Source of the DNA: Chloroflexota bacterium
GTDB taxonomy: Bacteria > Chloroflexota > Anaerolineae > Anaerolineales > UBA11579
NCBI GenBank assembly: GCA_019456165.1
Contig: VRUJ01000007.1
Span: 1-64,000, forward strand
DNA: 64,000 bases
Direction of reading: 5' to 3'
Below, piece after piece: positions 1 to 64,000 of this stretch (its first letter is position 1; every line of letters begins with the position of its first letter). A program made the position numbers and the translations under genes. Below the pieces are notes generated by a model, which saw only the letters and a list, made by a program, of their open reading frames with translations, ran no database searches and had not been told where the DNA came from.

Positions 1-57
1 CAGGAAGTATTTGATAATCCATTGAAATTTCATTGAACTAATGTTGAGATTGCCCAA

Positions 58-1035
58 ATGCGAAAGTTATTTTTCCTCCTCTTAATCACAGCCAATTTTA
101 TCCTGGTTGCATGTAGCGATAATGTCGAGGCAACCGGACCGGTGACTTCGGATGGCCGCTACTCAGCTGCTGCGGGGCAGGTTCTTTACGCCCAGCATTG
201 TACGGTCTGCCACGGAGAGGCAGGGCGTGGAGACGGCCCTACCGCGGATGCGCTCAATCCCAAACCAGCCGATTTTACTGATCACGAATTGAGGGATTCG
301 CGAACGCCAGCTGAACGATTTGATATCATCAACAATGGTGTTGCAAGTACTGGGATGCCGCCATGGGGCGCGGCCTTGAGTGAAGATGAGATATGGGCGG
401 TTCTTTACTATGAGTGGTCATTGGCAAATGGGTCAGAGGGTACGGCTGCCGGGAAGCAAATTTTCGAGGCAAATTGCGCTGTTTGTCATGGGGAAGTGGG
501 CCGTGGTGATGGTTCTATAGCAGAGAGTCTAGAAACCTCACCAGCCGACTTTACCGATCATGAGTTCATGAGTACCCGCAGCAACCAGGATCTTTTCAAT
601 GTGATCACGAACGGCAAAACTCCGATGCCATCCTGGGAAGCTGCTCTTGATGAAGACCAACGCTGGCAAGTCATTTCCTACCTGCGCTCCTTTTCCTTCC
701 AGCCAGCCGTGCCAGGAGTCATCCTTGCAGAACCAACTTCTAGGCCAGAAGGTGTTCCACCTAGTTTCCAGCAAGATGTTCTGCCCATCTTTATCGCAAA
801 TTGTGTGCGCTGCCATTCGGGCGAATCGCCCCCCAATGGCCTGCGACTCATCGACTACGAGAATGTGATGAAAGGCAGCCTATACTTGCCAATCATAATC
901 CCCGGTGAACCTGAAAAAAGCTTGATATACATAATGACCAACATTGGGACCATGCCTGCAGTAGGCAATCCCTTGAGTGAGACTCAAGTCCAAACGATTT
1001 ACGACTGGATTGCAGACGGGGCACTGGACAATTGA
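58..1035 (+). CDS. Triheme cytochrome c lipoprotein
   Basis: An exported electron-transfer protein of 325 residues. The N-terminus is a lipoprotein signal (hydrophobic stretch, lipobox LVAC, lipidated Cys19), so it is probably anchored outside the cytoplasmic membrane. Three CxxCH heme sites are visible at C48-H52, C140-H144 and C249-H253. The first two lie in similar class I cytochrome c modules (both have CHGE.GRGDG and a downstream MP methionine-ligand region, GMPPWG and PMPSWE), so they look like an internal duplication. The third sits in a different C-terminal module (CVRCHSGE, later TMPAVGNP) like cytochrome-type domains of large oxidases. The ATG at 58 opens directly on the signal peptide. 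The partner oxidase is not in the window. Confidence 0.9.
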   Translation: MRKLFFLLLITANFILVACSDNVEATGPVTSDGRYSAAAGQVLYAQHCTVCHGEAGRGDGPTADALNPKPADFTDHELRDSRTPAERFDIINNGVASTGMPPWGAALSEDEIWAVLYYEWSLANGSEGTAAGKQIFEANCAVCHGEVGRGDGSIAESLETSPADFTDHEFMSTRSNQDLFNVITNGKTPMPSWEAALDEDQRWQVISYLRSFSFQPAVPGVILAEPTSRPEGVPPSFQQDVLPIFIANCVRCHSGESPPNGLRLIDYENVMKGSLYLPIIIPGEPEKSLIYIMTNIGTMPAVGNPLSETQVQTIYDWIADGALDN

Positions 1036-1113
1036 TAGATGCATTAGCCTGCGCCTTGGGAGTAGAGAAGTACAGTTTCCTCACCACCCGTCAACCTCGT
1101 TCCAATAAACAAC

Positions 1114-1458
1114 TTGAGAAAGTGCTTCAGGCTGTGGGAAACCTACCAATCAAAACATGTGATCAACGATGGTACGCGAGGATGGCACAATTGTGAGCTG
1201 TGTCAAGGAGATGACGCTTGGTATCCCGGCGGTAAGATCGGTCCGATAATAAAGTGGAACGGGCAAGAACTCAGGGTAAGGGGATATGGCCATTTTCTTG
1301 TCCAAACTAGCGAGCTTGTGTATCTCTCCCCAGTGCTGATCCTGCACTACATCCTAGATCACAGCTATAGGCCGCCGGAAGAGTTTGTTGAGGCGGTTAA
1401 CCGAGGCGTAATCTTAGAGCCAGGTGATCTGATGTGGGTGGAGGAATTAAACAAATAA
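1114..1458 (+). CDS. Conserved hypothetical protein with WHNCELC motif
   Basis: A 114-residue protein I do not recognise by name. It has a CxxC pair near residue 28 (HNCELCQG), a central stretch of short strand-like segments and a C-terminal helix with HYILDHSYRPPEEFVEAV, an arrangement I associate with small uncharacterised bacterial proteins. No signal peptide or membrane segment is evident. The only start codons are TTG at 1114 or an upstream GTG at 1090 in the same frame. The reading frame is open back to 1066, so the exact start is unsure. It lies alone between the cytochrome gene and the TetR promoter. Confidence 0.55.
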   Translation: MRKCFRLWETYQSKHVINDGTRGWHNCELCQGDDAWYPGGKIGPIIKWNGQELRVRGYGHFLVQTSELVYLSPVLILHYILDHSYRPPEEFVEAVNRGVILEPGDLMWVEELNK

Positions 1459-1620
1459 TAACTCAGTTTAGTAGCGAACCATCTGTATTCAACTAAAACT
1501 ATTCCGATGAGTGATGCCTAATCCCTCGTAGACAATGTACTTGCTTATGTCTAATTTAGAACGGTACTGTTTTCGGTGTGTACTTCAGAATAGGGGGGCT
1601 ACCAGAAATGCAAGCCTCAC

Positions 1621-1649
1621 TTGACTCGGTTTGCTTTAATTGCTATAAT
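1621..1649 (+). promoter_or_regulatory. Sigma-70 type promoter of the beta-oxidation operon
   Basis: TTGACT (1621-1626), a 17-base spacer and a perfect TATAAT (1644-1649). The start would fall near 1656, inside the adjacent palindrome, so a repressor bound there would block initiation. Confidence 0.75.
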
Positions 1650-1653
1650 TATT

Positions 1654-1671
1654 CTACCGACCGTTCGGTAG
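1654..1671 (+). promoter_or_regulatory. TetR-type operator palindrome
   Basis: CTACCGA-CCGT-TCGGTAG: a 7-base inverted repeat with a 4-base centre, located between the -10 box and the TetR start codon. Its ACCGA..TCGGT form resembles operators of TetR-family fatty acid degradation repressors. I infer autoregulation together with the downstream operon. Confidence 0.7.
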
Positions 1672-1680
1672 GGAGAGTGT

Positions 1681-2256
1681 ATGACCACGATAATGCGTGA
1701 ACAGATCATTGAAGCCGCTGCCCAGATTTTCCGCGAGAAAGGCTTCCACGCGGCTTCGATGAAAGAGATAGCTAAAGCAGTAAATTTACAAAAAGCCAGT
1801 TTATACCACCACGTTTCCAGCAAGCAGGAGATGTTGGTCGAAATTCTGGATCAGGCATTGGATCTGCTGATCGAGAGACTGCAAAAAGTAGTCGAGCAGC
1901 CAACTTCCCCAGAGGCAAAGCTGCGCCTGGCGATACAGACATATCTCGTCGCCTTGGCGGATTACAGCGATCTATCCGCGGTCATGCTGCTTGAGCACCG
2001 CTCCCTGGAGCCTGAATACCATCAACGCCACATACCGCGCCGCGACCGCTTCGAAGCGCTCTGGCGCAAAATCCTCGAGGACGGTGTTGCAGAGGGTGTC
2101 TTTGATTGTCCCAACCCCAGGCTGGCGGTCAAGTCGTTGATGGGTGTGCTCAATTGGACGATCATGTGGTACCGCCGCGATGGAAATCTGTCTGCCGAGG
2201 AAATCGCTGAGCAGTGTTCTGATCTTTTTCTCAAAGGCTTGATAATTCGCAGCTGA
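1681..2256 (+). CDS. TetR/AcrR family repressor of beta-oxidation operon
   Basis: A 191-residue regulator. Residues about 5-50 form the TetR helix-turn-helix (IIEAAAQIFREKGFHAASM, then KASLYHHVSSK for the recognition helix), and the rest is an all-helical ligand-binding domain. It is the first gene of a tight run encoding beta-oxidation enzymes and stands next to a palindromic operator, so its ligand is probably an acyl-CoA. That is inference from context; FadR/PsrA-like repressors of this family work this way. The ATG at 1681 follows GGGAGAG; an ATG at 1693 is an alternative. The following gene starts 10 bases after its stop. Confidence 0.9.
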   Translation: MTTIMREQIIEAAAQIFREKGFHAASMKEIAKAVNLQKASLYHHVSSKQEMLVEILDQALDLLIERLQKVVEQPTSPEAKLRLAIQTYLVALADYSDLSAVMLLEHRSLEPEYHQRHIPRRDRFEALWRKILEDGVAEGVFDCPNPRLAVKSLMGVLNWTIMWYRRDGNLSAEEIAEQCSDLFLKGLIIRS

Positions 2257-2266
2257 GGCAAACATT

Positions 2267-3334
2267 ATGGCTACCCAAGAAACTGAACGCACACAAACAG
2301 TTAAAAACTTTGAGACCAACGCGGGTGCGCGTATTTTTCAGATTCCTATGGAAGCCTTCCCATCCTTTTGGGTTTATACCTATCTGGTGCTGGTGGATGA
2401 CTACCGGGTTTTGATAGACACCGGCTCAAACTTCCGCAATTCTAACGAAGACCTGGAAAACGGTTTAAAGTCCATCAGTAAGCAGATTGGTGAGAGCATA
2501 GGTTTTAATGAGTTAACCCACGTCTTCATCACCCACGGGCACATAGATCATTTTGGCGGACTGGCTTACGTCAAACCGCGCACACAGGCAAAAATTGGCA
2601 TCCACTCATTAGACCGCCGCAACTTGACGAACTATGAAGAGCGCTTGGTTGTGGTTTCAAAGCGTATGGACAATTATTTTATGGGATCCGGCGTAAAACC
2701 TGAGAGGGTGCAGAAATTACGCGACCTATATATGTTATCTAAAGCCCTCTACAGTTCTGTGGAGGTGGATTTCACATACGATGAAGAGGGTATGGAAATC
2801 GGGCCGTTCAAGATGCTGCACGTCCCCGGACATACCGCGGGTATTGTCGTAATACGTCTGCATGACATTTTGTTCAGCGCAGATCACGTTATTAGCGGGA
2901 TCAGCCCCCATCAAGCGCCCGAGAGTTTGACTTTGAACACAGGACTGGGGCATTACCTGGATTCATTGATCGCCGTGCGCGAATGGGCTGCGGACGTGCG
3001 TCTCACTCTGGGCAGCCATAAAAAGCCGATAGATGATCTACCTGCTCGTGTCGACGAAATTCGGGGGGAACACGCTAAACGCTTATCCAAGGTGATGGAA
3101 TATTTGGCAGAGCCTCACACCATAGCCGAGGTATCCCAAGATTTGTTCGGTGAAGTTAGCGGATATAACGTATTGTTGGCTTTAGAAGAAGCCGGGGCGC
3201 ACGTGGAATATCTTTACCAGCGTGGCTTATTGGGTATTGATAATCTCCAAGAAATTGGTGAGAGCGAGAAAATTATCCCCATTCGTTATTTGCGATTGGG
3301 AGAAGGGAACGATATTACGAAGTTGCTACCTTGA
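2267..3334 (+). CDS. Metallo-beta-lactamase fold hydrolase
   Basis: A 355-residue cytosolic MBL-fold protein. The metal-binding signature H90-x-H92-x-D94-H95 (THGHIDHFGG) is intact, with later ligands in HVPGHTAGIVV and SADHV. The C-terminal 90 residues (after SHKKPIDDLPARVDEI) look like the winged-helix-like tail of LACTB2-type proteins. In this operon it is likely a thioesterase or glyoxalase-II-like hydrolase acting on acyl-CoA or another thioester, but the substrate cannot be read from sequence. It is co-transcribed with the TetR gene before it and the acyl-CoA dehydrogenase 15 bases after it. Confidence 0.85.
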   Translation: MATQETERTQTVKNFETNAGARIFQIPMEAFPSFWVYTYLVLVDDYRVLIDTGSNFRNSNEDLENGLKSISKQIGESIGFNELTHVFITHGHIDHFGGLAYVKPRTQAKIGIHSLDRRNLTNYEERLVVVSKRMDNYFMGSGVKPERVQKLRDLYMLSKALYSSVEVDFTYDEEGMEIGPFKMLHVPGHTAGIVVIRLHDILFSADHVISGISPHQAPESLTLNTGLGHYLDSLIAVREWAADVRLTLGSHKKPIDDLPARVDEIRGEHAKRLSKVMEYLAEPHTIAEVSQDLFGEVSGYNVLLALEEAGAHVEYLYQRGLLGIDNLQEIGESEKIIPIRYLRLGEGNDITKLLP

Positions 3335-3349
3335 AATAGGAGTTTGATT

Positions 3350-4444
3350 ATGTTTTCGTTTGACCTTACTGAAGAACAGCAGATGTTGGTTGATGTCGCT
3401 AAACGTTACTCAGAGAATGATCTGAGGCCAGCTGCCCATGATGCTGAAGAAGATGGGGAACTGCCGGCCAAATTGGTTGAAAAAGGCTGGGACCTTGGAA
3501 TTTTGCAGGCCTCTGTGCCCTCCGAATTTGGAGGCTTTGGAGAACACTCCGCGGTTACAAGCGTATTGGCAGCCGAAGAATTAGCCTGGGGTGATTTGGC
3601 TGGAGCTTTAGCGGTGATGACGCCGGGATTGTTTACCATTCCAATCTTGCTAGCAGGCAGCGAGGAGCAAAAGAAAACTTTTCTTCCCAAGATCGTTGAA
3701 GGTGAGTGGCAGCCTTACACCGCGGCCTGGATCGAACCTGTCTTCGATTTCGACCCTCACGAATTAAAAACGACTGCAAAACTGGATGGCGATGCATACA
3801 TCTTGAATGGTGAAAAAGGTTACGTACCCTATGCAGTCGAGGCAGAAGCCATGCTGGTTTATGCAAATTTAGAGGGCGAAACCCAAGGTTTCATTGTTAC
3901 AAAAGACTCTGCTGGATTGACTATTGGCGAACGAGAAAAGCTGATGGGTTTGAACGCCTTACCTAATTATTCCCTGCACTTTGATAATGTGTCTGTGCCG
4001 GTAGAAAACCGACTAGGTGGACCAGATGGGCATGATGTTGGACCAATTATCGCTTCCGCTCAAGTTGCTATGGCTGCCTTGGCGGTTGGCCTGGCGCGAG
4101 CTTCGTATGAATATTCCAGAGATTATGCTAAAGAGCGCGAGGTTTTAGGTTCCATGATCGCGCAAAAGCAATCAATCGCGTTCTTCCTCGCAGAAATGGC
4201 TACCGAAATTGAAGCCATCCGTCTGCTTTCCTGGGAGGCAGCCTGGATGCTGGATACTGCAAACGAAGATGCCTTTCACACCGCATATCTGGCTATATCG
4301 GGCGCCGCAGACATGGCTATGATGGTAACAGACCGAGGTGTGCAGATATTGGGAGGACATGGTTATATCCGCGAACACCCCGTGGAATTATGGTTGCGCA
4401 ACGGTCGTGGAATTGCCACATTAACCGGCATGGCCGCGGTTTAA
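3350..4444 (+). CDS. Acyl-CoA dehydrogenase-like subunit lacking the usual catalytic Glu
   Basis: A 364-residue member of the acyl-CoA dehydrogenase family. The N-terminal helical domain, the middle strand domain (WIEPVFDFDP in place of the usual ITEP.AGSD) and the C-terminal helical domain (LGGHGYIREHPVEL) are recognisable. At the place where active members carry the catalytic base in a YEGT/FEGT motif, this protein reads ATLTGMAAV and then ends, so the Glu is replaced by Thr and the tail is short. I chose ATG 3350, 7 bases after AGGAG, over the TTG at 3344. The next gene is a second, complete acyl-CoA dehydrogenase, which suggests an alpha-beta heteromer of the FadE type in which this chain is structural. 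Confidence 0.85.
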   Translation: MFSFDLTEEQQMLVDVAKRYSENDLRPAAHDAEEDGELPAKLVEKGWDLGILQASVPSEFGGFGEHSAVTSVLAAEELAWGDLAGALAVMTPGLFTIPILLAGSEEQKKTFLPKIVEGEWQPYTAAWIEPVFDFDPHELKTTAKLDGDAYILNGEKGYVPYAVEAEAMLVYANLEGETQGFIVTKDSAGLTIGEREKLMGLNALPNYSLHFDNVSVPVENRLGGPDGHDVGPIIASAQVAMAALAVGLARASYEYSRDYAKEREVLGSMIAQKQSIAFFLAEMATEIEAIRLLSWEAAWMLDTANEDAFHTAYLAISGAADMAMMVTDRGVQILGGHGYIREHPVELWLRNGRGIATLTGMAAV

Positions 4445-4457
4445 AAAAAAGGAGATT

Positions 4458-5705
4458 ATGATGATTTCTTTTGAAAAGTCGAAAGCAGTCAAAGAGATGC
4501 AGCACGTAATTGGCACGGTAGCTGAAAATATGATGCGTCCCAAAGCACGTTATTTTGACGATAATGAAGGCGAGATTCCTTGGGATTTCATCAACTTCAT
4601 GCATAAAGCCATGAAAAATTTGGGCGCCGCTACTCTCGTGCCGCAGCCTGAACCCAGCAATGGCGATAATAAGAAACCAAAAACCACTCAAGTTTATCAG
4701 GTGATGGCCTACACCATCGAAATGTTATCTTATGGCGATCCTGGGTTGTACTTGTGTACGCCGCGCGGCGGATTAGGTTCCGCAGCAGTGCAAGCAGCTG
4801 GTACGCCAGAACAAAAAAAGAAATTCCTTTCGAATTTAGGCGGTGAGACCCCTATTTTTACTGCGATGGCGATCACCGAAGCCCAGGCAGGCTCGGACAA
4901 CTCGGCAATCATCGCGCGTGCTGAACTGGATGAAGAAACCAACGAATGGGTGCTCAACGGTGAAAAAATCTTCATCACCGGGGGTCATAAAGCCTTCATC
5001 GACACGAAAGGCTATATTGTTGTCTGGGCTACATTAGACCCGGAGGCCAGGCGCGCGGGTATTCGTTCCTTCGTGGTCGAGGCCGGCACACCCGGCGCTG
5101 AGATCACCAAGAAAGAAAAGAAGTTGGGTATCCGCGCCAGTGATACAGTTAGTATGACGCTGACTGATTGCAGAGTCCCATTCGAGAATATGCTAGGCAG
5201 CCCCAAGATCGAGCGTTCAACCACTGGGTTCAAGGGCGCAATGGAGACCTTTAACGTTACGCGCCCTTTGGTGGCCGCATCTGCATTGGGGATTGCCCGA
5301 GCCGCTTTGGAAGAACTCAAGCGTGTTTTGGGAGAAGATGGCGTAGAAATTCGTTACGGCTTGCCCCGCCAGAAAATGACAAATATTGAGCGTGAAGTCA
5401 TAGATATGGAACGCATGCTGCGCTCTTCCTGGTTATTGTGCATAAAGGCCGTATGGTTGTCAGATAACAAACAACCTAACTCATTAGAGGCGGCCATGAG
5501 CAAACTGCATGCCGGGGAAGTGGTTACAAAGATCACTCAGAAAGCGGTTGAAATTCTTGGTCCGATAGGGTATTCACGGGAACTGCTTCTGGAAAAGTGG
5601 CTAAGGGACGCCAAGATCAATGATATTTTTGAGGGTACCGGACAGATCAACCGGTTGATAGCTGCTCGAAAACTCTTAGGTTATAGTGGAAAGGATTTGA
5701 GATAG
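4458..5705 (+). CDS. Acyl-CoA dehydrogenase, catalytic subunit
   Basis: A 415-residue FAD-dependent dehydrogenase that introduces the alpha-beta double bond into acyl-CoA, step one of beta-oxidation. It has the family's FAD/substrate segment MAITEAQAGSDNSA, the loop GEKIFITGGHKA, and near the C-terminus NDIFEGTGQINR with the catalytic Glu. The start is ATG 4458 (or the adjacent ATG 4461) behind AAAAGGAG. It follows the defective-looking acyl-CoA dehydrogenase by 13 bases, so the two are expected to be made together and may pair. Chain-length preference cannot be told from sequence. Confidence 0.92.
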   Translation: MMISFEKSKAVKEMQHVIGTVAENMMRPKARYFDDNEGEIPWDFINFMHKAMKNLGAATLVPQPEPSNGDNKKPKTTQVYQVMAYTIEMLSYGDPGLYLCTPRGGLGSAAVQAAGTPEQKKKFLSNLGGETPIFTAMAITEAQAGSDNSAIIARAELDEETNEWVLNGEKIFITGGHKAFIDTKGYIVVWATLDPEARRAGIRSFVVEAGTPGAEITKKEKKLGIRASDTVSMTLTDCRVPFENMLGSPKIERSTTGFKGAMETFNVTRPLVAASALGIARAALEELKRVLGEDGVEIRYGLPRQKMTNIEREVIDMERMLRSSWLLCIKAVWLSDNKQPNSLEAAMSKLHAGEVVTKITQKAVEILGPIGYSRELLLEKWLRDAKINDIFEGTGQINRLIAARKLLGYSGKDLR

Positions 5706-5718
5706 CAGCGCTAATATA

Positions 5719-6309
5719 GTGAATGATATTGATAATTCGAGGATGCAGGATAAATTAGATCTACAGAAGGGGTTAAGGGAGCATGCCAGGGCAATATTGG
5801 AACAGCTAACTGCCTCGAAACGTGAAACATTACTGATCAAAGGTTGGATGTCTCATGACGCACGCTGGTTTGGGGCTGCTGCTCAGGAGTTAGGCATGCA
5901 AGTCGCCAACCAGCTAAATCAAATAGCTGCTCATGATGTGGGCGAGGTTGAAGCCCGAAGAATTGTTAGAACCTTACAATTGCCAGCCGTTGAATCTCTA
6001 GATGATTACCTCCTGATTCAGGAGGTTTTTATCGGTCTTTTAGGGCCTGACCTGTTAAAATATCAAATCGAAAGAATAAACGGTAGCGCCTTCGAAATCC
6101 ACATAAAACGATGTTTTGCTTTTGAAAATATCTCGCGCGCGGGCATGACCGACGATTACGTTTGTGGTATTCTGGCCCGCATCACTGGTTGGCTGGATGC
6201 TTTAGAATTAGATTACAATTTGGATCCTCCGATTGGATTATGTCTCAAATGTCAAGAAAAGGAATGTGTGTACAGACTTTCCTTTGAGCAAACAAATTGG
6301 ATCAATTAA
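5719..6309 (+). CDS. DUF6125-like cytosolic protein
   Basis: A 196-residue protein tentatively placed in the DUF6125 / L-2-amino-thiazoline-4-carboxylic acid hydrolase-like group. Its middle (WMSHDARWFGAAAQELGMQ, then KRCFAFENISRAG) fits that pattern as I remember it, and a Cys cluster closes the protein (CLKCQEKEC). It is soluble, with no signal peptide. It sits inside the beta-oxidation operon, 13 bases after the catalytic acyl-CoA dehydrogenase, so a role in acyl-CoA or thioester handling is possible but not shown. The GTG at 5719 has no clear ribosome site; ATG 5743 is an alternative start. Confidence 0.6.
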   Translation: MNDIDNSRMQDKLDLQKGLREHARAILEQLTASKRETLLIKGWMSHDARWFGAAAQELGMQVANQLNQIAAHDVGEVEARRIVRTLQLPAVESLDDYLLIQEVFIGLLGPDLLKYQIERINGSAFEIHIKRCFAFENISRAGMTDDYVCGILARITGWLDALELDYNLDPPIGLCLKCQEKECVYRLSFEQTNWIN

Positions 6310-6389
6310 CGTTTCTTGAGAAAAGTAAAAGATGTGTAAGAATCTTGAGTTATCACAGGACTTAATTATAGGATTTGCGAGGAGTCAAT

Positions 6390-8813
6390 ATGAACTATAA
6401 AGTAGACAAAGCAGTTGTGATTGGGGCGGGGACAATGGGAGCAGCCATCGCGGCACATTTAGCAAACGCTGGTGTGCGCGTCACGCTTCTGGATATCGTA
6501 CCCGATGAACTAAGCCCTAAAGAGGAAAAAATGGGTTTAAAGTTAGATGACTCATTGGTTCGCAACCGCATTGTTCGAGAAGGCTTAGAGCGAGCAATCA
6601 AAGCGCGCCCTGCTAATTTTGTGTCGGCTGAGCATAACGCCCTAGTCACTCTGGGAAATTTGGAAGATGATTTTGGTGTTCTGGAAGACGCGGATTGGGT
6701 AATTGAGGCCGTCGTTGAAAATCTTGAAATCAAGCAAAAGCTTATGGCGCGTATCGATAAAGCTAGAGCCGCGAATACTATTGTGACCACAAACACATCC
6801 GGCATACCTGTGCATTCGATTGCAGAAGGTTTATCAGAGGATTTCCGTAAGCATTTCCTCGGCACTCACTTCTTTAACCCCCCGCGGTATATGAAACTTT
6901 TAGAAATCATTCCCACGGCTGACACATCCTCAGATGTAATCGAATTCATCAGTCATTTTGGAGAATTTCGTTTAGGCAAAGGTATCGTGATGTGCAATGA
7001 TACCCCTAACTTCATCGCCAACCGTTTTCTTTCGGTTGCTGGCGCTTACACGATGGATTACATCCTTGAGCATGGCTATACCGTTCCTGAGGTTGATGTG
7101 ATCACCGGTCCGGTTATTGGGCGCCCAAAAACTGCCAGCTTCCGGCTGAGGGATTTGGTTGGGATTGATGTATCTAAACATGTGAGCAACAATTTGGCCA
7201 AAGCAATTCCTGAAGATAAGATCGCCCAGAAAGCCCTCAACTCCGAACGCAATAATAAACTTACGGACGCGCTTGTCGAGAAAGGTTGGTTGGGAAGAAA
7301 ATCTGGTCAGGGATTTTATAAAACCGTGCGCCAAAATGGCAAAAAAGAATTTTGGACTCTTAATCTGGAAACACTCGAGTATGAAGCACCCAGCGAAAAA
7401 CCGCGCTTTGAATCCATTGGAAAAGCCAAGGATGTCGAAGATTTGGGTGAGCGCATGAAAATATTAATGGCAGGTGAAGATAAGGCCGCAGATCTAATCC
7501 GTGCGACATCGTATTTCGGTTTGGCATACGCATCACAATGTGTCCCTGAAACTACTGATTTACCCTCGTCAATTGATGACGCCGTTCGTTGGGGTTTTAG
7601 TTATAAAACCGGACCGTTTGAAAGCTGGGATCAGCTGGGTGTTGCAGAAACTACCAAGACGATGAAGGCCAACGGTTACGAACCGGCAGAATGGGTGGAT
7701 GAGATGTTGGAAGCTGGAAACGAAACTTTTTACGAGTATAAGAATGGCAATAAAACCAAGGTCTATAACCCGGCTAAAAAAACCTATGAACCTATAAAGA
7801 GAACCGCCGGTCTGGTGCACCTAAAGAAAGAAAAAGAAGCTGGCAAAATTATCAGTGAGAATGCAGGAGCCTCACTGATCGATTTAGGCGATGGAATTGC
7901 TTGCGTCGAATTCCATACGAAAATGAATGCGTTGGATGAAGATATCGCCCAGATAGTTGATGAGGCTTTGGATCGAGCAGAAACGGAATTCGACGGTCTA
8001 GTGATCGGCAATGAAGCCGAGAATTTCAGCGCTGGCGCGAATATATTCTTAGTAGTAATGGCGGCCCAAAACGAGCAATGGGACCAAATCGATGCAGGCA
8101 TAAAAGGTTTACAGAACCGAAATATGCGCATGCGTTATTTTCCCAAGCCAGTTGTGGTAGCCCCCGCTGGGTTAACTTTGGGCGGTGGCGCAGAGATCAC
8201 TGTCCATGCGCCAAAGGTTGTTGCGGCTTCCGAGTTGTATACCGGTTTTGTTGAAGTAGGCGTTGGGCTTGTCCCGGCCGGTGGCGGCGTTAAAGAGATG
8301 CTGCGCAGGGTGTTGAACCCGGCTATGCGCACCAAGAATGCTGATAATTTACCTTTCCTGCTGCGTCTGTTCGAAGACATCGGACAGGCTAAGGTAGCTA
8401 CCAGTGCAGAAGAAGCCCGGCAAATGGGAATCTTGAGCACCTCTGATCGGGTTGTATTGAACCGGGAACATTTACTTACCGAAGCCAAACGAGAAGCTTT
8501 GCATATGATCGCCGATGGGTATACTCCAGCTCTGCCAGAAAAAATCTATGCTGCAGGGCGGGATGCTCTTTCTGCTCTCAATGTTGGACTGTATAATTAT
8601 AAGGAAAGTGCGTTTATCAGTGAGCATGATACGTTGGTTGGACGTTTTCTATCTAAAGTCCTGACCGGTGGAAACTTAAGCAGCCCAACCTGGGTGGACG
8701 AACAATATATTCTTGACCTCGAACGAGAAGCTTTCCTCTCTTTGTGTGGTGAGAAGAAAACCCAAGAACGAATGTGGCATACCCTGCAGACCGGGAAACC
8801 ACTCAGAAATTAG
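6390..8813 (+). CDS. 3-hydroxyacyl-CoA dehydrogenase / enoyl-CoA hydratase fusion
   Basis: An 807-residue bifunctional beta-oxidation enzyme. Residues about 1-300 form the NAD-binding 3-hydroxyacyl-CoA dehydrogenase ([17 protein letters not shown] near residue 12; [14 protein letters not shown] with the catalytic His), followed by its C-terminal helical domains to about residue 440. Residues about 480-680 form a crotonase-fold hydratase with the oxyanion segment FSAGANI and both expected acidic residues, in LGGGAEIT and [14 protein letters not shown]. The order is dehydrogenase first, hydratase last, the reverse of E. coli FadB. I moved the start from a TTG at 6375 to ATG 6390 because GAGGAG lies 5-10 bases before it. 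Thiolase follows 13 bases downstream. Confidence 0.93.
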
Positions 8814-8826
8814 AAAGGAAAAACGA

Positions 8827-10026
8827 ATGAGTACAAATGATGCATCCAGAGATCCGGTTATAGTTGCTGCTAAAAGAACTGCTGTTGGCAAAGCCAAACG
8901 CGGCAACCTTTCAACCTCCCGACCCGAAGATTTAGCTGCTGCCGTGATAAAAAATTTACTTGAGATTACACCGGAATTGAACCCTGCTGAAATCGACGAT
9001 GTTTTATTGGGTTGCGCTATGCCGGAAGGCGAGCAAGGCTTGAATATGGCTCGCCGTGTAACTTTGAGCGCTGGGCTTCCGGTCGAAGTGCCTGGAGAAA
9101 CTATCAACCGTTTTTGTTCTTCTGGGCTGCAGACGATTGCCCACGCGGCCATGCAGATAATGTCCGGTTTTTCCGAGATCGTGATCGCGGGAGGGGTGGA
9201 ATCCATGAGCATGGTTCCGATGACCGGCAACAAATTCTCCCCCAATCCTGTCTCGGCTTTGAACCAGCCCGAGGTATATATAAGTATGGGTCTAACCGCA
9301 GAAAATGTTGCGGATGAATTTAACGTATCGAGGAAAGATCAAGATGAATTTGCCCTACGCAGCCATCAACGTGCGGCTGCGGCAATAGAGAATGGATTAT
9401 TCGAGCCAGAAATTGTGCCATTCGAAGTTGAGATAGTCGAAATGGGCGAAGATGGTAAAACCAAGACGCGGAAGTTTATGCACAAAGTTGATGAGGGAGT
9501 GCGCGCTGATACCAGTTTTGAGGCTTTACAGAAGCTTAGACCGGTATTCAAAAAGGGTGGGTCGGTAACAGCAGGTAATTCATCCCAGATGAATGATGGT
9601 GCTGCGGCTGTTTTGATGATGTCTCGGGCGAAAGCTGAAGAATTAGGGCTTCAGCCTCTGGCGCGTTTTATTTCCTTTGGTGTTGGGGGTGTACCACCGG
9701 AGGTTATGGGTATCGGCCCTATCGCTGCAGTGCCAAAAGCACTTGAAAAAGCGGGTCTGACAATTGATGATATTGATTTGATCGAGTTGAATGAAGCCTT
9801 TGCAGCCCAGGCGGTAGCCGTTATCAGAGAACTGGGCATGGATATAGAGCGTGTAAATGTCAACGGTGGGGGGGTTGCCTTGGGGCATCCGTTAGGCTGC
9901 ACGGGAGCAAAATTAACCACTCAGTTAATCCATGAAATGAAACGCCGCAATTCTAAATACGGATTGGTCACTATGTGTATTGGCGGTGGAATGGGAGCCG
10001 CGGGTATCTTTGAGAATTTGCAATAA
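8827..10026 (+). CDS. Acetyl-CoA C-acyltransferase (thiolase)
   Basis: A 399-residue thiolase that cleaves 3-ketoacyl-CoA with CoA, the last step of beta-oxidation. The nucleophile is C97 in [27 protein letters not shown] (catalytic His) and CIGGGMGAA (second Cys) complete the active site. The frame is open further upstream to 8713, but that part overlaps the preceding gene; ATG 8827 has AGAAAGGA before it and starts with a normal thiolase N-terminus. It pairs with the preceding hydratase/dehydrogenase as a trifunctional set. Confidence 0.95.
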
Positions 10027-10065
10027 GTTCTCCATAATATAATAATTACGAATGAGGTGATGAGC

Positions 10066-10392
10066 ATGGCAATGACAATAAAAGAACTTATGGGACGTAT
10101 GCCTGGGGCATTTATTCCTGAAAAAGCAAAGGGGGTGGATGTTGTGATCCAGTTCCATATGACTGGCGACCAGGCCAGTGATTGGGTGGCGACGATTGCA
10201 GACGGTGTCTGCAAAGTTGAAGAAGGCGCTGAAGAAAATCCAACCATGGCTCTTACAGCCGATGCGCAGGATTACATTAACGTTGTATCAGGTGAGCTAG
10301 ATGCCATGCAAGCATTCATGCAAGGCAAAATCAAATTATCTGGCGACCTGAACTTAGCCTTGAAAATGACCAACTTTTTTAAGTTGGACTGA
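10066..10392 (+). CDS. SCP2 sterol-carrier domain protein
   Basis: A 108-residue single-domain protein of the SCP2 fold (FHMTGDQASDWVATIADG, then NPTMALTADAQDYINVVSGE and a C-terminal DLNLALKMTNFF). Such proteins bind fatty acyl chains or acyl-CoA in a hydrophobic tunnel. As the last gene of the beta-oxidation operon it probably serves as a lipid carrier or substrate-presenting protein. GTG 10057, ATG 10060 and ATG 10066 are all in frame; GAGGTG at 10054-10059 best serves ATG 10066. A palindromic terminator follows. Confidence 0.85.
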   Translation: MAMTIKELMGRMPGAFIPEKAKGVDVVIQFHMTGDQASDWVATIADGVCKVEEGAEENPTMALTADAQDYINVVSGELDAMQAFMQGKIKLSGDLNLALKMTNFFKLD

Positions 10393-10416
10393 TACGCATG
10401 CGTTCTTAAACAAAAG

Positions 10417-10444
10417 ATCCCCAGGTAGTTTACTACCTAGGGAT
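10417..10444. terminator. Palindromic terminator between convergent operons
   Basis: ATCCCCAGGTAGT and ACTACCTAGGGAT form a 13-base stem with one mismatch. It lies between the end of the SCP2 gene and the oppositely oriented DUF59 gene, so it probably ends both transcripts. The T-run is weak on both sides. Confidence 0.55.
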
Positions 10445-10472
10445 GTGTAATTAATTTCGAATTTAAAGGCGG

Positions 10473-10835
10473 CTAGAATAACCCCCAATCACCGCCGACG
10501 CCTTCCTCCATATATTCCACATCCCAAAGTTCCATGCCCATTTCAATGCTGGCAGGTTTTTCGAGTGTTCCCTCAGCCCGACTGCGGGTCATTTCTAATA
10601 AAGCGGGAGCATACGGGCAAAATGGGGTTGTCATAATCATGGTTAGGTGAGCTTTTTCATCTTCGTCCGTCAAAGCAACATTGCGTACTAAACCGAGTTC
10701 CATGATGTTTAATCCGATCTCGGGGTCGATAACTTCTCGGAAGGCTTTATCTAAGGGTTCAACGAGATCAGGATGGGTGCTCTCGATTTCCCAAATAACT
10801 TGTTTGGCCGTTTCTTTAGGTGTTGCAGGACTCAT
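10473..10835 (-). CDS. DUF59/MIP18 family metal-sulfur cluster assembly protein
   Basis: A 120-residue protein of the DUF59 (PaaD/SufT/MIP18) family, used in Fe-S cluster maturation. The core DPEIGLNIMELGLV and the Cys-containing TTPFCPYAPALLEM are present at about residues 38-85. It lies 18 bases downstream of sufR in the same direction and opposite to the sufCBDSU genes, which supports a SUF role over a phenylacetate one. No other paa genes are present. The N-terminal 30 residues are a charged helix. Confidence 0.85.
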   Translation of the reverse strand: MSPATPKETAKQVIWEIESTHPDLVEPLDKAFREVIDPEIGLNIMELGLVRNVALTDEDEKAHLTMIMTTPFCPYAPALLEMTRSRAEGTLEKPASIEMGMELWDVEYMEEGVGGDWGLF

Positions 10836-10853
10836 TTGCGGTCTCCGGGTGAA

Positions 10854-11486
10854 TTAATTTTGGATTTCAATGATCGAAGAAGTTTCGTAGGTACAGTGGC
10901 TGTCACCGTCAAGCACGCATTGGGTTTGCTCAACGGGAGTTCCTAAAAGTGTAGTAATTAATGTTTCATCCAGGATGCAAACTTCGGGGTGATCTTTCCC
11001 AACATGGTAATATGGGCAGCTGGTTTCATTGATAAGAAACTTATCGCCTTGGCGTTCTATTTCAACTGTGAAACCTTCCTCTGTGAGTAAATGCTCAAGG
11101 ATATTAATGCGCTCTTCGCTGGATAGATTATTAATATTTAATTCACGGGCAAAATCTTCTGCCATGCTGCCAGCAATCTTGGTGAACAATTTATTCACCA
11201 TTTTAGTAGGTAAATCTTCTTTTAATTGTTCTAATAAACGATTGGAGAGGTTAAAGTACCGGTTAGGGAAGGTTTCGATACCAGAATTGGTTAGAAAATA
11301 GATTCTTCTTGGTCTGCCAACACCGTGCCGTTCTTCTTCAGAAGCTACAAGACCATCAGCTTCCAGGCGTGTGATATGGTGCCGGACAGAAATCGGGTTG
11401 ATGTTAACCGCTTCAGCTAGTTCGTTGATCGTGCAACGTTTCCGGTTTAGTAAGTTTGTGAGGACTTGTTCTCGTGTACTTGACAT
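10854..11486 (-). CDS. sufR: SufR-type Fe-S sensing repressor
   Basis: A 210-residue DNA-binding regulator. Residues about 1-65 form a winged helix (VNINPISVRHHITRLEADG, then RPRRIYFLT as the wing). The C-terminal half carries four cysteines, C157, C170, C190 and C198 (CPYYHVG, PEVC, TQC, SHC), which fit a cluster-binding site. SufR proteins hold an Fe-S cluster and repress suf genes when clusters are plentiful. Its position divergent from sufC, with palindromes in the shared intergenic region, fits this role. It is probably autoregulated: a palindrome overlaps its predicted start of transcription. Confidence 0.88.
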   Translation of the reverse strand: MSSTREQVLTNLLNRKRCTINELAEAVNINPISVRHHITRLEADGLVASEEERHGVGRPRRIYFLTNSGIETFPNRYFNLSNRLLEQLKEDLPTKMVNKLFTKIAGSMAEDFARELNINNLSSEERINILEHLLTEEGFTVEIERQGDKFLINETSCPYYHVGKDHPEVCILDETLITTLLGTPVEQTQCVLDGDSHCTYETSSIIEIQN

Positions 11487-11540
11487 TCAACAACCTAATT
11501 TTTGCTCTAACAGTACTGCAATATGAGCATCTCGCAAGAT

Positions 11541-11556
11541 TCCACACAGTTGTGGA
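11541..11556 (-). promoter_or_regulatory. Candidate SufR operator at the sufR promoter
   Basis: TCCACA-CAGT-TGTGGA, a perfect 6-base inverted repeat. It falls at about +2 to +17 of the sufR transcript predicted from the promoter at 11564-11593, a natural place for autorepression. Confidence 0.5.
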
Positions 11557-11563
11557 TTTTCTT

Positions 11564-11593
11564 AGTATAACATCTGAAGTCATATTTTGTCAA
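11564..11593 (-). promoter_or_regulatory. Promoter of sufR
   Basis: Read on the minus strand: TTGACA (11593-11588), 18-base spacer, TATACT (11569-11564). It drives sufR and the DUF59 gene, divergent from the sufC promoter about 25 bases away. Confidence 0.6.
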
Positions 11594-11617
11594 TAATTAT
11601 GAATATTATATTAAATA

Positions 11618-11646
11618 TTGACTGTAATCATTAAATCTGCTATAAT
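11618..11646 (+). promoter_or_regulatory. Promoter of the sufCBDSU operon
   Basis: TTGACT (11618-11623), 17-base spacer and perfect TATAAT (11641-11646). Transcription should start near 11653, just before an 8-base inverted repeat. Confidence 0.75.
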
Positions 11647-11656
11647 GCTCCTGAGG

Positions 11657-11682
11657 ACTGGTAGGAGGAATTATCTACCAGT
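11657..11682 (+). promoter_or_regulatory. Inverted repeat in the sufC leader
   Basis: ACTGGTAG and CTACCAGT form a perfect 8-base repeat around a 10-base centre, a few bases after the predicted transcription start. It could be a SufR operator or an mRNA hairpin. There is no T-run, so it is not a terminator. Confidence 0.5.
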
Positions 11683-11712
11683 TTGATTTCTATATTAGGA
11701 GTGTAGTTTTTG

Positions 11713-12486
11713 ATGACTGGTTTGAATATCAACAATTTGCACGTCAATGTCAACGATAAATTCATCTTAAAAGGTGTTGACTTGAGCGTGAAGCAGGGAG
11801 AAGTGCATGCCCTAATGGGACCAAATGGAAGTGGTAAATCCACGTTAGCATATTCCATAATGGGCCATCCAAATTACGAGGTAACCGAAGGCGAAATTCT
11901 CTTCAACGGGACGGATCTTCTCGAGCTTAGCCCAGACGAACGCTCCAGGCTAGGAATATTCCTGGCTTTTCAATATCCAGTGGCTATCCCTGGAGTCACC
12001 TTAGCAAATTTCTTGCGAACCGCATTAAACTCCAGGCGACGGGCAAATAATTCTGAAGATAAAGGGATTCCTATCCCTGAATTCCGCAAGATACTTAAGG
12101 AAAAGATGGACCTTTTAGAAGTGGATCACTCTTTTGCAGGCCGTTACTTGAATGATGGTTTCTCAGGCGGAGAAAAAAAACGGGCAGAAATATTACAAAT
12201 GGCGACCTTGGAACCCCAAATTGCAGTATTGGATGAAACTGACTCGGGTTTGGATATTGATGCCTTACGTACAGTAGCAGAAGGCGTGAACGCTCTGCGC
12301 GGCCCAGACTTGGGCGTTTTACTGATCACCCATTACCAACGCATATTGGATTATATTCAACCGGATCACGTGCACATTCTCTATAATGGGTTAATTGTTG
12401 AATCTGGCGGCCCGGAACTTGCCCTGCAACTAGAAGAGCAAGGCTACGATTGGATAAGAGAGAAATTCCAAGAAGTCGCTGCATAA
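11713..12486 (+). CDS. sufC: SufC, ATPase of the SUF scaffold
   Basis: A soluble ABC-type ATPase of 257 residues that drives the SufBCD Fe-S scaffold. Walker A is GPNGSGKST at residues 36-44, the signature is [14 protein letters not shown] and Walker B is [12 protein letters not shown], followed by the switch His in LLITHYQR. No membrane segment is present. ATG 11713 is preferred to TTG 11710; AGGAG lies about 11 bases upstream. It is first in a co-directional run with sufB (20 bases downstream) and sufD. Confidence 0.97.
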
Positions 12487-12505
12487 GATTGGCCTGAGGT
12501 AATTT

Positions 12506-13912
12506 ATGACGACTGATATTGAACTTTTGATGGGAATAGACGAGAATAAATTTGATTTTCGTGACCCCTCAACACACGTTTTTAAAACCCGAAAGGGGCT
12601 TGATGCCGAGATCGTTAGACAAATTTCGGAGAAGAAAGAAGAACCCGAGTGGATGTTAGAATTTCGCTTGCGTGCGCTCAAACATTTTGAACAACGGCCC
12701 ATGCCAGAATGGGGCGGCGATTTAAGTGAGCTAAACTTAGACGAGATCTACTTTTACACTAAGCCTGCCGAATCGGAAGGAAAAAGCTGGGATGAAGTGC
12801 CTGAAACCATCAAAGATACGTTTGATAAACTTGGCATACCAGAAGCCGAGCAGAAATTCCTGGCCGGGGTTGGCGCGCAATACGAATCGGAGATGGTTTA
12901 TCACAGCATCCAAGAACACCTGGAAGAACAAGGGGTTATCTTCAAAAGTATTGAAAGCGGATTGAAGGAACACCCAGAATTATTTCGGGAACATTTCAGC
13001 ACAATTATTCCGATTGAAGATAACAAATTTGCTGCTTTGAACAGCGCTGTCTGGTCTGGCGGATCTTTTGTTTATATTCCCCCGGGGGTTAAAGTTGAAA
13101 TGCCTATGCAGGCATATTTCCGGATTAATGAGCCTGATTCCGGTCAATTCGAACGCACATTGATCATAATTGATGAAGGCGCTGAAGCCCATTATGTTGA
13201 AGGCTGCACCGCTCCGACGTATACGACTGATTCGTTCCACAGCGGTGTCATCGAAATTGTCGTTAAGAAGAATGCCCGTTTCAGGTATACAACCATACAA
13301 AATTGGTCAACAAATATGTACAACCTGGTAACCCAACGAGCGATGGTGCATGAAGGTGGAACCATGGAATGGGTGGATGCAAACTTGGGTTCCAAATTAA
13401 CGATGAAGTATCCCTCGTGTTATCTAATCGGTCAGGGGGCACATGGAGAGATCCTTTCCCTGGCATTCGCTTCCGGCGGCCAACACCAGGATACTGGAGG
13501 AAAGATCATTCACGTTGCACCCAACACCACCAGTAAAATTAATTCAAAGTCAATCAGTAAAAATAATGGTAGAGCTTCATATCGCGGTTTGCTCAAGGTT
13601 CATGCGGAAGCAGAAAACTCACGCTCAAATGTAGTTTGCGATGCCCTGCTGCTGGATGACGAATCTCGATCCGACACTTACCCCTATATCGAGATCGATG
13701 CCCAAGATGTGACTATAGGGCATGAAGCCTCGGTCTCGAAAGTTGGTGAGGAGCAGCTATTCTATCTCACCAGCCGGGGTTTAAACGAAGATGAGGCTGC
13801 ATCAATGGTAGTCTCAGGTTTCATTGAGCCTCTGGTAAAAGAACTGCCCATGGAATACGCCATCGAAATGAACCGTCTGATCCAACTTCAAATGGAAGGC
13901 TCAATCGGGTAA
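12506..13912 (+). CDS. sufB: SufB, Fe-S scaffold subunit
   Basis: A 468-residue SufB, the site where Fe-S clusters are built in the SufBCD complex. The beta-helix core and the C-terminal region are complete. A Cys in NVVCDALLL and a Glu in IGHEASVSK match the family's cluster-assembly residues, as does the N-terminal half [12 protein letters not shown]. The length fits the family. It starts 19 bases after the sufC stop and is followed at 16 bases by sufD. Confidence 0.97.
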
Positions 13913-13928
13913 TAGGATTTTTTAGATA

Positions 13929-15293
13929 ATGACAACCAAGAAAGTTAATCGAAGCCGGGTAGTAAAGCGTAAACAATCCAGGGCTGCAAAACCGAGCGGT
14001 GAATTCTCTTTTACTCGTGACATGATCCCCAATTTTTCAAATGGGTCTGCAGAACCTGAATTTCTCACTCAATACCGCATACGCGCGTGGGATGCTTTCC
14101 AAAAAATTAATTTACCCGACACAACTCAAGAACCATGGCGGCGAACGGATATACGCAAACTAGAAACTGATTTGTTCAGTCTTGCTGGAGAAGGATCATC
14201 GGAGACACCCGAAGTTCCGAAAGAACTCCTGCTCCCATTAGAAGGTGATAAAGACGCTGGGCAAGGTATCTTGACTCCGCAGGGCGTTAAAGTTTACCTA
14301 GATTCTGAGATTTCAGATCAGGGGGTAATCTTTACGAGTTTGGTTACGGCAGCCCAGAAACACCCTGAAATACTAGCAAAGGTACTTGGAAAATTGGTAC
14401 CGGTGGGAGATGACAAATTCGCAGCCATGGTCGGTGCCTTAGCTGCGACAGGTATCCTTGTTTACGTACCGAAAGGCGTGAAGTTGGAAAAACCCCTACA
14501 CAGTGTTTTATGGGGTCCTGGAGTTGGGCGTGCCCATATCTCCCATATATTAGTCTGGGTTGAAGATCAGGCATCTTTGACATTTGTGCATGAAACTGCT
14601 TCACCAACCGAAAATGGGCAAACTTTACATGCTGGAATCGTCGAAATGCACGTTGGGCAAGGAGCCAATTTGCAGTTCATTGAATGGCAATCCTGGGGTG
14701 AGAACGTGTGGAACTTCACCCATAAACGCGCTCGGGTTGAGAGGGATGCTAATTTAGATTGGGTAGTTGCCGCAACTGGCAGTCATCTAACCAAAAACTT
14801 CTCCGAAATCGATTTGGTTGGCGAAGGAGCCACTGGAAGAATGGCAGGGCTATATTTCACAGATGGTGTGCAACACCTGGATCATGACACCCAACAGAAC
14901 CACCTCGCGCCTAACACAACAAGTGATTTGATCTTCAAGGGAGCGCTTGAAGACCGCAGCCGGTCTGTTTGGCAAGGAATGATCTACGTCGCGCCGGATG
15001 CTCAAAAAACGGATGGTTATCAATCGAATCCAAATTTGGTACTGAGTAAGAAAGCTCGGGCCGACTCGATTCCTGGGCTGGAAATTCTGGCAGATGACGT
15101 GCGCTGCACGCACGGGGCAACAGTAGGTAAGATTGATCCTAATGAAGTCTTCTATATGCAGTCTCGAGGCATCCATCTAGAAGATGCTGAGCGAATAATC
15201 GTTGAGGGATTCTTTGACCCCATTGTCCAACGCATCCCATATGTTAGTTTGCGAGACCGCATTCAAAAAGCGATTGTTGACAAACTGGACTGA
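13929..15293 (+). CDS. sufD: SufD, Fe-S scaffold subunit
   Basis: A 454-residue SufD, paralogous partner of SufB in the SufBCD scaffold. The conserved C-terminal segment ADDVRCTHGATVGKID carries the His used in iron handling. The N-terminus has an unusually basic extension (RSRVVKRKQSR, residues 6-16) before the family core. It is followed by a small unknown gene and sufS in the same direction. Confidence 0.95.
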   Translation: MTTKKVNRSRVVKRKQSRAAKPSGEFSFTRDMIPNFSNGSAEPEFLTQYRIRAWDAFQKINLPDTTQEPWRRTDIRKLETDLFSLAGEGSSETPEVPKELLLPLEGDKDAGQGILTPQGVKVYLDSEISDQGVIFTSLVTAAQKHPEILAKVLGKLVPVGDDKFAAMVGALAATGILVYVPKGVKLEKPLHSVLWGPGVGRAHISHILVWVEDQASLTFVHETASPTENGQTLHAGIVEMHVGQGANLQFIEWQSWGENVWNFTHKRARVERDANLDWVVAATGSHLTKNFSEIDLVGEGATGRMAGLYFTDGVQHLDHDTQQNHLAPNTTSDLIFKGALEDRSRSVWQGMIYVAPDAQKTDGYQSNPNLVLSKKARADSIPGLEILADDVRCTHGATVGKIDPNEVFYMQSRGIHLEDAERIIVEGFFDPIVQRIPYVSLRDRIQKAIVDKLD

Positions 15294-15348
15294 ATTAAGT
15301 TATTCTGTAGTGATTAAAAATATATTATTGTTGGTTTAGGAGGTTCGT

Positions 15349-15636
15349 TTGGTAGACGTACGTTTTACAACTGCACCAGAACGCGAAGACACCTATCAGG
15401 TAGGTGACCGCGTTGAAGTTTATTGTGACCATGAGAATAAAGAAGATGAACGCGTACGCGGTTGGCTTGAAGGTATCGTGGTTCAAGTGGACCCGAAAAT
15501 TGCCGCGGTACAATTTAAAGAGAAAGTCTACTTGACGGATGGATGGATGATACCTGACCATGTCTTGTGGTGCCCGCAGAATTCAAACAAAATCCGCCTT
15601 GCGCGCAAAAGTAAACGGCGCCCAAGAAAAAAATAA
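15349..15636 (+). CDS. Small basic-tailed hypothetical protein of the suf operon
   Basis: A 95-residue protein I do not recognise. The sequence suggests a small beta barrel (YQVGDRVEVYCDHE, then GWLEGIVVQVDPKIAAVQF) like a Tudor or SH3-type fold, then a strongly basic tail (RLARKSKRRPRKK). The start is a TTG at 15349, 4 bases after a very strong AGGAGGT, so it is a real translated gene. Its place between sufD and sufS suggests a lineage-specific accessory to Fe-S assembly, but the basic tail could equally bind nucleic acid. Confidence 0.7.
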   Translation: MVDVRFTTAPEREDTYQVGDRVEVYCDHENKEDERVRGWLEGIVVQVDPKIAAVQFKEKVYLTDGWMIPDHVLWCPQNSNKIRLARKSKRRPRKK

Positions 15637-15644
15637 TACTTGCC

Positions 15645-16895
15645 ATGAAGGCCGTGACAACTCATAGCAATGTACTAGATCCGGAGAAAATTCGGAAAGA
15701 TTTCCCAATTTTTAGCAAAGAAATACATCCTGGAGTACCTTTAATCTATCTCGATTCTGCTGCTACAAGCCAGAAGCCCCTTGCGGTGATAGAAGCCATG
15801 GATGCCTATTACAGGCACTCAAATGCTAATATTCACAGAGGGATACATGCTTTAGCGGAGGAATCAACCGCGAACTATGAAGCCTCCAGGCAGCGCATTG
15901 CTGATTTTATCGGGGCCGCTAAATCACACGAGATAATATTCACCCGCAACACCACAGAGTCAATAAATTTGGTAGCCCATAGCTGGGGGCGAGCCAACCT
16001 TAAGTCAGGGGATTTAATAATCTTAACGGAAATGGAGCACCATTCAAATCTCGTTCCATGGCAGATATTGACCTCAGAAATTGATTTACGGCTAGAATTC
16101 ATCCCAGTAAACGCAGAAGGCTTGCTGGACCTGGACGAATACAAAAAATTATTAACCCAAAACCCACGCCTGGTATCGTTCACGTTTATGTCCAATGTAG
16201 TGGGAACAATAAACCCAGCGAAAGAAATTATTCACTTAGCCCACGAAGCTGGCGCGCTCACTTTAGTGGATGCCGCTCAGGCAGTGCCGCATTTTGCTGT
16301 GAATGTAGTTGACTTGGATGCCGATTTCTTCGCGTTTTCCAGCCACAAAATGTGCGGACCCACAGGTCTGGGCGTTTTGTTTGGGAAAGAGGCTTTACTC
16401 GATGCCATGCCGCCATTCCTGGGGGGCGGGGATATGATCAAGCGCGTCAAGTTGCGTTCATTTACCACCAACGATCTGCCATATAAGTTCGAAGCGGGTA
16501 CACCGGCAATCGCTGAGGTTATCGGGTTAGGGGCCGCTGTAGAATACTTAGATGATATTGGTATGGATACGATTGCAGCCCATACAAAAGAATTGACCGC
16601 TTATGCGCTTGAACGCTTGGAAGAGGTCCCAGGTGTGTGGCTATTTGGCCCCTCCATTGAACACAAAGCTGGAGTCGCAGCGTTTACATTCGAAGGCGTG
16701 CACCCCCACGATGTCTCACAGATACTTGATCGAGATGGATTGGCTGTGAGAGCCGGGCATCATTGCGCCATGCCCCTGCATGAAAAATTTGACCTCCCCG
16801 CAACTACTCGAGCAAGTTTCTATTTGTATAATGAAAAACAAGATGTAGACCGTTTGATCGAAGGGCTTTATAAAGTGAAGGAAATATTCGGTTAA
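15645..16895 (+). CDS. sufS: SufS cysteine desulfurase
   Basis: A 416-residue class V PLP enzyme that takes sulfur from cysteine for Fe-S assembly. The PLP lysine lies in FSSHKMCGPTGLG, the substrate-side N-terminal loop has LDSAATSQKPL, and the active Cys lies in RAGHHCAMPLH near residue 367. It is a group II (SufS/CsdA) enzyme. SufU follows 30 bases later, which is the usual sulfur-transfer partner pair. Confidence 0.96.
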   Translation: MKAVTTHSNVLDPEKIRKDFPIFSKEIHPGVPLIYLDSAATSQKPLAVIEAMDAYYRHSNANIHRGIHALAEESTANYEASRQRIADFIGAAKSHEIIFTRNTTESINLVAHSWGRANLKSGDLIILTEMEHHSNLVPWQILTSEIDLRLEFIPVNAEGLLDLDEYKKLLTQNPRLVSFTFMSNVVGTINPAKEIIHLAHEAGALTLVDAAQAVPHFAVNVVDLDADFFAFSSHKMCGPTGLGVLFGKEALLDAMPPFLGGGDMIKRVKLRSFTTNDLPYKFEAGTPAIAEVIGLGAAVEYLDDIGMDTIAAHTKELTAYALERLEEVPGVWLFGPSIEHKAGVAAFTFEGVHPHDVSQILDRDGLAVRAGHHCAMPLHEKFDLPATTRASFYLYNEKQDVDRLIEGLYKVKEIFG

Positions 16896-16925
16896 ACTAG
16901 ATAGTGCCGTTAAGCAAAAATAATC

Positions 16926-17327
16926 ATGGATGATCTATATCGCGAACTTATCATAGACCGCTACAAGAACCCTCAATTTCGCGGCGAGTTAGAACCAGCT
17001 GATATCAGTTATCATGACGATAATCCCTTGTGTGGCGATAAAATTCGCATTGATCTACGCGTAGACGAAAATGACATTGTTACTGAAGCAGTTTTTAGTG
17101 GGCATGGTTGTTCCATCTCCCTGGCTTCGGCTGATTTGGTGGTTGAATCCATCCTCGGGAAAACATTGGACGAGGTAAAAGAGATGGATAAGGAAATGGT
17201 ATTAGAGCTGTTAGGTATTGAGCTTGGCCCTGTGCGGTTGAAGTGCGCCTTATTATCCTTGAAAGTTCTTAAGGCCGGAGTCTACGGTCTTGGTGAGGGA
17301 GAATCTTCAGATGATCTCGTCGCCTAG
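16926..17327 (+). CDS. sufU: SufU zinc-dependent sulfurtransferase
   Basis: A 133-residue SufU that accepts persulfide sulfur from SufS. The three Cys motifs are present: NPLCGDKIRIDL, GHGCSISLASADL and RLKCALLSLK, and the Asp of CGD completes the zinc site. It is a little shorter than typical SufU at the C-terminus. It ends the suf core operon, with a hairpin terminator 28 bases after its stop. Confidence 0.92.
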   Translation: MDDLYRELIIDRYKNPQFRGELEPADISYHDDNPLCGDKIRIDLRVDENDIVTEAVFSGHGCSISLASADLVVESILGKTLDEVKEMDKEMVLELLGIELGPVRLKCALLSLKVLKAGVYGLGEGESSDDLVA

Positions 17328-17354
17328 CAGGTGATTTTAAGTTTCGACTGAATT

Positions 17355-17384
17355 AATACCTCTCCGCTTCGGTGGGTATTTTAT
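17355..17384 (+). terminator. Terminator after sufU
   Basis: AATACC...GGTATT stem (17355-17360 with 17375-17380) with an inner CCG/CGG pairing and CTT loop, followed by TTATT. It lies between sufU and the Rieske gene, so some transcription may still read through. Confidence 0.65.
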
Positions 17385-17403
17385 TGGAAAATGATAACTT
17401 TCT

Positions 17404-17757
17404 ATGAGTTTTAATTATCAAGACCTAGACGCATCCGAATTGGATTTTGTTGGGGTTGCGCGAGAAGATGAAATTGCCAACGGTGAACGTTTATTTGTTG
17501 AGGTTGATGAATTTAATATCGTGGTATTTAATATCGCGGGGAAACTTTTTGCCATTGGCGACGTATGCTCGCATGACAATGGACCGGTCGGCGACGGGGA
17601 ATTGGAGGACCATGAAGTGATCTGCCCGCGTCACGGTGCACATTTTGACGTGCGCGATGGCAAGGTCTTGTCTTTTCCAGCAGTGGTTGATATCCCAGCA
17701 TACCCAATACGTATCATTGATGGGCAAGTAGAAGTAGGATTGCCGAAAGAAACGTAA
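17404..17757 (+). CDS. Rieske [2Fe-2S] ferredoxin
   Basis: A 117-residue soluble Rieske protein. The cluster ligands are in VCSHDNGPVGDG (C-x-H) and ICPRHGAHFDVRDG (C-x2-H), spaced as in Rieske ferredoxins of dioxygenases and small nitrite-reductase-like subunits. The N-terminal 30 residues precede the domain. It lies just downstream of the SUF operon, so it may be an electron donor or an Fe-S assembly accessory. No oxygenase is nearby. Confidence 0.88.
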   Translation: MSFNYQDLDASELDFVGVAREDEIANGERLFVEVDEFNIVVFNIAGKLFAIGDVCSHDNGPVGDGELEDHEVICPRHGAHFDVRDGKVLSFPAVVDIPAYPIRIIDGQVEVGLPKET

Positions 17758-17758
17758 A

Positions 17759-17789
17759 AAAAAGCCGGAGCGCATGCGCCTCGGCTTTT
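17759..17789. terminator. Terminator between Rieske and a convergent small gene
   Basis: AAAGCCG/CGGCTTT stem with an inner GC-rich palindrome around GCATGC and A/T runs on both sides. It can serve both the plus-strand Rieske gene and the minus-strand gene at 17814. Confidence 0.8.
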
Positions 17790-17813
17790 AAGATTCAAAC
17801 AATGATTATTGAG

Positions 17814-18023
17814 TCAATCAGCTTTCACCCAGCCAACGGCCTCTAAAAACCATCTAGGTGCAGGACTGACATAATGGTTATTCTCATCTTTAATTGGTTT
17901 GCGCCGTTCGTCGCCTACCTCGCCGTAATCGCAAAGGATCATTGTGTGTTCGTGGGCATCATCAACGGTACTGCTAATTTCAAAGCAAATCGGGCAGATA
18001 TATAGCTGGGTCTTTTTACTCAT
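17814..18023 (-). CDS. Small zinc-ribbon-like hypothetical protein
   Basis: A 69-residue protein with CPIC at residues 10-13, then HEH and a Cys at residue 31 (ILCDYGE), a pattern of small metal-binding proteins. The C-terminal half (APRWFLEAVGWVK) is a short helix. I do not recognise a named family. AGGAGCAG precedes the ATG on the minus strand, so it is likely translated. It stands alone between two plus-strand transcription units. Confidence 0.6.
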   Translation of the reverse strand: MSKKTQLYICPICFEISSTVDDAHEHTMILCDYGEVGDERRKPIKDENNHYVSPAPRWFLEAVGWVKAD

Positions 18024-18277
18024 AACACTGCTCCTTCAAAGTTAGCGGCTGGACTAATTTCATACCAATTTTATCATATTTTCGGAAATTAAGCGAATTA
18101 TGGCTGTAAGATGAGGAGTGCTGGATCCTGTGGTTTTCAATTGGCTAAAGCCCGTTGTCCACGTGTGAAAAATCCACTTATCATCACTCTATGTAAGATG
18201 GCAGGAAATATTATCGTCATATAAAACAGTTTTATCGCGGTACAATTTAGCTTCAAATCTTCGTTGGAGATCCAAGA
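18024..18277. other. Intergenic region upstream of tkt
   Basis: No gene is seen. A TACAAT at 18241-18246 could be the -10 box of the pentose phosphate operon but has no good -35 match at the usual distance. The minus-strand gene at 17814 must start its transcript here too. Confidence 0.4.
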
Positions 18278-20299
18278 ATGACAATCACCCAAGAAATTCA
18301 GGATAAGTCAATAAACACGATCCGGTTCCTCGCAGTAGACGCAATCCAGCGCGCAAATTCGGGACACCCCGGGTTACCAATGGGAACTGCAGCAATCGCA
18401 TACACTATCTGGACGCAGCATTTGCGCCACAACCCTAATAATCCACAATGGTTCAACCGCGACCGGTTTATACTCTCCGGGGGCCACGGCTCGATGCTGC
18501 TGTATGCATTACTTCATCTGACAGGTTATGATTTATCTTTGGATGAATTGAAGAATTTTCGCCAGTGGGAGAGCCGCACCCCCGGCCACCCGGAATACGG
18601 ACTTACCCCGGGCGTGGAAACCACGACAGGACCACTGGGACAGGGCTTTTCCAATGGGGTTGGTATGGCGATTGCTGAAGCACATTTAGCTGCCAGATTT
18701 AATCGCCCGAAACATAATTTGGTAGACCATTACATCTATGCTATCGTAACTGATGGCGATCTTATGGAGGGTATAACTGCTGAGGCCGCTTCTCTGGCTG
18801 GGCACTTGAAACTGGGCAAGTTGGTCTACGTGTACGATGATAACCGGATTTCCATCGATGGCTCTACTGAGATAACCTTCACTGAAGACCGCGCCGCCCG
18901 GTTTAAAGCATACGGCTGGCACGTTCAATATGTTGCTGATGGCAATGATGTCGCCGCGATTGATAAGGCAATTAATCAAGCAAAGGAAGATGCGCGCCCG
19001 TCCATTATTGTGGCGCGCACCCACATCGGTTTTGGGCTGCCCACCCGTCAAGATACCCCCAAAGCACATGGTGAACCGCCAGGGGATGAAGAGCTGAACG
19101 GCGCCAAGGAAAAACTTGGCTGGCCTGTGGAACCGCGCTTTTTCATTCCCGATGAAGTTGGAGAATTCTTCAGAGAAGCCGTAGAAAAGGGCGCTCAAGC
19201 AGAGGCGGATTGGCAAGATGAATTAAAAACCTATCGTTCTGATTTCCCCAAACTGGGCTCTGAAATGGACCGCATATTAGAAAACAAACTTCCAGACGGT
19301 TGGGATGATGATCTGCCAATATTCCCACCCGATGGGAAAGGTTTGGCTACGCGGGTGGCTAACAGCCAGGTGTTGAACGCTATCGCGGCGAAATTGCCGG
19401 ATCTAGTAGGGGGCTCAGCCGATTTAAATCCATCCACGAAAACGTGGATCAATGACAGCCCCGCATTTCAAGCAGATTCTCCTGAAGGACGCAACATTCA
19501 CTTCGGAGTGCGGGAACACGCTATGGGAGCGCTGGTAAACGGCATGAGCTTGTATCCCGGGATCATCCCATATGGGGCGACTTTCCTGGTCTTCTCAGAT
19601 TACATGCGTCCTGCTCTGCGTCTTTCGGCTTTGTCGCATTTCCAAAGTATTTGGGTTTACACCCATGATAGCATTGGGGTGGGCGAGGACGGCCCCACAC
19701 ACCAACCGGTGGAACATTTTGCAGCCTTACGCTCCATTCCCGGTTTGACGGTAATTCGGCCGGGTGACGCGAATGAAGTGACGGAAGCCTGGAAAGTTGC
19801 CGTGAGTAATCTTGAAGGACCTACAACGTTATTATTTACCCGTCAGGCTTTACCCACCCTCGACCGGGAGAAATTCGCACCCGCAAGCGGTCTGCAGCGG
19901 GGTGCATACGTGTTAGCAGATCTGGGCGAGGCAGACCCACAAATTATATTAATGGCCTCAGGATCGGAGGTATCTTTGATCGTGGAAGCCGGGGAAAAGC
20001 TGAACGAGCAAGGTATAAATGTACGCATAGTCTCTTTCCCGAGTTGGGAGTTGTTCAGTTCCCAGGATGAGGCTTACCAAGAATCGGTTTTTCCATCTGG
20101 TTTGACCACGCGCCTGGCAGTCGAGGCCGGGGTTTCTCAGGGTTGGGAACGCTGGATAGGGCAGCAGGGGGGTATGATCTCAATAGAGCGTTATGGGGCA
20201 TCTGCGCCTGCTGGAGTGATATTCGAAAATCTTGGTTTCACTGTTGATAATGTCCTGGCGCGGGCAAAAGAATTGCTAGAGAAAAACAAAGATGTCTGA
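18278..20299 (+). CDS. tkt: Transketolase
   Basis: A 673-residue thiamine diphosphate enzyme that moves two-carbon units in the non-oxidative pentose phosphate pathway. The ThDP domain shows [17 protein letters not shown] and GDGDLMEG-like [10 protein letters not shown]; the second domain has [18 protein letters not shown]; the C-terminal domain is complete. The length matches the family. ATG 18278 follows GGAG. Its last 8 bases overlap the start of the DNA methyltransferase gene, so translation is likely coupled. Confidence 0.97.
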
Positions 20300-21170
20300 A
20301 ATGGATATGGATTTTTCCGCCAGGATAATCTACGGCGATAATCTCCCGGTATTGCGGAGTATCCCGGATGAATCAGTTAATTTAATTTACATTGACCCGC
20401 CTTTCAACACTGGAAAGGTACAATCTCGTACACAGCTTAAAACCCAGCGAAGCAAAGATGGAGACCGCATAGGTTTTAAAGGCCAGCGCTATTCTTCAGA
20501 AGTGGTTGGGACAAAAGCTTTCGGTGACAATTTTGATGATTATTTAGCATTCCTAGAACCACGTTTGGTTGAAGCCAGCCGCATATTAGATCCAAATGGA
20601 ACTTTATACTTTCACATAGATTATCGAGAAGTGCATTATTGTAAGATTTTATTGGATCAGATTATTGGGCGCGAAAATTTCCTAAACGAAATCATTTGGG
20701 CTTATGACTACGGTGGACGCTCAAAACGGCGTTGGCCAGCAAAGCATGACAATATTTTAGTTTACGTAAAAGACATCAATAATTACACCTTCAACCAGGA
20801 TGCTGTTGACCGCATTCCTTATATGGCACCCGGCTTGGTTGGAAAAGAGAAAGCTGCACGCGGCAAATCCCCGACCGATACCTGGTGGCATACAATTGTT
20901 AGCCCCACAGGAAAAGAAAAAACTGGATACCCAACTCAAAAACCTTTAGGGATATTGCGCCGCATTATACAGGCCTCTTCTAATCCAGGTGATATGGTCG
21001 TGGATTTTTTTGCTGGAAGCGGCACAACTGGAGTTGCCGCTATGGAATTGGACCGGCGTTTTTTATTGATCGACAATAACTCTGAAGCTATTAAAGTAAT
21101 GGAATCGCGTTTTGGGAGCCAAGAAGTTGAATTACAAACCATCGAGGAGTTATTAAAGGAAATTAAATGA
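20292..21170 (+). CDS. Beta-class N6-adenine/N4-cytosine DNA methyltransferase, solitary
   Basis: A 292-residue site-specific DNA methyltransferase. The catalytic motif IV comes first (YIDPPFNTG, residues 33-41) and the AdoMet-binding motif last ([10 protein letters not shown], about residue 238), the beta-class order. TGYPTQKP, typical just before it, is also present. The middle part ([13 protein letters not shown] to DTWWHTIV) probably holds the target-recognition region. No restriction endonuclease is adjacent, so it is probably an orphan methyltransferase or a relic of a system. It overlaps tkt by 8 bases and tal by 4, so it is embedded in a sugar-metabolism operon. Recognition site unknown. 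Confidence 0.88.
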
Positions 21171-22291
21171 CACATTCATCAAAAGCAGTACGCCAAATTG
21201 GCCAATCTTTATGGTACGACAACATCCAACGCCGCCTACTTGAAGATGGCAGCATGGCCGCTATGGTAGAAGAAGGCATAATTTGCGGAGTAACTTCCAA
21301 TCCAAGTATTTTTAATAATGCTATCGGGAAATCACATGATTATGATGAGGCATTAATCCCGCTAGCAAAAGCAGGCAAGACGGCCTTCGAAATATATGAA
21401 AGTCTGGCAATAGCAGACATCCAAGCTGCGGCTGATCTTTTCAAAGGGTTGTATGAAAGCTCAGAAGGCGGCGATGGTTACGTCAGCCTGGAGGTTAATC
21501 CAAACCTGGCGCATGATACCGAAGCAACTTACGAGGACGCCCTGCGCCTCTGGGAGCTTGTAGATCGGCCAAACTTGATGATCAAGATTCCAGCGACCAA
21601 GGAAGGTATTCCGGCAGTGGAGAGTGCTATCTACAGCGGACTAAACGTCAACATTACTCTAATTTTTTCCCAAGCTCGTTACAGCGAGGTGATGGAAGCT
21701 TACATCTCCGGCTTGGAAAACCGCCTCGCTGAAGGATTACCTCTTAATGGAATTGCATCTGTGGCATCTTTCTTTATATCCAGAATCGATAGCAAGGTAG
21801 ACAGATATCTGGACGAGGTTGTGGATGCTGCGGAGGAACACGCTGCGCTAGCTGCCAGCTTAAAGGGTAAAGTAGCGGTGGCGAATGCCAAACTAGCCTA
21901 CACACTCTTCAAAGAGGTCTTTGGTTCTGAGCGCTTTGCAGCCTTAAAAGAGGCAAGCGCTCTTCTGCAGCGGCCGCTATGGGCTTCAACCAGCACTAAG
22001 AATCCGGCCTATTCAGATGTAAAGTACGTTGAAGAACTCATTGGTCCAGATACGGTAAATACTGTGCCTCCAAAAACCCTGCTTGCATTTGAAGATCATG
22101 GAAAAGCCGAGTCGACAATCGAGGCAGATCTAGACGCGGCTCGCCAAATTCTCGCGGATTTAGAAAGGGTAGGTATTTCTCTGGAACAAGCGACCCAAGA
22201 GCTAGAGGACGAGGGCGTTGCTGCTTTCAGCCAGGCTTTCGCAGATCTATTGGAGACCGTAGAACTTCGCAGAAAAGATGTTCTTGGCTAA
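21167..22291 (+). CDS. tal: Transaldolase
   Basis: A 374-residue transaldolase of the pentose phosphate pathway that moves a three-carbon dihydroxyacetone unit. The barrel motifs GVTSNPSIFNNAI and LMIKIPATKEG (Schiff-base Lys) are clear, and LWASTSTKNPAYSD is near the end. The length matches the longer class of transaldolases found beside transketolase. Its ATG overlaps the methyltransferase stop (ATGA), so the three genes tkt, methyltransferase and tal are one translationally coupled block. Confidence 0.95.
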   Translation: MTHSSKAVRQIGQSLWYDNIQRRLLEDGSMAAMVEEGIICGVTSNPSIFNNAIGKSHDYDEALIPLAKAGKTAFEIYESLAIADIQAAADLFKGLYESSEGGDGYVSLEVNPNLAHDTEATYEDALRLWELVDRPNLMIKIPATKEGIPAVESAIYSGLNVNITLIFSQARYSEVMEAYISGLENRLAEGLPLNGIASVASFFISRIDSKVDRYLDEVVDAAEEHAALAASLKGKVAVANAKLAYTLFKEVFGSERFAALKEASALLQRPLWASTSTKNPAYSDVKYVEELIGPDTVNTVPPKTLLAFEDHGKAESTIEADLDAARQILADLERVGISLEQATQELEDEGVAAFSQAFADLLETVELRRKDVLG

Positions 22292-22373
22292 GAGAAAATT
22301 TTAAGATTACTACTGCAAGGATAAGATATAATTTGTATCCGCTAACTTAGATTATTGAATTGGAATAAATAGT

Positions 22374-23051
22374 TTGACAACCCATACCCAACCACAACTT
22401 CTGTTCGTAGAGGGCGAAACAAGTACAGGATCTATGGAATTATTTCCATCCGTGTGGAGCGCAGCTGAAAACTTATCTGCTTCGTCCTCTCATTTGCGGC
22501 ATGAAGCTATAGACCAATTAGAGGAAATGGGCGCGCCTCGATTGTCTCCTCTGATTGCTTATCTATTTGCTACACGTCTGACAGATGAAGATCTGAGTCT
22601 ACGCGCCCGCGTGGTTGAATCTTTGGGTAACGTGCTCAACCCGGATGATAAGGGTAATTCTGCCCCGGATAAAGTGCGCAGCCATTTGGTTAATCATCTT
22701 TCTCAGATTCGCCAGCGCACGGTTTATTCAATTTTGCAGGTGGCAGCAGAGCGACCTGATTTAAAATTCCTAATCACTCGATTGCTAAATATCTGCCCAT
22801 ATGCAGGCAACCATCTGGCCTCGATCCTGGCGGACCGGTCATGTGCACTCGAAGTACGCAAATTGGCAGCATTGTTTATCGGTGAAGTGGGTTTCCTGGA
22901 TGCGATTCCAACACTGAAGCGCTTGAAGAACCGCCTCGATTCTCGACAAACCGGGCAAGGAGCTATGCCTTTTGCACCTCCGTCAATGGCTAATGAGACC
23001 GAGCTGCTGCCTGAAATTAGTCAGGCGCTCGTCTTATTGAGCTCCCCATAA
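22374..23051 (+). CDS. HEAT-repeat-like hypothetical protein
   Basis: A 225-residue helical protein whose helices (HLRHEAIDQLEEMGAPRLSP, then LRARVVESLGNVL, EVRKLAALFIGEVG) are spaced like HEAT or armadillo repeats, which mediate protein-protein contacts. No enzyme motif is visible. The start is a TTG at 22374 without a strong ribosome site, so the exact N-terminus is unsure. It lies between tal and gnd in the same direction, possibly part of the same transcript. Function unknown. Confidence 0.65.
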   Translation: MTTHTQPQLLFVEGETSTGSMELFPSVWSAAENLSASSSHLRHEAIDQLEEMGAPRLSPLIAYLFATRLTDEDLSLRARVVESLGNVLNPDDKGNSAPDKVRSHLVNHLSQIRQRTVYSILQVAAERPDLKFLITRLLNICPYAGNHLASILADRSCALEVRKLAALFIGEVGFLDAIPTLKRLKNRLDSRQTGQGAMPFAPPSMANETELLPEISQALVLLSSP

Positions 23052-23178
23052 TGAATAAAATAAAATTATTACACATTTTTCACGTGGGAAATTATTCTAG
23101 GGGAAGATGATAACCTCTTTATCAACATTTTTTGGTAAGATTATGTTAAGCTAACAATTCTAAAATGCTAGAGTAAAA

Positions 23179-23203
23179 TCCCCACTAAATTTCGGGGCTT
23201 TTT
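23179..23203 (+). terminator. Terminator between the HEAT gene and gnd
   Basis: CCCC and GGGG arms around ACTAAATTTC, followed by CTTTTT. It ends the upstream transcript and lies 30 bases before the gnd start. I saw no leader peptide here, so I read it as an ordinary terminator. Confidence 0.6.
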
Positions 23204-23232
23204 CCATTAAACAATTAATCAGGAGCACAAGC

Positions 23233-24147
23233 ATGCAGATAGTGATGATTGGCTTGGGTAAGATGGGGGGGAATATGGCGCGGCGTTTGATATCCGCCGG
23301 GCATAAGGTTATCGGTTATAACAACACCCCAGAGGTTACCGAAAAGATGGCAGCGCAGGATGGCTTAGCTGCAGCATTCTCTCTGGAGGAAGCCGCTGGG
23401 ATGTTTGAAGGGCCGCGCGTTTTTTGGGTCATGGTTCCGGCAGGAGAACCTACCGAGAGCACCGTGATGGCCTTGAGCGAACTGCTTTCGAAGGATGATG
23501 TAATAATTGATGGCGGTAACTCTAATTTCAATGATTCGATGCGCCGCTCTGAATTGCTGGCCGAGAAGGGTATTCACTTCCTGGATGTAGGCGTCAGCGG
23601 AGGGGTTTGGGGGCTGAAGGAAGGTTATTCAATGATGATTGGCGGGGAGGTTGAAATTGTTGAGCAATTACGGTCAATATTCGAAAGCTTAGCTCCCGCG
23701 GCGGATAAAGGCTGGGGCCGCGTGGGGCCTAACGGTGCGGGTCACTTTGTAAAGATGGTGCACAACGGTATAGAATACGGCCTGATGCAGGCTTATGCGG
23801 AGGGCTTTGAGATAATGAAAGCGCGCCAGGATTTTGACCTAGATCTGCATGGAATATCCGAGATCTGGCAGCACGGCTCAGTAGTGCGCTCATGGTTGCT
23901 CGATCTGACGACAGATGCCCTCGCCGAAGACCAGGAACTTAGCAATATCCGCGGCTGGGTGGCCGATTCAGGGGAAGGGCGTTGGACGGTCTTTGAAGCT
24001 ATCAACCAGGATGTGCCTGCACCGGTCATTACAATGGCACTCCTTCAGCGATTTGTCAGCCGCCAGGAGGAGAGCTATGCAGCAAAGCTGTTGGCGGCAA
24101 TGCGTAACCAATTTGGCGGCCATGCGGTGCGTAAGGCAGACGAATAA
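23233..24147 (+). CDS. gnd: 6-phosphogluconate dehydrogenase, decarboxylating (short type)
   Basis: A 304-residue enzyme that oxidises and decarboxylates 6-phosphogluconate to ribulose 5-phosphate. The Rossmann motif GLGKMGGNMARRL starts at residue 7, VDVGVSGGVWGL-like LDVGVSGGVWG binds substrate, and GHFVKMVHNGIEYG carries the catalytic Lys. At about 300 residues it is the short form, often NAD-linked. Its stop codon overlaps the zwf start (TAATG). AGGAG precedes ATG 23233. Confidence 0.95.
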   Translation: MQIVMIGLGKMGGNMARRLISAGHKVIGYNNTPEVTEKMAAQDGLAAAFSLEEAAGMFEGPRVFWVMVPAGEPTESTVMALSELLSKDDVIIDGGNSNFNDSMRRSELLAEKGIHFLDVGVSGGVWGLKEGYSMMIGGEVEIVEQLRSIFESLAPAADKGWGRVGPNGAGHFVKMVHNGIEYGLMQAYAEGFEIMKARQDFDLDLHGISEIWQHGSVVRSWLLDLTTDALAEDQELSNIRGWVADSGEGRWTVFEAINQDVPAPVITMALLQRFVSRQEESYAAKLLAAMRNQFGGHAVRKADE

Positions 24148-25652
24148 TGTCAGACACTCCAATTTTGAGCGCACCAGAAAAACCTCAAATCCCCATCGGA
24201 TTTGTGATATTTGGCGTCACCGGAGACCTAACCCGTCGGAAATTGATCCCCGCTCTTTACCAGTTGGCCGTGGCAGACCAGATACCCGAAGACCTGCATA
24301 TTATCGGTTTCGCGCGCCGAGATTGGGACGATGAAACTATGCAAGCGAAAATGCGAGCCGGGGTCTTAGAATTCGCGCGCCGTAAACCGGTGGATGATGC
24401 CGTCTTAGATCGCTTATTGGGCAGTATGCGTTACGTGCGGGGTTCTTTCGATGATCCCGAAGCATTCGCCAGGCTGCACACATTATTAGATGATATCAAA
24501 GCTGAAAATCGCTTATTTTACCTGGCAACACCCCCCTCAGCTTACAGCGCTATAATCCAGAACATCGGCGCGTCGGATATGGCCAGCTGTCCAAGCGGAT
24601 GGGTGCGCGTAGTTATCGAAAAACCTTACGGCCACGACCTGGCATCCGCGCTAGAATTGGATGCAGTGGTGCATAAGGTTTTTGCAGAAGAGCAGGTATA
24701 CCGCATCGACCATTACCTGGGGAAGGAGACTGTGCAAAATATTCTCGTCTTCCGTTTCGCCAATGGCATTTTTGAACCTCTTTGGAACCGCAATTACATT
24801 GGCTGTGTGCAGATCACTGTCGCAGAAACTGTGGGGGTGGGCACACGCGCGGGATATTATGAGTCTGTGGGCGTTATGCGGGATATGTTCCAAAACCACA
24901 TCCTACAGTTACTCACCCTGACTGCCATGGAAGCGCCGGTCACTTTTAATGCCGACGCGGTGCGCGATGAAAAACTCAAAGTTTTACGGGCTTTGCCACC
25001 TCTCCAGGGCGCGAAGGCGCGTGAGAATACCCTGCGAGCCCAATACTCTGCTGGGAAGGTAGCTGGGCAGGATGCGTTGGGTTACAAGGATGAGCAGGGG
25101 GTTGCCAAAGATTCAGATACTGAAACATTCTTAGCCGCGCGCTTGGAGATTGACAGTTGGCGCTGGGCGGGAGTCCCCTTCTTCGTGCGTTCGGGCAAAC
25201 GTATGCCTCAGCGAGTGACCGAGATAGCCATCCAATTCAAGCAGGTACCGCTGCCTCTCTTCGGCTGGCGCAATCTGGCGGGGGACGCGCCCAACCAATT
25301 GATCCTCAATATCCAGCCGGAGGAGGGCATCACGCTCACCTTTGGAGCCAAGCAACCCGGCCCGGTGAACCAGATCTCGCCGGTAGAGATGCATTTCTCT
25401 TACGACGAAACATTTGGGGGCAGTCCGCCTGAGGCTTACGAGCGTCTGCTGTTGGATGCCATGAACGGCGACGCCACTTTATTCACGCGCAGCGACGAGG
25501 TTCAAGAGGCCTGGAGATTTACGACAGATATTTTGGACGCCTGGGAAGAAGAGCCGATTAAGAAATTGCCCACCTATGCAGCCGGAACCTGGGGACCAGC
25601 CTCAATGGATGAATTCTTGCAGCGCCATGACCAGCAATGGCGGAAGATATAA
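24147..25652 (+). CDS. zwf: Glucose-6-phosphate 1-dehydrogenase
   Basis: A 501-residue dehydrogenase opening the oxidative pentose phosphate pathway. FGVTGDLTRRKLIPALYQL near residue 22 binds the cofactor and RIDHYLGKE (His189) binds substrate and acts as base. The C-terminal beta-sheet domain is complete (FFVRSGKRMPQ). It overlaps gnd by one base and so is coupled to it. Together with gnd it makes NAD(P)H and ribulose 5-phosphate that the upstream tkt and tal process. Confidence 0.97.
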   Translation: MSDTPILSAPEKPQIPIGFVIFGVTGDLTRRKLIPALYQLAVADQIPEDLHIIGFARRDWDDETMQAKMRAGVLEFARRKPVDDAVLDRLLGSMRYVRGSFDDPEAFARLHTLLDDIKAENRLFYLATPPSAYSAIIQNIGASDMASCPSGWVRVVIEKPYGHDLASALELDAVVHKVFAEEQVYRIDHYLGKETVQNILVFRFANGIFEPLWNRNYIGCVQITVAETVGVGTRAGYYESVGVMRDMFQNHILQLLTLTAMEAPVTFNADAVRDEKLKVLRALPPLQGAKARENTLRAQYSAGKVAGQDALGYKDEQGVAKDSDTETFLAARLEIDSWRWAGVPFFVRSGKRMPQRVTEIAIQFKQVPLPLFGWRNLAGDAPNQLILNIQPEEGITLTFGAKQPGPVNQISPVEMHFSYDETFGGSPPEAYERLLLDAMNGDATLFTRSDEVQEAWRFTTDILDAWEEEPIKKLPTYAAGTWGPASMDEFLQRHDQQWRKI

Positions 25653-25689
25653 TGGTTATTTTTTGAAAACGTACGAATTAGTCAGTTAA

Positions 25690-26274
25690 TTACAACTTCT
25701 CCGCGCAGTTGGAGCACTTGCTGTCGCCCGGCTTAACTACGAAACCGCAGTTGGGGCAGGTGTTGGGCTGCACGTTGCCCAGAGGGGCACCGCAAGCCAG
25801 GCAGCGGCCTTCTCCGATGGGGTTGGCAACACCGCAATACTCGCAGCCTGCGCTGCGCAGGCTCTCCGAAAGTTGTGAGGAGGCACCCGCGGCGCGGGCA
25901 ATCTCTTCCACCGCATCCCAAACCTGGTCGTCTAACTGTAAGTTTTCGATATCCTCAGCTAAATCATCCAAGCGGCCAATCAGGGTGAAAGGGTTTTTCA
26001 GGGCCGAGAGGGCGGTAGATCCCAGGCTTGCAGCGATGCCCAGCCAAGCTTGTTTGCCCAATTCTACGGTCACGCCGTCTTCATTTTGCTGTAACGTAAC
26101 CCCAAGCGCGGTCTGGCCGCCGGAGGAGGGGTGCTGGCGTGTGGATATTTGCACCACAGCCCGATCGCCGACCGCCAACCTGTGGGCGACGAGGTTGCCG
26201 CGGTTGAATCGCGTGGCCAGAGCATCGGCGAGGTCTTCTGCCTTGAGGTCTCCGTGAAATATCCTAGTCTGCAT
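25690..26274 (-). CDS. Double zinc-ribbon protein
   Basis: A 194-residue protein with an unrecognised N-terminal domain (about 120 residues, including VAHRLAVGDRAVVQIS) and a C-terminal double zinc ribbon: CEYCGVANP with CLACGAPL, then CPNCGFVV with CSNC. Four CxxC pairs suggest two zinc ions. Such ribbons are common in Chloroflexota and Actinobacteria proteins of unknown role. It is convergent with zwf and divergent from the SH3 gene. No enzyme motif is visible. Confidence 0.7.
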   Translation of the reverse strand: MQTRIFHGDLKAEDLADALATRFNRGNLVAHRLAVGDRAVVQISTRQHPSSGGQTALGVTLQQNEDGVTVELGKQAWLGIAASLGSTALSALKNPFTLIGRLDDLAEDIENLQLDDQVWDAVEEIARAAGASSQLSESLRSAGCEYCGVANPIGEGRCLACGAPLGNVQPNTCPNCGFVVKPGDSKCSNCAEKL

Positions 26275-26316
26275 AATTATAGATTATAATCGCTCTCGCC
26301 GAAAACCGGAGGTGTA

Positions 26317-26943
26317 ATGCGCAAGATTGTAATACAGGCGTCTTTTTTTATTTTAATGATTCTGGTGGGATTTTTCCCTACCTCTATTGACAAGACGCGC
26401 GCGAGTGGGCTTGCTCAACAACCTACTCTGGATTTTCCGACGGTTACGGGCACACCAGAAGGACCGATTGCACGCGTTAATCAGGATCAGCCTCAGATCA
26501 ACGTACGCAGCGGTCCGGATATTGATTATCCAAAAATTGGAGTCCTGATCGCGGGGCAGGAAGTACCTGCTTTAGGTAAATCTGTGGCAGGGCTGTGGAT
26601 CCAGATAGTCTATCCTGGTGTGGAGAGCGGCGTCGCCTGGGTGTATTCACCCTTGGTTACAGTCACCAGGGTTGACGAGCTGCGTATCATCGAGCCTCCA
26701 GCTTTACCCACGCCGTTGGTCACACCCACTATTGATCCTACCCTGGCAGCCCAGTTTATTGTCGAGATTCCGGCAACCCGCTTGCCAACGTTCACACCTG
26801 GTGTCACCCTGGCTATTCCGACATACGTCAACGAATCGATCGAAGATAGTTCTAGCGTGCTTCCGCCCGCGGGATTGTTCATCACTTTGTTTGGCGTAGT
26901 GGGATTGATTGGCATGGTTGTCTCATTGCTGCGGGGCCGCTAA
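26317..26943 (+). CDS. Secreted or membrane-anchored SH3-domain protein
   Basis: A 208-residue protein with an N-terminal signal sequence (residues 1-30), one bacterial SH3 domain at about residues 48-110 (INVRSGPDIDYPKIGVLIAG, then GLWIQIVYPG and VAWVYSPL), a Pro/Thr-rich linker, and one C-terminal membrane helix (LFITLFGVVGLIGMVVSLL). The SH3 part would face the outside, perhaps binding cell-surface polymer. The gene is followed by a strong terminator. Confidence 0.8.
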   Translation: MRKIVIQASFFILMILVGFFPTSIDKTRASGLAQQPTLDFPTVTGTPEGPIARVNQDQPQINVRSGPDIDYPKIGVLIAGQEVPALGKSVAGLWIQIVYPGVESGVAWVYSPLVTVTRVDELRIIEPPALPTPLVTPTIDPTLAAQFIVEIPATRLPTFTPGVTLAIPTYVNESIEDSSSVLPPAGLFITLFGVVGLIGMVVSLLRGR

Positions 26944-26967
26944 GGACTCATTGCTCTCGTTAAATGG

Positions 26968-27001
26968 AAAGACCGGCCTATAATTAGACCGGTCTTTTTT
27001 T
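26968..27001 (+). terminator. Strong intrinsic terminator
   Basis: AAAGACCGG (26968-26976) pairs with CCGGTCTTT (26989-26997), followed by further T residues. It ends the SH3 gene. Confidence 0.9.
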
Positions 27002-27022
27002 GTATCTTATTTTTTGATTTAC

Positions 27023-27409
27023 TTAGCAGCTGGCGCCCTCGGGGGGAGCTGCACCATCGGTGCGGAAAGAATGCCCGCATCCGCAGGTAGCTGTCGCCTT
27101 GGGATTATCAATTTTGAATCCGCTGCCCATAACATCTTCAACGTAATCAATCACCGACCCGCGCATATAATCAATAGACACATCATCCATCACTAATTTG
27201 ACACCGTGCTGCTCAAAGACGAAGTCGCTCGGTCGAATCTCATTTTCGAGAGTCATACCATATTGGTTCCCGGAGCAGCCCCCTCCAGAGATGAATACCC
27301 GTAACGCGTGGTCATCTCCTAAATTGCGTTTGGTCAACATGTCTTGGACTGCCTCTGCAGCCGCGCTGGTCAATGTAATATCTTCGGTTTGAATTTGCAT
27401 AAGATCCAT
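27023..27409 (-). CDS. erpA: A-type Fe-S carrier (ErpA/IscA family)
   Basis: A 128-residue A-type carrier that passes Fe-S clusters from the scaffold to target proteins. The three conserved cysteines lie in GGGCSGNQYGM (one) and TCGCGHSF (two). The region DYVEDVMGSGFKI between them fits the family. It stands alone, away from the suf operon, and is separated from hutH by 80 bases. The gene name is by family; it could be called iscA or sufA. Confidence 0.9.
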   Translation of the reverse strand: MDLMQIQTEDITLTSAAAEAVQDMLTKRNLGDDHALRVFISGGGCSGNQYGMTLENEIRPSDFVFEQHGVKLVMDDVSIDYMRGSVIDYVEDVMGSGFKIDNPKATATCGCGHSFRTDGAAPPEGASC

Positions 27410-27489
27410 AGTTTATCCTTTCTCGGTGAAACCGGACATAATTTGTATGAATATTATCAGAAATATTCCCTAAAGTCAATTAGAAATAC

Positions 27490-29034
27490 CTAAGATTTTT
27501 GCAATGCCCTTGAAAGCTCTCCGGATGTAACCAGCTCTTTGGCTCGTTCAATCTCTGGTCCCCAGAGAACATCTCCAGACTGGTAAGGGATCTTTTTCCT
27601 AATCTTTTTATGCGCCTCTCGCACACCGACCCCCATTCGGGCATCAGGCCTCTCCCGCAGACGCAGGTCAAGAGCGCGGGCCGCGGTATAGAGCTCGATG
27701 GCCAAGATGTGGGAAGTGTTTTCGATAATCGTACTTGTGTTTCTGGCCGCCGTCATCGCGTTGGCGTTATGGTCTTCTTTGCCTCCCGAGGTCGGCAGTG
27801 AGTGAACAGAATTTGGTGTGGATAAGCCCTGGTTTTCCAAAACTAGAGATGCAGCAGTATATTGCAGCATCATCACACCTGAATTAACCCCGGCCGCTTG
27901 GGCGTCATCAACCAACATAGCCGGCAGCCCAGCATTCATTTTTTCATCGGTAAGGTGGTATATGCGCCTTTCGGAGATCGCGGCAAGCTCAGAAAAAGCG
28001 ATTTTAAGAAAATCCATCGCCATCCCTATCGGTTCCCCGTGGAAGTTACCGCCAGAAATTGCCTCATTGGGTGCAAACAAAAGCGGGTTATCAGTGGCCG
28101 CATTGATTTCACGGCTTACGATCTGCTCCACATACTCAAGGATATCCCTTGCTGGACCCTGGACCTGGGGAGCACAACGTAATGAATAGGCGTCCTGAAC
28201 ACGTCCAGCTGCATCTAATAACGTGCTTCCTTGGGTGAGTTTGCGGACATTCTCTGCAACTGTTTTTTGGCCTTCTTGCCGTCGTGCTGCGTGCAGGCGG
28301 GGGTCAAACGCTGCAGAAGCTCCCAGGAGAGCTTCCAGGCTCATCGCTAGAGCGATTTCGGCTGTAAATAGTAGGTTGCTGCCCGCATTCACTGCTAGAG
28401 CAGCCAAGGCAGCGGAGAAGGTGGCCCCATTGGTGATCGCCAGGCCTTCTTTGGGTCCTAAAATCAACCTTTCAATATTTGCAGCATGCATTGCATCTTT
28501 CCCGGTCATGCGTTGCCCATTAAAGGCTGCCCAACCCGAATCTGTCTCCCGGCCGTCTTTATCAGTAGTGAAAACGAGCGCCAGATGGGAAAGAGGCGCT
28601 AAATCTCCCGAAGAACCCAGCGAACCTTGGGATGGGATCGATGGTGTTAGTTCTTTATTTAGTAATTCCAGTAAGGTTTCGACAACCAATGGGCGCACAC
28701 CAGAATAGCCGCCGGCAAGGGTGTTGGCTCTGATCAACATCGCAGCCCTAACGACCTCGTCAGGTAATTCGGGACCCAAGCCGACCGCGTGGCTGAGGAT
28801 CAGGTTTCGGTTTAACTTTATTGTGTCCTCTGGGGATATTTTTTTATTCGAGAAGATGCCGAAACCAGTATTTACCCCGTATACTGGATCGCCTTGAGCT
28901 ACAATATCTTCAACCCATTTTTGGGAGCTTCTGATGCGCTGCGTGGCTTCGGCGGCTAGTGTGACTTTTTCGCTTTGCTGGGCTACTTCGATTACGTTTT
29001 CGATTGTGAGTTGGCTGCCATCAATTTCCAGCAT
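27490..29034 (-). CDS. hutH: Histidine ammonia-lyase, with Ser-Ser-Gly at the MIO position
   Basis: A 514-residue aromatic amino acid ammonia-lyase, most like HutH, which deaminates histidine to urocanate. The catalytic Tyr53 is in VYGVNTGFG. The segment forming the MIO prosthetic group reads GSLGSSGDLAPLSH, so residues 141-143 are Ser-Ser-Gly where the usual triad is Ala-Ser-Gly. A short insertion follows (near TTDKDGRETDSG). No hutU or hutI is in the window, and it follows a phytol-kinase-like gene by about 20 bases, so substrate and pathway are not certain. Confidence 0.85.
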   Translation of the reverse strand: MLEIDGSQLTIENVIEVAQQSEKVTLAAEATQRIRSSQKWVEDIVAQGDPVYGVNTGFGIFSNKKISPEDTIKLNRNLILSHAVGLGPELPDEVVRAAMLIRANTLAGGYSGVRPLVVETLLELLNKELTPSIPSQGSLGSSGDLAPLSHLALVFTTDKDGRETDSGWAAFNGQRMTGKDAMHAANIERLILGPKEGLAITNGATFSAALAALAVNAGSNLLFTAEIALAMSLEALLGASAAFDPRLHAARRQEGQKTVAENVRKLTQGSTLLDAAGRVQDAYSLRCAPQVQGPARDILEYVEQIVSREINAATDNPLLFAPNEAISGGNFHGEPIGMAMDFLKIAFSELAAISERRIYHLTDEKMNAGLPAMLVDDAQAAGVNSGVMMLQYTAASLVLENQGLSTPNSVHSLPTSGGKEDHNANAMTAARNTSTIIENTSHILAIELYTAARALDLRLRERPDARMGVGVREAHKKIRKKIPYQSGDVLWGPEIERAKELVTSGELSRALQKS

Positions 29035-29053
29035 TCATTAATCCTTTTGATTT

Positions 29054-29761
29054 CTAAAATAACTTGAGACCCAAAGCTGCCGCGACAGCAGTTACGGTAA
29101 GGTTGTCCACATCTCTGAACGGCAATGATTCGACGAGGGTGCCTGCGAAAGCGATTATGGTGACAGGCATTAAATAATCGCTCAATGAAACCGGGAAATT
29201 ACCATTCGCGATAAAGATTGCCAGGATAGTGACTGCGAAAACCCAACCGCCCGCGAACATACCAATCGACCCAACCCAAGACTTATCTTCTGCCCAGGGT
29301 AGTTTTACTTTTCCCCAGCGGCGGCCGAGGATATCGGCCAGCCCATCGCCCCCGCACATCAGCATCAAAGCTACGATGCCAATAGGACTATCCAACCAAA
29401 ATATGGTGGTAGCAAGCACAAAAACAATCCCGTAGAACATTGGGCCGCGTAATATTTCACGCGGGTTGCCTGAGCGGGACATGGCCTGTACCGCGGCCTC
29501 GTCCTTGATAACTTCCAAGCCAACTAGGATAAACTGTAGGGTGATAATACCGGGGACAATCGCTGCCAGGTACCTGGCGTTGGGAGCATCATCAAAAAGC
29601 AACCAACACAATACGAATATCGGCCCTGTACCCATATGGATGATCTTTCTGCTGAGTTGGCTGCCAATCCAGCCACGCTGGGCTGCAAAATCGTTAAGAC
29701 GCAGCCAAACCAATGCGGCCGCGAGCGTTATTACCAGCGCTAAATAATTATTCCCGAGCAT
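29054..29761 (-). CDS. Phytol/polyprenol kinase-like membrane protein
   Basis: A 235-residue protein with about seven membrane helices. Two signatures of the dolichol/phytol kinase and CDP-alcohol group are present: SRKIIHMGTGPIFVL near residue 39 and CGGDGLADILGRRWG near residue 137, the second likely holding the nucleotide. VTE5/FOLK-type enzymes of this kind phosphorylate phytol or farnesol. The likely role is recycling of an isoprenoid alcohol, but a cytidylyltransferase-like activity cannot be excluded. Confidence 0.75.
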   Translation of the reverse strand: MLGNNYLALVITLAAALVWLRLNDFAAQRGWIGSQLSRKIIHMGTGPIFVLCWLLFDDAPNARYLAAIVPGIITLQFILVGLEVIKDEAAVQAMSRSGNPREILRGPMFYGIVFVLATTIFWLDSPIGIVALMLMCGGDGLADILGRRWGKVKLPWAEDKSWVGSIGMFAGGWVFAVTILAIFIANGNFPVSLSDYLMPVTIIAFAGTLVESLPFRDVDNLTVTAVAAALGLKLF

Positions 29762-29772
29762 AATCTCTCTCC

Positions 29773-30555
29773 TTACCAGGAAATTCCAGGGGCTGTTATT
29801 AATCCTGCTGGCTTATCGATGATTTTATACATCGTGACTTCGGTGAACGGTTCGCCTAATATTCCGTCGTGGATCGCCCAGGATCGTAAGCGTATGCTTT
29901 TAGCGGCTTCAGGCAATCGGAAAGCGCTGTTATCCAGCAGGGAAACCAAATCGCCTCCGTCGGAAAACCTATCGTTGATCCACTCCATACGTTTGCGGCC
30001 AGATTGATAATTAAGGCCGTAGCGTTCGAAAATTATAGCATTATGGTAGTACAAAGGCTCCACAAAATAAATATTATGCTCGAGACTTTTTATAAAATCC
30101 TCGAAAGTCAGCCGTGCGTTTGATAGCAAGCGTAACCCCTGCCGAATCTGTCCGGGCAGCAGACCTGCTTTCATGGCGGCCTCTTCTGCGGCCAAATTTC
30201 GATCCTGTGTCCCGTATTTCGTTGAACTGCCATCTGGCAGGCGGTCAACGTTAAAGCGTGGGGCGTTGGGATCGTTGATAATATATAGCAGAACGTGGAT
30301 TTGGCCGTTGGCGGTATCGGTCATGTGACCATAGAGCAGCGGGTCTGGGAAACCATGCTGGTGAAAAAGGGACATTTCCACGCTATAACTATCCACCGGA
30401 GCGTCGATGATCAGCAAATCGTTGCCTTCCCCATCCTGGTAGGATGGATGGATGTTGAATTGATCTATGAGTTGATCTGGAATTAAACGGCAGTAGATTT
30501 CTCTTTGTTGGCCCGTTGGCAAACGGTTGATAGCAGCTATGGAGGATGGCCCCAT
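29773..30555 (-). CDS. Conserved hypothetical protein
   Basis: A 260-residue soluble protein I do not recognise. It has no signal peptide or membrane helix. An N-terminal part (about residues 15-110, including SVEMSLFHQHGFPDPLLYGH and IHVLLYIINDPNAPRF) is beta-rich. A central segment AAEEAAMKAGLLPGQIRQGL is helical, and the C-terminal third has RKRMEWINDRFSDGGDLVSL. It overlaps no neighbour but lies 2 bases before smpB's end, so it is in the smpB to hutH run. Confidence 0.65.
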   Translation of the reverse strand: MGPSSIAAINRLPTGQQREIYCRLIPDQLIDQFNIHPSYQDGEGNDLLIIDAPVDSYSVEMSLFHQHGFPDPLLYGHMTDTANGQIHVLLYIINDPNAPRFNVDRLPDGSSTKYGTQDRNLAAEEAAMKAGLLPGQIRQGLRLLSNARLTFEDFIKSLEHNIYFVEPLYYHNAIIFERYGLNYQSGRKRMEWINDRFSDGGDLVSLLDNSAFRLPEAAKSIRLRSWAIHDGILGEPFTEVTMYKIIDKPAGLITAPGISW

Positions 30556-30557
30556 GT

Positions 30558-31010
30558 TTAGCCTTTACCACGCATAGCGCGCCGTATCTCTCGTTCGGCG
30601 TCTCTTTTGGCGATTGTTTGGCGTTTATCGTAATTTCTCTTCCCTTTGGCAAGCGCGATTTCGATCTTGGCGCGTCCATCAGAAAGATATACTCGTAATG
30701 GCACGATAGTAACCCCTTTTTGGCGAACTTCGTCCCATAATTTTTTTATTTCTCTGCGTTTCAGTAATAGCTTGCGTTCACGGCGCGGCTCGTGGTTTTG
30801 GCTGCTGGCTGGGTTGTAGGGCGCGATATGCGCGTTTACAAGCCAGGCATCACGCTCGCTCACACGAACGTAAGCCTCTTTGATGCTGATCTGCCTGGCA
30901 CGAATCGATTTAATTTCGCTGCCTTTTAATACTAAGCCCGCTTCGTACTTGTCCAGTAAAAAGTAATCGTGCTTGGCCTTGCGATTGTTGGCTACTACTT
31001 TAATACTCAT
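30558..31010 (-). CDS. smpB: SsrA-binding protein SmpB
   Basis: A 150-residue small basic protein that delivers tmRNA to stalled ribosomes. ANNRKAKHDYFLLDKYEAGL and GSEIKSIRARQISIKEAYV are at the N-terminus, and the C-terminal tail KGKRNYDKRQTIAKRD inserts in the ribosomal mRNA path. An open frame extends 32 codons upstream, but the family starts at ATG 31010. The matching tmRNA gene is in this window at 38649-39044. Confidence 0.96.
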   Translation of the reverse strand: MSIKVVANNRKAKHDYFLLDKYEAGLVLKGSEIKSIRARQISIKEAYVRVSERDAWLVNAHIAPYNPASSQNHEPRRERKLLLKRREIKKLWDEVRQKGVTIVPLRVYLSDGRAKIEIALAKGKRNYDKRQTIAKRDAEREIRRAMRGKG

Positions 31011-31145
31011 TGAAATGATTCTAGCATAGTTGCCCTTGGGCGGAAAGACACTTGGATTTAGGGAAAAAATTATGCTGATAGGTAAAATGCTATATAATAA
31101 ATGCAATAAGTTTTTTAGATAAAAATTATCAAACTAGGAGTAATT

Positions 31146-32264
31146 TTGCCTGACGATAAATCAAAGAAAAAGCAACCTGAAAGAGGTATCGGTTTATGCC
31201 TTTCTGGAGGGGGGTACCGGGCCACGCTCTTTCACTTGGGAGCTCTCTGGCGTTTAAATGAATTCGGTTACCTGCCCAAGATTGAGCGTTACTCAAGCGT
31301 TTCCGGCGGTTCAATCATAGCGGGTTGGTTGGGCTTCGTGTGGCACAAATTGGATTTTGACGGTAATGGCAAGGCAAGCAATTTTGAAGATGAGGTAATA
31401 AACCCTATCCGAAAATTTGCCACGCTTAAGTTAGATGTCGGCATAGTGTTAAAAGGACTTTTAAATCCGTTTAGGTCTTCTGGAGACATGCTGGTGAGCG
31501 CTTACCGCAAACATCTCTTTGGGGATGCCACTCTGCAAGATCTGCCGGATAAGCCTGACTTTGTATTCGACGCCTCGAATGCACAGTCTGGGGTATTGTG
31601 GGGGTTTTCTAAAGGGCGCATGGGTGATTACCGCGTTGGATATGTATATGACCCAACCATCGAATTGTCTGTTGCAGTGGCTGCCTCATCCGCATTTCCT
31701 CCAGTGCTCTCTCCGATCATTTTGCGGTTAAAAGAATCGGATTTTCGGAAAGGTTCTGGCGATGATCTGCGGAGTAAACCATTCAGAACTAATGTAATGC
31801 TGATGGATGGCGGCGTTTACGACAATATGGGTCTTGAGCCTGTAATCAAACGCTACCAAACGGTTTTGGTTAGTGATGCCGGGGGTAAAATGAAACCTGT
31901 TGAGAAACCCAGACAGTTTTGGGGTTTCCAGGCTTTTCGCTTGATGTCTCTGATGGACAACCAGGTGAGGGCATTACGTAAACGTCAAATCATTGGCATG
32001 TTCAAAGATGAGCAACGTGAGGGCACTTATTGGGGAATTTACAGCGATATGGATAGATACGGGGTTAAAGGTGCTCTGGAGGCTCCGGAGAGCAGCACAG
32101 TAGGACTTGCAGGTTTGCCTACGCGCTTATGGACTTTTTCCAATCTTGATCAGGAGCGGTTGATCAACTGGGGTTATGCCATCTGTGATGCAGCCATGCG
32201 GAAGCATGTGGACCAAGATTTGCCGGAGCCAACTTCCTTCCCATATAAAGTTGGAGTCGCATAA
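31146..32264 (+). CDS. Patatin-like phospholipase
   Basis: A 372-residue Ser-Asp dyad lipase. The oxyanion loop is LSGGGYRATLFHLG at residues 19-32, the nucleophile Ser53 lies in SVSGGS and the Asp is in LMDGGVYDN near residue 221. No signal peptide is seen, so it acts in the cytosol on phospholipid or acylglycerol esters. The start is TTG 31146, 5 bases after AGGAG. It is transcribed away from smpB. Confidence 0.9.
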   Translation: MPDDKSKKKQPERGIGLCLSGGGYRATLFHLGALWRLNEFGYLPKIERYSSVSGGSIIAGWLGFVWHKLDFDGNGKASNFEDEVINPIRKFATLKLDVGIVLKGLLNPFRSSGDMLVSAYRKHLFGDATLQDLPDKPDFVFDASNAQSGVLWGFSKGRMGDYRVGYVYDPTIELSVAVAASSAFPPVLSPIILRLKESDFRKGSGDDLRSKPFRTNVMLMDGGVYDNMGLEPVIKRYQTVLVSDAGGKMKPVEKPRQFWGFQAFRLMSLMDNQVRALRKRQIIGMFKDEQREGTYWGIYSDMDRYGVKGALEAPESSTVGLAGLPTRLWTFSNLDQERLINWGYAICDAAMRKHVDQDLPEPTSFPYKVGVA

Positions 32265-32288
32265 TTATTCTTTCGCCAAATAATTCCC

Positions 32289-32317
32289 TTGACAAATGAT
32301 TTTTATAAGTGTATATT
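32289..32317 (+). promoter_or_regulatory. Promoter of the proS leader
   Basis: TTGACA (32289-32294), 17-base spacer and TATATT (32312-32317). Transcription should begin at about 32324, only about four bases before the leader ATG at 32328. Confidence 0.75.
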
Positions 32318-32327
32318 CAAAACCGCT

Positions 32328-32402
32328 ATGATAAACGAGCAAATTAATCAGGCACAAATTCCTACCCCTACCCCGGCCTTTGAGCCGAGTTTTCCGCGTT
32401 AG
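32328..32402 (+). CDS. Proline-rich leader peptide of proS
   Basis: A 24-codon reading frame that runs from ATG to TAG and ends ..IPTPTPAFEPSFPR. Five of its last 13 codons are proline (CCT, CCT, CCG, CCG, CCG). It lies between a strong promoter and an intrinsic terminator that precedes prolyl-tRNA synthetase. This matches the logic of a translational attenuator: shortage of charged tRNA-Pro would stall the ribosome and let transcription reach proS. There is no ribosome binding site and nearly no 5' leader, so initiation would be leaderless. This is inferred from position and codon content only. Confidence 0.65.
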   Translation: MINEQINQAQIPTPTPAFEPSFPR

Positions 32403-32455
32403 AGTCCATTTTTGGGTATGAATCGATATTTTAATTAATAATTAGAATCAATAAA

Positions 32456-32483
32456 CCCCGAAAATCTCGGGGCGTTATTTTTT
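32456..32483 (+). terminator. Attenuator terminator before proS
   Basis: CCCCGA (32456-32461) pairs with TCGGGG (32467-32472) around AAATC, followed by a T-rich tract to 32483. It sits 54 bases after the leader stop and 23 bases before the proS ATG. Leader runs such as ACCCC could pair with the GGGG arm as an alternative fold, but I could not model this. Confidence 0.75.
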
Positions 32484-32505
32484 AATAGCGAGAGGAAATA
32501 ATCCA

Positions 32506-34269
32506 ATGAGAATGAGCAATTTTTTCAGCCAGACTCTCAGAGAAGCGCCGGCCGACGCCGAGGTGGTCAGCCACAAACTTCTAGTCCGGGCAGGATTTAT
32601 CCGGCAGCTCGGAGCCGGCATTTATACGCTGATGCCGCTGGGCAAACGTTCAATCGATAAGCTCGAAGACATCATGCGCGATGAGATGAATTCTATCGGA
32701 GGGCAGGAAATCTACATGCCTGTAGTGCATCCGGCTGATCTGTGGAAGGAGACAAACCGCTGGTATGAGATTGGGGATGAGATGGGCAGATTCTACGACA
32801 AGAATAACCGCGATATGGTGCTGGCGTTGACCCACGAGGAGGTAGTAGCTGATCTGGTGCGTAAAGAGGTCCAATCTTATCGCCAATTGCCGCGCCTTAT
32901 ATACCACATCCAAACCAAATGGCGTGATGACCCGCGTCCCAGGGCAGGGTTAATTCGTGTGCGTGAATTTACGATGAAGGACAGCTACAGCCTAGATATC
33001 GACGAAGCTGGCCTGGATAAACAATATCGGGCGCATTATCAGGCATACTTTAACATTTTCAACCGCTGTGATCTTCCCACTGTGGCAGTAAAATCGGATG
33101 TCGGCATGATGGGAGGCAGCCTAGCGCACGAGTATATGTATCTTACCGCGGTGGGTGAAGATACATTATTGTTCAGTGAAACTTGCGGGTATATGGCAAA
33201 TCGCCAGATCGCCACATTTCAAAAGCCAGCTGCCGAGAAGGAAAAGGTAAAACCCATCGAGAAGGTAGCGACTCCAGGGGCAAAGACGATAGATGATCTT
33301 GCCAAATTCCTAGATGTTCCCACATCTAAAACAGCCAAAGCTGTATTCATGGTAGCCAAGATAACCGAAGGCCAGGACGAGGTAGAAAAATTTATTTTCG
33401 CCATCGTACGCGGAGATATGGAAGTAAACGAAACTAAACTGGTCAACGCATTAAAAGCCAAGGAACTTCGTCCTGCCCTGGATGAAGAGATCATCGCCGT
33501 CGGAGCAGTGCCTGGTTATGCCTCACCTATTGGCTTGAAGGATGCGCTGGTTGTAGTCGACGATGCCATCCCAGACTCCCCGAACCTGGTGGCTGGTGCA
33601 AATGAGGATGGTTACCATTTTCGAAACGTAAACTACGGACGCGATTATGAAGCCGAGATAGTGGCAGACATTGCTGCTGCGCAAGAAGGTGATTTATGCC
33701 CCAATTGCGGAGAACCAATGAGTGTATCCCGGGGTGTTGAAGTCGGCAATATCTTCAAATTAGGCACGCGCTACACAGAGGCATTGGGCAGCAATTATCT
33801 GGATAAAGATGGGAAATCGAAACCTGTTGTCATGGGCTCTTATGGAATAGGTAGCGGACGCCTTTTGGCTTGTGTTGCCGAAGAACATAATGACGAAAAT
33901 GGATTGATCTGGCCGATGTCTGTCGCTCCATATCACGTACATATTGTGATCTTGCGCGGTGGAGAGGAGGCTGCTAAAAAGATTTATTCAGAATTAAAAG
34001 TTGATGGTATTGAAGTGATCCTGGATGACCGTGATGAAAGCCCGGGAGTAAAGTTTAAGGACGCAGACTTGCTTGGCATCCCAATTCGCCTAACGGTTAG
34101 TGAGCGCTCACTCAAGGAAAACTCTGTGGAGTTTAAATTGCGCCGTGAAGATGAACGGAAAAGTATACCGCTAGAAAAAATCATCGAAATAGTAAAGAAG
34201 ACTAAAAATGAACTCGTGGAAGAGATATCCCAAAAAGTTAGCGTGATGCCGTATGATGTGGCAAATTGA
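32506..34269 (+). CDS. proS: Prolyl-tRNA synthetase
   Basis: A 587-residue class II synthetase of the bacterial type. The catalytic core spans the N-terminal half and the segment after the insertion: motif 2 near TKWRDDPRPRAGL and motif 3 near MGSYGIGSGRLLA. The YbaK-like editing insertion at about residues 225-390 (TSKTAKAVFMVAK, VPGYASPIGL) removes misactivated alanine. The C-terminal anticodon-binding domain is complete. ATG 32506 has AGAGGA upstream. Its leader region has all parts of a proline attenuator. Confidence 0.96.
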   Translation: MRMSNFFSQTLREAPADAEVVSHKLLVRAGFIRQLGAGIYTLMPLGKRSIDKLEDIMRDEMNSIGGQEIYMPVVHPADLWKETNRWYEIGDEMGRFYDKNNRDMVLALTHEEVVADLVRKEVQSYRQLPRLIYHIQTKWRDDPRPRAGLIRVREFTMKDSYSLDIDEAGLDKQYRAHYQAYFNIFNRCDLPTVAVKSDVGMMGGSLAHEYMYLTAVGEDTLLFSETCGYMANRQIATFQKPAAEKEKVKPIEKVATPGAKTIDDLAKFLDVPTSKTAKAVFMVAKITEGQDEVEKFIFAIVRGDMEVNETKLVNALKAKELRPALDEEIIAVGAVPGYASPIGLKDALVVVDDAIPDSPNLVAGANEDGYHFRNVNYGRDYEAEIVADIAAAQEGDLCPNCGEPMSVSRGVEVGNIFKLGTRYTEALGSNYLDKDGKSKPVVMGSYGIGSGRLLACVAEEHNDENGLIWPMSVAPYHVHIVILRGGEEAAKKIYSELKVDGIEVILDDRDESPGVKFKDADLLGIPIRLTVSERSLKENSVEFKLRREDERKSIPLEKIIEIVKKTKNELVEEISQKVSVMPYDVAN

Positions 34270-34306
34270 TTTCTGTATATTTCTTAGTCTTTCTTAATAA
34301 TCAGCC

Positions 34307-34537
34307 ATGAGCCGAGATTTACGCAGGTATGCTGGTCAGACAAACAAGCGGATGCTGGTTGGTTTTATCGCGGTAGTGGTAATAGTAGGGGGTGGATTAA
34401 TCTATCAAATTTATGGCGCTGGTTCGGCAATTTTCGGGTTGGGTTGTATTCTAGTTGGTCTGGCGCCACTATCGCTGATCTGGCTGATAATGAAACTTTT
34501 TGAGTGGATTGTCAAAAAATCGAATGAATATGAATGA
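34307..34537 (+). CDS. Small two-helix membrane protein
   Basis: A 76-residue protein with two membrane helices (LVGFIAVVVIVGGGLIY at about residues 17-33 and ILVGLAPLSLIWLIMKLF at about 48-65) and short charged ends. No family is recognised; a tail of KKSNEYE and a basic N-terminus suggest an inside-in topology. Its 3' end overlaps the following hydrolase gene, so the two are probably coupled. Confidence 0.6.
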   Translation: MSRDLRRYAGQTNKRMLVGFIAVVVIVGGGLIYQIYGAGSAIFGLGCILVGLAPLSLIWLIMKLFEWIVKKSNEYE

Positions 34538-35204
34538 CCTCAGAATTTTACAATTAGATGAGTGGGTCATCAAACTTCGAGAGCCAGACAGTGGGGACTT
34601 TAACCAAGTGATATTGTTATTACATGGTTGGACGGGAGATGAGAATTCGATGTGGGTGTTTGCACCTCAGCTTCCAAGGGACGCGTTACTGATCGCTCCA
34701 CGAGCTCCTTATCCATCTAGCCATAATGAAGCTGCGGGTTATAGTTGGAGAGGGCCAAAAAAAACAGGAGATTGGTCCAGCCTGGATGATTACCGCCCGG
34801 CTGTAAAAGAGTTGAACCGATTGGTCCTATCCATCCAGAATGTGCATGGATTTGATCTCTCGAAATTCGGAATGGTTGGCTTCAGCCAGGGGGCTGCTGT
34901 CGCTTACGTTTACGCAATTCTTAATCCAGAGCGAATCACGCGAGTGGCTGGGTTAGCCGGTTTTATACCAGACCACACCGCGAGAGAAATTGAACACCGT
35001 CCTCTTGAAGGGAAAGCGGTATTTGTGGCACATGGTAAAAAAGATGTAATGGTGCCTCTAGAGCGCGCCAAGAAATCTGTGGAAGCGCTCCAAAATGCTG
35101 GGGGGTTGGTAACATACTGCGAAGCGGATGTGGGGCACAAACTCGGAGCAAACTGTTTTCGGGAGTTGAAGACCTTCTTTAGTAGTGCACAATCGGGTAA
35201 TTAA
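34530..35204 (+). CDS. Alpha/beta-hydrolase (phospholipase/carboxylesterase family)
   Basis: A 224-residue alpha/beta-hydrolase of the carboxylesterase/lysophospholipase group. HGWTGDENSMWVF shapes the oxyanion hole, GFSQGAA is the nucleophile elbow with Ser, GKKDVMVP carries the Asp and VGHKLG the His. ATG 34530 is favoured over ATG 34524 or TTG 34500; each overlaps the end of the small membrane protein gene and none has a clear ribosome site, so coupled reinitiation is likely. The cytosolic substrate is unknown. Confidence 0.85.
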   Translation: MNDLRILQLDEWVIKLREPDSGDFNQVILLLHGWTGDENSMWVFAPQLPRDALLIAPRAPYPSSHNEAAGYSWRGPKKTGDWSSLDDYRPAVKELNRLVLSIQNVHGFDLSKFGMVGFSQGAAVAYVYAILNPERITRVAGLAGFIPDHTAREIEHRPLEGKAVFVAHGKKDVMVPLERAKKSVEALQNAGGLVTYCEADVGHKLGANCFRELKTFFSSAQSGN

Positions 35205-35224
35205 GACGAAAAATCCAGCACTAG

Positions 35225-37270
<2,046 letters not shown>

Positions 37271-37342
37271 ATAGGGGAGAATAGTTGACAGTTTATTCAC
37301 CGTAGACTAAACTTGCCTCCATAAACGGCATAGGAGTGAAAT

Positions 37343-38554
37343 ATGGATTTGAACGTTGTAGATGATGCCGTCGCAAAAAGAATTACTGCGATGGTTGAGC
37401 GATACCAAGGGGTAAAAGATGCAGATTTATATTATTACAACCAACCGATCTCTGAATTACGCGGAGGGGCACGAGTAATCGTCAAAGGCCGGGAAATGGG
37501 CATGTATGCTTCGTATAGTTATCTCGGTCTTGTTGGACATCCACGCATTAATGAGGCTGCAAAAAAGGCGGTTGATAAATTCGGCACTGGCACTCACGGC
37601 GTCCGATTTCTCGCCGGCAGCCTGACCATTCACACAGAACTAGAAGAGACGATTGCGGAATTCAAAGAAGCTGAAGCAGCGATAACCTATTCTGCGGGGT
37701 ATGTTACAAATGTAGCAGTGATCTCAGCGCTCCTAGGCCGTCATGATTATGTGATTTCCGATAAATTGAACCACGCCAGTATAGTGGATGGTTGTCTTTT
37801 ATCTGGCGCGAAATTCCTGCGGTTTAAACACAATGATATGTCAGAGCTTGAAGAACGATTACAGCAAGTCCCGGATGGGTCGGCCAGGTTGGTGATTGCT
37901 GATGCTGTCTTCAGTATGGACGGCGATATTATTGATTTTCCTAAGATGGTTGAGTTATGCAAAAAATACGGCGCCTGGTTGATGATCGACGAAGCACATT
38001 CCATTGGAGTATTAGGTGAACAAGGCCGAGGGATTGAAGAGCATTTTGGATTGCCAGGCACAATCGATATTAAAATGGGTACTTTGAGTAAAACTATCCC
38101 TTCGGTGGGGGGTTATGTGGCTGGAAATAAAGATTTGATCGCATTTTTACGTCATACCAGTCGGGCTTATATATTCTCGGCAGCTTTACCCCCAGCGCAG
38201 GCAGCCGCAGCCAACGAGGCGTTCAAGGTCATCTTGGATGAACCTTGGCGTGTGGAAAAATTGCGTGAAAATACCGACCAATTTATTAACGGGTTGAAAA
38301 AACGCGGCTTTGATACATTAAATTCGGAAACTGCTATTGTTCCCATAATCTGCGGACCCGATGAATTAGCATTTGAAATGACGCGAGAATGCCAACAAAA
38401 AGATATTTTTGCCCTTCCCGTGATCTCACCAGCTGTGCCCGAAGGTTTGGCGCGTTTACGCGCGACGGTTACTACAGCGCATGAGAGCGAAGATATCGAA
38501 CACGCAATGGATATTATCGAAGAGGCAGGCAAGGGAATGGGGGTTATTTCTTGA
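37343..38554 (+). CDS. Alpha-oxoamine synthase (PLP-dependent)
   Basis: A 403-residue PLP enzyme of the alpha-oxoamine synthase group that condenses an amino acid with an acyl-CoA. The PLP Lys is in TLSKTIPSVGGYV near residue 250, the pyridine Asp in MIDEAHSIGVLG, and the substrate loop is FGTGTHGVRFLAGS. Family members include 2-amino-3-ketobutyrate CoA ligase, 8-amino-7-oxononanoate synthase and serine palmitoyltransferase. No biotin, heme or sphingolipid genes are nearby, so the reaction is left open. A strong terminator follows. Confidence 0.85.
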   Translation: MDLNVVDDAVAKRITAMVERYQGVKDADLYYYNQPISELRGGARVIVKGREMGMYASYSYLGLVGHPRINEAAKKAVDKFGTGTHGVRFLAGSLTIHTELEETIAEFKEAEAAITYSAGYVTNVAVISALLGRHDYVISDKLNHASIVDGCLLSGAKFLRFKHNDMSELEERLQQVPDGSARLVIADAVFSMDGDIIDFPKMVELCKKYGAWLMIDEAHSIGVLGEQGRGIEEHFGLPGTIDIKMGTLSKTIPSVGGYVAGNKDLIAFLRHTSRAYIFSAALPPAQAAAANEAFKVILDEPWRVEKLRENTDQFINGLKKRGFDTLNSETAIVPIICGPDELAFEMTRECQQKDIFALPVISPAVPEGLARLRATVTTAHESEDIEHAMDIIEEAGKGMGVIS

Positions 38555-38617
38555 ACGGCTGCGCATAGCCATTTAAGTTGCGCATAAGTTCGGTTTTAAA
38601 AATTTTTATGTATAAGT

Positions 38618-38647
38618 AAAACCGCAGCTAGATAGCTGCGGTTTTTT
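38618..38647. terminator. Bidirectional terminator between the oxoamine synthase gene and ssrA
   Basis: AAAACCGCAGCT pairs with AGCTGCGGTTTT around AGAT, with T-runs for the plus strand and A-rich flanks that give U-runs on the minus strand. It ends both the plus-strand synthase gene and tmRNA. Confidence 0.9.
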
Positions 38648-38648
38648 G

Positions 38649-39044
38649 TGGAGATGGCGGGAATCGAACCCGCGTCCGCAAGATTAAGCATCCGAATATC
38701 TACGAGCGTAGTTGCTTGTTTGTTATCATCGTTTGGCCCACAACCAACAAAGGATTCAAACGAATAGCCGCTGGGGCCCGAAGGCCCCTCTTAAGTGCGT
38801 TTAGCGGCGTACCGCACAGCACTCCAGCATTGTGTCGCCGGTTCCTTCACCAGCCGGAGCATGGGGAAGGAGGGCGCGACCCGCTTAGGGGGTCGATACT
38901 GATCTATCTAATTGCTTACGCAGCTAGAGGGAGAGCAGCATAGTCAGTGCGTTCGGCACTTAAATTGTGCGCTGGTTTAACGAGATCGGCGCCTCTCGGC
39001 TCGCAATTCGGGGCCAGCCTCTTCCGTCGAAGCCAGTCATCCCC
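38649..39044 (-). ncRNA. ssrA: Transfer-messenger RNA (tmRNA)
   Basis: On the minus strand the RNA begins GGGGATGACTGGCTTCGACGG and ends with a T-arm GCGGGTTCGATTCCCGC and CATCTCCA. The 5' GGGGATG and 3' CATCTCC form the acceptor stem with one G-U pair. CCA is not encoded. The tag reading frame lies at 38957-38916: GCC start, encoding AERTDYAALPLAA and TAA stop, with the usual hydrophobic LAA-type degradation signal. tmRNA frees stalled ribosomes together with SmpB, which is also encoded here. Length is about 396 bases. Confidence 0.95.
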
Positions 39045-39052
39045 GTATAAGT

Positions 39053-39081
39053 ATTATACCATCTGGATCTTCGAATTCCAA
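39053..39081 (-). promoter_or_regulatory. Promoter of ssrA
   Basis: Minus strand: TTGGAA (39081-39076), 17-base spacer, TATAAT (39058-39053), eight bases before the tmRNA 5' end. Confidence 0.75.
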
Positions 39082-39148
39082 GTTTGGATAATTAATATTT
39101 TATAAAATTCTTGCTCGATATATTGTTGATAATTCACCAAAACTCAAA

Positions 39149-39252
39149 TGTCATTCCTTCGACTTCGCTCAGGACAGGTCTGAGCGAAGCGAAGAGTCTC
39201 TCCTTAATCTTGCATCCTAGACTCTTCGGCGCTTGGTGCCTCAGAGTGACAC
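39149..39252. repeat. REP/MITE-like palindromic repeat
   Basis: About 104 bases bounded by TGTCA and TGACA. It holds CTTCGCTCAG-N7-CTGAGCGAAG and AGAGTCT...AGACTCT, two nested hairpins. Sequences with CTTCGCTCAGGACAGG are familiar as dispersed repeats in many bacterial genomes. No protein is encoded. It lies directly downstream of arsM. Confidence 0.7.
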
Positions 39253-39256
39253 GATC

Positions 39257-39994
39257 CTATATCTCCTGTGGTTTACGAGCCGAGATCCAAGCCGAAAACA
39301 AAGAATCGTCAGATATTTCTGAGACCGGTTTGGCGCCTGGATCTTTGGTAGTTATTTGGATGTCTTCAAAACCAGCGTCTTGCAGCCCGGAAAGATAATC
39401 ATCCATTGAGAGCGCGCCAGAAACGCATGCGCTCCAAGAATCTTTATCGTTGCGTAAGCGCTCTGGTATTTGACCTTTGGCAACAATGTCCGAGACCGAT
39501 ATCCGTCCTCCAGGCTTTAAGGTCCTGAAAACCTCGGCAAACAATTTGGGTTTATCTGGTGAAAGGTTGATAACGCAATTAGAGATCACCACGTCCACGC
39601 TGTCATCTTCAACAGGAAGCTCTTCCAGGTATCCTTTGCGGAATTCGACATTGGTAAGCCCCAGCTTTTTGGCAGACGACTGCGCCCGTTCCAGCATTTC
39701 GGGGGTCATATCCACGCCGATAACATGACCGCTTTCACCTACCTGTTTGGCGGCTAGAAAACAATCCAAACCGCCGCCGGAACCGAGGTCCAAAACGGTT
39801 TCTCCGCTGATTAGCTCAGCCCGCGTGATTGGATCACCGCAGCCCAATGAGAAATCGCTGATGTCCGCGGGTAGATTAAGCAAGGTATCAGGTTGGTAGA
39901 ACTTATTGCCGCTGCAGCACGGACTTGTGGAACTGGCTCGTTTTGCATAATGCTCCCGGACGTCTGAGCGGATATCTTCTTTTAAGTTCGTCAT
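39257..39994 (-). CDS. arsM: Arsenite methyltransferase ArsM
   Basis: A 245-residue AdoMet-dependent methyltransferase that converts arsenite to methylated arsenicals. The AdoMet site is LDLGSGGGLDCF at about residues 68-79. Cys140 (SNCVINLS) and Cys190 (SACVSGAL) are 50 residues apart, as in known ArsM, and C52 plus a CC at 26-27 are candidates for the remaining thiols. It lies directly downstream of arsR, which supports the call. It is cytosolic. Confidence 0.9.
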   Translation of the reverse strand: MTNLKEDIRSDVREHYAKRASSTSPCCSGNKFYQPDTLLNLPADISDFSLGCGDPITRAELISGETVLDLGSGGGLDCFLAAKQVGESGHVIGVDMTPEMLERAQSSAKKLGLTNVEFRKGYLEELPVEDDSVDVVISNCVINLSPDKPKLFAEVFRTLKPGGRISVSDIVAKGQIPERLRNDKDSWSACVSGALSMDDYLSGLQDAGFEDIQITTKDPGAKPVSEISDDSLFSAWISARKPQEI

Positions 39995-40059
39995 AATTAG
40001 TTACTCCTTGATAGATAGATATCTGTCGATGTATGTTGTTAAAAAAATACGAAGCTCAA

Positions 40060-40389
40060 TTACATCACATCCGTTGATTCCTTATAAACTTGTGCGGCCT
40101 CGGTTTCTGGGGCGAGCACTTGCATGATATTTCCACAGCATAATGCCACACATTCTTGATTAAGCTCATAGTAGGTATTTTTGCCTTCGCTGCGCACACT
40201 AACCAGGCCAGCATCGCGCAGGATCGCAAGATGATGGGAGACAGTGGGTTGGCTGACGCCGACAGCCTCAACAATTTCGCTGACGTTCAACGCCTCACAG
40301 CAGGTCAATTGCATGATCTCTTGCCGCGTCGGGTCGGCCAAAACTTTGGCGAATTCAACAGAGGTTAATGGGTCTGATTTTGTAGTCAT
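40060..40389 (-). CDS. arsR: ArsR family arsenic/metal-responsive repressor
   Basis: A 109-residue winged-helix repressor. The recognition region is AVGVSQPTVSHHLAILRDAG at about residues 42-61. Metal-binding cysteines are Cys30-Cys31 (QLTCCEAL), near the place of the ArsR As(III) site, and a C-terminal C80, C84, C85 cluster. Repression would be lifted by As(III). It lies upstream of arsM in the same direction, with an inverted repeat just in front of its start codon. Confidence 0.9.
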   Translation of the reverse strand: MTTKSDPLTSVEFAKVLADPTRQEIMQLTCCEALNVSEIVEAVGVSQPTVSHHLAILRDAGLVSVRSEGKNTYYELNQECVALCCGNIMQVLAPETEAAQVYKESTDVM

Positions 40390-40440
40390 ATCGACAGCCT
40401 TCGATTTATATAGTTTAATTTATTCGCCCAGGATTGTCAA
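40390..40440 (-). promoter_or_regulatory. arsR promoter and candidate ArsR operator
   Basis: Minus strand: TTGACA (40440-40435), 17-base spacer, TAAACT (40417-40412). Between it and the arsR start lies ATCGA-N6-TCGAT (40390-40405), close to the ATCAA-N6-TTGAT pattern bound by ArsR/SmtB proteins. Confidence 0.65.
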
Positions 40441-40484
40441 GCGAAAGGACAAGAATTATATGTGATATTTGGGAGCGCTGAAAA

Positions 40485-41426
40485 TCAAGTCTTCGAATCC
40501 AGCAAATCTACCTGCTCATCTGTCAGGCTCCAACCAAGGGCGCCGAGGTTTTCGCGTGCCTGGCGTAGGTTTTTTGCTCCTGGGATGGGCAGCGTGCCTT
40601 TGCAGATGGTCCAATTAATGGCTACCTGTGCGGGCGTTTTACCGTCGTGCTTCTCGCCAATATTGCGCAGCAAATTGACAAAGGATGTGAGTTCTCTCAG
40701 TTTTTTACGGCTGGTGCGCAGGCTGCGAATACCGGGTGGGGGGTTTTCTACGCTGTACTTTCCGGTCAGTAAACCTTGTTCCAAGGGGCTGTAAGCTACA
40801 ACAGTTACGTCTAATTCTTCGCACACCTTGAGCAGCCCCTTGCGCTCAACTTGACGCGAAAACAAGCTGTATCTCAACTGGTTGGCTGCAAGGGGGATAC
40901 CAAATTTAGCCAAAGCTGAATGTGCCCGCCGGGTTTGTTCGATGCCGTAATTCGAGACTCCCACATTATCGATCAAACCTTCATCGACAGCTTGGGCCAT
41001 AGCTTGCATCCATCTCCCGATGGAAACCGTAGGTATCGGCCAGTGGATTAGATATAAATCCACTTTTTCCATTTCCAGGCGGTCCAGGCTGCGGCGGAGA
41101 GCGCTAAGAAGCGATTTGCCTCTGAGCCGCCAGGGGAAAGGCATGAATTTCGTGGTAACGATGACTTTTTCTTGGGAGGATTTTATAAAACGGCCCAGTA
41201 ATGTCTCGGACCTCCCAGAGCCGTAAATTTCTGCGGTATCAAAAAAGGTTACACCAGCTTCCAGACTAGCTTCAAATGCTTGTTTCAAATCTTCGTCGCT
41301 AAAACCCCCTTTTCCGTAATCCCACATCAAACGGTCGCCCCAGGCCATTGTGCCAATGCCCAACGGTTTTATCGTTAACCCGCTAATGCCAATTCGGATG
41401 TTTTTGTGTGATTGTGTTGCTGCCAT
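40485..41426 (-). CDS. Aldo/keto reductase
   Basis: A 313-residue (beta/alpha)8-barrel reductase using NADPH. The tetrad residues are in TFFDTAEIYGSG (Asp, Tyr), VTTKF (Lys) and YLIHWP (His). C-terminal INWTICKGTLPIPGAKNLRQ is the cofactor phosphate-binding part. The substrate is unknown. It is divergent from nothing obvious and stands alone behind arsR. Confidence 0.9.
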   Translation of the reverse strand: MAATQSHKNIRIGISGLTIKPLGIGTMAWGDRLMWDYGKGGFSDEDLKQAFEASLEAGVTFFDTAEIYGSGRSETLLGRFIKSSQEKVIVTTKFMPFPWRLRGKSLLSALRRSLDRLEMEKVDLYLIHWPIPTVSIGRWMQAMAQAVDEGLIDNVGVSNYGIEQTRRAHSALAKFGIPLAANQLRYSLFSRQVERKGLLKVCEELDVTVVAYSPLEQGLLTGKYSVENPPPGIRSLRTSRKKLRELTSFVNLLRNIGEKHDGKTPAQVAINWTICKGTLPIPGAKNLRQARENLGALGWSLTDEQVDLLDSKT

Positions 41427-41521
41427 TGTCCGATATCCTCCTCGCGATTGTGAAATTATTTCATTGTGATAGCGGACTGGGATTATAACAGAAAGAATAA
41501 CTCATGTTGATTTTAAAGCTT

Positions 41522-41561
41522 AGACCTGACTGGTCTCAAATTGAACTGACTAGTCAGGTCT
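41522..41561. repeat. 40-base imperfect palindrome
   Basis: AGACCTGACTGGT and ACTAGTCAGGTCT pair over 13 bases with one mismatch around a 14-base centre, flanked by TA on each side. There is no T-run, and it lies between two minus-strand genes, so it is probably a small mobile or REP-type palindrome rather than a terminator. Confidence 0.5.
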
Positions 41562-41600
41562 ACAATTTATATGTTGGCGGGTTAGATTATGTTTATCTGC

Positions 41601-42110
41601 TTAATCTGCCTCGTTCGCTTTATTCAACCTTCTCTGGCGAAAGGTGCCTGACATAAAAGCCCCAAAGCTAAACATGATCGCATAGGAAACTAATAAGATC
41701 CAACCTAAATATGGGACCAAGGCCGCTAAAACCAAAGTTGAACCCCCGAGAAAAACTTTCTGTAACTGAGGGCGTTCGGAGTAGAGGCGTTCGCCCAGCA
41801 CATTTACCAGACTGGTGAGACCAAAAGAAGTTCCTACTATTAACCATACCAGGGCAACCAAGGCGATCAGGATTGGTATGATTCCCAGAGGGCTTCCCAA
41901 GGCATTACCTAATGCGAACATGCCAATTATCACTGCTATGAAGAACAGAGTATTTACAACGCCAAGTAGAAAGGTACGCCCCTGCGGATTCTCAATTACC
42001 ATGCGTGTTCGCTCAACAGGGTTTGAGAATAAGGCGCCAATGGTTAAGAACATGGCGTTGACTGCTGTTAGAGCCAGGATGGCTCCAAAAAAAATTCCTA
42101 AAATTTGCAT
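41601..42110 (-). CDS. Four-helix membrane protein, anti-sigma gene neighbour
   Basis: A 169-residue integral membrane protein with about four helices (ILGIFFGAILALTAVNAMFL; GVVNTLFFIAVIIGMFALGNAL; IPILIALVALVWLIVGTS; LVLAALVPYLGWILLVSYAIMFSFGAF) and a basic C-terminus. No family is recognised. It lies 56 bases downstream of the anti-sigma gene in the same direction, so it may be part of the sigma-controlled operon. Confidence 0.65.
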   Translation of the reverse strand: MQILGIFFGAILALTAVNAMFLTIGALFSNPVERTRMVIENPQGRTFLLGVVNTLFFIAVIIGMFALGNALGSPLGIIPILIALVALVWLIVGTSFGLTSLVNVLGERLYSERPQLQKVFLGGSTLVLAALVPYLGWILLVSYAIMFSFGAFMSGTFRQRRLNKANEAD

Positions 42111-42166
42111 GATGTCCTCCGGTAAATGTGGTTGATAAAGAATCTCGCAGATTACTGCAGAATTCT

Positions 42167-42766
42167 TTATTGGTGTGCTCGAAAATTATTATGATTGGTT
42201 TCTTTTAGGAGCACTCGGTTGCCAACCAGCCAGAGTAAAGTTGCGCTGATGGCGAGGGGTAACAGGTAAATCGTGGATACAACAGGGCTCGAGCCTTCAA
42301 ATATTGTGCCGCTTATTTGTAAAAAGAATTCCTTAGTAGGGTTGATTAAAGAATAAATAATGGAATTAGTTGTGAGATTAATGTCTGATGCAACAACTTG
42401 TAAATCAATAGAAATATTTGGGATTTGAGGGATTAAAAACTCCGCGTTGATCATGGGCCAGGCTTTCCAAATAACAAACAAAGCCAAAATTGTTTGGGCA
42501 GCAAGCACCAACCTCCAACGAGTCGTGATTCTATTTGGGCTTTCGATCGCGGCTATGACAAATGGGGTCAAATCAGTTTCCAAACGGAATTCCGGTATTG
42601 ATTCGATTTCCGAAAAGAGGGCTTTGAGGTTTTCCAATTCTTGCCGACATAGCTGGCAAGTGGAAATATGGGTATCAATGTCCAGCCTTTCTGCCTCTTC
42701 CAGGGCATTGTCTAGATATGCATGCATCTGCGTTTCTGGAATATGGTGTTGCCTAAGCAAACTCAT
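42167..42766 (-). CDS. Zinc-finger anti-sigma factor
   Basis: A 199-residue membrane anti-sigma factor. The N-terminal zinc anti-sigma motif H33-x3-C37-x2-C40 (DTHISTCQLC) binds the sigma factor; a helix at LVLAAQTILALFVIWKAW and one at IYLLPLAISATLLWLV anchor it in the membrane. Release of the sigma factor would follow a signal at the outside. Its start overlaps the end of the sigma gene by 14 bases, the usual sigma/anti-sigma arrangement. Confidence 0.88.
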   Translation of the reverse strand: MSLLRQHHIPETQMHAYLDNALEEAERLDIDTHISTCQLCRQELENLKALFSEIESIPEFRLETDLTPFVIAAIESPNRITTRWRLVLAAQTILALFVIWKAWPMINAEFLIPQIPNISIDLQVVASDINLTTNSIIYSLINPTKEFFLQISGTIFEGSSPVVSTIYLLPLAISATLLWLVGNRVLLKETNHNNFRAHQ

Positions 42767-43307
42767 GTATTTTCAACCTTTTGGCAAGCTGTTTGCGCGC
42801 TCGGAATAAGTGACTTTTGACATCGCTGAGGGGGAGGTTAAGTTCGGCTGATATTTCTGCATAGCTGAGTTCCTGGTAATGACGTAATTCAATTGCCATT
42901 CGGTAATGTGCTGGTAGTGAGGTAATCACCTCTCGGAGAAATTCTTTATTTTCGACGTATATCCTTTCTACTTCAGGGCTCGATTTCTGGGTGTTCGCTG
43001 GATAGTCGCGTTCCTCATCAAGTAGGTGGTGTGGAGACGCAGCAATTTTTAGATGGTTGTAGCACAAGTTTGCGGCCATACGTCTGATCCAAGGCCCGAA
43101 GTGACGCTCAAGGTCGTAAGAAGCCAGGCGTTGAAAGGCACGGATGAAGGCTTCTTGGGTTAGATCTTCTGCGTCGCGGCGCTCTCCAAGCAGGCGGTAA
43201 CACACATTGAAAACCGTATTCTGGTATCGCTGAACGAGCTCGCCATAGGCTTCGGTTTGACCAGCCCGGGTCTGTTTCACCAGGGCACGATCGCTAGTCT
43301 GGCTCAT
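42753..43307 (-). CDS. ECF sigma factor (RpoE family)
   Basis: A 184-residue group IV sigma factor. Region 2 (YQNTVFNVCYRLLGERRDAEDLTQEAFIRAF split by motif) is at about residues 25-70 and region 4 (SYAEISAELNLPLSDVKSHLFRARKQL) at about 145-175. It redirects RNA polymerase to extracytoplasmic-stress promoters under the control of the following anti-sigma factor. A TGCAACTT element on the minus strand at 43347-43340 could be its own -35 site, but this is a guess. Confidence 0.9.
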   Translation of the reverse strand: MSQTSDRALVKQTRAGQTEAYGELVQRYQNTVFNVCYRLLGERRDAEDLTQEAFIRAFQRLASYDLERHFGPWIRRMAANLCYNHLKIAASPHHLLDEERDYPANTQKSSPEVERIYVENKEFLREVITSLPAHYRMAIELRHYQELSYAEISAELNLPLSDVKSHLFRARKQLAKRLKIHEFA

Positions 43308-43387
43308 TTCTATATAGTACTACACTCAAAATGTAGAAAAAGTTGCAGATAAGAATCAGTATTTATTTGATTGGTTTGGGAATGTAA

Positions 43388-43744
43388 TTAGATCCACTCC
43401 CCCTGTGTGGTGCGCTCATCTTGGACATTGCCAGTATTAAGTGTAGATTTTGGCTCAATGAGGATAAGGTGAACTTCCTCCTCGGCGATAGGTTTATGTT
43501 CTATTCCTTTGGGTACAATCAGAAATTCCCCTTCCCTCAGCTGGATGTCTTGATCCCTGAATTTAATTAGCAAGTTGCCTTTAACGACCATAAATAGCTC
43601 GTCTTCATTTTCATGGTGATGCCAAATAAATTCTCCCTTTAATTTGGCTAGTTTGACGTGCACATCATTCAATTCACCCACGATCTTTGGACTCCAATAG
43701 TCATCGAAGAGTGAAAATTTTTGCTCAAGATTTATTTTCTCCAT
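43388..43744 (-). CDS. Cupin-domain protein
   Basis: A 118-residue single cupin. The metal-binding His and Glu lie in FIWHHHENEDELFMVVKG and the second motif in GEFLIVPKGIEHKPIAEEE. Such small cupins bind a metal and act as mannose-6-phosphate-isomerase-like enzymes, isomerases or sensors. The partner or substrate is not shown here. It is on the minus strand, like the genes beside it. Confidence 0.8.
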   Translation of the reverse strand: MEKINLEQKFSLFDDYWSPKIVGELNDVHVKLAKLKGEFIWHHHENEDELFMVVKGNLLIKFRDQDIQLREGEFLIVPKGIEHKPIAEEEVHLILIEPKSTLNTGNVQDERTTQGEWI

Positions 43745-43828
43745 TTTTTTGCTCCGTTGAAATTATCGATCTCTCCCCTGTTCGTAAGCTTGAGATAAAT
43801 AGAATTATAGATTGGCAAATCTGGTAGT

Positions 43829-44530
43829 TTAAGCCCCTTTCTCGATTTGCTCAAGCTGCCATTCGAAATCAATGTCTCCCTTGTAGAATTTTTCGGGGTT
43901 TTCAAGCGCCCAGAGCTGTTTGCGGATTACAATATTTTTTGGATCAATCCTGACTGCTTTCCTCCAGGTTGCCACTGCTGCCTTCTTATTATTTTTCCGG
44001 ATCAATTCAAGCCCATCTTTGAACAAGGCGATTGCTTTATCCCCTTTCAAACTTCTGGTAAACCTTGCAGTAATGTGCAACTCAGCATCTCCCAACCAGC
44101 CTTCGAGCATCATTCTTGTACTTTCATTGCGAATATCAAATCCCCCACCTTCAATATGTTGAATTTGCCCGTTTTCATCGATGAGTACTCCACAAGGGAT
44201 TACTTTATACCCCAACAGGCTGCCAAATAAATTTTCCTCATCAATCAGGTTAATGAAAGTCGCGTTAGCTTTTTTAACATATTCAATAGCTCTTTCTGGG
44301 CCGAGCGCGTCGCTCGCGATTGCAATTATCTCGTTACCTTCGTCTTTGAAATCCTCAGATAATTTCTGTCAATCGATTAATTGATCTCGGGAACTTGACC
44401 AGGAGCCCCAAATAAATATGATAACTTTTTTGCCGCGGAATTGAGATAAATCGTAATCATCCCCTCCCAGAGACGGAAAAGTTATTCCAGGCATAAACAT
44501 GCCTGGACGGATTTGGTCAGGAATTTCCAT
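43829..44530 (-). pseudogene. Thioredoxin-like (TlpA/ResA type) gene interrupted by an in-frame TGA
   Basis: The frame runs from ATG 44530 through codon 53, meets TGA at 44371-44369, and continues in the same frame to 43829. Fused, it would be 233 residues: a redoxin N-terminus (FMPGITFPSLGGDDYDLSQF, then FIWGSW) joined to a normal thioredoxin core (LGYKVIPCGVLIDENGQIQH) and a helical tail with a TPR-like stretch. The expected CxxC is missing: after the SW the residues are SSSR. The TGA lies at a place where relatives of this fold often have a bulky hydrophobic residue. It is most simply a nonsense mutation. A Sec codon is less likely, as no convincing hairpin follows. A sequencing error is possible. 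Confidence 0.6.
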
Positions 44531-44538
44531 GCGAATTT

Positions 44539-46476
44539 TTAAGGGATTTCAATTGTAACTACTAATGGCAGGTGATCGGAGGCCATCGATTGAATGATTT
44601 CAAAATCTGTAAATGTAAGGTCATCAGTAGCCCAAATATAATCGATTTGGTGGTCTGGGTATGCGGAATAATAAGTATAAGTAGGCTGATCTCCTAGAAT
44701 TGCAGAGATATCGATAAGTCCGGCATCCAGCAAGATCCTGTAAGCGTTAGAATCCGGTCTTGCATTTAAATCTCCCAGAAAAATTGTTGTGGGATTGTTT
44801 GCTATGGCGCTGATTATCTCAGATGCTTGAATGTCTCGCTCCGCATCTTGATTATCTCGGTGTGAGAAATGTGTGCCTATCATCGTAAAGGTTCCCCCAC
44901 CCACATTAATTTCAGCAGTGAAATATCCGCGCATCAAAAGTAGATCTTCTGGAGGAAGATCATGTTGCTCATAGCTATCGATGGGGTAGCGGCTTAGAAT
45001 GGCATTTCCCCACTGGGCATCCGCGGTGGGGTTGAACATATACGGCATATCCAAACGCTGGGAGAGCCAGGTGAGCATGTCTGTTGGAGCCCAAATCAAC
45101 CAGCCGCGTGAAATCTCTTGGAAACCAACCACATCTGCACCGCTATCTTCGATCACCTGGGCTATTGCCTCCAGGTCTAATCGGCCAGCGGTGTTGAAGC
45201 CATTATGTAAGTTATAGGTCATTACGCGGATGGTTTTATTGCTTGAAGGCGGGGAGATGGCAGCAGGATTACCCCAGGTAAACGCGAGTCCAAGAGGCAC
45301 AACCAGCAGCAGCCCAGCCGCGTACGCGGGTTTGAGATTTAATTGCACATCCCCGTATGTGATTTGGCCCCGTCCAGCGATAACAGCGCCCATGGCTACA
45401 AGAACAGCTGTGATCGGCAAAAGAGTTTGGGCGCGTAAGCCCAAGGAAATATCAAATGAAACATAATAAACAAATGTGAGTAATACAAATAGAATTTGAC
45501 CCACACCGTTGACTACTGAAGCTCGCATTAAACCGCTTTTGGTTGCCTCCCATCCTAACCCTATAAATAAAATCATCGCAATTACAATGCTAAAGATATG
45601 CCCCCCAAGTAATTGCAAAACTGCTATCCAACCAGTTGCTTCGGGGTTGAGCAGCGAAGCTACCAGAATTAATCCAGCGATTAAGGACGCACCAAAAGTG
45701 CGTAATCCACTGCGCGCCACTTGAGCCGCTCCGAATAAACCAAGCGCGTTTCCAAACACAACCAAGGCCCCTGCGGCTGGAGTCTCCCATCCGGTGAGGG
45801 CAGATATGCGAGCGACATTTTGGAATACAATGAGCTGCAAGAAAATCCATGGACCTAACGCTGCCAATGCAAAAGTGCGCCCCCAGTTCCCATCGCTGGA
45901 AATATCAGGAGAAACATCAAGATCTTCTTTGCGCAGGGAGTCAAACATTTCTAACATAAGCAAGGCGACCAATAATATTGGAATGAAGCCAGGCCACCAG
46001 GATAGATCTAAAGTTTGAGCTGCGATATGAATTGCCGTATCAAGGCTCATTCCTATTAGGAAAGCAAAACCAAATTTGACTGTTCCTTGGGTTCCCATTG
46101 GTCTGGCAATCCCCAATCGTATTGGAATAAACATGAGAAATAGGGCAGTCCCGATAGCCGAAAGTAAATAATCTGTGTTTGGGGAGGTCGAAATCTGTTC
46201 AACAAAGCGAATTAGACCTACACCCCCAGCAGAAATCCACACAGCATTACGCGGTCCTGCTAGCTTCCAAATGACACCTGCCAGAAAACTAAGCGAAAAA
46301 ATTCCTATGGCAATCGGTGCCAGGTCTAAGGAGCCGACACCCTGGGAATCTCTCAAATAGCCGACAAAGCTGGGAAGCAATACGCGAATTAGCTGTAACC
46401 CGAATAATACAGTTAATGATGTCACCATCCACCCCTGGATTTGCTTGCTGATAGACTCGTTCGAATTCGTTGCCAT
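44539..46476 (-). CDS. Multi-spanning membrane protein with endonuclease/exonuclease/phosphatase domain
   Basis: A 645-residue fusion. Residues about 1-420 contain roughly a dozen membrane helices. Residues about 430-645 form an EEP-fold hydrolase with the expected metal and catalytic residues (VMTYNLHNGFN, VVGFQEIS, MIGTHFSHRD, FLGDLNARPDSNAY and SDHLPLVVTI). The catalytic domain would sit outside the membrane or on one face of it. EEP enzymes cleave phosphodiesters of nucleic acids or inositol lipids; the membrane anchor makes lipid or polymer substrates plausible. No named family is claimed. Confidence 0.85.
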   Translation of the reverse strand: MATNSNESISKQIQGWMVTSLTVLFGLQLIRVLLPSFVGYLRDSQGVGSLDLAPIAIGIFSLSFLAGVIWKLAGPRNAVWISAGGVGLIRFVEQISTSPNTDYLLSAIGTALFLMFIPIRLGIARPMGTQGTVKFGFAFLIGMSLDTAIHIAAQTLDLSWWPGFIPILLVALLMLEMFDSLRKEDLDVSPDISSDGNWGRTFALAALGPWIFLQLIVFQNVARISALTGWETPAAGALVVFGNALGLFGAAQVARSGLRTFGASLIAGLILVASLLNPEATGWIAVLQLLGGHIFSIVIAMILFIGLGWEATKSGLMRASVVNGVGQILFVLLTFVYYVSFDISLGLRAQTLLPITAVLVAMGAVIAGRGQITYGDVQLNLKPAYAAGLLLVVPLGLAFTWGNPAAISPPSSNKTIRVMTYNLHNGFNTAGRLDLEAIAQVIEDSGADVVGFQEISRGWLIWAPTDMLTWLSQRLDMPYMFNPTADAQWGNAILSRYPIDSYEQHDLPPEDLLLMRGYFTAEINVGGGTFTMIGTHFSHRDNQDAERDIQASEIISAIANNPTTIFLGDLNARPDSNAYRILLDAGLIDISAILGDQPTYTYYSAYPDHQIDYIWATDDLTFTDFEIIQSMASDHLPLVVTIEIP

Positions 46477-46551
46477 TTTCTCGTCTCCTCGTTTGGGTAA
46501 ATTTCAAAACATTTTGGTAGATTTCGATACTAAAAATGATTATTGATTAGA

Positions 46552-47190
46552 TTAATTATTCTTCTCCCCACCATCCCTGTACCCTTTATCGGGATCGCGG
46601 AAATAATCTCTGATACCGTCAGGTGTGCGTATAAGCTTTATAGTATATGGGAGAATTGATATCAGCATTATAATTACGCTGTAACCAAAAAGAAGAAATA
46701 TTTCGTTTTCAAATTCTTGGATTCGTAAAAGAGCTAATAACAAAATAAAACCCACGGAGGAAGATATGATCATGTTGCTGGTAATGGCGAGCACTGATAG
46801 GCCGATAATTAATGAGAGCAACGCCTGGGGGAAGGCAAACCACACCGCCAAACCAGTAACAACTGAAATTCCTTTCCCTCCTCTAAATCCCAGCCAAACG
46901 GGCCAATTATGGCCTGCCACGGCTCCTAAACCGGCCCAAATATAATCAGAGTACTCTAAGCCCAAGGCTCTAGATGCGACTATAGCGCTAACCCCTTTTA
47001 ACGCATCCAGCACACCTGCTAAAATACCCCATCCCAACCCCACACTAAAGAAGGTGTTTCTACCACCTACGTTCTTGCTACCCACCTCCCGGAGATCGAT
47101 ACCCTTTGCTAGTTTAGCTACGATTTGAGGGAACGAGATTGAGCCAATCAGATAGCCGACAACGATACTTATAAAGGTTAGGAAATTCAC
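46552..47190 (-). CDS. plsY: Glycerol-3-phosphate acyltransferase PlsY
   Basis: A 212-residue membrane enzyme that acylates glycerol 3-phosphate with acyl-phosphate in phospholipid synthesis. The topology of about five to six helices fits the family. Motif 2-like NWPVWLGFRGGKGISV is intact. The first motif, usually GSGNIGATN, reads GSKNVGGRN, so it is divergent. It is most likely a PlsY paralogue; activity needs testing. Confidence 0.8.
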   Translation of the reverse strand: MNFLTFISIVVGYLIGSISFPQIVAKLAKGIDLREVGSKNVGGRNTFFSVGLGWGILAGVLDALKGVSAIVASRALGLEYSDYIWAGLGAVAGHNWPVWLGFRGGKGISVVTGLAVWFAFPQALLSLIIGLSVLAITSNMIISSSVGFILLLALLRIQEFENEIFLLFGYSVIIMLISILPYTIKLIRTPDGIRDYFRDPDKGYRDGGEKNN

Positions 47191-47225
47191 CTTCTCCTCC
47201 TTGAATTAGAAGTTTACCTATTATA

Positions 47226-48206
47226 TTATAATAATCTCTGGGATTTGAACCAAGTAATCGCATCAATAACTGTGTCTTCAAATGGCCGCGGAAATAAACC
47301 CAGGTCTCTGATCGCTTTGGTATTATTTAACGGTTGCCAATGACGGACAGCCCGCAAGTGGTTGGATGGCAAAGGCAAATTTGGAAACCAATCCCCGAGT
47401 TTAACCAATGCATCTAGGATCCAGAAAGGGATTTTTATATAAGGTGGTTTCACGCCGGATACTTGGGCAGCAATTGTTATAGCTTCCTTGACGGATAGAT
47501 TGTGACCCCCAATAATGTATCGCCCACCCAATTTCCCTTGTTTGGCAGCTTGAATGTGAGCGATGGCCACATCCCGAACATCCACTACGTTAGTAGTGGC
47601 GGGCAACCATCCGATCCCCCAGCCGCGCGCGACGAGTATTAATAACCTCCCGATGGAAGGGTTAACCTCCCCAGGCCCGAAAACAGCAGTTGGAATTAGA
47701 ACAAGGGCAGGAAGACCTTGCTTTGCGGCCTCAAGAATTCTGGTCTCCATGGCAATTTTGGTTTCGTAATACGCGCTTTCCTCCAGAGATCCTGGGATGT
47801 AGAAATCGGTTTCGTCGGCGATGCGTTTCTCATCGGCCGGTGGTTTCCCAATCGTGGTCAATGTTGAGGTGAAAATTAATTTTTCAATATTTACTTTCCT
47901 AGCGGCCTGAATAACATTCTCGATTTCATTTAAGGCATATATTATCTGGTCTTTGATAGGTTGCTTTTCCCCAGACCTTGGATAATATGCCGCAGCATGA
48001 AAAACAACATCTATGCCATGCATAGCTGTTTCTAATGAGGCAGGGTCTTTGAGGTTTCCACCAACCCACTCAATGGGCAATCCCTCAACATGCCCGCTGT
48101 TAGAAGGGTTGCGGCGCATGCCTCGTACAGACCAACCTTCTTTAAGAGCTGCCTTGGCTATATGCCCGCCGATGAAGCCTGTAGCCCCTAAAACAAGAAT
48201 CCTCAT
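47226..48206 (-). CDS. NAD-dependent epimerase/dehydratase (extended SDR)
   Basis: A 326-residue extended short-chain dehydrogenase. The cofactor motif GATGFIGGHIAKAAL is at the N-terminus and the YxxxK motif is YYETKIAME. Weak C-terminal signals resemble dihydroflavonol-4-reductase or hopanoid-associated sugar epimerase groups (TNVVDVRDVAIAHIQAA). The substrate is unknown. It lies between plsY and the FecR lipoprotein, all minus strand. Confidence 0.85.
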   Translation of the reverse strand: MRILVLGATGFIGGHIAKAALKEGWSVRGMRRNPSNSGHVEGLPIEWVGGNLKDPASLETAMHGIDVVFHAAAYYPRSGEKQPIKDQIIYALNEIENVIQAARKVNIEKLIFTSTLTTIGKPPADEKRIADETDFYIPGSLEESAYYETKIAMETRILEAAKQGLPALVLIPTAVFGPGEVNPSIGRLLILVARGWGIGWLPATTNVVDVRDVAIAHIQAAKQGKLGGRYIIGGHNLSVKEAITIAAQVSGVKPPYIKIPFWILDALVKLGDWFPNLPLPSNHLRAVRHWQPLNNTKAIRDLGLFPRPFEDTVIDAITWFKSQRLL

Positions 48207-48215
48207 ATATTCATA

Positions 48216-49535
48216 TTATTCTGGCGGGGGAGGAGGTGATTCGCCATCCGGCGTGGGCGGAGGTGATTCGCCATCAGGTGGCGGACCTCCGGGGCAATTG
48301 AAATCCACGACTATTGGCGGTCCCCCGCTGATTGCAGTTGAAGGGCCAAACTCGTGCCCGTTATCTGCCCAATCTCTGACGGTATAAATTCCTGGGGGTA
48401 ATTCCCCGCTAACAGTCTCCCCGGGCGGAATGTCAACTTGTTCTGTAACCGGCCCTTCGAATAGCCAGCGCCAGGTAGAATCTGGACATAAATTAATTAG
48501 AGTATAAGGAATTGGTTCGTCGCTATATCCTTCTCTGTCTGGGTCTTCGCCTGGCGGGGGTGGAGGCGGCAGTTCAACAGGCTCAATATATCCGTCTGTA
48601 CATTCAAATTCCGATTCGAAGCTGCTGCCGCTGGACAAAGAGGTTGGTTCGGAGGGTGGGCTGTCGTCTACCCAACTGCTGATCTGGTATTCACCGGGGG
48701 GCAGTTCTCCACTGGCCATTGTTCCAGGAGGGAGGTCGATCTGGCGGGTTTCTTGCCCGTCTATTAACCAGTGCCAGGTTTTTGTGCTACAGGTATTGGA
48801 AAAACTGAACGGGATGGGTTGGTTATCGAATTCTTGCCCCGATCCTCCTGAGCCATAACCGGACGTAATGCCGGGAGAGAAATCATCGGCTTCAGGGGTT
48901 TCCGTTTCCCAGCGATCAAACTCTTCGTGGGTCATTGGGCGTGCCTGGCCAGGGGGCTGGTTAGGACCGGGTATCTCGGCCGCCTGCCCACCGATAAGTT
49001 CGGTTATGCCAAGAGCATTGCTGAGTTCACAAAAACCTTCCAGGCAGGTGGCCAACATGGATTCGATTACATCATCGAAAGCCACACCCATCATGCTGCC
49101 GCGTACAGCAGCTTTCCCTGAAGATGTCTCGACTTCAATATCACCGCCTCGCAATATTATCCATAATTCACCGAGGGCGAGTTGAATACGTGTGATTGGG
49201 TCATCTGGCTCAGGGCTTAGTTCGGATAATGTAAAAAGTGAATTACTGGACATACGCACGATTGTCCCCTCTGGCATTACATCTATGCGTGCCCGCCCAT
49301 TATCTAGAGTTTTAGCTTGACCCCCGACGTTAAGAGTTTCTCCTTCAACTGCTGGGCTAAAATCCGCATATTCCGAATCTCGTGCTTGAACTTCGTCTTC
49401 GACCTCAAAAAAGACTGCGCTGCGTCCAGCTTCCCCAGTTTGGCTTTGCACCCCGATAACTCGGGTAGAGTCAGAAGTGCCGCAAGCGGACAAAAGCAAG
49501 AGCATAATAATTGACAATTTGATTTTGAAAGTCAT
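48216..49535 (-). CDS. FecR-domain lipoprotein with duplicated C-terminal modules
   Basis: A 439-residue exported lipoprotein. Signal and lipobox LLSAC put Cys at about residue 18. A FecR-like domain covers about residues 50-180 (LGELWIILRGGDIEVETSSGKAAVRG). After a linker come two related modules of roughly 85 residues, each with an FSNTC/LINLC Cys, WHWLIDG/WRWLFEG, LPPGT-type turn and SGELPPGEYQI/SGELPPGIYTV. The tail is Pro-rich (PDGESPPPTP). An open frame extends to 49589, but ATG 49535 begins the signal peptide. It is likely a cell-surface protein; role unknown. Confidence 0.8.
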   Translation of the reverse strand: MTFKIKLSIIMLLLLSACGTSDSTRVIGVQSQTGEAGRSAVFFEVEDEVQARDSEYADFSPAVEGETLNVGGQAKTLDNGRARIDVMPEGTIVRMSSNSLFTLSELSPEPDDPITRIQLALGELWIILRGGDIEVETSSGKAAVRGSMMGVAFDDVIESMLATCLEGFCELSNALGITELIGGQAAEIPGPNQPPGQARPMTHEEFDRWETETPEADDFSPGITSGYGSGGSGQEFDNQPIPFSFSNTCSTKTWHWLIDGQETRQIDLPPGTMASGELPPGEYQISSWVDDSPPSEPTSLSSGSSFESEFECTDGYIEPVELPPPPPPGEDPDREGYSDEPIPYTLINLCPDSTWRWLFEGPVTEQVDIPPGETVSGELPPGIYTVRDWADNGHEFGPSTAISGGPPIVVDFNCPGGPPPDGESPPPTPDGESPPPPPE

Positions 49536-49640
49536 ATCAGTTCTTCCTTTTCCCTTAATAATAGATCGACAACTTATTTGCTGTTTCATCGGTGAAAAGA
49601 CCTTAATATCTTGTCTATAACTTGATTATATATTAAAACA

Positions 49641-49672
49641 AAAATGAGCTGCAATACTTTACAGCTCATTTT
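49641..49672. terminator. Terminator between the FecR gene and inositol-phosphate synthase
   Basis: AAAATGAGCTG and CAGCTCATTTT form an 11-base stem flanked by T-runs on both strands. It ends the minus-strand ino1 transcript. Confidence 0.85.
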
Positions 49673-49688
49673 TTTGAATTGAAAGGTA

Positions 49689-50771
49689 TTATTTCCCTTT
49701 GGCGATAAAATCCTCAGTCATCTGTCTTGCGACATCATCTGTGAATTGTTTTGGCGGAGTTTTCATGAAGTAAGATGAAGGCGCGATCAGAGCTCCAGAC
49801 ATTTTTCGGTTCAATGCTAATTTTGCGCAGCGTACTGCGTCGATTACAACCCCGGCTGAGTTAGGCGAATCCCAGACTTCAAGTTTGAGTTCAAGTTGGA
49901 GGGGTACATTTCCAAAAGCGCGGCCTTCCATGCGAATATGGCACCATTTCCGGTCGGTCAACCAGGGCACATAATCGCTCGGACCGACATGCACATTTTC
50001 ATCTCCAAGGTCATAGGGTAATTGACTAGTTACAGCATTGGTCTTGGATATCTTTTTTGATTCTAAGCGCTCGCGTTCCAACATGTTGTAGAAATCCATG
50101 TTTCCACCGAAATTCAACTGGTAAGTGTGATCAAGATGAACTCCCCGGTCATGAAATAAGTTTGTCAATACACGGTGGGTGATGGTTGCCCCAACTTGGC
50201 TCTTGATATCATCCCCAATGATTGGCAGGCCATGTTCTTCAAAGCGGTTGGCCCAATATTCTTGGCTGGCGATAAAAACTGGAATACAGTTGATGAAGGC
50301 GCATCCAGCCTCCAAAATTTGTTCCACGTACCATTTTGTAGCCATCTCCGAACCAACTGGTAAATAGCTGACGACAACGTCAGTAGAAGTATCCTTTAAT
50401 ATTTTTATAATATCGTCCGTGGGACCAGGGGCTTTATCGACTACTTTATAAAGGTATTTCCCCAGGCCGTCGTGAGTCATTCCTCGGTGCACTGGGACTT
50501 TCAAGTGGGAGACATCCGTAAATTTGATCGTGTTATTGGGCTCTGCCCAGATTGCTTCGCTCAGGTCTTTGCCAACTTTACCGGCAACAACATCGAAAGC
50601 TGCCGAGAATTCAATATCTCGGATGTGATAGCCCCCTAAGTTAGCGTGCATTAAACCGGGGACGTCTGCATCTTCAGCCGCATCCTTATAAAATTCAACG
50701 CCTTGTACTAGCGAGGAGGCGCAGTTACCAACACCTATGATTGCGACGCGGACCTTGTCGTTCTTTGCCAT
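49689..50771 (-). CDS. ino1: Myo-inositol-1-phosphate synthase
   Basis: A 360-residue NAD-dependent synthase that converts glucose 6-phosphate to inositol 1-phosphate, for inositol lipids or thiols. The Rossmann motif is [19 protein letters not shown] at the N-terminus. [21 protein letters not shown] split across the middle and [12 protein letters not shown] are typical of the short actinobacterial/archaeal type. An open frame reaches 50882, but the family start is ATG 50771, with AAAGGAAA upstream. It links to the pentose phosphate genes through glucose 6-phosphate supply. Confidence 0.92.
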
Positions 50772-50937
50772 GTAGTTTTTCCTTTCAGCTATAAGATAGC
50801 GGATATTATAACTAATTACGTAGAAAATTAGGGAAAGGTTAGTAATGAAATGAAGGGGTAAGACTAATGAAGTTTTGAGCAACTAAAACTGATACTAGAA
50901 GAGATTCTCGATTTTATTGCGCATAGCCATAAAGCAA

Positions 50938-52026
50938 ATGATAATTGAACCTAAAATTTTCTTGATATTAAGTTTTGCAGTAGTCATCTCAAACTGTGGA
51001 ATCGCGGATGGTCTTGTTGATGAGCAGAGCGATGCTTCCACGGAAAATAACCCTGAAACAAACCTGCAAACCCCCACGTTGTTGGGTGATACTGCTCCTG
51101 GGGAAACCACGCCTGGAAGCGCGACTCCAGTCCCGACTAATGCAAGGGTTGAAGATCCCAACGAATACAATTTTCCATTTTTGATACCTTTTGATGGCAT
51201 TCGCCCAATCTACGATCCGGAATTCGTTAGCGCTGATCAATCCCCCTTGATCGATGAAGAATTAATTATTGGCGTTGCCTGGGGTGGAGAGGCTAAAGCG
51301 TATCCCATCACCGTCCTGCGTTTCCGTGAGATGGTGGATGATGAGCTGGCGGGTATTCCAACCCTGGTAACGTGGTGACCACTTTGCTACACCGGTCTCG
51401 TGCATGACCGGCGCATAGATGGTGAAACGCAAGTGTTTGGTAACGCGGGGGCGCTCTTCATGAATGCCATGACCTGGTATGACCACGCAACAGAATCGAT
51501 CTGGTCTCAACCTTGGGGACGTGCAATTCAGGGAGAAATGAAGGGAGTGCAATTGCACCTACTTCCCTCACAAGTTACTACTTGGGCGGCCTGGAAGACA
51601 GAACATCCGGAAACCCTGGTGATGACAAACGATGTAGATAAGGTAAGTTTTAGACAGGGGTTTAACGAAGACTTTGTTATTGGACTGCTGCTGGATGGCT
51701 ACAGTAAGGCCTATTATTATTTAGATGTGCAGGAAGTAGTTGTGGTCAATGATATGTTAGGGGATATTCCGGTTGTTATCTGGGCTGCAGATAATAATTT
51801 TCACGCATTCGTCAGGCAGGTTGGGGATATGGTTTTAACTTTCGATCCCGTAGATGGTGGATTAAAAGATAGGGAAACGGGTACAATATGGAATGTAGCT
51901 TTGGGAATCGGGATGGCAGGATCGCTAGAAGGCGAGTTTCTCCTGCCTGTGCCCAGTACATCATCTTACGACTGGGCTTGGTTTGATTTTTATCCTGAAG
52001 CAGAATTCTATACTCCGGAAGGTTAA
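50938..52026 (+). CDS. DUF3179 selenoprotein lipoprotein (TGA decoded as Sec147)
   Basis: A 362-residue protein if TGA at 51376-51378 is read as selenocysteine. N-terminal hydrophobic signal with a lipobox-like ISNC at Cys20, then a Thr/Pro-rich linker. The DUF3179 core follows: IGVAWGGEAKAYPI, then VTW-U-PLCYTGLVHDRR, then RQGFNEDFVIGLLLDG. Relatives of this family have VTYCPLCGTG at this place, so the TGA sits exactly at the first Cys of a CxxC. Without readthrough only 146 residues would be made, yet the frame continues uninterrupted for 215 codons with full homology. A SECIS-like hairpin follows. ATG 50938 is chosen over TTG 50917. The deiodinase-like selenoprotein gene is 12 bases downstream. 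Confidence 0.85.
51392..51411 (+). promoter_or_regulatory. SECIS-like hairpin of the first DUF3179 gene
   Basis: CCGGTC (51392-51397) pairs with GACCGG (51406-51411) around TCGTGCAT. The loop begins 20 bases after the TGA, in the 16-37 base window known for bacterial SECIS elements. The paralogue at 59015-59033 has a different stem but the same loop form. Confidence 0.7.
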
Positions 52027-52038
52027 ACCAGGAATATT

Positions 52039-52740
52039 ATGAACGATGCTGATTTGATTGCGCGCTACAACTATGATGAATTTGTCCCTGAAAAGTTTGG
52101 CCCTTGGATGAGGTTTGGGGAAAGTCCCCCGCTGGGTGAACCGGCCCCGGATTTCCACTTATGGGATTTGGAAGAAAAAGAGACATCATTAAAGGAGATC
52201 TGGTCTCAAAGCAAATATACAGTCGTCGAATTTGGCAGCTTTACTTGACCATATTGCGGGATGGCGGCGCCGTCCATGAATACAATCGCGGAGAAATATG
52301 CCGATCAGGGGGTTGGCTCGATTTTTCTTTACACCCACGAGGCACATCCTGGTGAGATTTATCCACATCACACTTCTATGGAACAAAAACATCAATTTGC
52401 GCGTGATTTACGAGATATCTTAGGTGTCACCCGTCCAATTTTCTTGGATGTTCTTGATGGGGTATGTCACCGCGCTTACGGCTCAATGCCTAACATGACC
52501 TGGGTTTTCAACCGCAGCGGTATACCGGTATATAAAAGCGATTGGACGGATGTGAACAGTGTTGAACAGGCGTTAGAATATTTTATAGATGTTGCCAGGC
52601 GGCGCAGGGATGGGCAGCGCTTGGCTCCATTTCATGCAGAACGTCTGGATTACCGTGAGCAAGACCGGGAGGCATTCTACAAAGGGTTAGAGCGCAATGG
52701 GCCAAAAGCGGTGACAGAATTTAAGGAAGCGTTTGGGTAA
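52039..52740 (+). CDS. Deiodinase-like selenoprotein (TGA decoded as Sec70)
   Basis: A 233-residue thioredoxin-fold protein when TGA 52246-52248 is read as Sec. The redox site is EFGSFT-U-PYCGMAAP, a U-x-x-C motif at residues 70-73. It resembles the SCTUPPF site of iodothyronine deiodinases, and TTHEAHPGEIYPHH-like THEAHPGEIYPHHTS matches their EAHP region. The frame continues cleanly after the TGA for 163 codons. No signal peptide is present, so it is cytosolic. A GC hairpin follows at SECIS distance. It directly follows the DUF3179 selenoprotein gene (12 bases), which suggests the pair is co-expressed. The physiological substrate is unknown; hormone deiodination is not implied. Confidence 0.85.
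52259..52275 (+). promoter_or_regulatory. SECIS-like hairpin of the deiodinase-like gene
   Basis: GGATGGC (52259-52265) pairs with GCCGTCC (52269-52275), with one G-U pair and GGC as the apical loop, 18 bases after the TGA. The G-rich loop and distance fit bacterial SECIS elements. Confidence 0.65.
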
Positions 52741-52808
52741 ATAACCCCATAATCATCTTTATGAAGATGGAATCATCATAGTAGAATTTCCTGATCGGAT
52801 TTCTCCCA

Positions 52809-53822
52809 TCATTCTGCTATTTCCCGTATCAATCTAGGACCCCGAAATACCAAGCCGCTAAATATCTGAACCAGGATTGCTCCTGCCTCAAGTTTTTCTT
52901 TGGCTTCATTCGCGCTCATAATCCCGCCAGCCGCGATGATTGGCAGCCTGCCTTGTGAGCGTAGGTGAATTTTCTTAATGATTTCTGTACTGGATGAAGT
53001 AAGGGGCTTTCCGCTTAACCCTCCTTGCTGATTACGTTCAGACGATATTAAGTTTCCTCGCGCAGTAGTCGTGTTCGTTGCGATGATACCATCCACACCG
53101 CTACCTAGGATTGCTTCAAGCGCATCTTCTAATTCTTGATCTGTAAGATCCGGTGAGATCTTGACTAATAGGGGAATATTTTTATCAAGGTCCTTGGATT
53201 TTTGATCTCGCGCTATTACGATATCGGCTAATAAGCTATTTAGGTGATCGCGATTTTGGAGACGACGCAAGCCAATTGTGTTAGGCGAACTGATGTTGAT
53301 GGCTAAATAATCTGCTATGGGGGCAAACGTGTTTATTAAAGTTACATAATTTAAAGCTGCATTTTCGATGGATGTCTCTTTTCCCTTACCGATATTCACT
53401 CCAAGTATCAATCCCCGGGGCTTTCCGCCTTGAAGTTGGCGGAGCACAAACTGCGCGCCGCGTCCCGGAAATCCCATACGATTGATAATTGCATGATCTT
53501 CAGGGAGACGGAAAATACGGGGTTTTGGGTTGCCTTCTTGGGGTAAGGGAGTGATAGTTCCGATTTCGATGTGGCCGAAGCCCAGACAGGCCAATCCCCG
53601 CCATGCTAATCCGTCTTTATCGTATCCCGCAGCCAGACCAATTTTATTCTTGAAGGTTAGGCCAAAAGCTTGAACGGGTTTAGTCGCTTGCGGAGCAAAT
53701 AACTGCCGTACAAAACCGCGCAGGGGAGCTAGAGCCCCAACCAAACGCATTAGGCCAAGCGTGTAGTTATGTACTTTTTCAGGATCAAACTTAAAAAGGA
53801 TCGGTCGTAGGAGTTGGTACAT
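52809..53822 (-). CDS. pyrD: Dihydroorotate dehydrogenase, quinone-dependent (class 2)
   Basis: A 337-residue membrane-associated flavoprotein that oxidises dihydroorotate with quinone in pyrimidine synthesis. The N-terminal helical extension PILFKFDPEKVHNYTLGLMR is the class 2 membrane tunnel. The FMN site shows KNKIGLAAGYDKDG and the base Ser lies in INISSPNTIGLR. Its start overlaps the pyrFE stop (TAATG), so it is the last gene of the coupled pyr operon. Confidence 0.95.
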   Translation of the reverse strand: MYQLLRPILFKFDPEKVHNYTLGLMRLVGALAPLRGFVRQLFAPQATKPVQAFGLTFKNKIGLAAGYDKDGLAWRGLACLGFGHIEIGTITPLPQEGNPKPRIFRLPEDHAIINRMGFPGRGAQFVLRQLQGGKPRGLILGVNIGKGKETSIENAALNYVTLINTFAPIADYLAINISSPNTIGLRRLQNRDHLNSLLADIVIARDQKSKDLDKNIPLLVKISPDLTDQELEDALEAILGSGVDGIIATNTTTARGNLISSERNQQGGLSGKPLTSSSTEIIKKIHLRSQGRLPIIAAGGIMSANEAKEKLEAGAILVQIFSGLVFRGPRLIREIAE

Positions 53823-55231
53823 TACCGATTTGATGCAGATTCTTTAATAAAATTAATAACTTTTACCATTTCATCAGCGGTTATTTGTCCTTGGTTCTTT
53901 AGATAGGTTACGAGTTCTGCCAAGCCGAATACTGCATGCAGCCGGTAGCCAGCCTCAGCCAAAGCCTCCTTAGCGCCGGACTCACGGTCGATGAGGACCA
54001 CAATATCTTTTACCTTCAATCCAGCATTTTCAAGTTTTTCAAAAGCTTCAAACTTGGTGCCGCCTGTAGTTGTCAAATCGTCGATGACTACAACCTTTTC
54101 ACCTGTTTTAAATTCCCCTTCAATTTCCGCTTTGGCGCCATATTCCTTTACTTCTTTGCGCGGATATATCATCGGCCAATTACCTCCCAAGCTCACCGCA
54201 GTCCCGATAGGTAAGCCGGCGTATGGTATAGCCGCAATCCTATCAAATGTAAATCCCTTTAGAATATCTTGGTAGGCTTTTGCAACTTGCGTGAGCAGGT
54301 TTGGGTAGCTGGCGAGTTGGCGTAAATCAATATAAATTGGCGATTCGAGGCCTGATTTGAGGGTAAATTGGCCAAATTTGACGCATCCAGCCTCAAATAA
54401 GTTTTGAGCAAGTTTCCCTAGAATTTTGGGTTCAGCTTTTGAGCCTCTGTTTTTGCGTGCTTGGTTTATGGCCTCTCGAATTGAATTCGCTGCCTCTCCA
54501 GGGTCTTCCGCTCTTGATATCCCACGTGATACCGGAACGAGCAGACCTAAGCCATCTGTTCGCAGTCCAGCTTGAACCGCGGTTAGTAAATCAGCTCCCT
54601 GTGCGCCAACTCCTGGGGCCAATATCCACATATTTGGAGCTAAACCGCGAATTTCTGAGAGAGCCTCAGGGTGGGTGGCGCCTACGACCAATCCTAAATT
54701 ATCCTTGGTGTTCCAGCCTAGGGCAAGTTGCGCGATGTGTTCGTATAATTTCAGTCCAGATTGCAAGGTTTCTGTTTGTATATCGTTGGAACCAGGATTT
54801 GAGGTTTTGCAGAGCAGGAACACCCCTTTTTCCGAGTCTTGCAAGAAAGGTGAAATCGAATCTGCTCCCAGGTATGGACTGATAGTAACTGCATCGGCTT
54901 GGATGATCTCAAAAACGGCCTGAGCATAAGCCTGCGCTGTTGATGAGATATCGCCTCGTTTTGCGTCAAGGATAACTGGGATTTCATCGGGGACAGCTGC
55001 GATCACATCTAGCAAAGCAGTCATTCCGCCTGGGCCAAGAGCTTCAAAGAAGGCGCTGTTTGGTTTGAATGCAACTGCGAGCCCTGAGGTAGCTTCAATT
55101 AGATTGAGACAAAACTCTTTGGCTGCCTGAGGGGTATTTTCTTTTAAATCTGCCGGATGGGGATCTAGACCGACGCATAATAATGAGTCAATCTTGCTAG
55201 CGCGCTCTTCCAATCGAGAGAAAAATGACAT
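53822..55231 (-). CDS. pyrFE: Fused OMP decarboxylase / orotate phosphoribosyltransferase
   Basis: A 469-residue bifunctional enzyme for the last two steps of UMP synthesis. Residues about 1-270 are the PyrF type-2 decarboxylase (LCVGLDPHPADLKEN, VILDAKRGDISST with catalytic Asp/Lys). Residues about 285-469 are PyrE (GLPIGTAVSL, and the PRPP loop VVVIDDLTTTGGTKFEAF). Animals have the same activities fused in the opposite order. It lies 15 bases after pyrB and overlaps pyrD by one base. Confidence 0.94.
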   Translation of the reverse strand: MSFFSRLEERASKIDSLLCVGLDPHPADLKENTPQAAKEFCLNLIEATSGLAVAFKPNSAFFEALGPGGMTALLDVIAAVPDEIPVILDAKRGDISSTAQAYAQAVFEIIQADAVTISPYLGADSISPFLQDSEKGVFLLCKTSNPGSNDIQTETLQSGLKLYEHIAQLALGWNTKDNLGLVVGATHPEALSEIRGLAPNMWILAPGVGAQGADLLTAVQAGLRTDGLGLLVPVSRGISRAEDPGEAANSIREAINQARKNRGSKAEPKILGKLAQNLFEAGCVKFGQFTLKSGLESPIYIDLRQLASYPNLLTQVAKAYQDILKGFTFDRIAAIPYAGLPIGTAVSLGGNWPMIYPRKEVKEYGAKAEIEGEFKTGEKVVVIDDLTTTGGTKFEAFEKLENAGLKVKDIVVLIDRESGAKEALAEAGYRLHAVFGLAELVTYLKNQGQITADEMVKVINFIKESASNR

Positions 55232-55246
55232 CTTCTAATTCACTAT

Positions 55247-56230
55247 CTATGCTTTTCCCAACACCAAAGCCAATAATGCCATACGGACATACAGACCATA
55301 TTCCATTTGGCGGAAATAAGCGGCGCGTGGATCATCGTCAAATTCCATGCTGATTTCGCCAACACGGGGCAGGGGATGCATTACGATCATTTTTTCTTTT
55401 GCTTTCTTCATAATATCGGGATCAATCACGTAGGAGCCTTTTATACTCTCGTAGTCTTTTTGATCTTCAAAGCGTTCCTTCTGTACCCGAGTGACATATA
55501 ACACATCCGTCTCTGGGAGGATCTCATCAAAATTCTCGGTCTCATTCTGGGGAATATTCTTTTCGTTGATTTCTGCGATGATCTCCGAAGGCATGCGCAG
55601 GATGGGGGGAGAAACATAGTTGAGTTTGACATCGAAGAGGGAGAGCAGCCTGGAAAGTGAATGGACGGTCCTGCCATATTTAAGGTCGCCCAGCATGGTG
55701 ACGGTTTTCCCATTCGGATCTCCGAGTTCCTCGAAAATGGTATATAAGTCCAAGAGCGCTTGGGTGGGGTGTTCTCCAACCCCGTCTCCAGCATTGATAA
55801 TGGGCTTTTTGGCATATTTTGCCGCCAAAGCCGAAGCTCCGACTTCAGGGTGACGCAGGACAATTACATCCACGTAACATTCTAAAGTCCGGATCGTATC
55901 GGGGAGCGATTCGCCTTTGGAAACGGATGAGTATTTGACCTCATTTATTGGAATTAGGCTGCCCCCAAGCCTTTCCATGGCTGCCGTGAAGGATGATGAA
56001 GTGCGCGTAGATGGTTCGTAGAATAAATTTGCCAGTATTTTTCCTTTTAGTAAGTCAAAAGTTCCAACTCGAGCGACCATTTCTCGCATTTCATGCGCTA
56101 CCCCGAAGATATAGATCAAATCTTCTTGGGAGAATTGATTTACCGAGAGGATATCCTGTTTGTAAAAACGTGTTCCTTGATGGTCGCCAAATGGTAGGTA
56201 TATATTCTGAGCGGATTTTTCTAAGACCAT
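55247..56230 (-). CDS. pyrB: Aspartate carbamoyltransferase catalytic chain
   Basis: A 327-residue transferase that makes carbamoyl aspartate. The carbamoyl-phosphate site is [15 protein letters not shown] near residue 80, and the aspartate site has VLRHPEVGA and [10 protein letters not shown] near the C-terminus. No pyrI regulatory chain is in the operon, so it is probably not allosterically regulated by one. It starts 9 bases after the pyrC stop. Confidence 0.95.
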
Positions 56231-56239
56231 GATTTTCTC

Positions 56240-57310
56240 CTAGGTTGATTGGGTGCGTAAGTTTCTTCCTGTTCCAGGCTTTGCGGATATTCTTCCATCT
56301 TTAAAAACCTCGTGATTGCGCAACACGACTCTAAACACGCGTCCCCTAACCTGCATACCCTCAAAGGGTGTCCATCCGCAGCGAGTAAATGTCTCGTCAG
56401 CGCGGATTTCCCAAGTTGTATCTGGATCTATTTCAATGAAAGTTTCGGGTTGTTCAGCGAGATTGAATATTTTTCGAGGATTGGTATGCAGCTTATTAAT
56501 CAAGTCATCGATTGACAGCCGCCCCTCATGAACGGCAGTTAAAAGGAGCGGCAAAGCAGTTTCAAGACCTGGAAAACCAGGAGGTGGATTGGCGCCGTCT
56601 TTTTCCTGGAGGGTATGTGGTGCATGGTCGGTTGCAAAGCAGTCGATCACATCCATGTTTTCCCAGAGTGCATCTCGGTCGGTTGGACTGGCAAGAACTG
56701 GACGCACCTCACTCCTTCCTGGGCCGAGATGGTTTATATCCTCAGCGGTGAGGAATAAATGATGTGGGGTTACCTCGCACGTGACCGGTAAACCGCGCTC
56801 CTTGGCCGTCTTAATTACCAGAATTTCATCTTTCCTCGAGACGTGACATATATGGATGGGCCGATCATATAAATGTGCCAATAAAATTGAGGCTGCCATT
56901 GTCGGACCTTCGGCATGCACTGCAATTGGTAATTCCTTCGGCCAATATTGAAAGTGGGATATCCATTGAGCCATGTCACCAAGTTGCAATTCACCGTAGG
57001 TCGAATCAAGGTACATTTTTAGCCCTGCTGTTTTGGGAGAAAGTAAAGAAATTTTTTCAGCATTGTCTGACCCTGCACCAATAAATTGTGCGAAGTCACA
57101 TCTTGCTTTATTCTCAGCTTCCTTTAGCGACAAATTTAGGGTTTTATTATCCATCACCGCAGGATTTGTATTCGGCATAGCAAAGATTGTGGTAAATCCT
57201 CCAGCCAGCGCAGCTGATGTCCCTGAATCCCAATCCTCTTTATGAATAGCGCCTGGCTCGCGCATATGGGTATGTATATCAATTAATCCGGGAAGTTTTA
57301 ATTTGCTCAT
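56240..57310 (-). CDS. pyrC: Dihydroorotase, CAD-like type
   Basis: A 356-residue zinc hydrolase that cyclises carbamoyl aspartate. It opens at LPGLIDIHTHMREPG, with the HxH zinc ligands, without the extra N-terminal strand domain of the long bacterial type. HKEDWDSGTSAALAGGFTT and FATDHAPHTLQEKDG follow, and resemble the dihydroorotase domain of animal CAD. It is the first structural gene of pyrC-B-FE-D. Its start lies only a few bases after a terminator and a 36-codon leader peptide, so expression is probably attenuated. Confidence 0.93.
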   Translation of the reverse strand: MSKLKLPGLIDIHTHMREPGAIHKEDWDSGTSAALAGGFTTIFAMPNTNPAVMDNKTLNLSLKEAENKARCDFAQFIGAGSDNAEKISLLSPKTAGLKMYLDSTYGELQLGDMAQWISHFQYWPKELPIAVHAEGPTMAASILLAHLYDRPIHICHVSRKDEILVIKTAKERGLPVTCEVTPHHLFLTAEDINHLGPGRSEVRPVLASPTDRDALWENMDVIDCFATDHAPHTLQEKDGANPPPGFPGLETALPLLLTAVHEGRLSIDDLINKLHTNPRKIFNLAEQPETFIEIDPDTTWEIRADETFTRCGWTPFEGMQVRGRVFRVVLRNHEVFKDGRISAKPGTGRNLRTQST

Positions 57311-57313
57311 CGT

Positions 57314-57344
57314 AATAAAAAAAAAGAGCCTTCAAAAGGCTCTT
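57314..57344 (-). terminator. Attenuator terminator before pyrC
   Basis: On the minus strand AAGAGCCTT pairs with AAGGCTCTT around TTG, followed by a run of at least nine U residues. It ends 3-4 bases before the pyrC start, so it can only be an attenuator for this operon. Confidence 0.85.
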
Positions 57345-57442
57345 GGTGAAATCAGTATTATTACCGCTGGTTTGAGAGTTTGCGGTCCACCTGGATGTTG
57401 GTGTTTGGTGGTTTTTGGAGACCAATATTTATGAGTTTCCAT
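57332..57442 (-). CDS. Leader peptide of the pyr operon
   Basis: A 36-codon frame from ATG 57442 to TGA 57334-57332, beginning METHKYWSP and ending ILISPRAF. Its stop lies inside the loop of the attenuator hairpin, so a ribosome closely following RNA polymerase would cover the 5' arm and prevent termination. That is the geometry of the E. coli pyrBI attenuator, where UTP supply sets the coupling. The start is only 8 bases after the -10 box with no ribosome site, so initiation would be leaderless. Inferred from sequence layout only. Confidence 0.65.
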   Translation of the reverse strand: METHKYWSPKTTKHQHPGGPQTLKPAVIILISPRAF

Positions 57443-57450
57443 TTTGCACT

Positions 57451-57478
57451 ATTGTAATGAGGAATAATAATCTGTCAA
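57451..57478 (-). promoter_or_regulatory. Promoter of the pyr operon leader
   Basis: Minus strand: TTGACA (57478-57473), 16-base spacer, TACAAT (57456-57451). The transcription start would fall at or within 1-3 bases of the leader ATG at 57442. Confidence 0.75.
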
Positions 57479-57554
57479 GTAAATATGCATACTCAAAAAT
57501 AACCGTAATTTGTTTTTGGTCGCCAGCCTATTTAAAAATACTCGAGCGAAAACT

Positions 57555-57695
57555 CTAAAACTCGTACAACTCTCCATATTTAGTGCGCAGATATTTGATG
57601 TAAGGATCGATGCTGAGGGGCGCGCCGGTGACGCGTTCGATCAGTTCATCCGCAGTGAATTTAGCGCCGTGGCATCTTTTTTTATCCTTTGAATG
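57555..57695 (-). pseudogene. C-terminal remnant of an M32 carboxypeptidase
   Basis: About 46 codons are open on the minus strand, ending with TAG at 57557-57555. The readable part is KFTADELIERVTGAPL then DPYIKYLRTKYGELYEF. This matches what I remember of the C-terminal end of M32 (Taq-type) metallocarboxypeptidases. No catalytic HExxH part is present, and a stop (TAG, plus-strand CTA at 57696) lies just upstream. It is a decayed fragment upstream of the pyr promoter. An ORF of 60 codons on the other strand here is just its shadow. Confidence 0.6.
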
Positions 57696-57802
57696 CTAAT
57701 ATCAATAACATATTTGTAATGTATATTATTAATTTTTGGTTGCGTCCTGATAATATGGGGAATCAACTATTTATTAATATACAATTCGAAAGGAGTTAAT
57801 AT

Positions 57803-58225
57803 ATGGAAATCACAGCACGAAGCGTGGAAAATTTTCAAGTCGAAATTCTGTCTGGCAAGCATACTTTTTTTGCTGATGAGCCTGTATCTGTTGGCGGTGA
57901 TGACAGTGGGCCAGACCCTTATGGATTACTGCTCGGATCTTTGGCAGCTTGTAAGATCATAACTGTGCAGATGTATGCGCTTAGAAAAGGCTGGCCTCTA
58001 ACGGGGGTTGATGTAAGCGTGAGCACCAAAAAGGTGCATGCAAAAGATTGTGAAGATTGTGAAAGCGACCCAAATGCACGAGTGGATATCATCGATACGG
58101 AGATCAAATTCCATGGGGACTTGGATTCTGAGCAGTTGGAGCGGTTGAAAGACATATCCACCAATTGCCCAGTTCACCGTACGTTAACTAGTGAAACAAA
58201 AATATATACGAAAATGATCCTCTGA
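57803..58225 (+). CDS. OsmC/Ohr family peroxide-reducing protein
   Basis: A 140-residue OsmC-fold thiol peroxidase. The two Cys are in LAACKIITVQMYALRK (residue 51) and NCPVHRTL (near residue 126). GPDPYGLLLGSLAACK is a family signature. It would reduce organic hydroperoxides with a thiol cofactor. Extra cysteines in KDCEDCESD near residue 85 are unusual and may bind a metal. AAAGGAG stands 8 bases before ATG 57803. It is followed by a very strong terminator. Confidence 0.9.
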   Translation: MEITARSVENFQVEILSGKHTFFADEPVSVGGDDSGPDPYGLLLGSLAACKIITVQMYALRKGWPLTGVDVSVSTKKVHAKDCEDCESDPNARVDIIDTEIKFHGDLDSEQLERLKDISTNCPVHRTLTSETKIYTKMIL

Positions 58226-58263
58226 TTTAATATCTTGGGGATTTATATAATTTGGAGTAACGA

Positions 58264-58299
58264 AAAAGAACTTCCTCATTGACTTGAGGAAGTTCTTTT
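58264..58299. terminator. Bidirectional terminator between osmC and the third selenoprotein gene
   Basis: AAAAGAACTTCCTC and GAGGAAGTTCTTTT form a perfect 14-base stem with T-runs on both strands. It separates the convergent osmC and DUF3179 genes. Confidence 0.95.
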
Positions 58300-58329
58300 C
58301 TGTTATTGTTTTTGGTACTAAATTATTTA

Positions 58330-59475
58330 TCAGTTTTCCAGCCCGTAAACTTCTGTCTCTGGGAACCAATCTGACCAACCGAACCAGAAGATTCCAGTGC
58401 TTTTGAGCCGGGTCAGAGTTTCACCCGCCAGTGGTCCATCGATGGCTGTTCCAGTGAGACCATCCCATGTTGAACCAGTTTGGTCATCAGTTATTGTCAA
58501 ATCAGAAACGATTGAGAAAGTGAGAGTTTCGCCGTTGAGATTGCGATCGAATACAACTCCGGTACTTGTAAAATAATTGAAAACAACTAGCACGCTCGTA
58601 TCGGCGATTAAGTCATTTACGATTGGTTCATCATTCAACACGCTGAAAGGATAAGCGGTGGCCTGACCATCTATTTCTACACCAATTACGAATTCTTTAA
58701 CATACAATAAATTATTACGTACCGCTTCTCCAATTACGCCAGCTGAGTCGGATTCGTAATACCCAGCATAAGGATCACGAAAACCTGAGTAGCCTTTACG
58801 CAGGGCTAAGGTATCAGGATGTTGTGTTTTCCAATCCTCCCAGGTGGTTTGCCAGGAAGGTAAATATTCAAGTTCGCTGCCCGCCAAGGGGCCTTCCACG
58901 GCTCGACCAAGCAACTGACTCCATAGGGAATTAGTCTGCCGATCGTACATCACAAGGATGTTCATGATCAGTTTACCGCTAACGCCAAAAGTATATTCTT
59001 CACCGTCAATTATTCGGGAATACACGATTCCCGTGTAGCAAAGCGGTCACCAAGTTACTGATAGTTTTACTCCGCCAACGGTATCATTTACAATTTCATG
59101 TCTGGATAACAATCCCGTAGAATAGGCCCTGGCCTCACCATTGAATACTATTCCAATGACTTGCTCATATGGGTCGTATTCCTGATCAGCTTCTTCAACT
59201 GAGTAATATTCTGGGTTATCAATCGCAGGAATCGCGTCTTGAGGCAGCAAAGTAATAATTCGATAGTTTTCAAGGGGATCCTCTACTGGGAGGGGAGTGT
59301 TGCTTGGATTAGAAGATTCTTCAGCCATTTCTTCTCCAGAAGATGATTGGGAACTCTGGTTTTGACCTTGCTGCCCTGTGGATGCTGTAGCATCGCTAGA
59401 AACCGAAGAGCAGGCAGTTAATAATAGGATGGTACCTGTGATGAGGATATATATCCGCAATTTTCGCGGGATCAT
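58330..59475 (-). CDS. DUF3179 selenoprotein lipoprotein, second copy (TGA decoded as Sec143)
   Basis: A 381-residue protein if TGA 59049-59047 is read as Sec. Signal and lipobox LLTAC put Cys22 at the surface, followed by a Ser/Gln-rich linker. The DUF3179 core reads IGIVFNGEARAYSTGLLSRH, then SVTW-U-PLCYTGIVYSRIIDG, then VGVEIDGQATAYPF. It is a paralogue of the protein at 50938: both have U-P-L-C-Y-T and the same layout. Readthrough is needed for 238 further codons. A perfect 7-base hairpin follows the TGA. An AAAGGAG precedes ATG 59475. Confidence 0.85.
59015..59033 (-). promoter_or_regulatory. SECIS-like hairpin of the second DUF3179 gene
   Basis: Minus strand: CGGGAAT pairs with ATTCCCG around CGTGT, 14 bases after the TGA. 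The stem bases differ from the paralogue's hairpin while pairing is kept, which is the pattern expected of a selected RNA structure. Confidence 0.7.
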
Positions 59476-59666
59476 ATTTACTCCTTTTGATAGGCTTAAT
59501 TAACCTATACATGGTAATCTGATAGAAAACTAATATGATAATTTTCTCCGGTTAGCGCAAGAAAATTTTCTGTATTATTTTGAGTAAAATATAATGAAAT
59601 TCCTTACCCCCATAAGTTAATCCTAGCTTAAGAATTCAGATATCTAAATGGTTATTTCTGCCTAAA

Positions 59667-59864
59667 TCAACCACCCAAGCTATCGTTTTCACATGGTTCG
59701 CAAAGGTCGCAGCACTTGCTGTCATTCGGAATGGCGTAATCGTACTCAGAAAAGAAATTTTCCTTGTGATAAGAGCATACGTAAAAAGAAGCTGGCCAAT
59801 TTCCCGGTCTGGAATCATCTCCCACTGAAACAATATCGTGTTCTTTCCCTGTTTTGACGTTCAT
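59667..59864 (-). CDS. Small Cys-rich hypothetical protein
   Basis: A 65-residue protein with Cys30 (YVCSYHKEN) and a C-terminal cluster CCDLCEPC near residues 51-58. No signal peptide. A strong GGGAGG lies 7 bases before ATG 59864 on the minus strand, so it is likely a real small gene. It could bind a metal or Fe-S cluster. I do not recognise the family. Its upstream region holds two related palindromes. Confidence 0.6.
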   Translation of the reverse strand: MNVKTGKEHDIVSVGDDSRPGNWPASFYVCSYHKENFFSEYDYAIPNDSKCCDLCEPCENDSLGG

Positions 59865-59928
59865 CGCTGCGCCTCCCGGAATTATTGCTTGATTTTTGAG
59901 CTTATTTTATCATACCACAATAGAAATA

Positions 59929-59963
59929 GGACAAATGTCCCTCTTTTTACATGACATTTGTCA
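59929..59963. promoter_or_regulatory. Pair of GACA-N2-TGTC palindromes
   Basis: GGACAAATGTCC (59929-59940) and TGACATTTGTCA (59952-59963) share the core GACAnnTGTC and lie 23 bases apart centre to centre. This resembles paired BlaI/CopY-type operators (TACAnnTGTA). They lie upstream of the Cys-rich small gene and about 220 bases before the KOR genes. Which is controlled is not known. Confidence 0.5.
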
Positions 59964-59964
59964 C

Positions 59965-60180
59965 AATTTTATAATAGTAGTTTGGTTTAAAATGATTAAA
60001 CTAATAAATAGGATAAATCCGTGTTATCGGATTAATTTATTTTATACTCAAAAATAACATTGGAGCAATTATTTTGATTAATGTTCCAGCATTGCTGATG
60101 ATTAATTGGGGGACTTATCATGATATAAGTACCGCTAAGTCAAATTTCTACATTAGAAAATTTAAAAGGCAGGAGGGCGT
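59965..60180 (+). other. Intergenic region upstream of the KOR cluster
   Basis: No gene is seen. AATCCG-TGTTAT-CGGATT (60016-60033) is a 6-base inverted repeat that could be an operator. A TATACT lies near 60052. GGAGG just before ATG 60181 is the ribosome site of the ferredoxin gene. Confidence 0.4.
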
Positions 60181-60450
60181 ATGAAAGCTTTTACACGTAC
60201 ACCCATCGACCTAAACGAAGTTTTGGTTCCCATAGGTCAAGTGTATATCATTCCGGAACGATGTAAGGAGTGTGAACTTTGCATCGAATTCTGCCCAAAG
60301 GATGTCCTCCAAAATTCCGCTGAGACGAATGCAAAAGGATATCATTATCCTGAGGTCATCGAAGGAATGGAAGGTGAATGCGTAAATTGTGAATTCTGCA
60401 TGATAGTTTGCCCAGAATTCGCAATTTTTTCTTTGGAGGTGGAACAATGA
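60181..60450 (+). CDS. korD: 4Fe-4S ferredoxin subunit (delta) of 2-oxoacid oxidoreductase
   Basis: An 89-residue ferredoxin-like subunit with two [4Fe-4S] sites: RCKECELCIEFCPKD and NCEFCMIVCPEFA. It carries electrons from the catalytic subunits. It starts after a strong AGGAGG and its stop overlaps the next gene (ATGA). Members of this kind supply ferredoxin-coupled transfer for the following KorA/B/C set. Confidence 0.9.
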   Translation: MKAFTRTPIDLNEVLVPIGQVYIIPERCKECELCIEFCPKDVLQNSAETNAKGYHYPEVIEGMEGECVNCEFCMIVCPEFAIFSLEVEQ

Positions 60451-61604
60451 GTAATCGAAGGGTTTTGACCGGAAATCATTTTATGAATGGCGATATTGCA
60501 ACCGCAGAAGGTGCGATGGCAGCGAGGATCGGTTTCTTCGCTGGTTATCCTATCACGCCATCCACAGAAGTAGCAGAACGTTTGGCGCGAAGAATGCCTG
60601 AAGTGGGCGATACATTCATTCAAATGGAAGATGAACTTGCCAGCATGGCCGCGATCATTGGTGGTTCTTTGGCTGGAAAGCGGTCCATGACCGCGACTTC
60701 CGGACCTGGGATTAGCTTGATGATGGAAAATTTGGGATTGGCAGCCATGATGGAGGCCCCTTGCGTGGTGGTGAATATCCAGCGGGGAGGACCTTCAACC
60801 GGTTTACCAACATTGGCTGGACAATCGGACATTATGCAAGCCCGTTGGGGTTCGCATGGCGATTATCGGATTATCGCATACTCACCCTGGTCGCCGCAAG
60901 AGGCTTTTGATCTCACTGTACTTTCCTTCAATATGGCGGATCGCTATCGAGTTCCAACCTTGCTTTTGGCTGACGAAGTTATCGGCCATATGGTTGAGCG
61001 AGTTGTGATCCCGGAAGAGAGCGAGATCGAACATTGGGAACGAAAAAAACCAACCAAACCCCCAAATGGAAGGTTTAAACCTTTTGAAGCGCTGGATGAT
61101 GACTTAGTTCCGCCGATCGCTCATGCCGGAGAAGGTTATAAGGTGCATTTTACCGGGCTGACACATGACGAACGCGGCTATCCCGACATGACCCCAGACA
61201 CTCACCAAAAGCTAGTTACCCGCCTGGTTGAAAAAATACGAGTGAATGCGGATGATATCATCCGCACGGAAGATTACCAATTGGATGATGCAAAAATTGT
61301 CTTGATCTCATTCGGGTGCACCGCCCGGTCTGCACGGCGTGCGGTGCGTGATGCAAGAGAACAAGGTATCCCTGTGGGCTTGTTACGCATGATCTCCATC
61401 TGGCCATTCCCTAAGAAAATTATCAAAGAGCTGGCTTCAAATGCAGATACATTCATTGTGGCTGAAATGAACCTTGGTCAGATGAGTCGTGAAGTTGAAC
61501 GCCACGTTTCACAGCCTGTGGTTGGTGTCAATCATGCGGGCGGTGAGATGATCTCTCCAGAAAAGATATTGAAGGCAATAAAGGAGGTGGCAGGTGATGT
61601 CTGA
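60447..61604 (+). CDS. korA: 2-oxoacid:ferredoxin oxidoreductase, alpha subunit
   Basis: A 385-residue alpha subunit of a CoA-dependent 2-oxoacid (2-oxoglutarate-like) oxidoreductase. GYPITPSTEVAERL and GKRSMTATSGPGISLM are the substrate and cofactor segments, and the C-terminal domain IISFGCTARSARRAV-like LISFGCTARSARRAV is complete. I start it at ATG 60447, which overlaps the ferredoxin stop, rather than at TTG 60408. It is coupled to the beta gene by an 8-base overlap. Substrate is inferred. Confidence 0.93.
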   Translation: MSNRRVLTGNHFMNGDIATAEGAMAARIGFFAGYPITPSTEVAERLARRMPEVGDTFIQMEDELASMAAIIGGSLAGKRSMTATSGPGISLMMENLGLAAMMEAPCVVVNIQRGGPSTGLPTLAGQSDIMQARWGSHGDYRIIAYSPWSPQEAFDLTVLSFNMADRYRVPTLLLADEVIGHMVERVVIPEESEIEHWERKKPTKPPNGRFKPFEALDDDLVPPIAHAGEGYKVHFTGLTHDERGYPDMTPDTHQKLVTRLVEKIRVNADDIIRTEDYQLDDAKIVLISFGCTARSARRAVRDAREQGIPVGLLRMISIWPFPKKIIKELASNADTFIVAEMNLGQMSREVERHVSQPVVGVNHAGGEMISPEKILKAIKEVAGDV

Positions 61605-62433
61605 AATGATTGTTGTACAAGATCACCCTCTTGATAATATTATTCGAAAGGATCGCATGCCCCATATTTGGTGCCCAGGATGCGGCATCGGAATTGTCAT
61701 GCGGGCATACGCTACGGCCATACAAGAAACAGGCATACCGCTTGACCAACACGTTGTCGTTTCCGGAATCGGCTGCACCGGGCGTGTGGCTGGATATATG
61801 GATATTGATTCGTATCATTCTACTCACGGCAGGGCGCTCCCGTTCGCTACTGGAATAAAACTTGGCAATCCTGATCTAACCGTAACCGTGATTAGCGGAG
61901 ATGGAGATTTGGCTTCGATTGGCGGAAATCACCTGATCCATGCTGCACGACGAAATATTGACCTCAAAGTGATTTGTGTGAACAATTTCAACTACGGTAT
62001 GACAGGCGGCCAGGTTGGACCGACTACCCCCACTGGGGCTTTTGGCACCACTGCACCATACGGCAATCCAGAGCTGCCTTTTAATTTACCATTCCTGTTA
62101 GCAGCCTCGGGCGCTAATTATGTTTCTCGCTGGACGACGATGCACATTCGAGAAATGAAAAAGGAATTTCTTTATACTTATTCAAAACCGGGATTCACTT
62201 TCACTGAAATCATTTCTCCTTGCCCAATCGGCTTTGGAAAATCAAACAATATTGACACAGGACTAGAAGAGATGGAGTTGTACCGGCGCCGTTGTGAGCT
62301 AGTTAGGCCTGGAGAATTGCCGTTGGATGATCTTGATATCAACTTAATTGAAGATAAACCTATTTATGTGGGAAGATTTGTTGACCGGGATAATCCGCCG
62401 TTCAGCCCAGCAAAACCAAAGGAGGAAAAATGA
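61597..62433 (+). CDS. korB: 2-oxoacid:ferredoxin oxidoreductase, beta subunit
   Basis: A 278-residue thiamine diphosphate subunit. WCPGCGIGIVMRAYATAI at residues 24-41 holds a cluster-type Cys pair; the ThDP/Mg motif is GDGDLASIGGNHLIHAARRN, then NNFNYGMTGGQVGPTTPTG. It starts at ATG 61597 after AGGAGG; GTG 61594 is an in-frame alternative. Together with alpha and gamma it decarboxylates a 2-oxoacid to acyl-CoA and reduces ferredoxin. Confidence 0.94.
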   Translation: MSEMIVVQDHPLDNIIRKDRMPHIWCPGCGIGIVMRAYATAIQETGIPLDQHVVVSGIGCTGRVAGYMDIDSYHSTHGRALPFATGIKLGNPDLTVTVISGDGDLASIGGNHLIHAARRNIDLKVICVNNFNYGMTGGQVGPTTPTGAFGTTAPYGNPELPFNLPFLLAASGANYVSRWTTMHIREMKKEFLYTYSKPGFTFTEIISPCPIGFGKSNNIDTGLEEMELYRRRCELVRPGELPLDDLDINLIEDKPIYVGRFVDRDNPPFSPAKPKEEK

Positions 62434-62969
62434 GAACTGAAATTCGATTTTCTGGTTTTGGCGGCCAGGGTGTTGTCTTGATGGGATACATCATGGGTAA
62501 TGCTTTGGCGCTGCATGAGGCTTTGGAATGTGTCATGACTCAAGCATACGGCCCTGAAGCAAGGGGTGGAGCTTCCAGTTCGAATATCGTGGTCTCTAAA
62601 GAGCCAATCGATTACCCCTTCGTTCAAGAACCAGATATTTTAGTAGCGCTCTCTCAAGAAGCGTATACAAAATTCCGTCCTACAGCCAAAGACGGAGCAA
62701 CAATTATTATTGATAATGGTTTGGTGGACCCTTCTGCGGAGGATAATACTCATGGAATCCCTGCAACCCAATTTGCAGAATACCTGGGGAGACGTATTGT
62801 GACAAATGTTGTCATGATGGGGTTTGTTACCGCAGTGACTGGCATCGCAAACCGGGAATCAGTTGAGAAAGCGATTGAAGCTACAGTAAAAACAAAAACC
62901 ATACCATTGAATTTGAAAGCATTTGCAGCAGGTTTTGATTATGCCCTCGAGAAGGAGCTGGCAAAATGA
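62430..62969 (+). CDS. korC: 2-oxoacid:ferredoxin oxidoreductase, gamma subunit
   Basis: A 179-residue gamma subunit. RFSGFGGQGVVLMGYIMGNA at the N-terminus and MTQAYGPEARGGASSSNIVV near residue 35 are family signatures. It overlaps korB by 4 bases (ATGA), and its own stop overlaps the start of hdrA in the same way, so all five genes are one coupled operon. Confidence 0.94.
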   Translation: MRTEIRFSGFGGQGVVLMGYIMGNALALHEALECVMTQAYGPEARGGASSSNIVVSKEPIDYPFVQEPDILVALSQEAYTKFRPTAKDGATIIIDNGLVDPSAEDNTHGIPATQFAEYLGRRIVTNVVMMGFVTAVTGIANRESVEKAIEATVKTKTIPLNLKAFAAGFDYALEKELAK

Positions 62970-64000
62970 GCGATTCGGTAGTAGTTATCGGTGGGGGTAT
63001 TGCTGGTATTCAGGCGTCTCTAGATTTAGCAGATGCGGGCGCTCGAGTGACAATCGTTGAACGCGAGGTGACCATTGGGGGCATAATGGCAGTTCTAGAT
63101 AAAAATTTCCCCACGCTGGATTGTTCGATTTGTATTGAAGCTCCAAAAATGTCAGAAGTTGATTTACACCCAAATATCGAAATCCTATCTATGGCAGAGG
63201 TGGAATCGGTAACTGGAACGGCAGGTGATTTTCAGGTAACTATCCGTCAGAAAGAGCGATTTGTAACTGATGAGTGCACTCGCTGCGACCTGTGCACCGA
63301 GGTTTGCCCGGTTGTGTTACCGAACGAATTTGACGCTGGAATGGCCACGCGCCGGGCAATTTTCACGCCCATCCCTCAATCGGCTCCAGGGGAGTACGCC
63401 ATTAATATTGATGACTGCTTAAACGACCCCCCAAATTATGTCCCTTGCAATCATTGTATTGAGATTTGTCCTCCGGACTGCATAGATTTCATGCTACCCA
63501 GGGAAAAGACGATCACACAAGAAGCAGGGTCGGTCGTTGTTGCGGTGGGTTACGATACCATTGATCCCCAATTGATAAAGGAATATGGCTACGGGAGCCA
63601 CCCAGATATATTAACTGCTCTAGAATTCGAACGCTTAGTGAATTCTGCAGGCCCGACCGAGGGGGAGATACTAAAACCATCCAATGGTGAACATCCCGAA
63701 AATATACTCTTTGTGTTGTGTGTGGGTTCACGTGACCAGCGTTACTATTCTTACTGCTCCAGGTTCTGCTGCATGTATTCTATCAAGCATGCTTACCAGG
63801 CACTCGACCATGGCGTTGAGGATGTCACCGTAATGTATATGGATATCCGCTCATACGGTAAAGGCTTCGATGGCTTTTGGCAGCGCACACGCGATGAAAA
63901 CGCGAAATTTATTCGGAGTAAACCTTCGCGCATCCAGGCGAACGGCAATGGGCGTATAAAAGTTACTTATGAGGATACTCAGAACGCTACTAGGATGGTT
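62966..64000 (+). CDS. hdrA: HdrA-like heterodisulfide reductase flavoprotein (5' part; cut by window end)
   Basis: 345 codons are seen and the frame is still open at the window end. VIGGGIAGIQASLDLADAG at the N-terminus binds FAD. The HdrA-specific segment KNFPTLDCSICIEAPKM follows. Two [4Fe-4S] sites read CTRCDLCTEVCPVV and CNHCIEICPPDC. VLCVGSRDQRYYSYCSRFCC is the site where some methanogen HdrA have Sec; here the codon is TGC, so Cys. In bacteria HdrA can bifurcate or confurcate electrons between ferredoxin and other acceptors. The place behind KorDABC suggests ferredoxin as its partner. Confidence 0.9.
   Translation, partial: MSDSVVVIGGGIAGIQASLDLADAGARVTIVEREVTIGGIMAVLDKNFPTLDCSICIEAPKMSEVDLHPNIEILSMAEVESVTGTAGDFQVTIRQKERFVTDECTRCDLCTEVCPVVLPNEFDAGMATRRAIFTPIPQSAPGEYAINIDDCLNDPPNYVPCNHCIEICPPDCIDFMLPREKTITQEAGSVVVAVGYDTIDPQLIKEYGYGSHPDILTALEFERLVNSAGPTEGEILKPSNGEHPENILFVLCVGSRDQRYYSYCSRFCCMYSIKHAYQALDHGVEDVTVMYMDIRSYGKGFDGFWQRTRDENAKFIRSKPSRIQANGNGRIKVTYEDTQNATRMV

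Follow-up and report, generated by a model that had tools for sequence, protein, structure and literature searches.

Genes and hairpins at the locus

Two DUF3179 (PF11376) genes lie in the window, which here means the whole stretch of 64,000 nucleotides that was analysed, and each has an in-frame TGA that was predicted to be a selenocysteine (Sec) codon (Table 1). The PF11376 profile, with a gathering score of 27 bits, gave 302.3 bits for the gene at 58330 and 197.3 bits for the gene at 50938. The frame of the 58330 gene is open through its single internal TGA (sequence context VTW-U-PLCY) and ends with a TGA at 58332-58330 that is immediately followed by TAA, and plain ORF calling splits the gene in two at the UGA. 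The initial annotation had placed the TGA at the same residue in both paralogues; its coordinates were right, and the two codons align within the common string VTW-U-PLCYTG. TGA is a normal stop in the window and ends 11 of the 32 long ORFs (at least 250 aa). An open frame across another TGA, at 3332-3334, was considered and rejected, and was found to be two ordinary genes in a shared frame with no selenoprotein. Residues 18-22 of the 58330 protein (LLTAC) form what we take to be a lipoprotein-type signal, the lipobox being picked out by eye.

Table 1 Positions of the DUF3179 genes, the deiodinase-like gene and their TGA codons and hairpins in the window
Feature	Position	Strand	Remarks
DUF3179 (PF11376) gene	58330..59475	-	382 codons including in-frame UGA and final TGA
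In-frame TGA, predicted Sec codon	59047..59049	-	codon 143 of 382, U of UxxC
Putative SECIS hairpin CGGGAAT-CGTGT-ATTCCCG, 7 bp	59015..59033	-	loop starts 20 nt after UGA
Apical loop C-GU-G-U	59022..59026	-	bases 1 and 4 covary (cross-loop pair)
Paralogous DUF3179 gene, type with His at +9	50938..52026	+	38% identical to 58330 protein
In-frame TGA of 50938 gene, predicted Sec codon	51376..51378	+	codon 147
Putative SECIS hairpin CCGGTC-TCGTGCAT-GACCGG	51392..51411	+	one-base register shift relative to 58330 hairpin
Deiodinase/redoxin-like gene	52039..52740	+	in-frame TGA at codon 70, GSFT-U-PYC
Hairpin GGATGGC-GGC-GCCGTCC after deiodinase-like TGA	52259..52275	+	by folding

The genome contains a third DUF3179 gene, L018 (G000:C24:2551-3423), with one TGA in the motif VTY-U-VVC. 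The stem after this TGA (GGGGTTG GTTT CAACCCT, 7 bp) differs from both stems in the window, and this divergent gene was left out of the main covariation set. The deiodinase/redoxin-like gene begins 12 bases past the 50938 gene, and the hairpin after its TGA was no better than dinucleotide shuffles (z 0.12). A TGA-bearing relative of this gene stands beside DUF3179 at locus L094, on the same strand and with a DUF3179 gene that also has TGA, and at locus L087, on the opposite strand and with a DUF3179 gene of the Cys type. A deiodinase-like stretch at L178:5142-5501, whose locus carries a DUF3179 gene of the Cys type, has TGA and TAA adjacent to each other before PPF. No neighbour was common to most of the 52 stretches compared, and among the neighbours looked for only selD (5 loci) and the deiodinase-like gene (3 genomes) recurred. 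selD was in the same fetched stretch at 5 of 72 TGA loci, namely L128, L136, L137, L138 and L151 (Marinimicrobia), versus 0 of 75 Cys loci, with two loci counted in both groups.

Two other genes of the window were noted. The gene adjoining the 58330 gene (57803-58225) looked OsmC-like by eye and is a Cys version, without in-frame TGA in its ORF; OsmC-like UxxT selenoproteins appear in passages of the same reviews as DUF3179 (PMC9312934, PMC13188914). The tmRNA gene at 38646-39044 (Rfam 147 bits, ARAGORN tag AERTDYAALPLAA) was the sole match at Rfam gathering level in the window.

Homologues, protein fold and selenocysteine machinery

The PF11376 family search matched 148 of the 396 genomes of the class. 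The top 20 matches of the 58330 protein in these 396 genomes came from 20 different genomes, with the query gene in first place, and every one of them had exactly one TGA. The 19 TGA genes after the query were 44-63% identical to the 58330 protein, and the next matches (37-44% identical) were mostly without an internal stop. A scan of named genomes used a query built from TGA proteins, and of the 585 stretches that it confirmed the best 80 were taken. Once duplicates and entries of insufficient sequence had been dropped, the set comprised 153 unique DUF3179 sites with 73 TGA, 52 TGC and 28 TGT codons (80 Cys) at one aligned column, a TGA share that is not the natural frequency because the scan query came from TGA proteins. 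Beyond Chloroflexota, TGA sites were found, going by record titles, in Poribacteria, Nitrospinota, Marinimicrobia, Eisenbacteria, 'Bacillota' and Anammoxibacter, of which single assignments may be wrong because most are metagenome bins. The archaeal loci of the set had Cys in 17 of 17 cases. Two TGA genes, L147 and L169, have UPLA, with the second Cys of the motif gone and the seven stem pairs intact with other bases.

The assembly is fragmented (63 contigs) and many of the relatives are metagenome-assembled, which would suit a TGA that is a sequencing error or the mark of a pseudogene. However, 73 unique sites from many genomes have TGA at one codon with the frame open beyond it, and each of the three DUF3179 genes found in the genome has a single TGA. 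This explanation is already contradicted and its probability is practically nil; the initial annotation had likewise argued against chance or a sequencing error.

The DUF3179 region is an internal duplication (58330-59265) whose second half has lost its CxxC, and a Rieske-like fold is predicted for each half. The predicted likeness to Rieske domains is one of fold only. DUF3179 does not conserve the CxH...CxxH ligands; the invariants of 60 and 68 aligned proteins included one Cys/Sec and no His. The similarity of the DUF3179 and Rieske profiles in hhalign was not significant, and no relative was found in the PDB by sequence profile. Because CPLC resembles the CPxH loop, we also considered whether the Sec site stands in for a Rieske ligand, and rejected this as unsupported, since hhalign left the two unaligned and there is no invariant His. 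UGA serves as stop and Sec codon at once, and some termination is therefore expected, as it would be if the UGA were mainly a selenium-dependent off switch with a 142-residue product as the usual one and the full length made only at plentiful selenium. But both TGA and Cys genes conserve what lies downstream of the UGA, the second homologous half with it, and we regard such a switch as highly unlikely.

The same genome contains SelB (347 bits), SelD (357 bits), SelA (536 bits) and tRNA-Sec (70.6 bits), all over cut-off, and ARAGORN called the tRNA as SeC with anticodon tca. Its SelD gene (L008, G000:C55:7816-8748) also has one in-frame TGA; a SECIS-like hairpin, AGCGC-GGAA-GCGCT, could be seen by eye after it. 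tRNA-Sec was over cut-off in 19 of the 22 other TGA genomes identified, and SelA was strong in 20 of 23 TGA genomes (own included). The gaps were G315 (78% complete) with neither SelA nor tRNA-Sec, G277 without a SelA match, G047 with a weak SelA match only, and G378 and G143 without a tRNA-Sec match. The presence of SelA was dropped as a discriminating test, since 315 of the 396 genomes of the class had SelA over cut-off, and because it is so common, SelA in the TGA genomes indicates consistency and not proof.

Pairing, covariation and codon choice after the TGA

The 58330 hairpin begins 13 bases after the UGA. Both stems described in the initial annotation (CGGGAAT/ATTCCCG and CCGGTC/GACCGG) are present, and in either gene the string CGTG starts 20 nt past the TGA; the stems had been said to be in the same place, but their registers differ, with a one-base shift of the second stem on its 3' side. 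Dinucleotide-shuffle folding gave z -1.47 for the 58330 hairpin and -2.05 for the 50938 hairpin, which is modest when taken alone. Because the hairpins sit in coding sequence, a synonymous-codon null was preferred, in which the protein was fixed and codons were drawn from the gene's own usage, and this gave z -3.41 (p 0.007) for 58330 and z -5.10 (0/400) for 50938. A family RNA model trained without the 50938 hairpin found this hairpin with 20.9 bits and E 7.6e-5 (20 kb), or E 0.0145 genome-wide. In the search of the own genome with the RNA model there were, beyond the two window genes, 16 weak matches, none above 18.5 bits, and the third DUF3179 gene and selD were not found. In E. coli fdhF the SECIS is a short helix whose apical loop exposes a GU; the 58330 hairpin would resemble it in helix and GU and differ from it in sequence and bulge.

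Published bSECIS rules, as set out in a section of PMC13188914, are a stem of 4-16 bp, a loop of 3-9 nt, 16-37 nt from UGA to loop, an MFE of -7.5 or lower and a G as first or second loop base. The hairpins of both genes were within the size, spacing and energy limits, with 7 bp, a 5 nt loop, 20 nt and -8.8 kcal/mol for 58330 and 6 bp, an 8 nt loop, 19 nt and -11.7 for 50938. The 58330 loop (CGTGT) has its G within the first two positions. The bSECISearch model, as far as it is described there, is also like the 58330 hairpin in having a stem-loop just past the UGA and, as second loop base, a G with U or G next to it on the 3' side. In the lowest-energy loop of the His-type paralogue (TCGTGCAT) the G is third, and the rule for the first two positions is broken unless the weak U22-A28 pair also forms.

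Were the UGA read as another amino acid, by a near-cognate tRNA or a UGA-reading tRNA-Cys, with the hairpin merely stimulating read-through, the DNA picture at a Cys column would be the same, as Sec and Cys are indistinguishable from sequence there. The genome, however, has tRNA-Sec (tca) together with SelA, SelB and SelD, 11 of 32 long ORFs in the window end at UGA in the usual way, and the 58330 hairpin fits the spacing, loop and energy rules quoted from PMC13188914. We therefore consider this decoding very unlikely and Sec the preferred reading.

The stem was then compared between TGA and Cys genes in three closely related registers, which had been picked after the first 32 TGA sequences had been viewed. 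Of the 73 TGA sites, 61 had a perfect stem in one of these registers and 71 had a stem of at least 6/7 (or 6/6), against 2 and 6, respectively, of the 80 Cys sites; 12 of the 73 TGA hairpins were imperfect in every register. Using a 27-nt window, 18 of 73 TGA hairpins were weaker than -7.5 kcal/mol and 16 of 80 Cys stretches reached -7.5. Loop position 2 was G in 73 of 73 TGA sites, but 76 of 80 Cys sites had the same base there, and the G is therefore uninformative alone.

Formal tests were made on the 60 TGA sites with Tyr or Phe at +9 (Y-type, 58 distinct), with the 12 His-type sequences and L018 excluded. In this set 96.1% of cells paired over 8 pairs, 6 pairs had double changes (56 cells), and the covariation score was matched by 0 of 500 shuffles; sliding the stem partner reduced pairing to 21-55%. 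The 80 Cys sites had 41.1% pairing and no covariation beyond shuffles. RNAalifold, given 60 TGA sequences and no structure, returned exactly this 7-bp stem, while with the first 20 sequences, and with 11, it returned tiny other structures and missed the stem. Fitch parsimony on the seven stem pairs indicated 13 pair-to-pair double changes (2, 1, 3, 5 and 2 on five pairs) and 28 one-sided changes, of which 7 preserve standard pairing and 21 lack it before or after the change.

A tree-aware null was built as our own version of the R-scape idea (it is not R-scape), with a tree from the proteins minus the hairpin-coding residues and Fitch changes re-thrown on this tree in 1000 simulations over 861 column pairs. 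The top four of the 861 pairs in the 60 TGA genes were three stem pairs and the cross-loop pair: pair 20-30 ranked first (E 0), ahead of the cross-loop pair 23-26 (E 0.013), pair 19-31 (E 0.05) and pair 17-33 (E 0.35), in this order. The cross-loop pair is not an independent prediction because it was added after the Fitch analysis had revealed its covariation. The remaining four pairs had E 10.8 and above and are uninformative because they vary too little. The sum over the eight pairs was 231.5 for the TGA set versus a simulated maximum of 69.3, and was reached by 0 of 1000 simulations; for the Cys set it was -19.9, reached by 923 of 1000, and none of the four top pairs was prominent. In the His-type clade (11 of 12 sequences, L175 excluded) no compensatory change was found in either register, and 9 of 12 sequences were perfectly paired in one register.

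The initial annotation had held that two independent stems argue strongly for a selected RNA signal. Such a signal was borne out by the wider set, but the two stems alone carry less weight than was stated, given their modest shuffle scores, the lack of compensatory change in the His-type clade and the failure of RNAalifold at 20 sequences. The test on which that claim had been staked, covariance in more homologues, strongly supported the pairing in the 60 TGA genes.

Codon choice followed the stem as well. The 25 TGA genes with Ser at +10 used TCC with Gly at +6 in 11 of 11 cases and AGC or AGT with Ala at +6 in 14 of 14, so every choice was the pairing one, and the three Cys genes with Ser at +10 all used TCN. 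The 14 AGY cases came from Poribacteria (12), Dehalococcoidia (one) and Anammoxibacter (one), and the independent events are far fewer than 14 because most are from Poribacteria. The serine codon switch follows the pairing demand, and the protein sequence does not require the choice. The third bases of Ile+7 and Val+8 in TGA genes were C-G in 46, U-A in 3, A-U in 1 and A-C in 2; among Cys genes, the 19 that have Ile-Val showed mixed combinations. The third base of Thr+5 and first base of Arg+11, counted in all TGA genes having both residues with the shifted register included, were less clean (G-C 43, U-A 5, C-C 12, C-A 2, U-C 1). Folding was better than the synonymous-codon null (p of 0.05 or less) in 52 of 73 TGA genes versus 8 of 80 Cys genes, and the paired fraction was 0.972 versus 0.694 under the null in TGA genes and 0.557 versus 0.528 in Cys genes.

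These results bear on the possibility that protein conservation and codon bias produce the pairing as a side effect, with no selected RNA structure. The hairpin does lie in a conserved protein stretch, its loop largely encodes Ile-Val-Tyr, the loop G is equally common in Cys genes and RNAalifold needed more than the first 20 sequences. But the strong pairing excess over the synonymous null in TGA genes only, the serine codon-class switch holding in 25 of 25 and the contrast of the two sets in the tree-aware sum already contradict it, and we find it extremely unlikely.

Predicted function and relation to known selenoproteins

DUF3179 is tabulated as a UxxC/T selenoprotein family in parts of two reviews (PMC9312934, PMC13188914), the first of which cites in that passage a paper of 2007 about the symbiont of Olavius algarvensis. 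Because the family was already listed, the 58330 gene is a member of a known selenoprotein family. The selenoproteins listed there have the same domain and motif, with Sec first in UxxC, as here; unlike in the reviews' passages on DUF3179, the hairpin has here been tested by covariation, and the genomes are Chloroflexota-type, Poribacteria and others. The initial annotation had called the 58330 gene the second DUF3179 selenoprotein without mentioning this listing; it does have a TGA-bearing paralogue, but the genome holds L018 as a further DUF3179 gene with TGA. In the open-licence literature, where besides the two reviews a paper on Idiomarina mentions DUF3179, we found no paper on covariation of the DUF3179 SECIS or on a Rieske-like selenoprotein. 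What is new is the covariation evidence, the predicted duplicated Rieske-like fold and the adjoining deiodinase-like TGA gene.

We conclude that the 58330 gene is very probably a selenoprotein gene whose UGA is decoded as Sec with the help of a bacterial SECIS, a prediction made from sequence. The Sec reading is likely because the paired bases of the hairpin changed together across 60 related genes. SelB would bind the covarying hairpin after the UGA and bring tRNA-Sec to it for decoding. The product would be an exported lipoprotein of two homologous halves with Rieske-like fold, and only the first half has U/C-x-x-C, which would act on some partner either as a redox pair (thiol/selenol) or in metal binding. 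A wider proposal, to which we give somewhat less than even confidence, is that one ancestral family-wide SECIS, with a 7-bp helix and an N1-GU-N2 mini-loop, extends across several phyla, dictates the serine codon class (TCC or AGY) and serves a Sec UxxC on a duplicated Rieske-like fold without iron-sulfur ligands, a scaffold other than the thioredoxin fold that is usual among selenoproteins.

As a passage of PMC13188914 notes, many bacterial SECIS elements resemble one another little, which makes them difficult to detect. The DUF3179 SECIS can be aligned over 60 genes, cross-loop pair included, and so yields a usable covariance model, and the set offers a clean system in which to study SelB recognition. 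For annotation, the gene matters as one that plain ORF calling breaks at its UGA. Simple evidence that an RNA structure constrains codons inside a protein gene comes from the serine codon switch.
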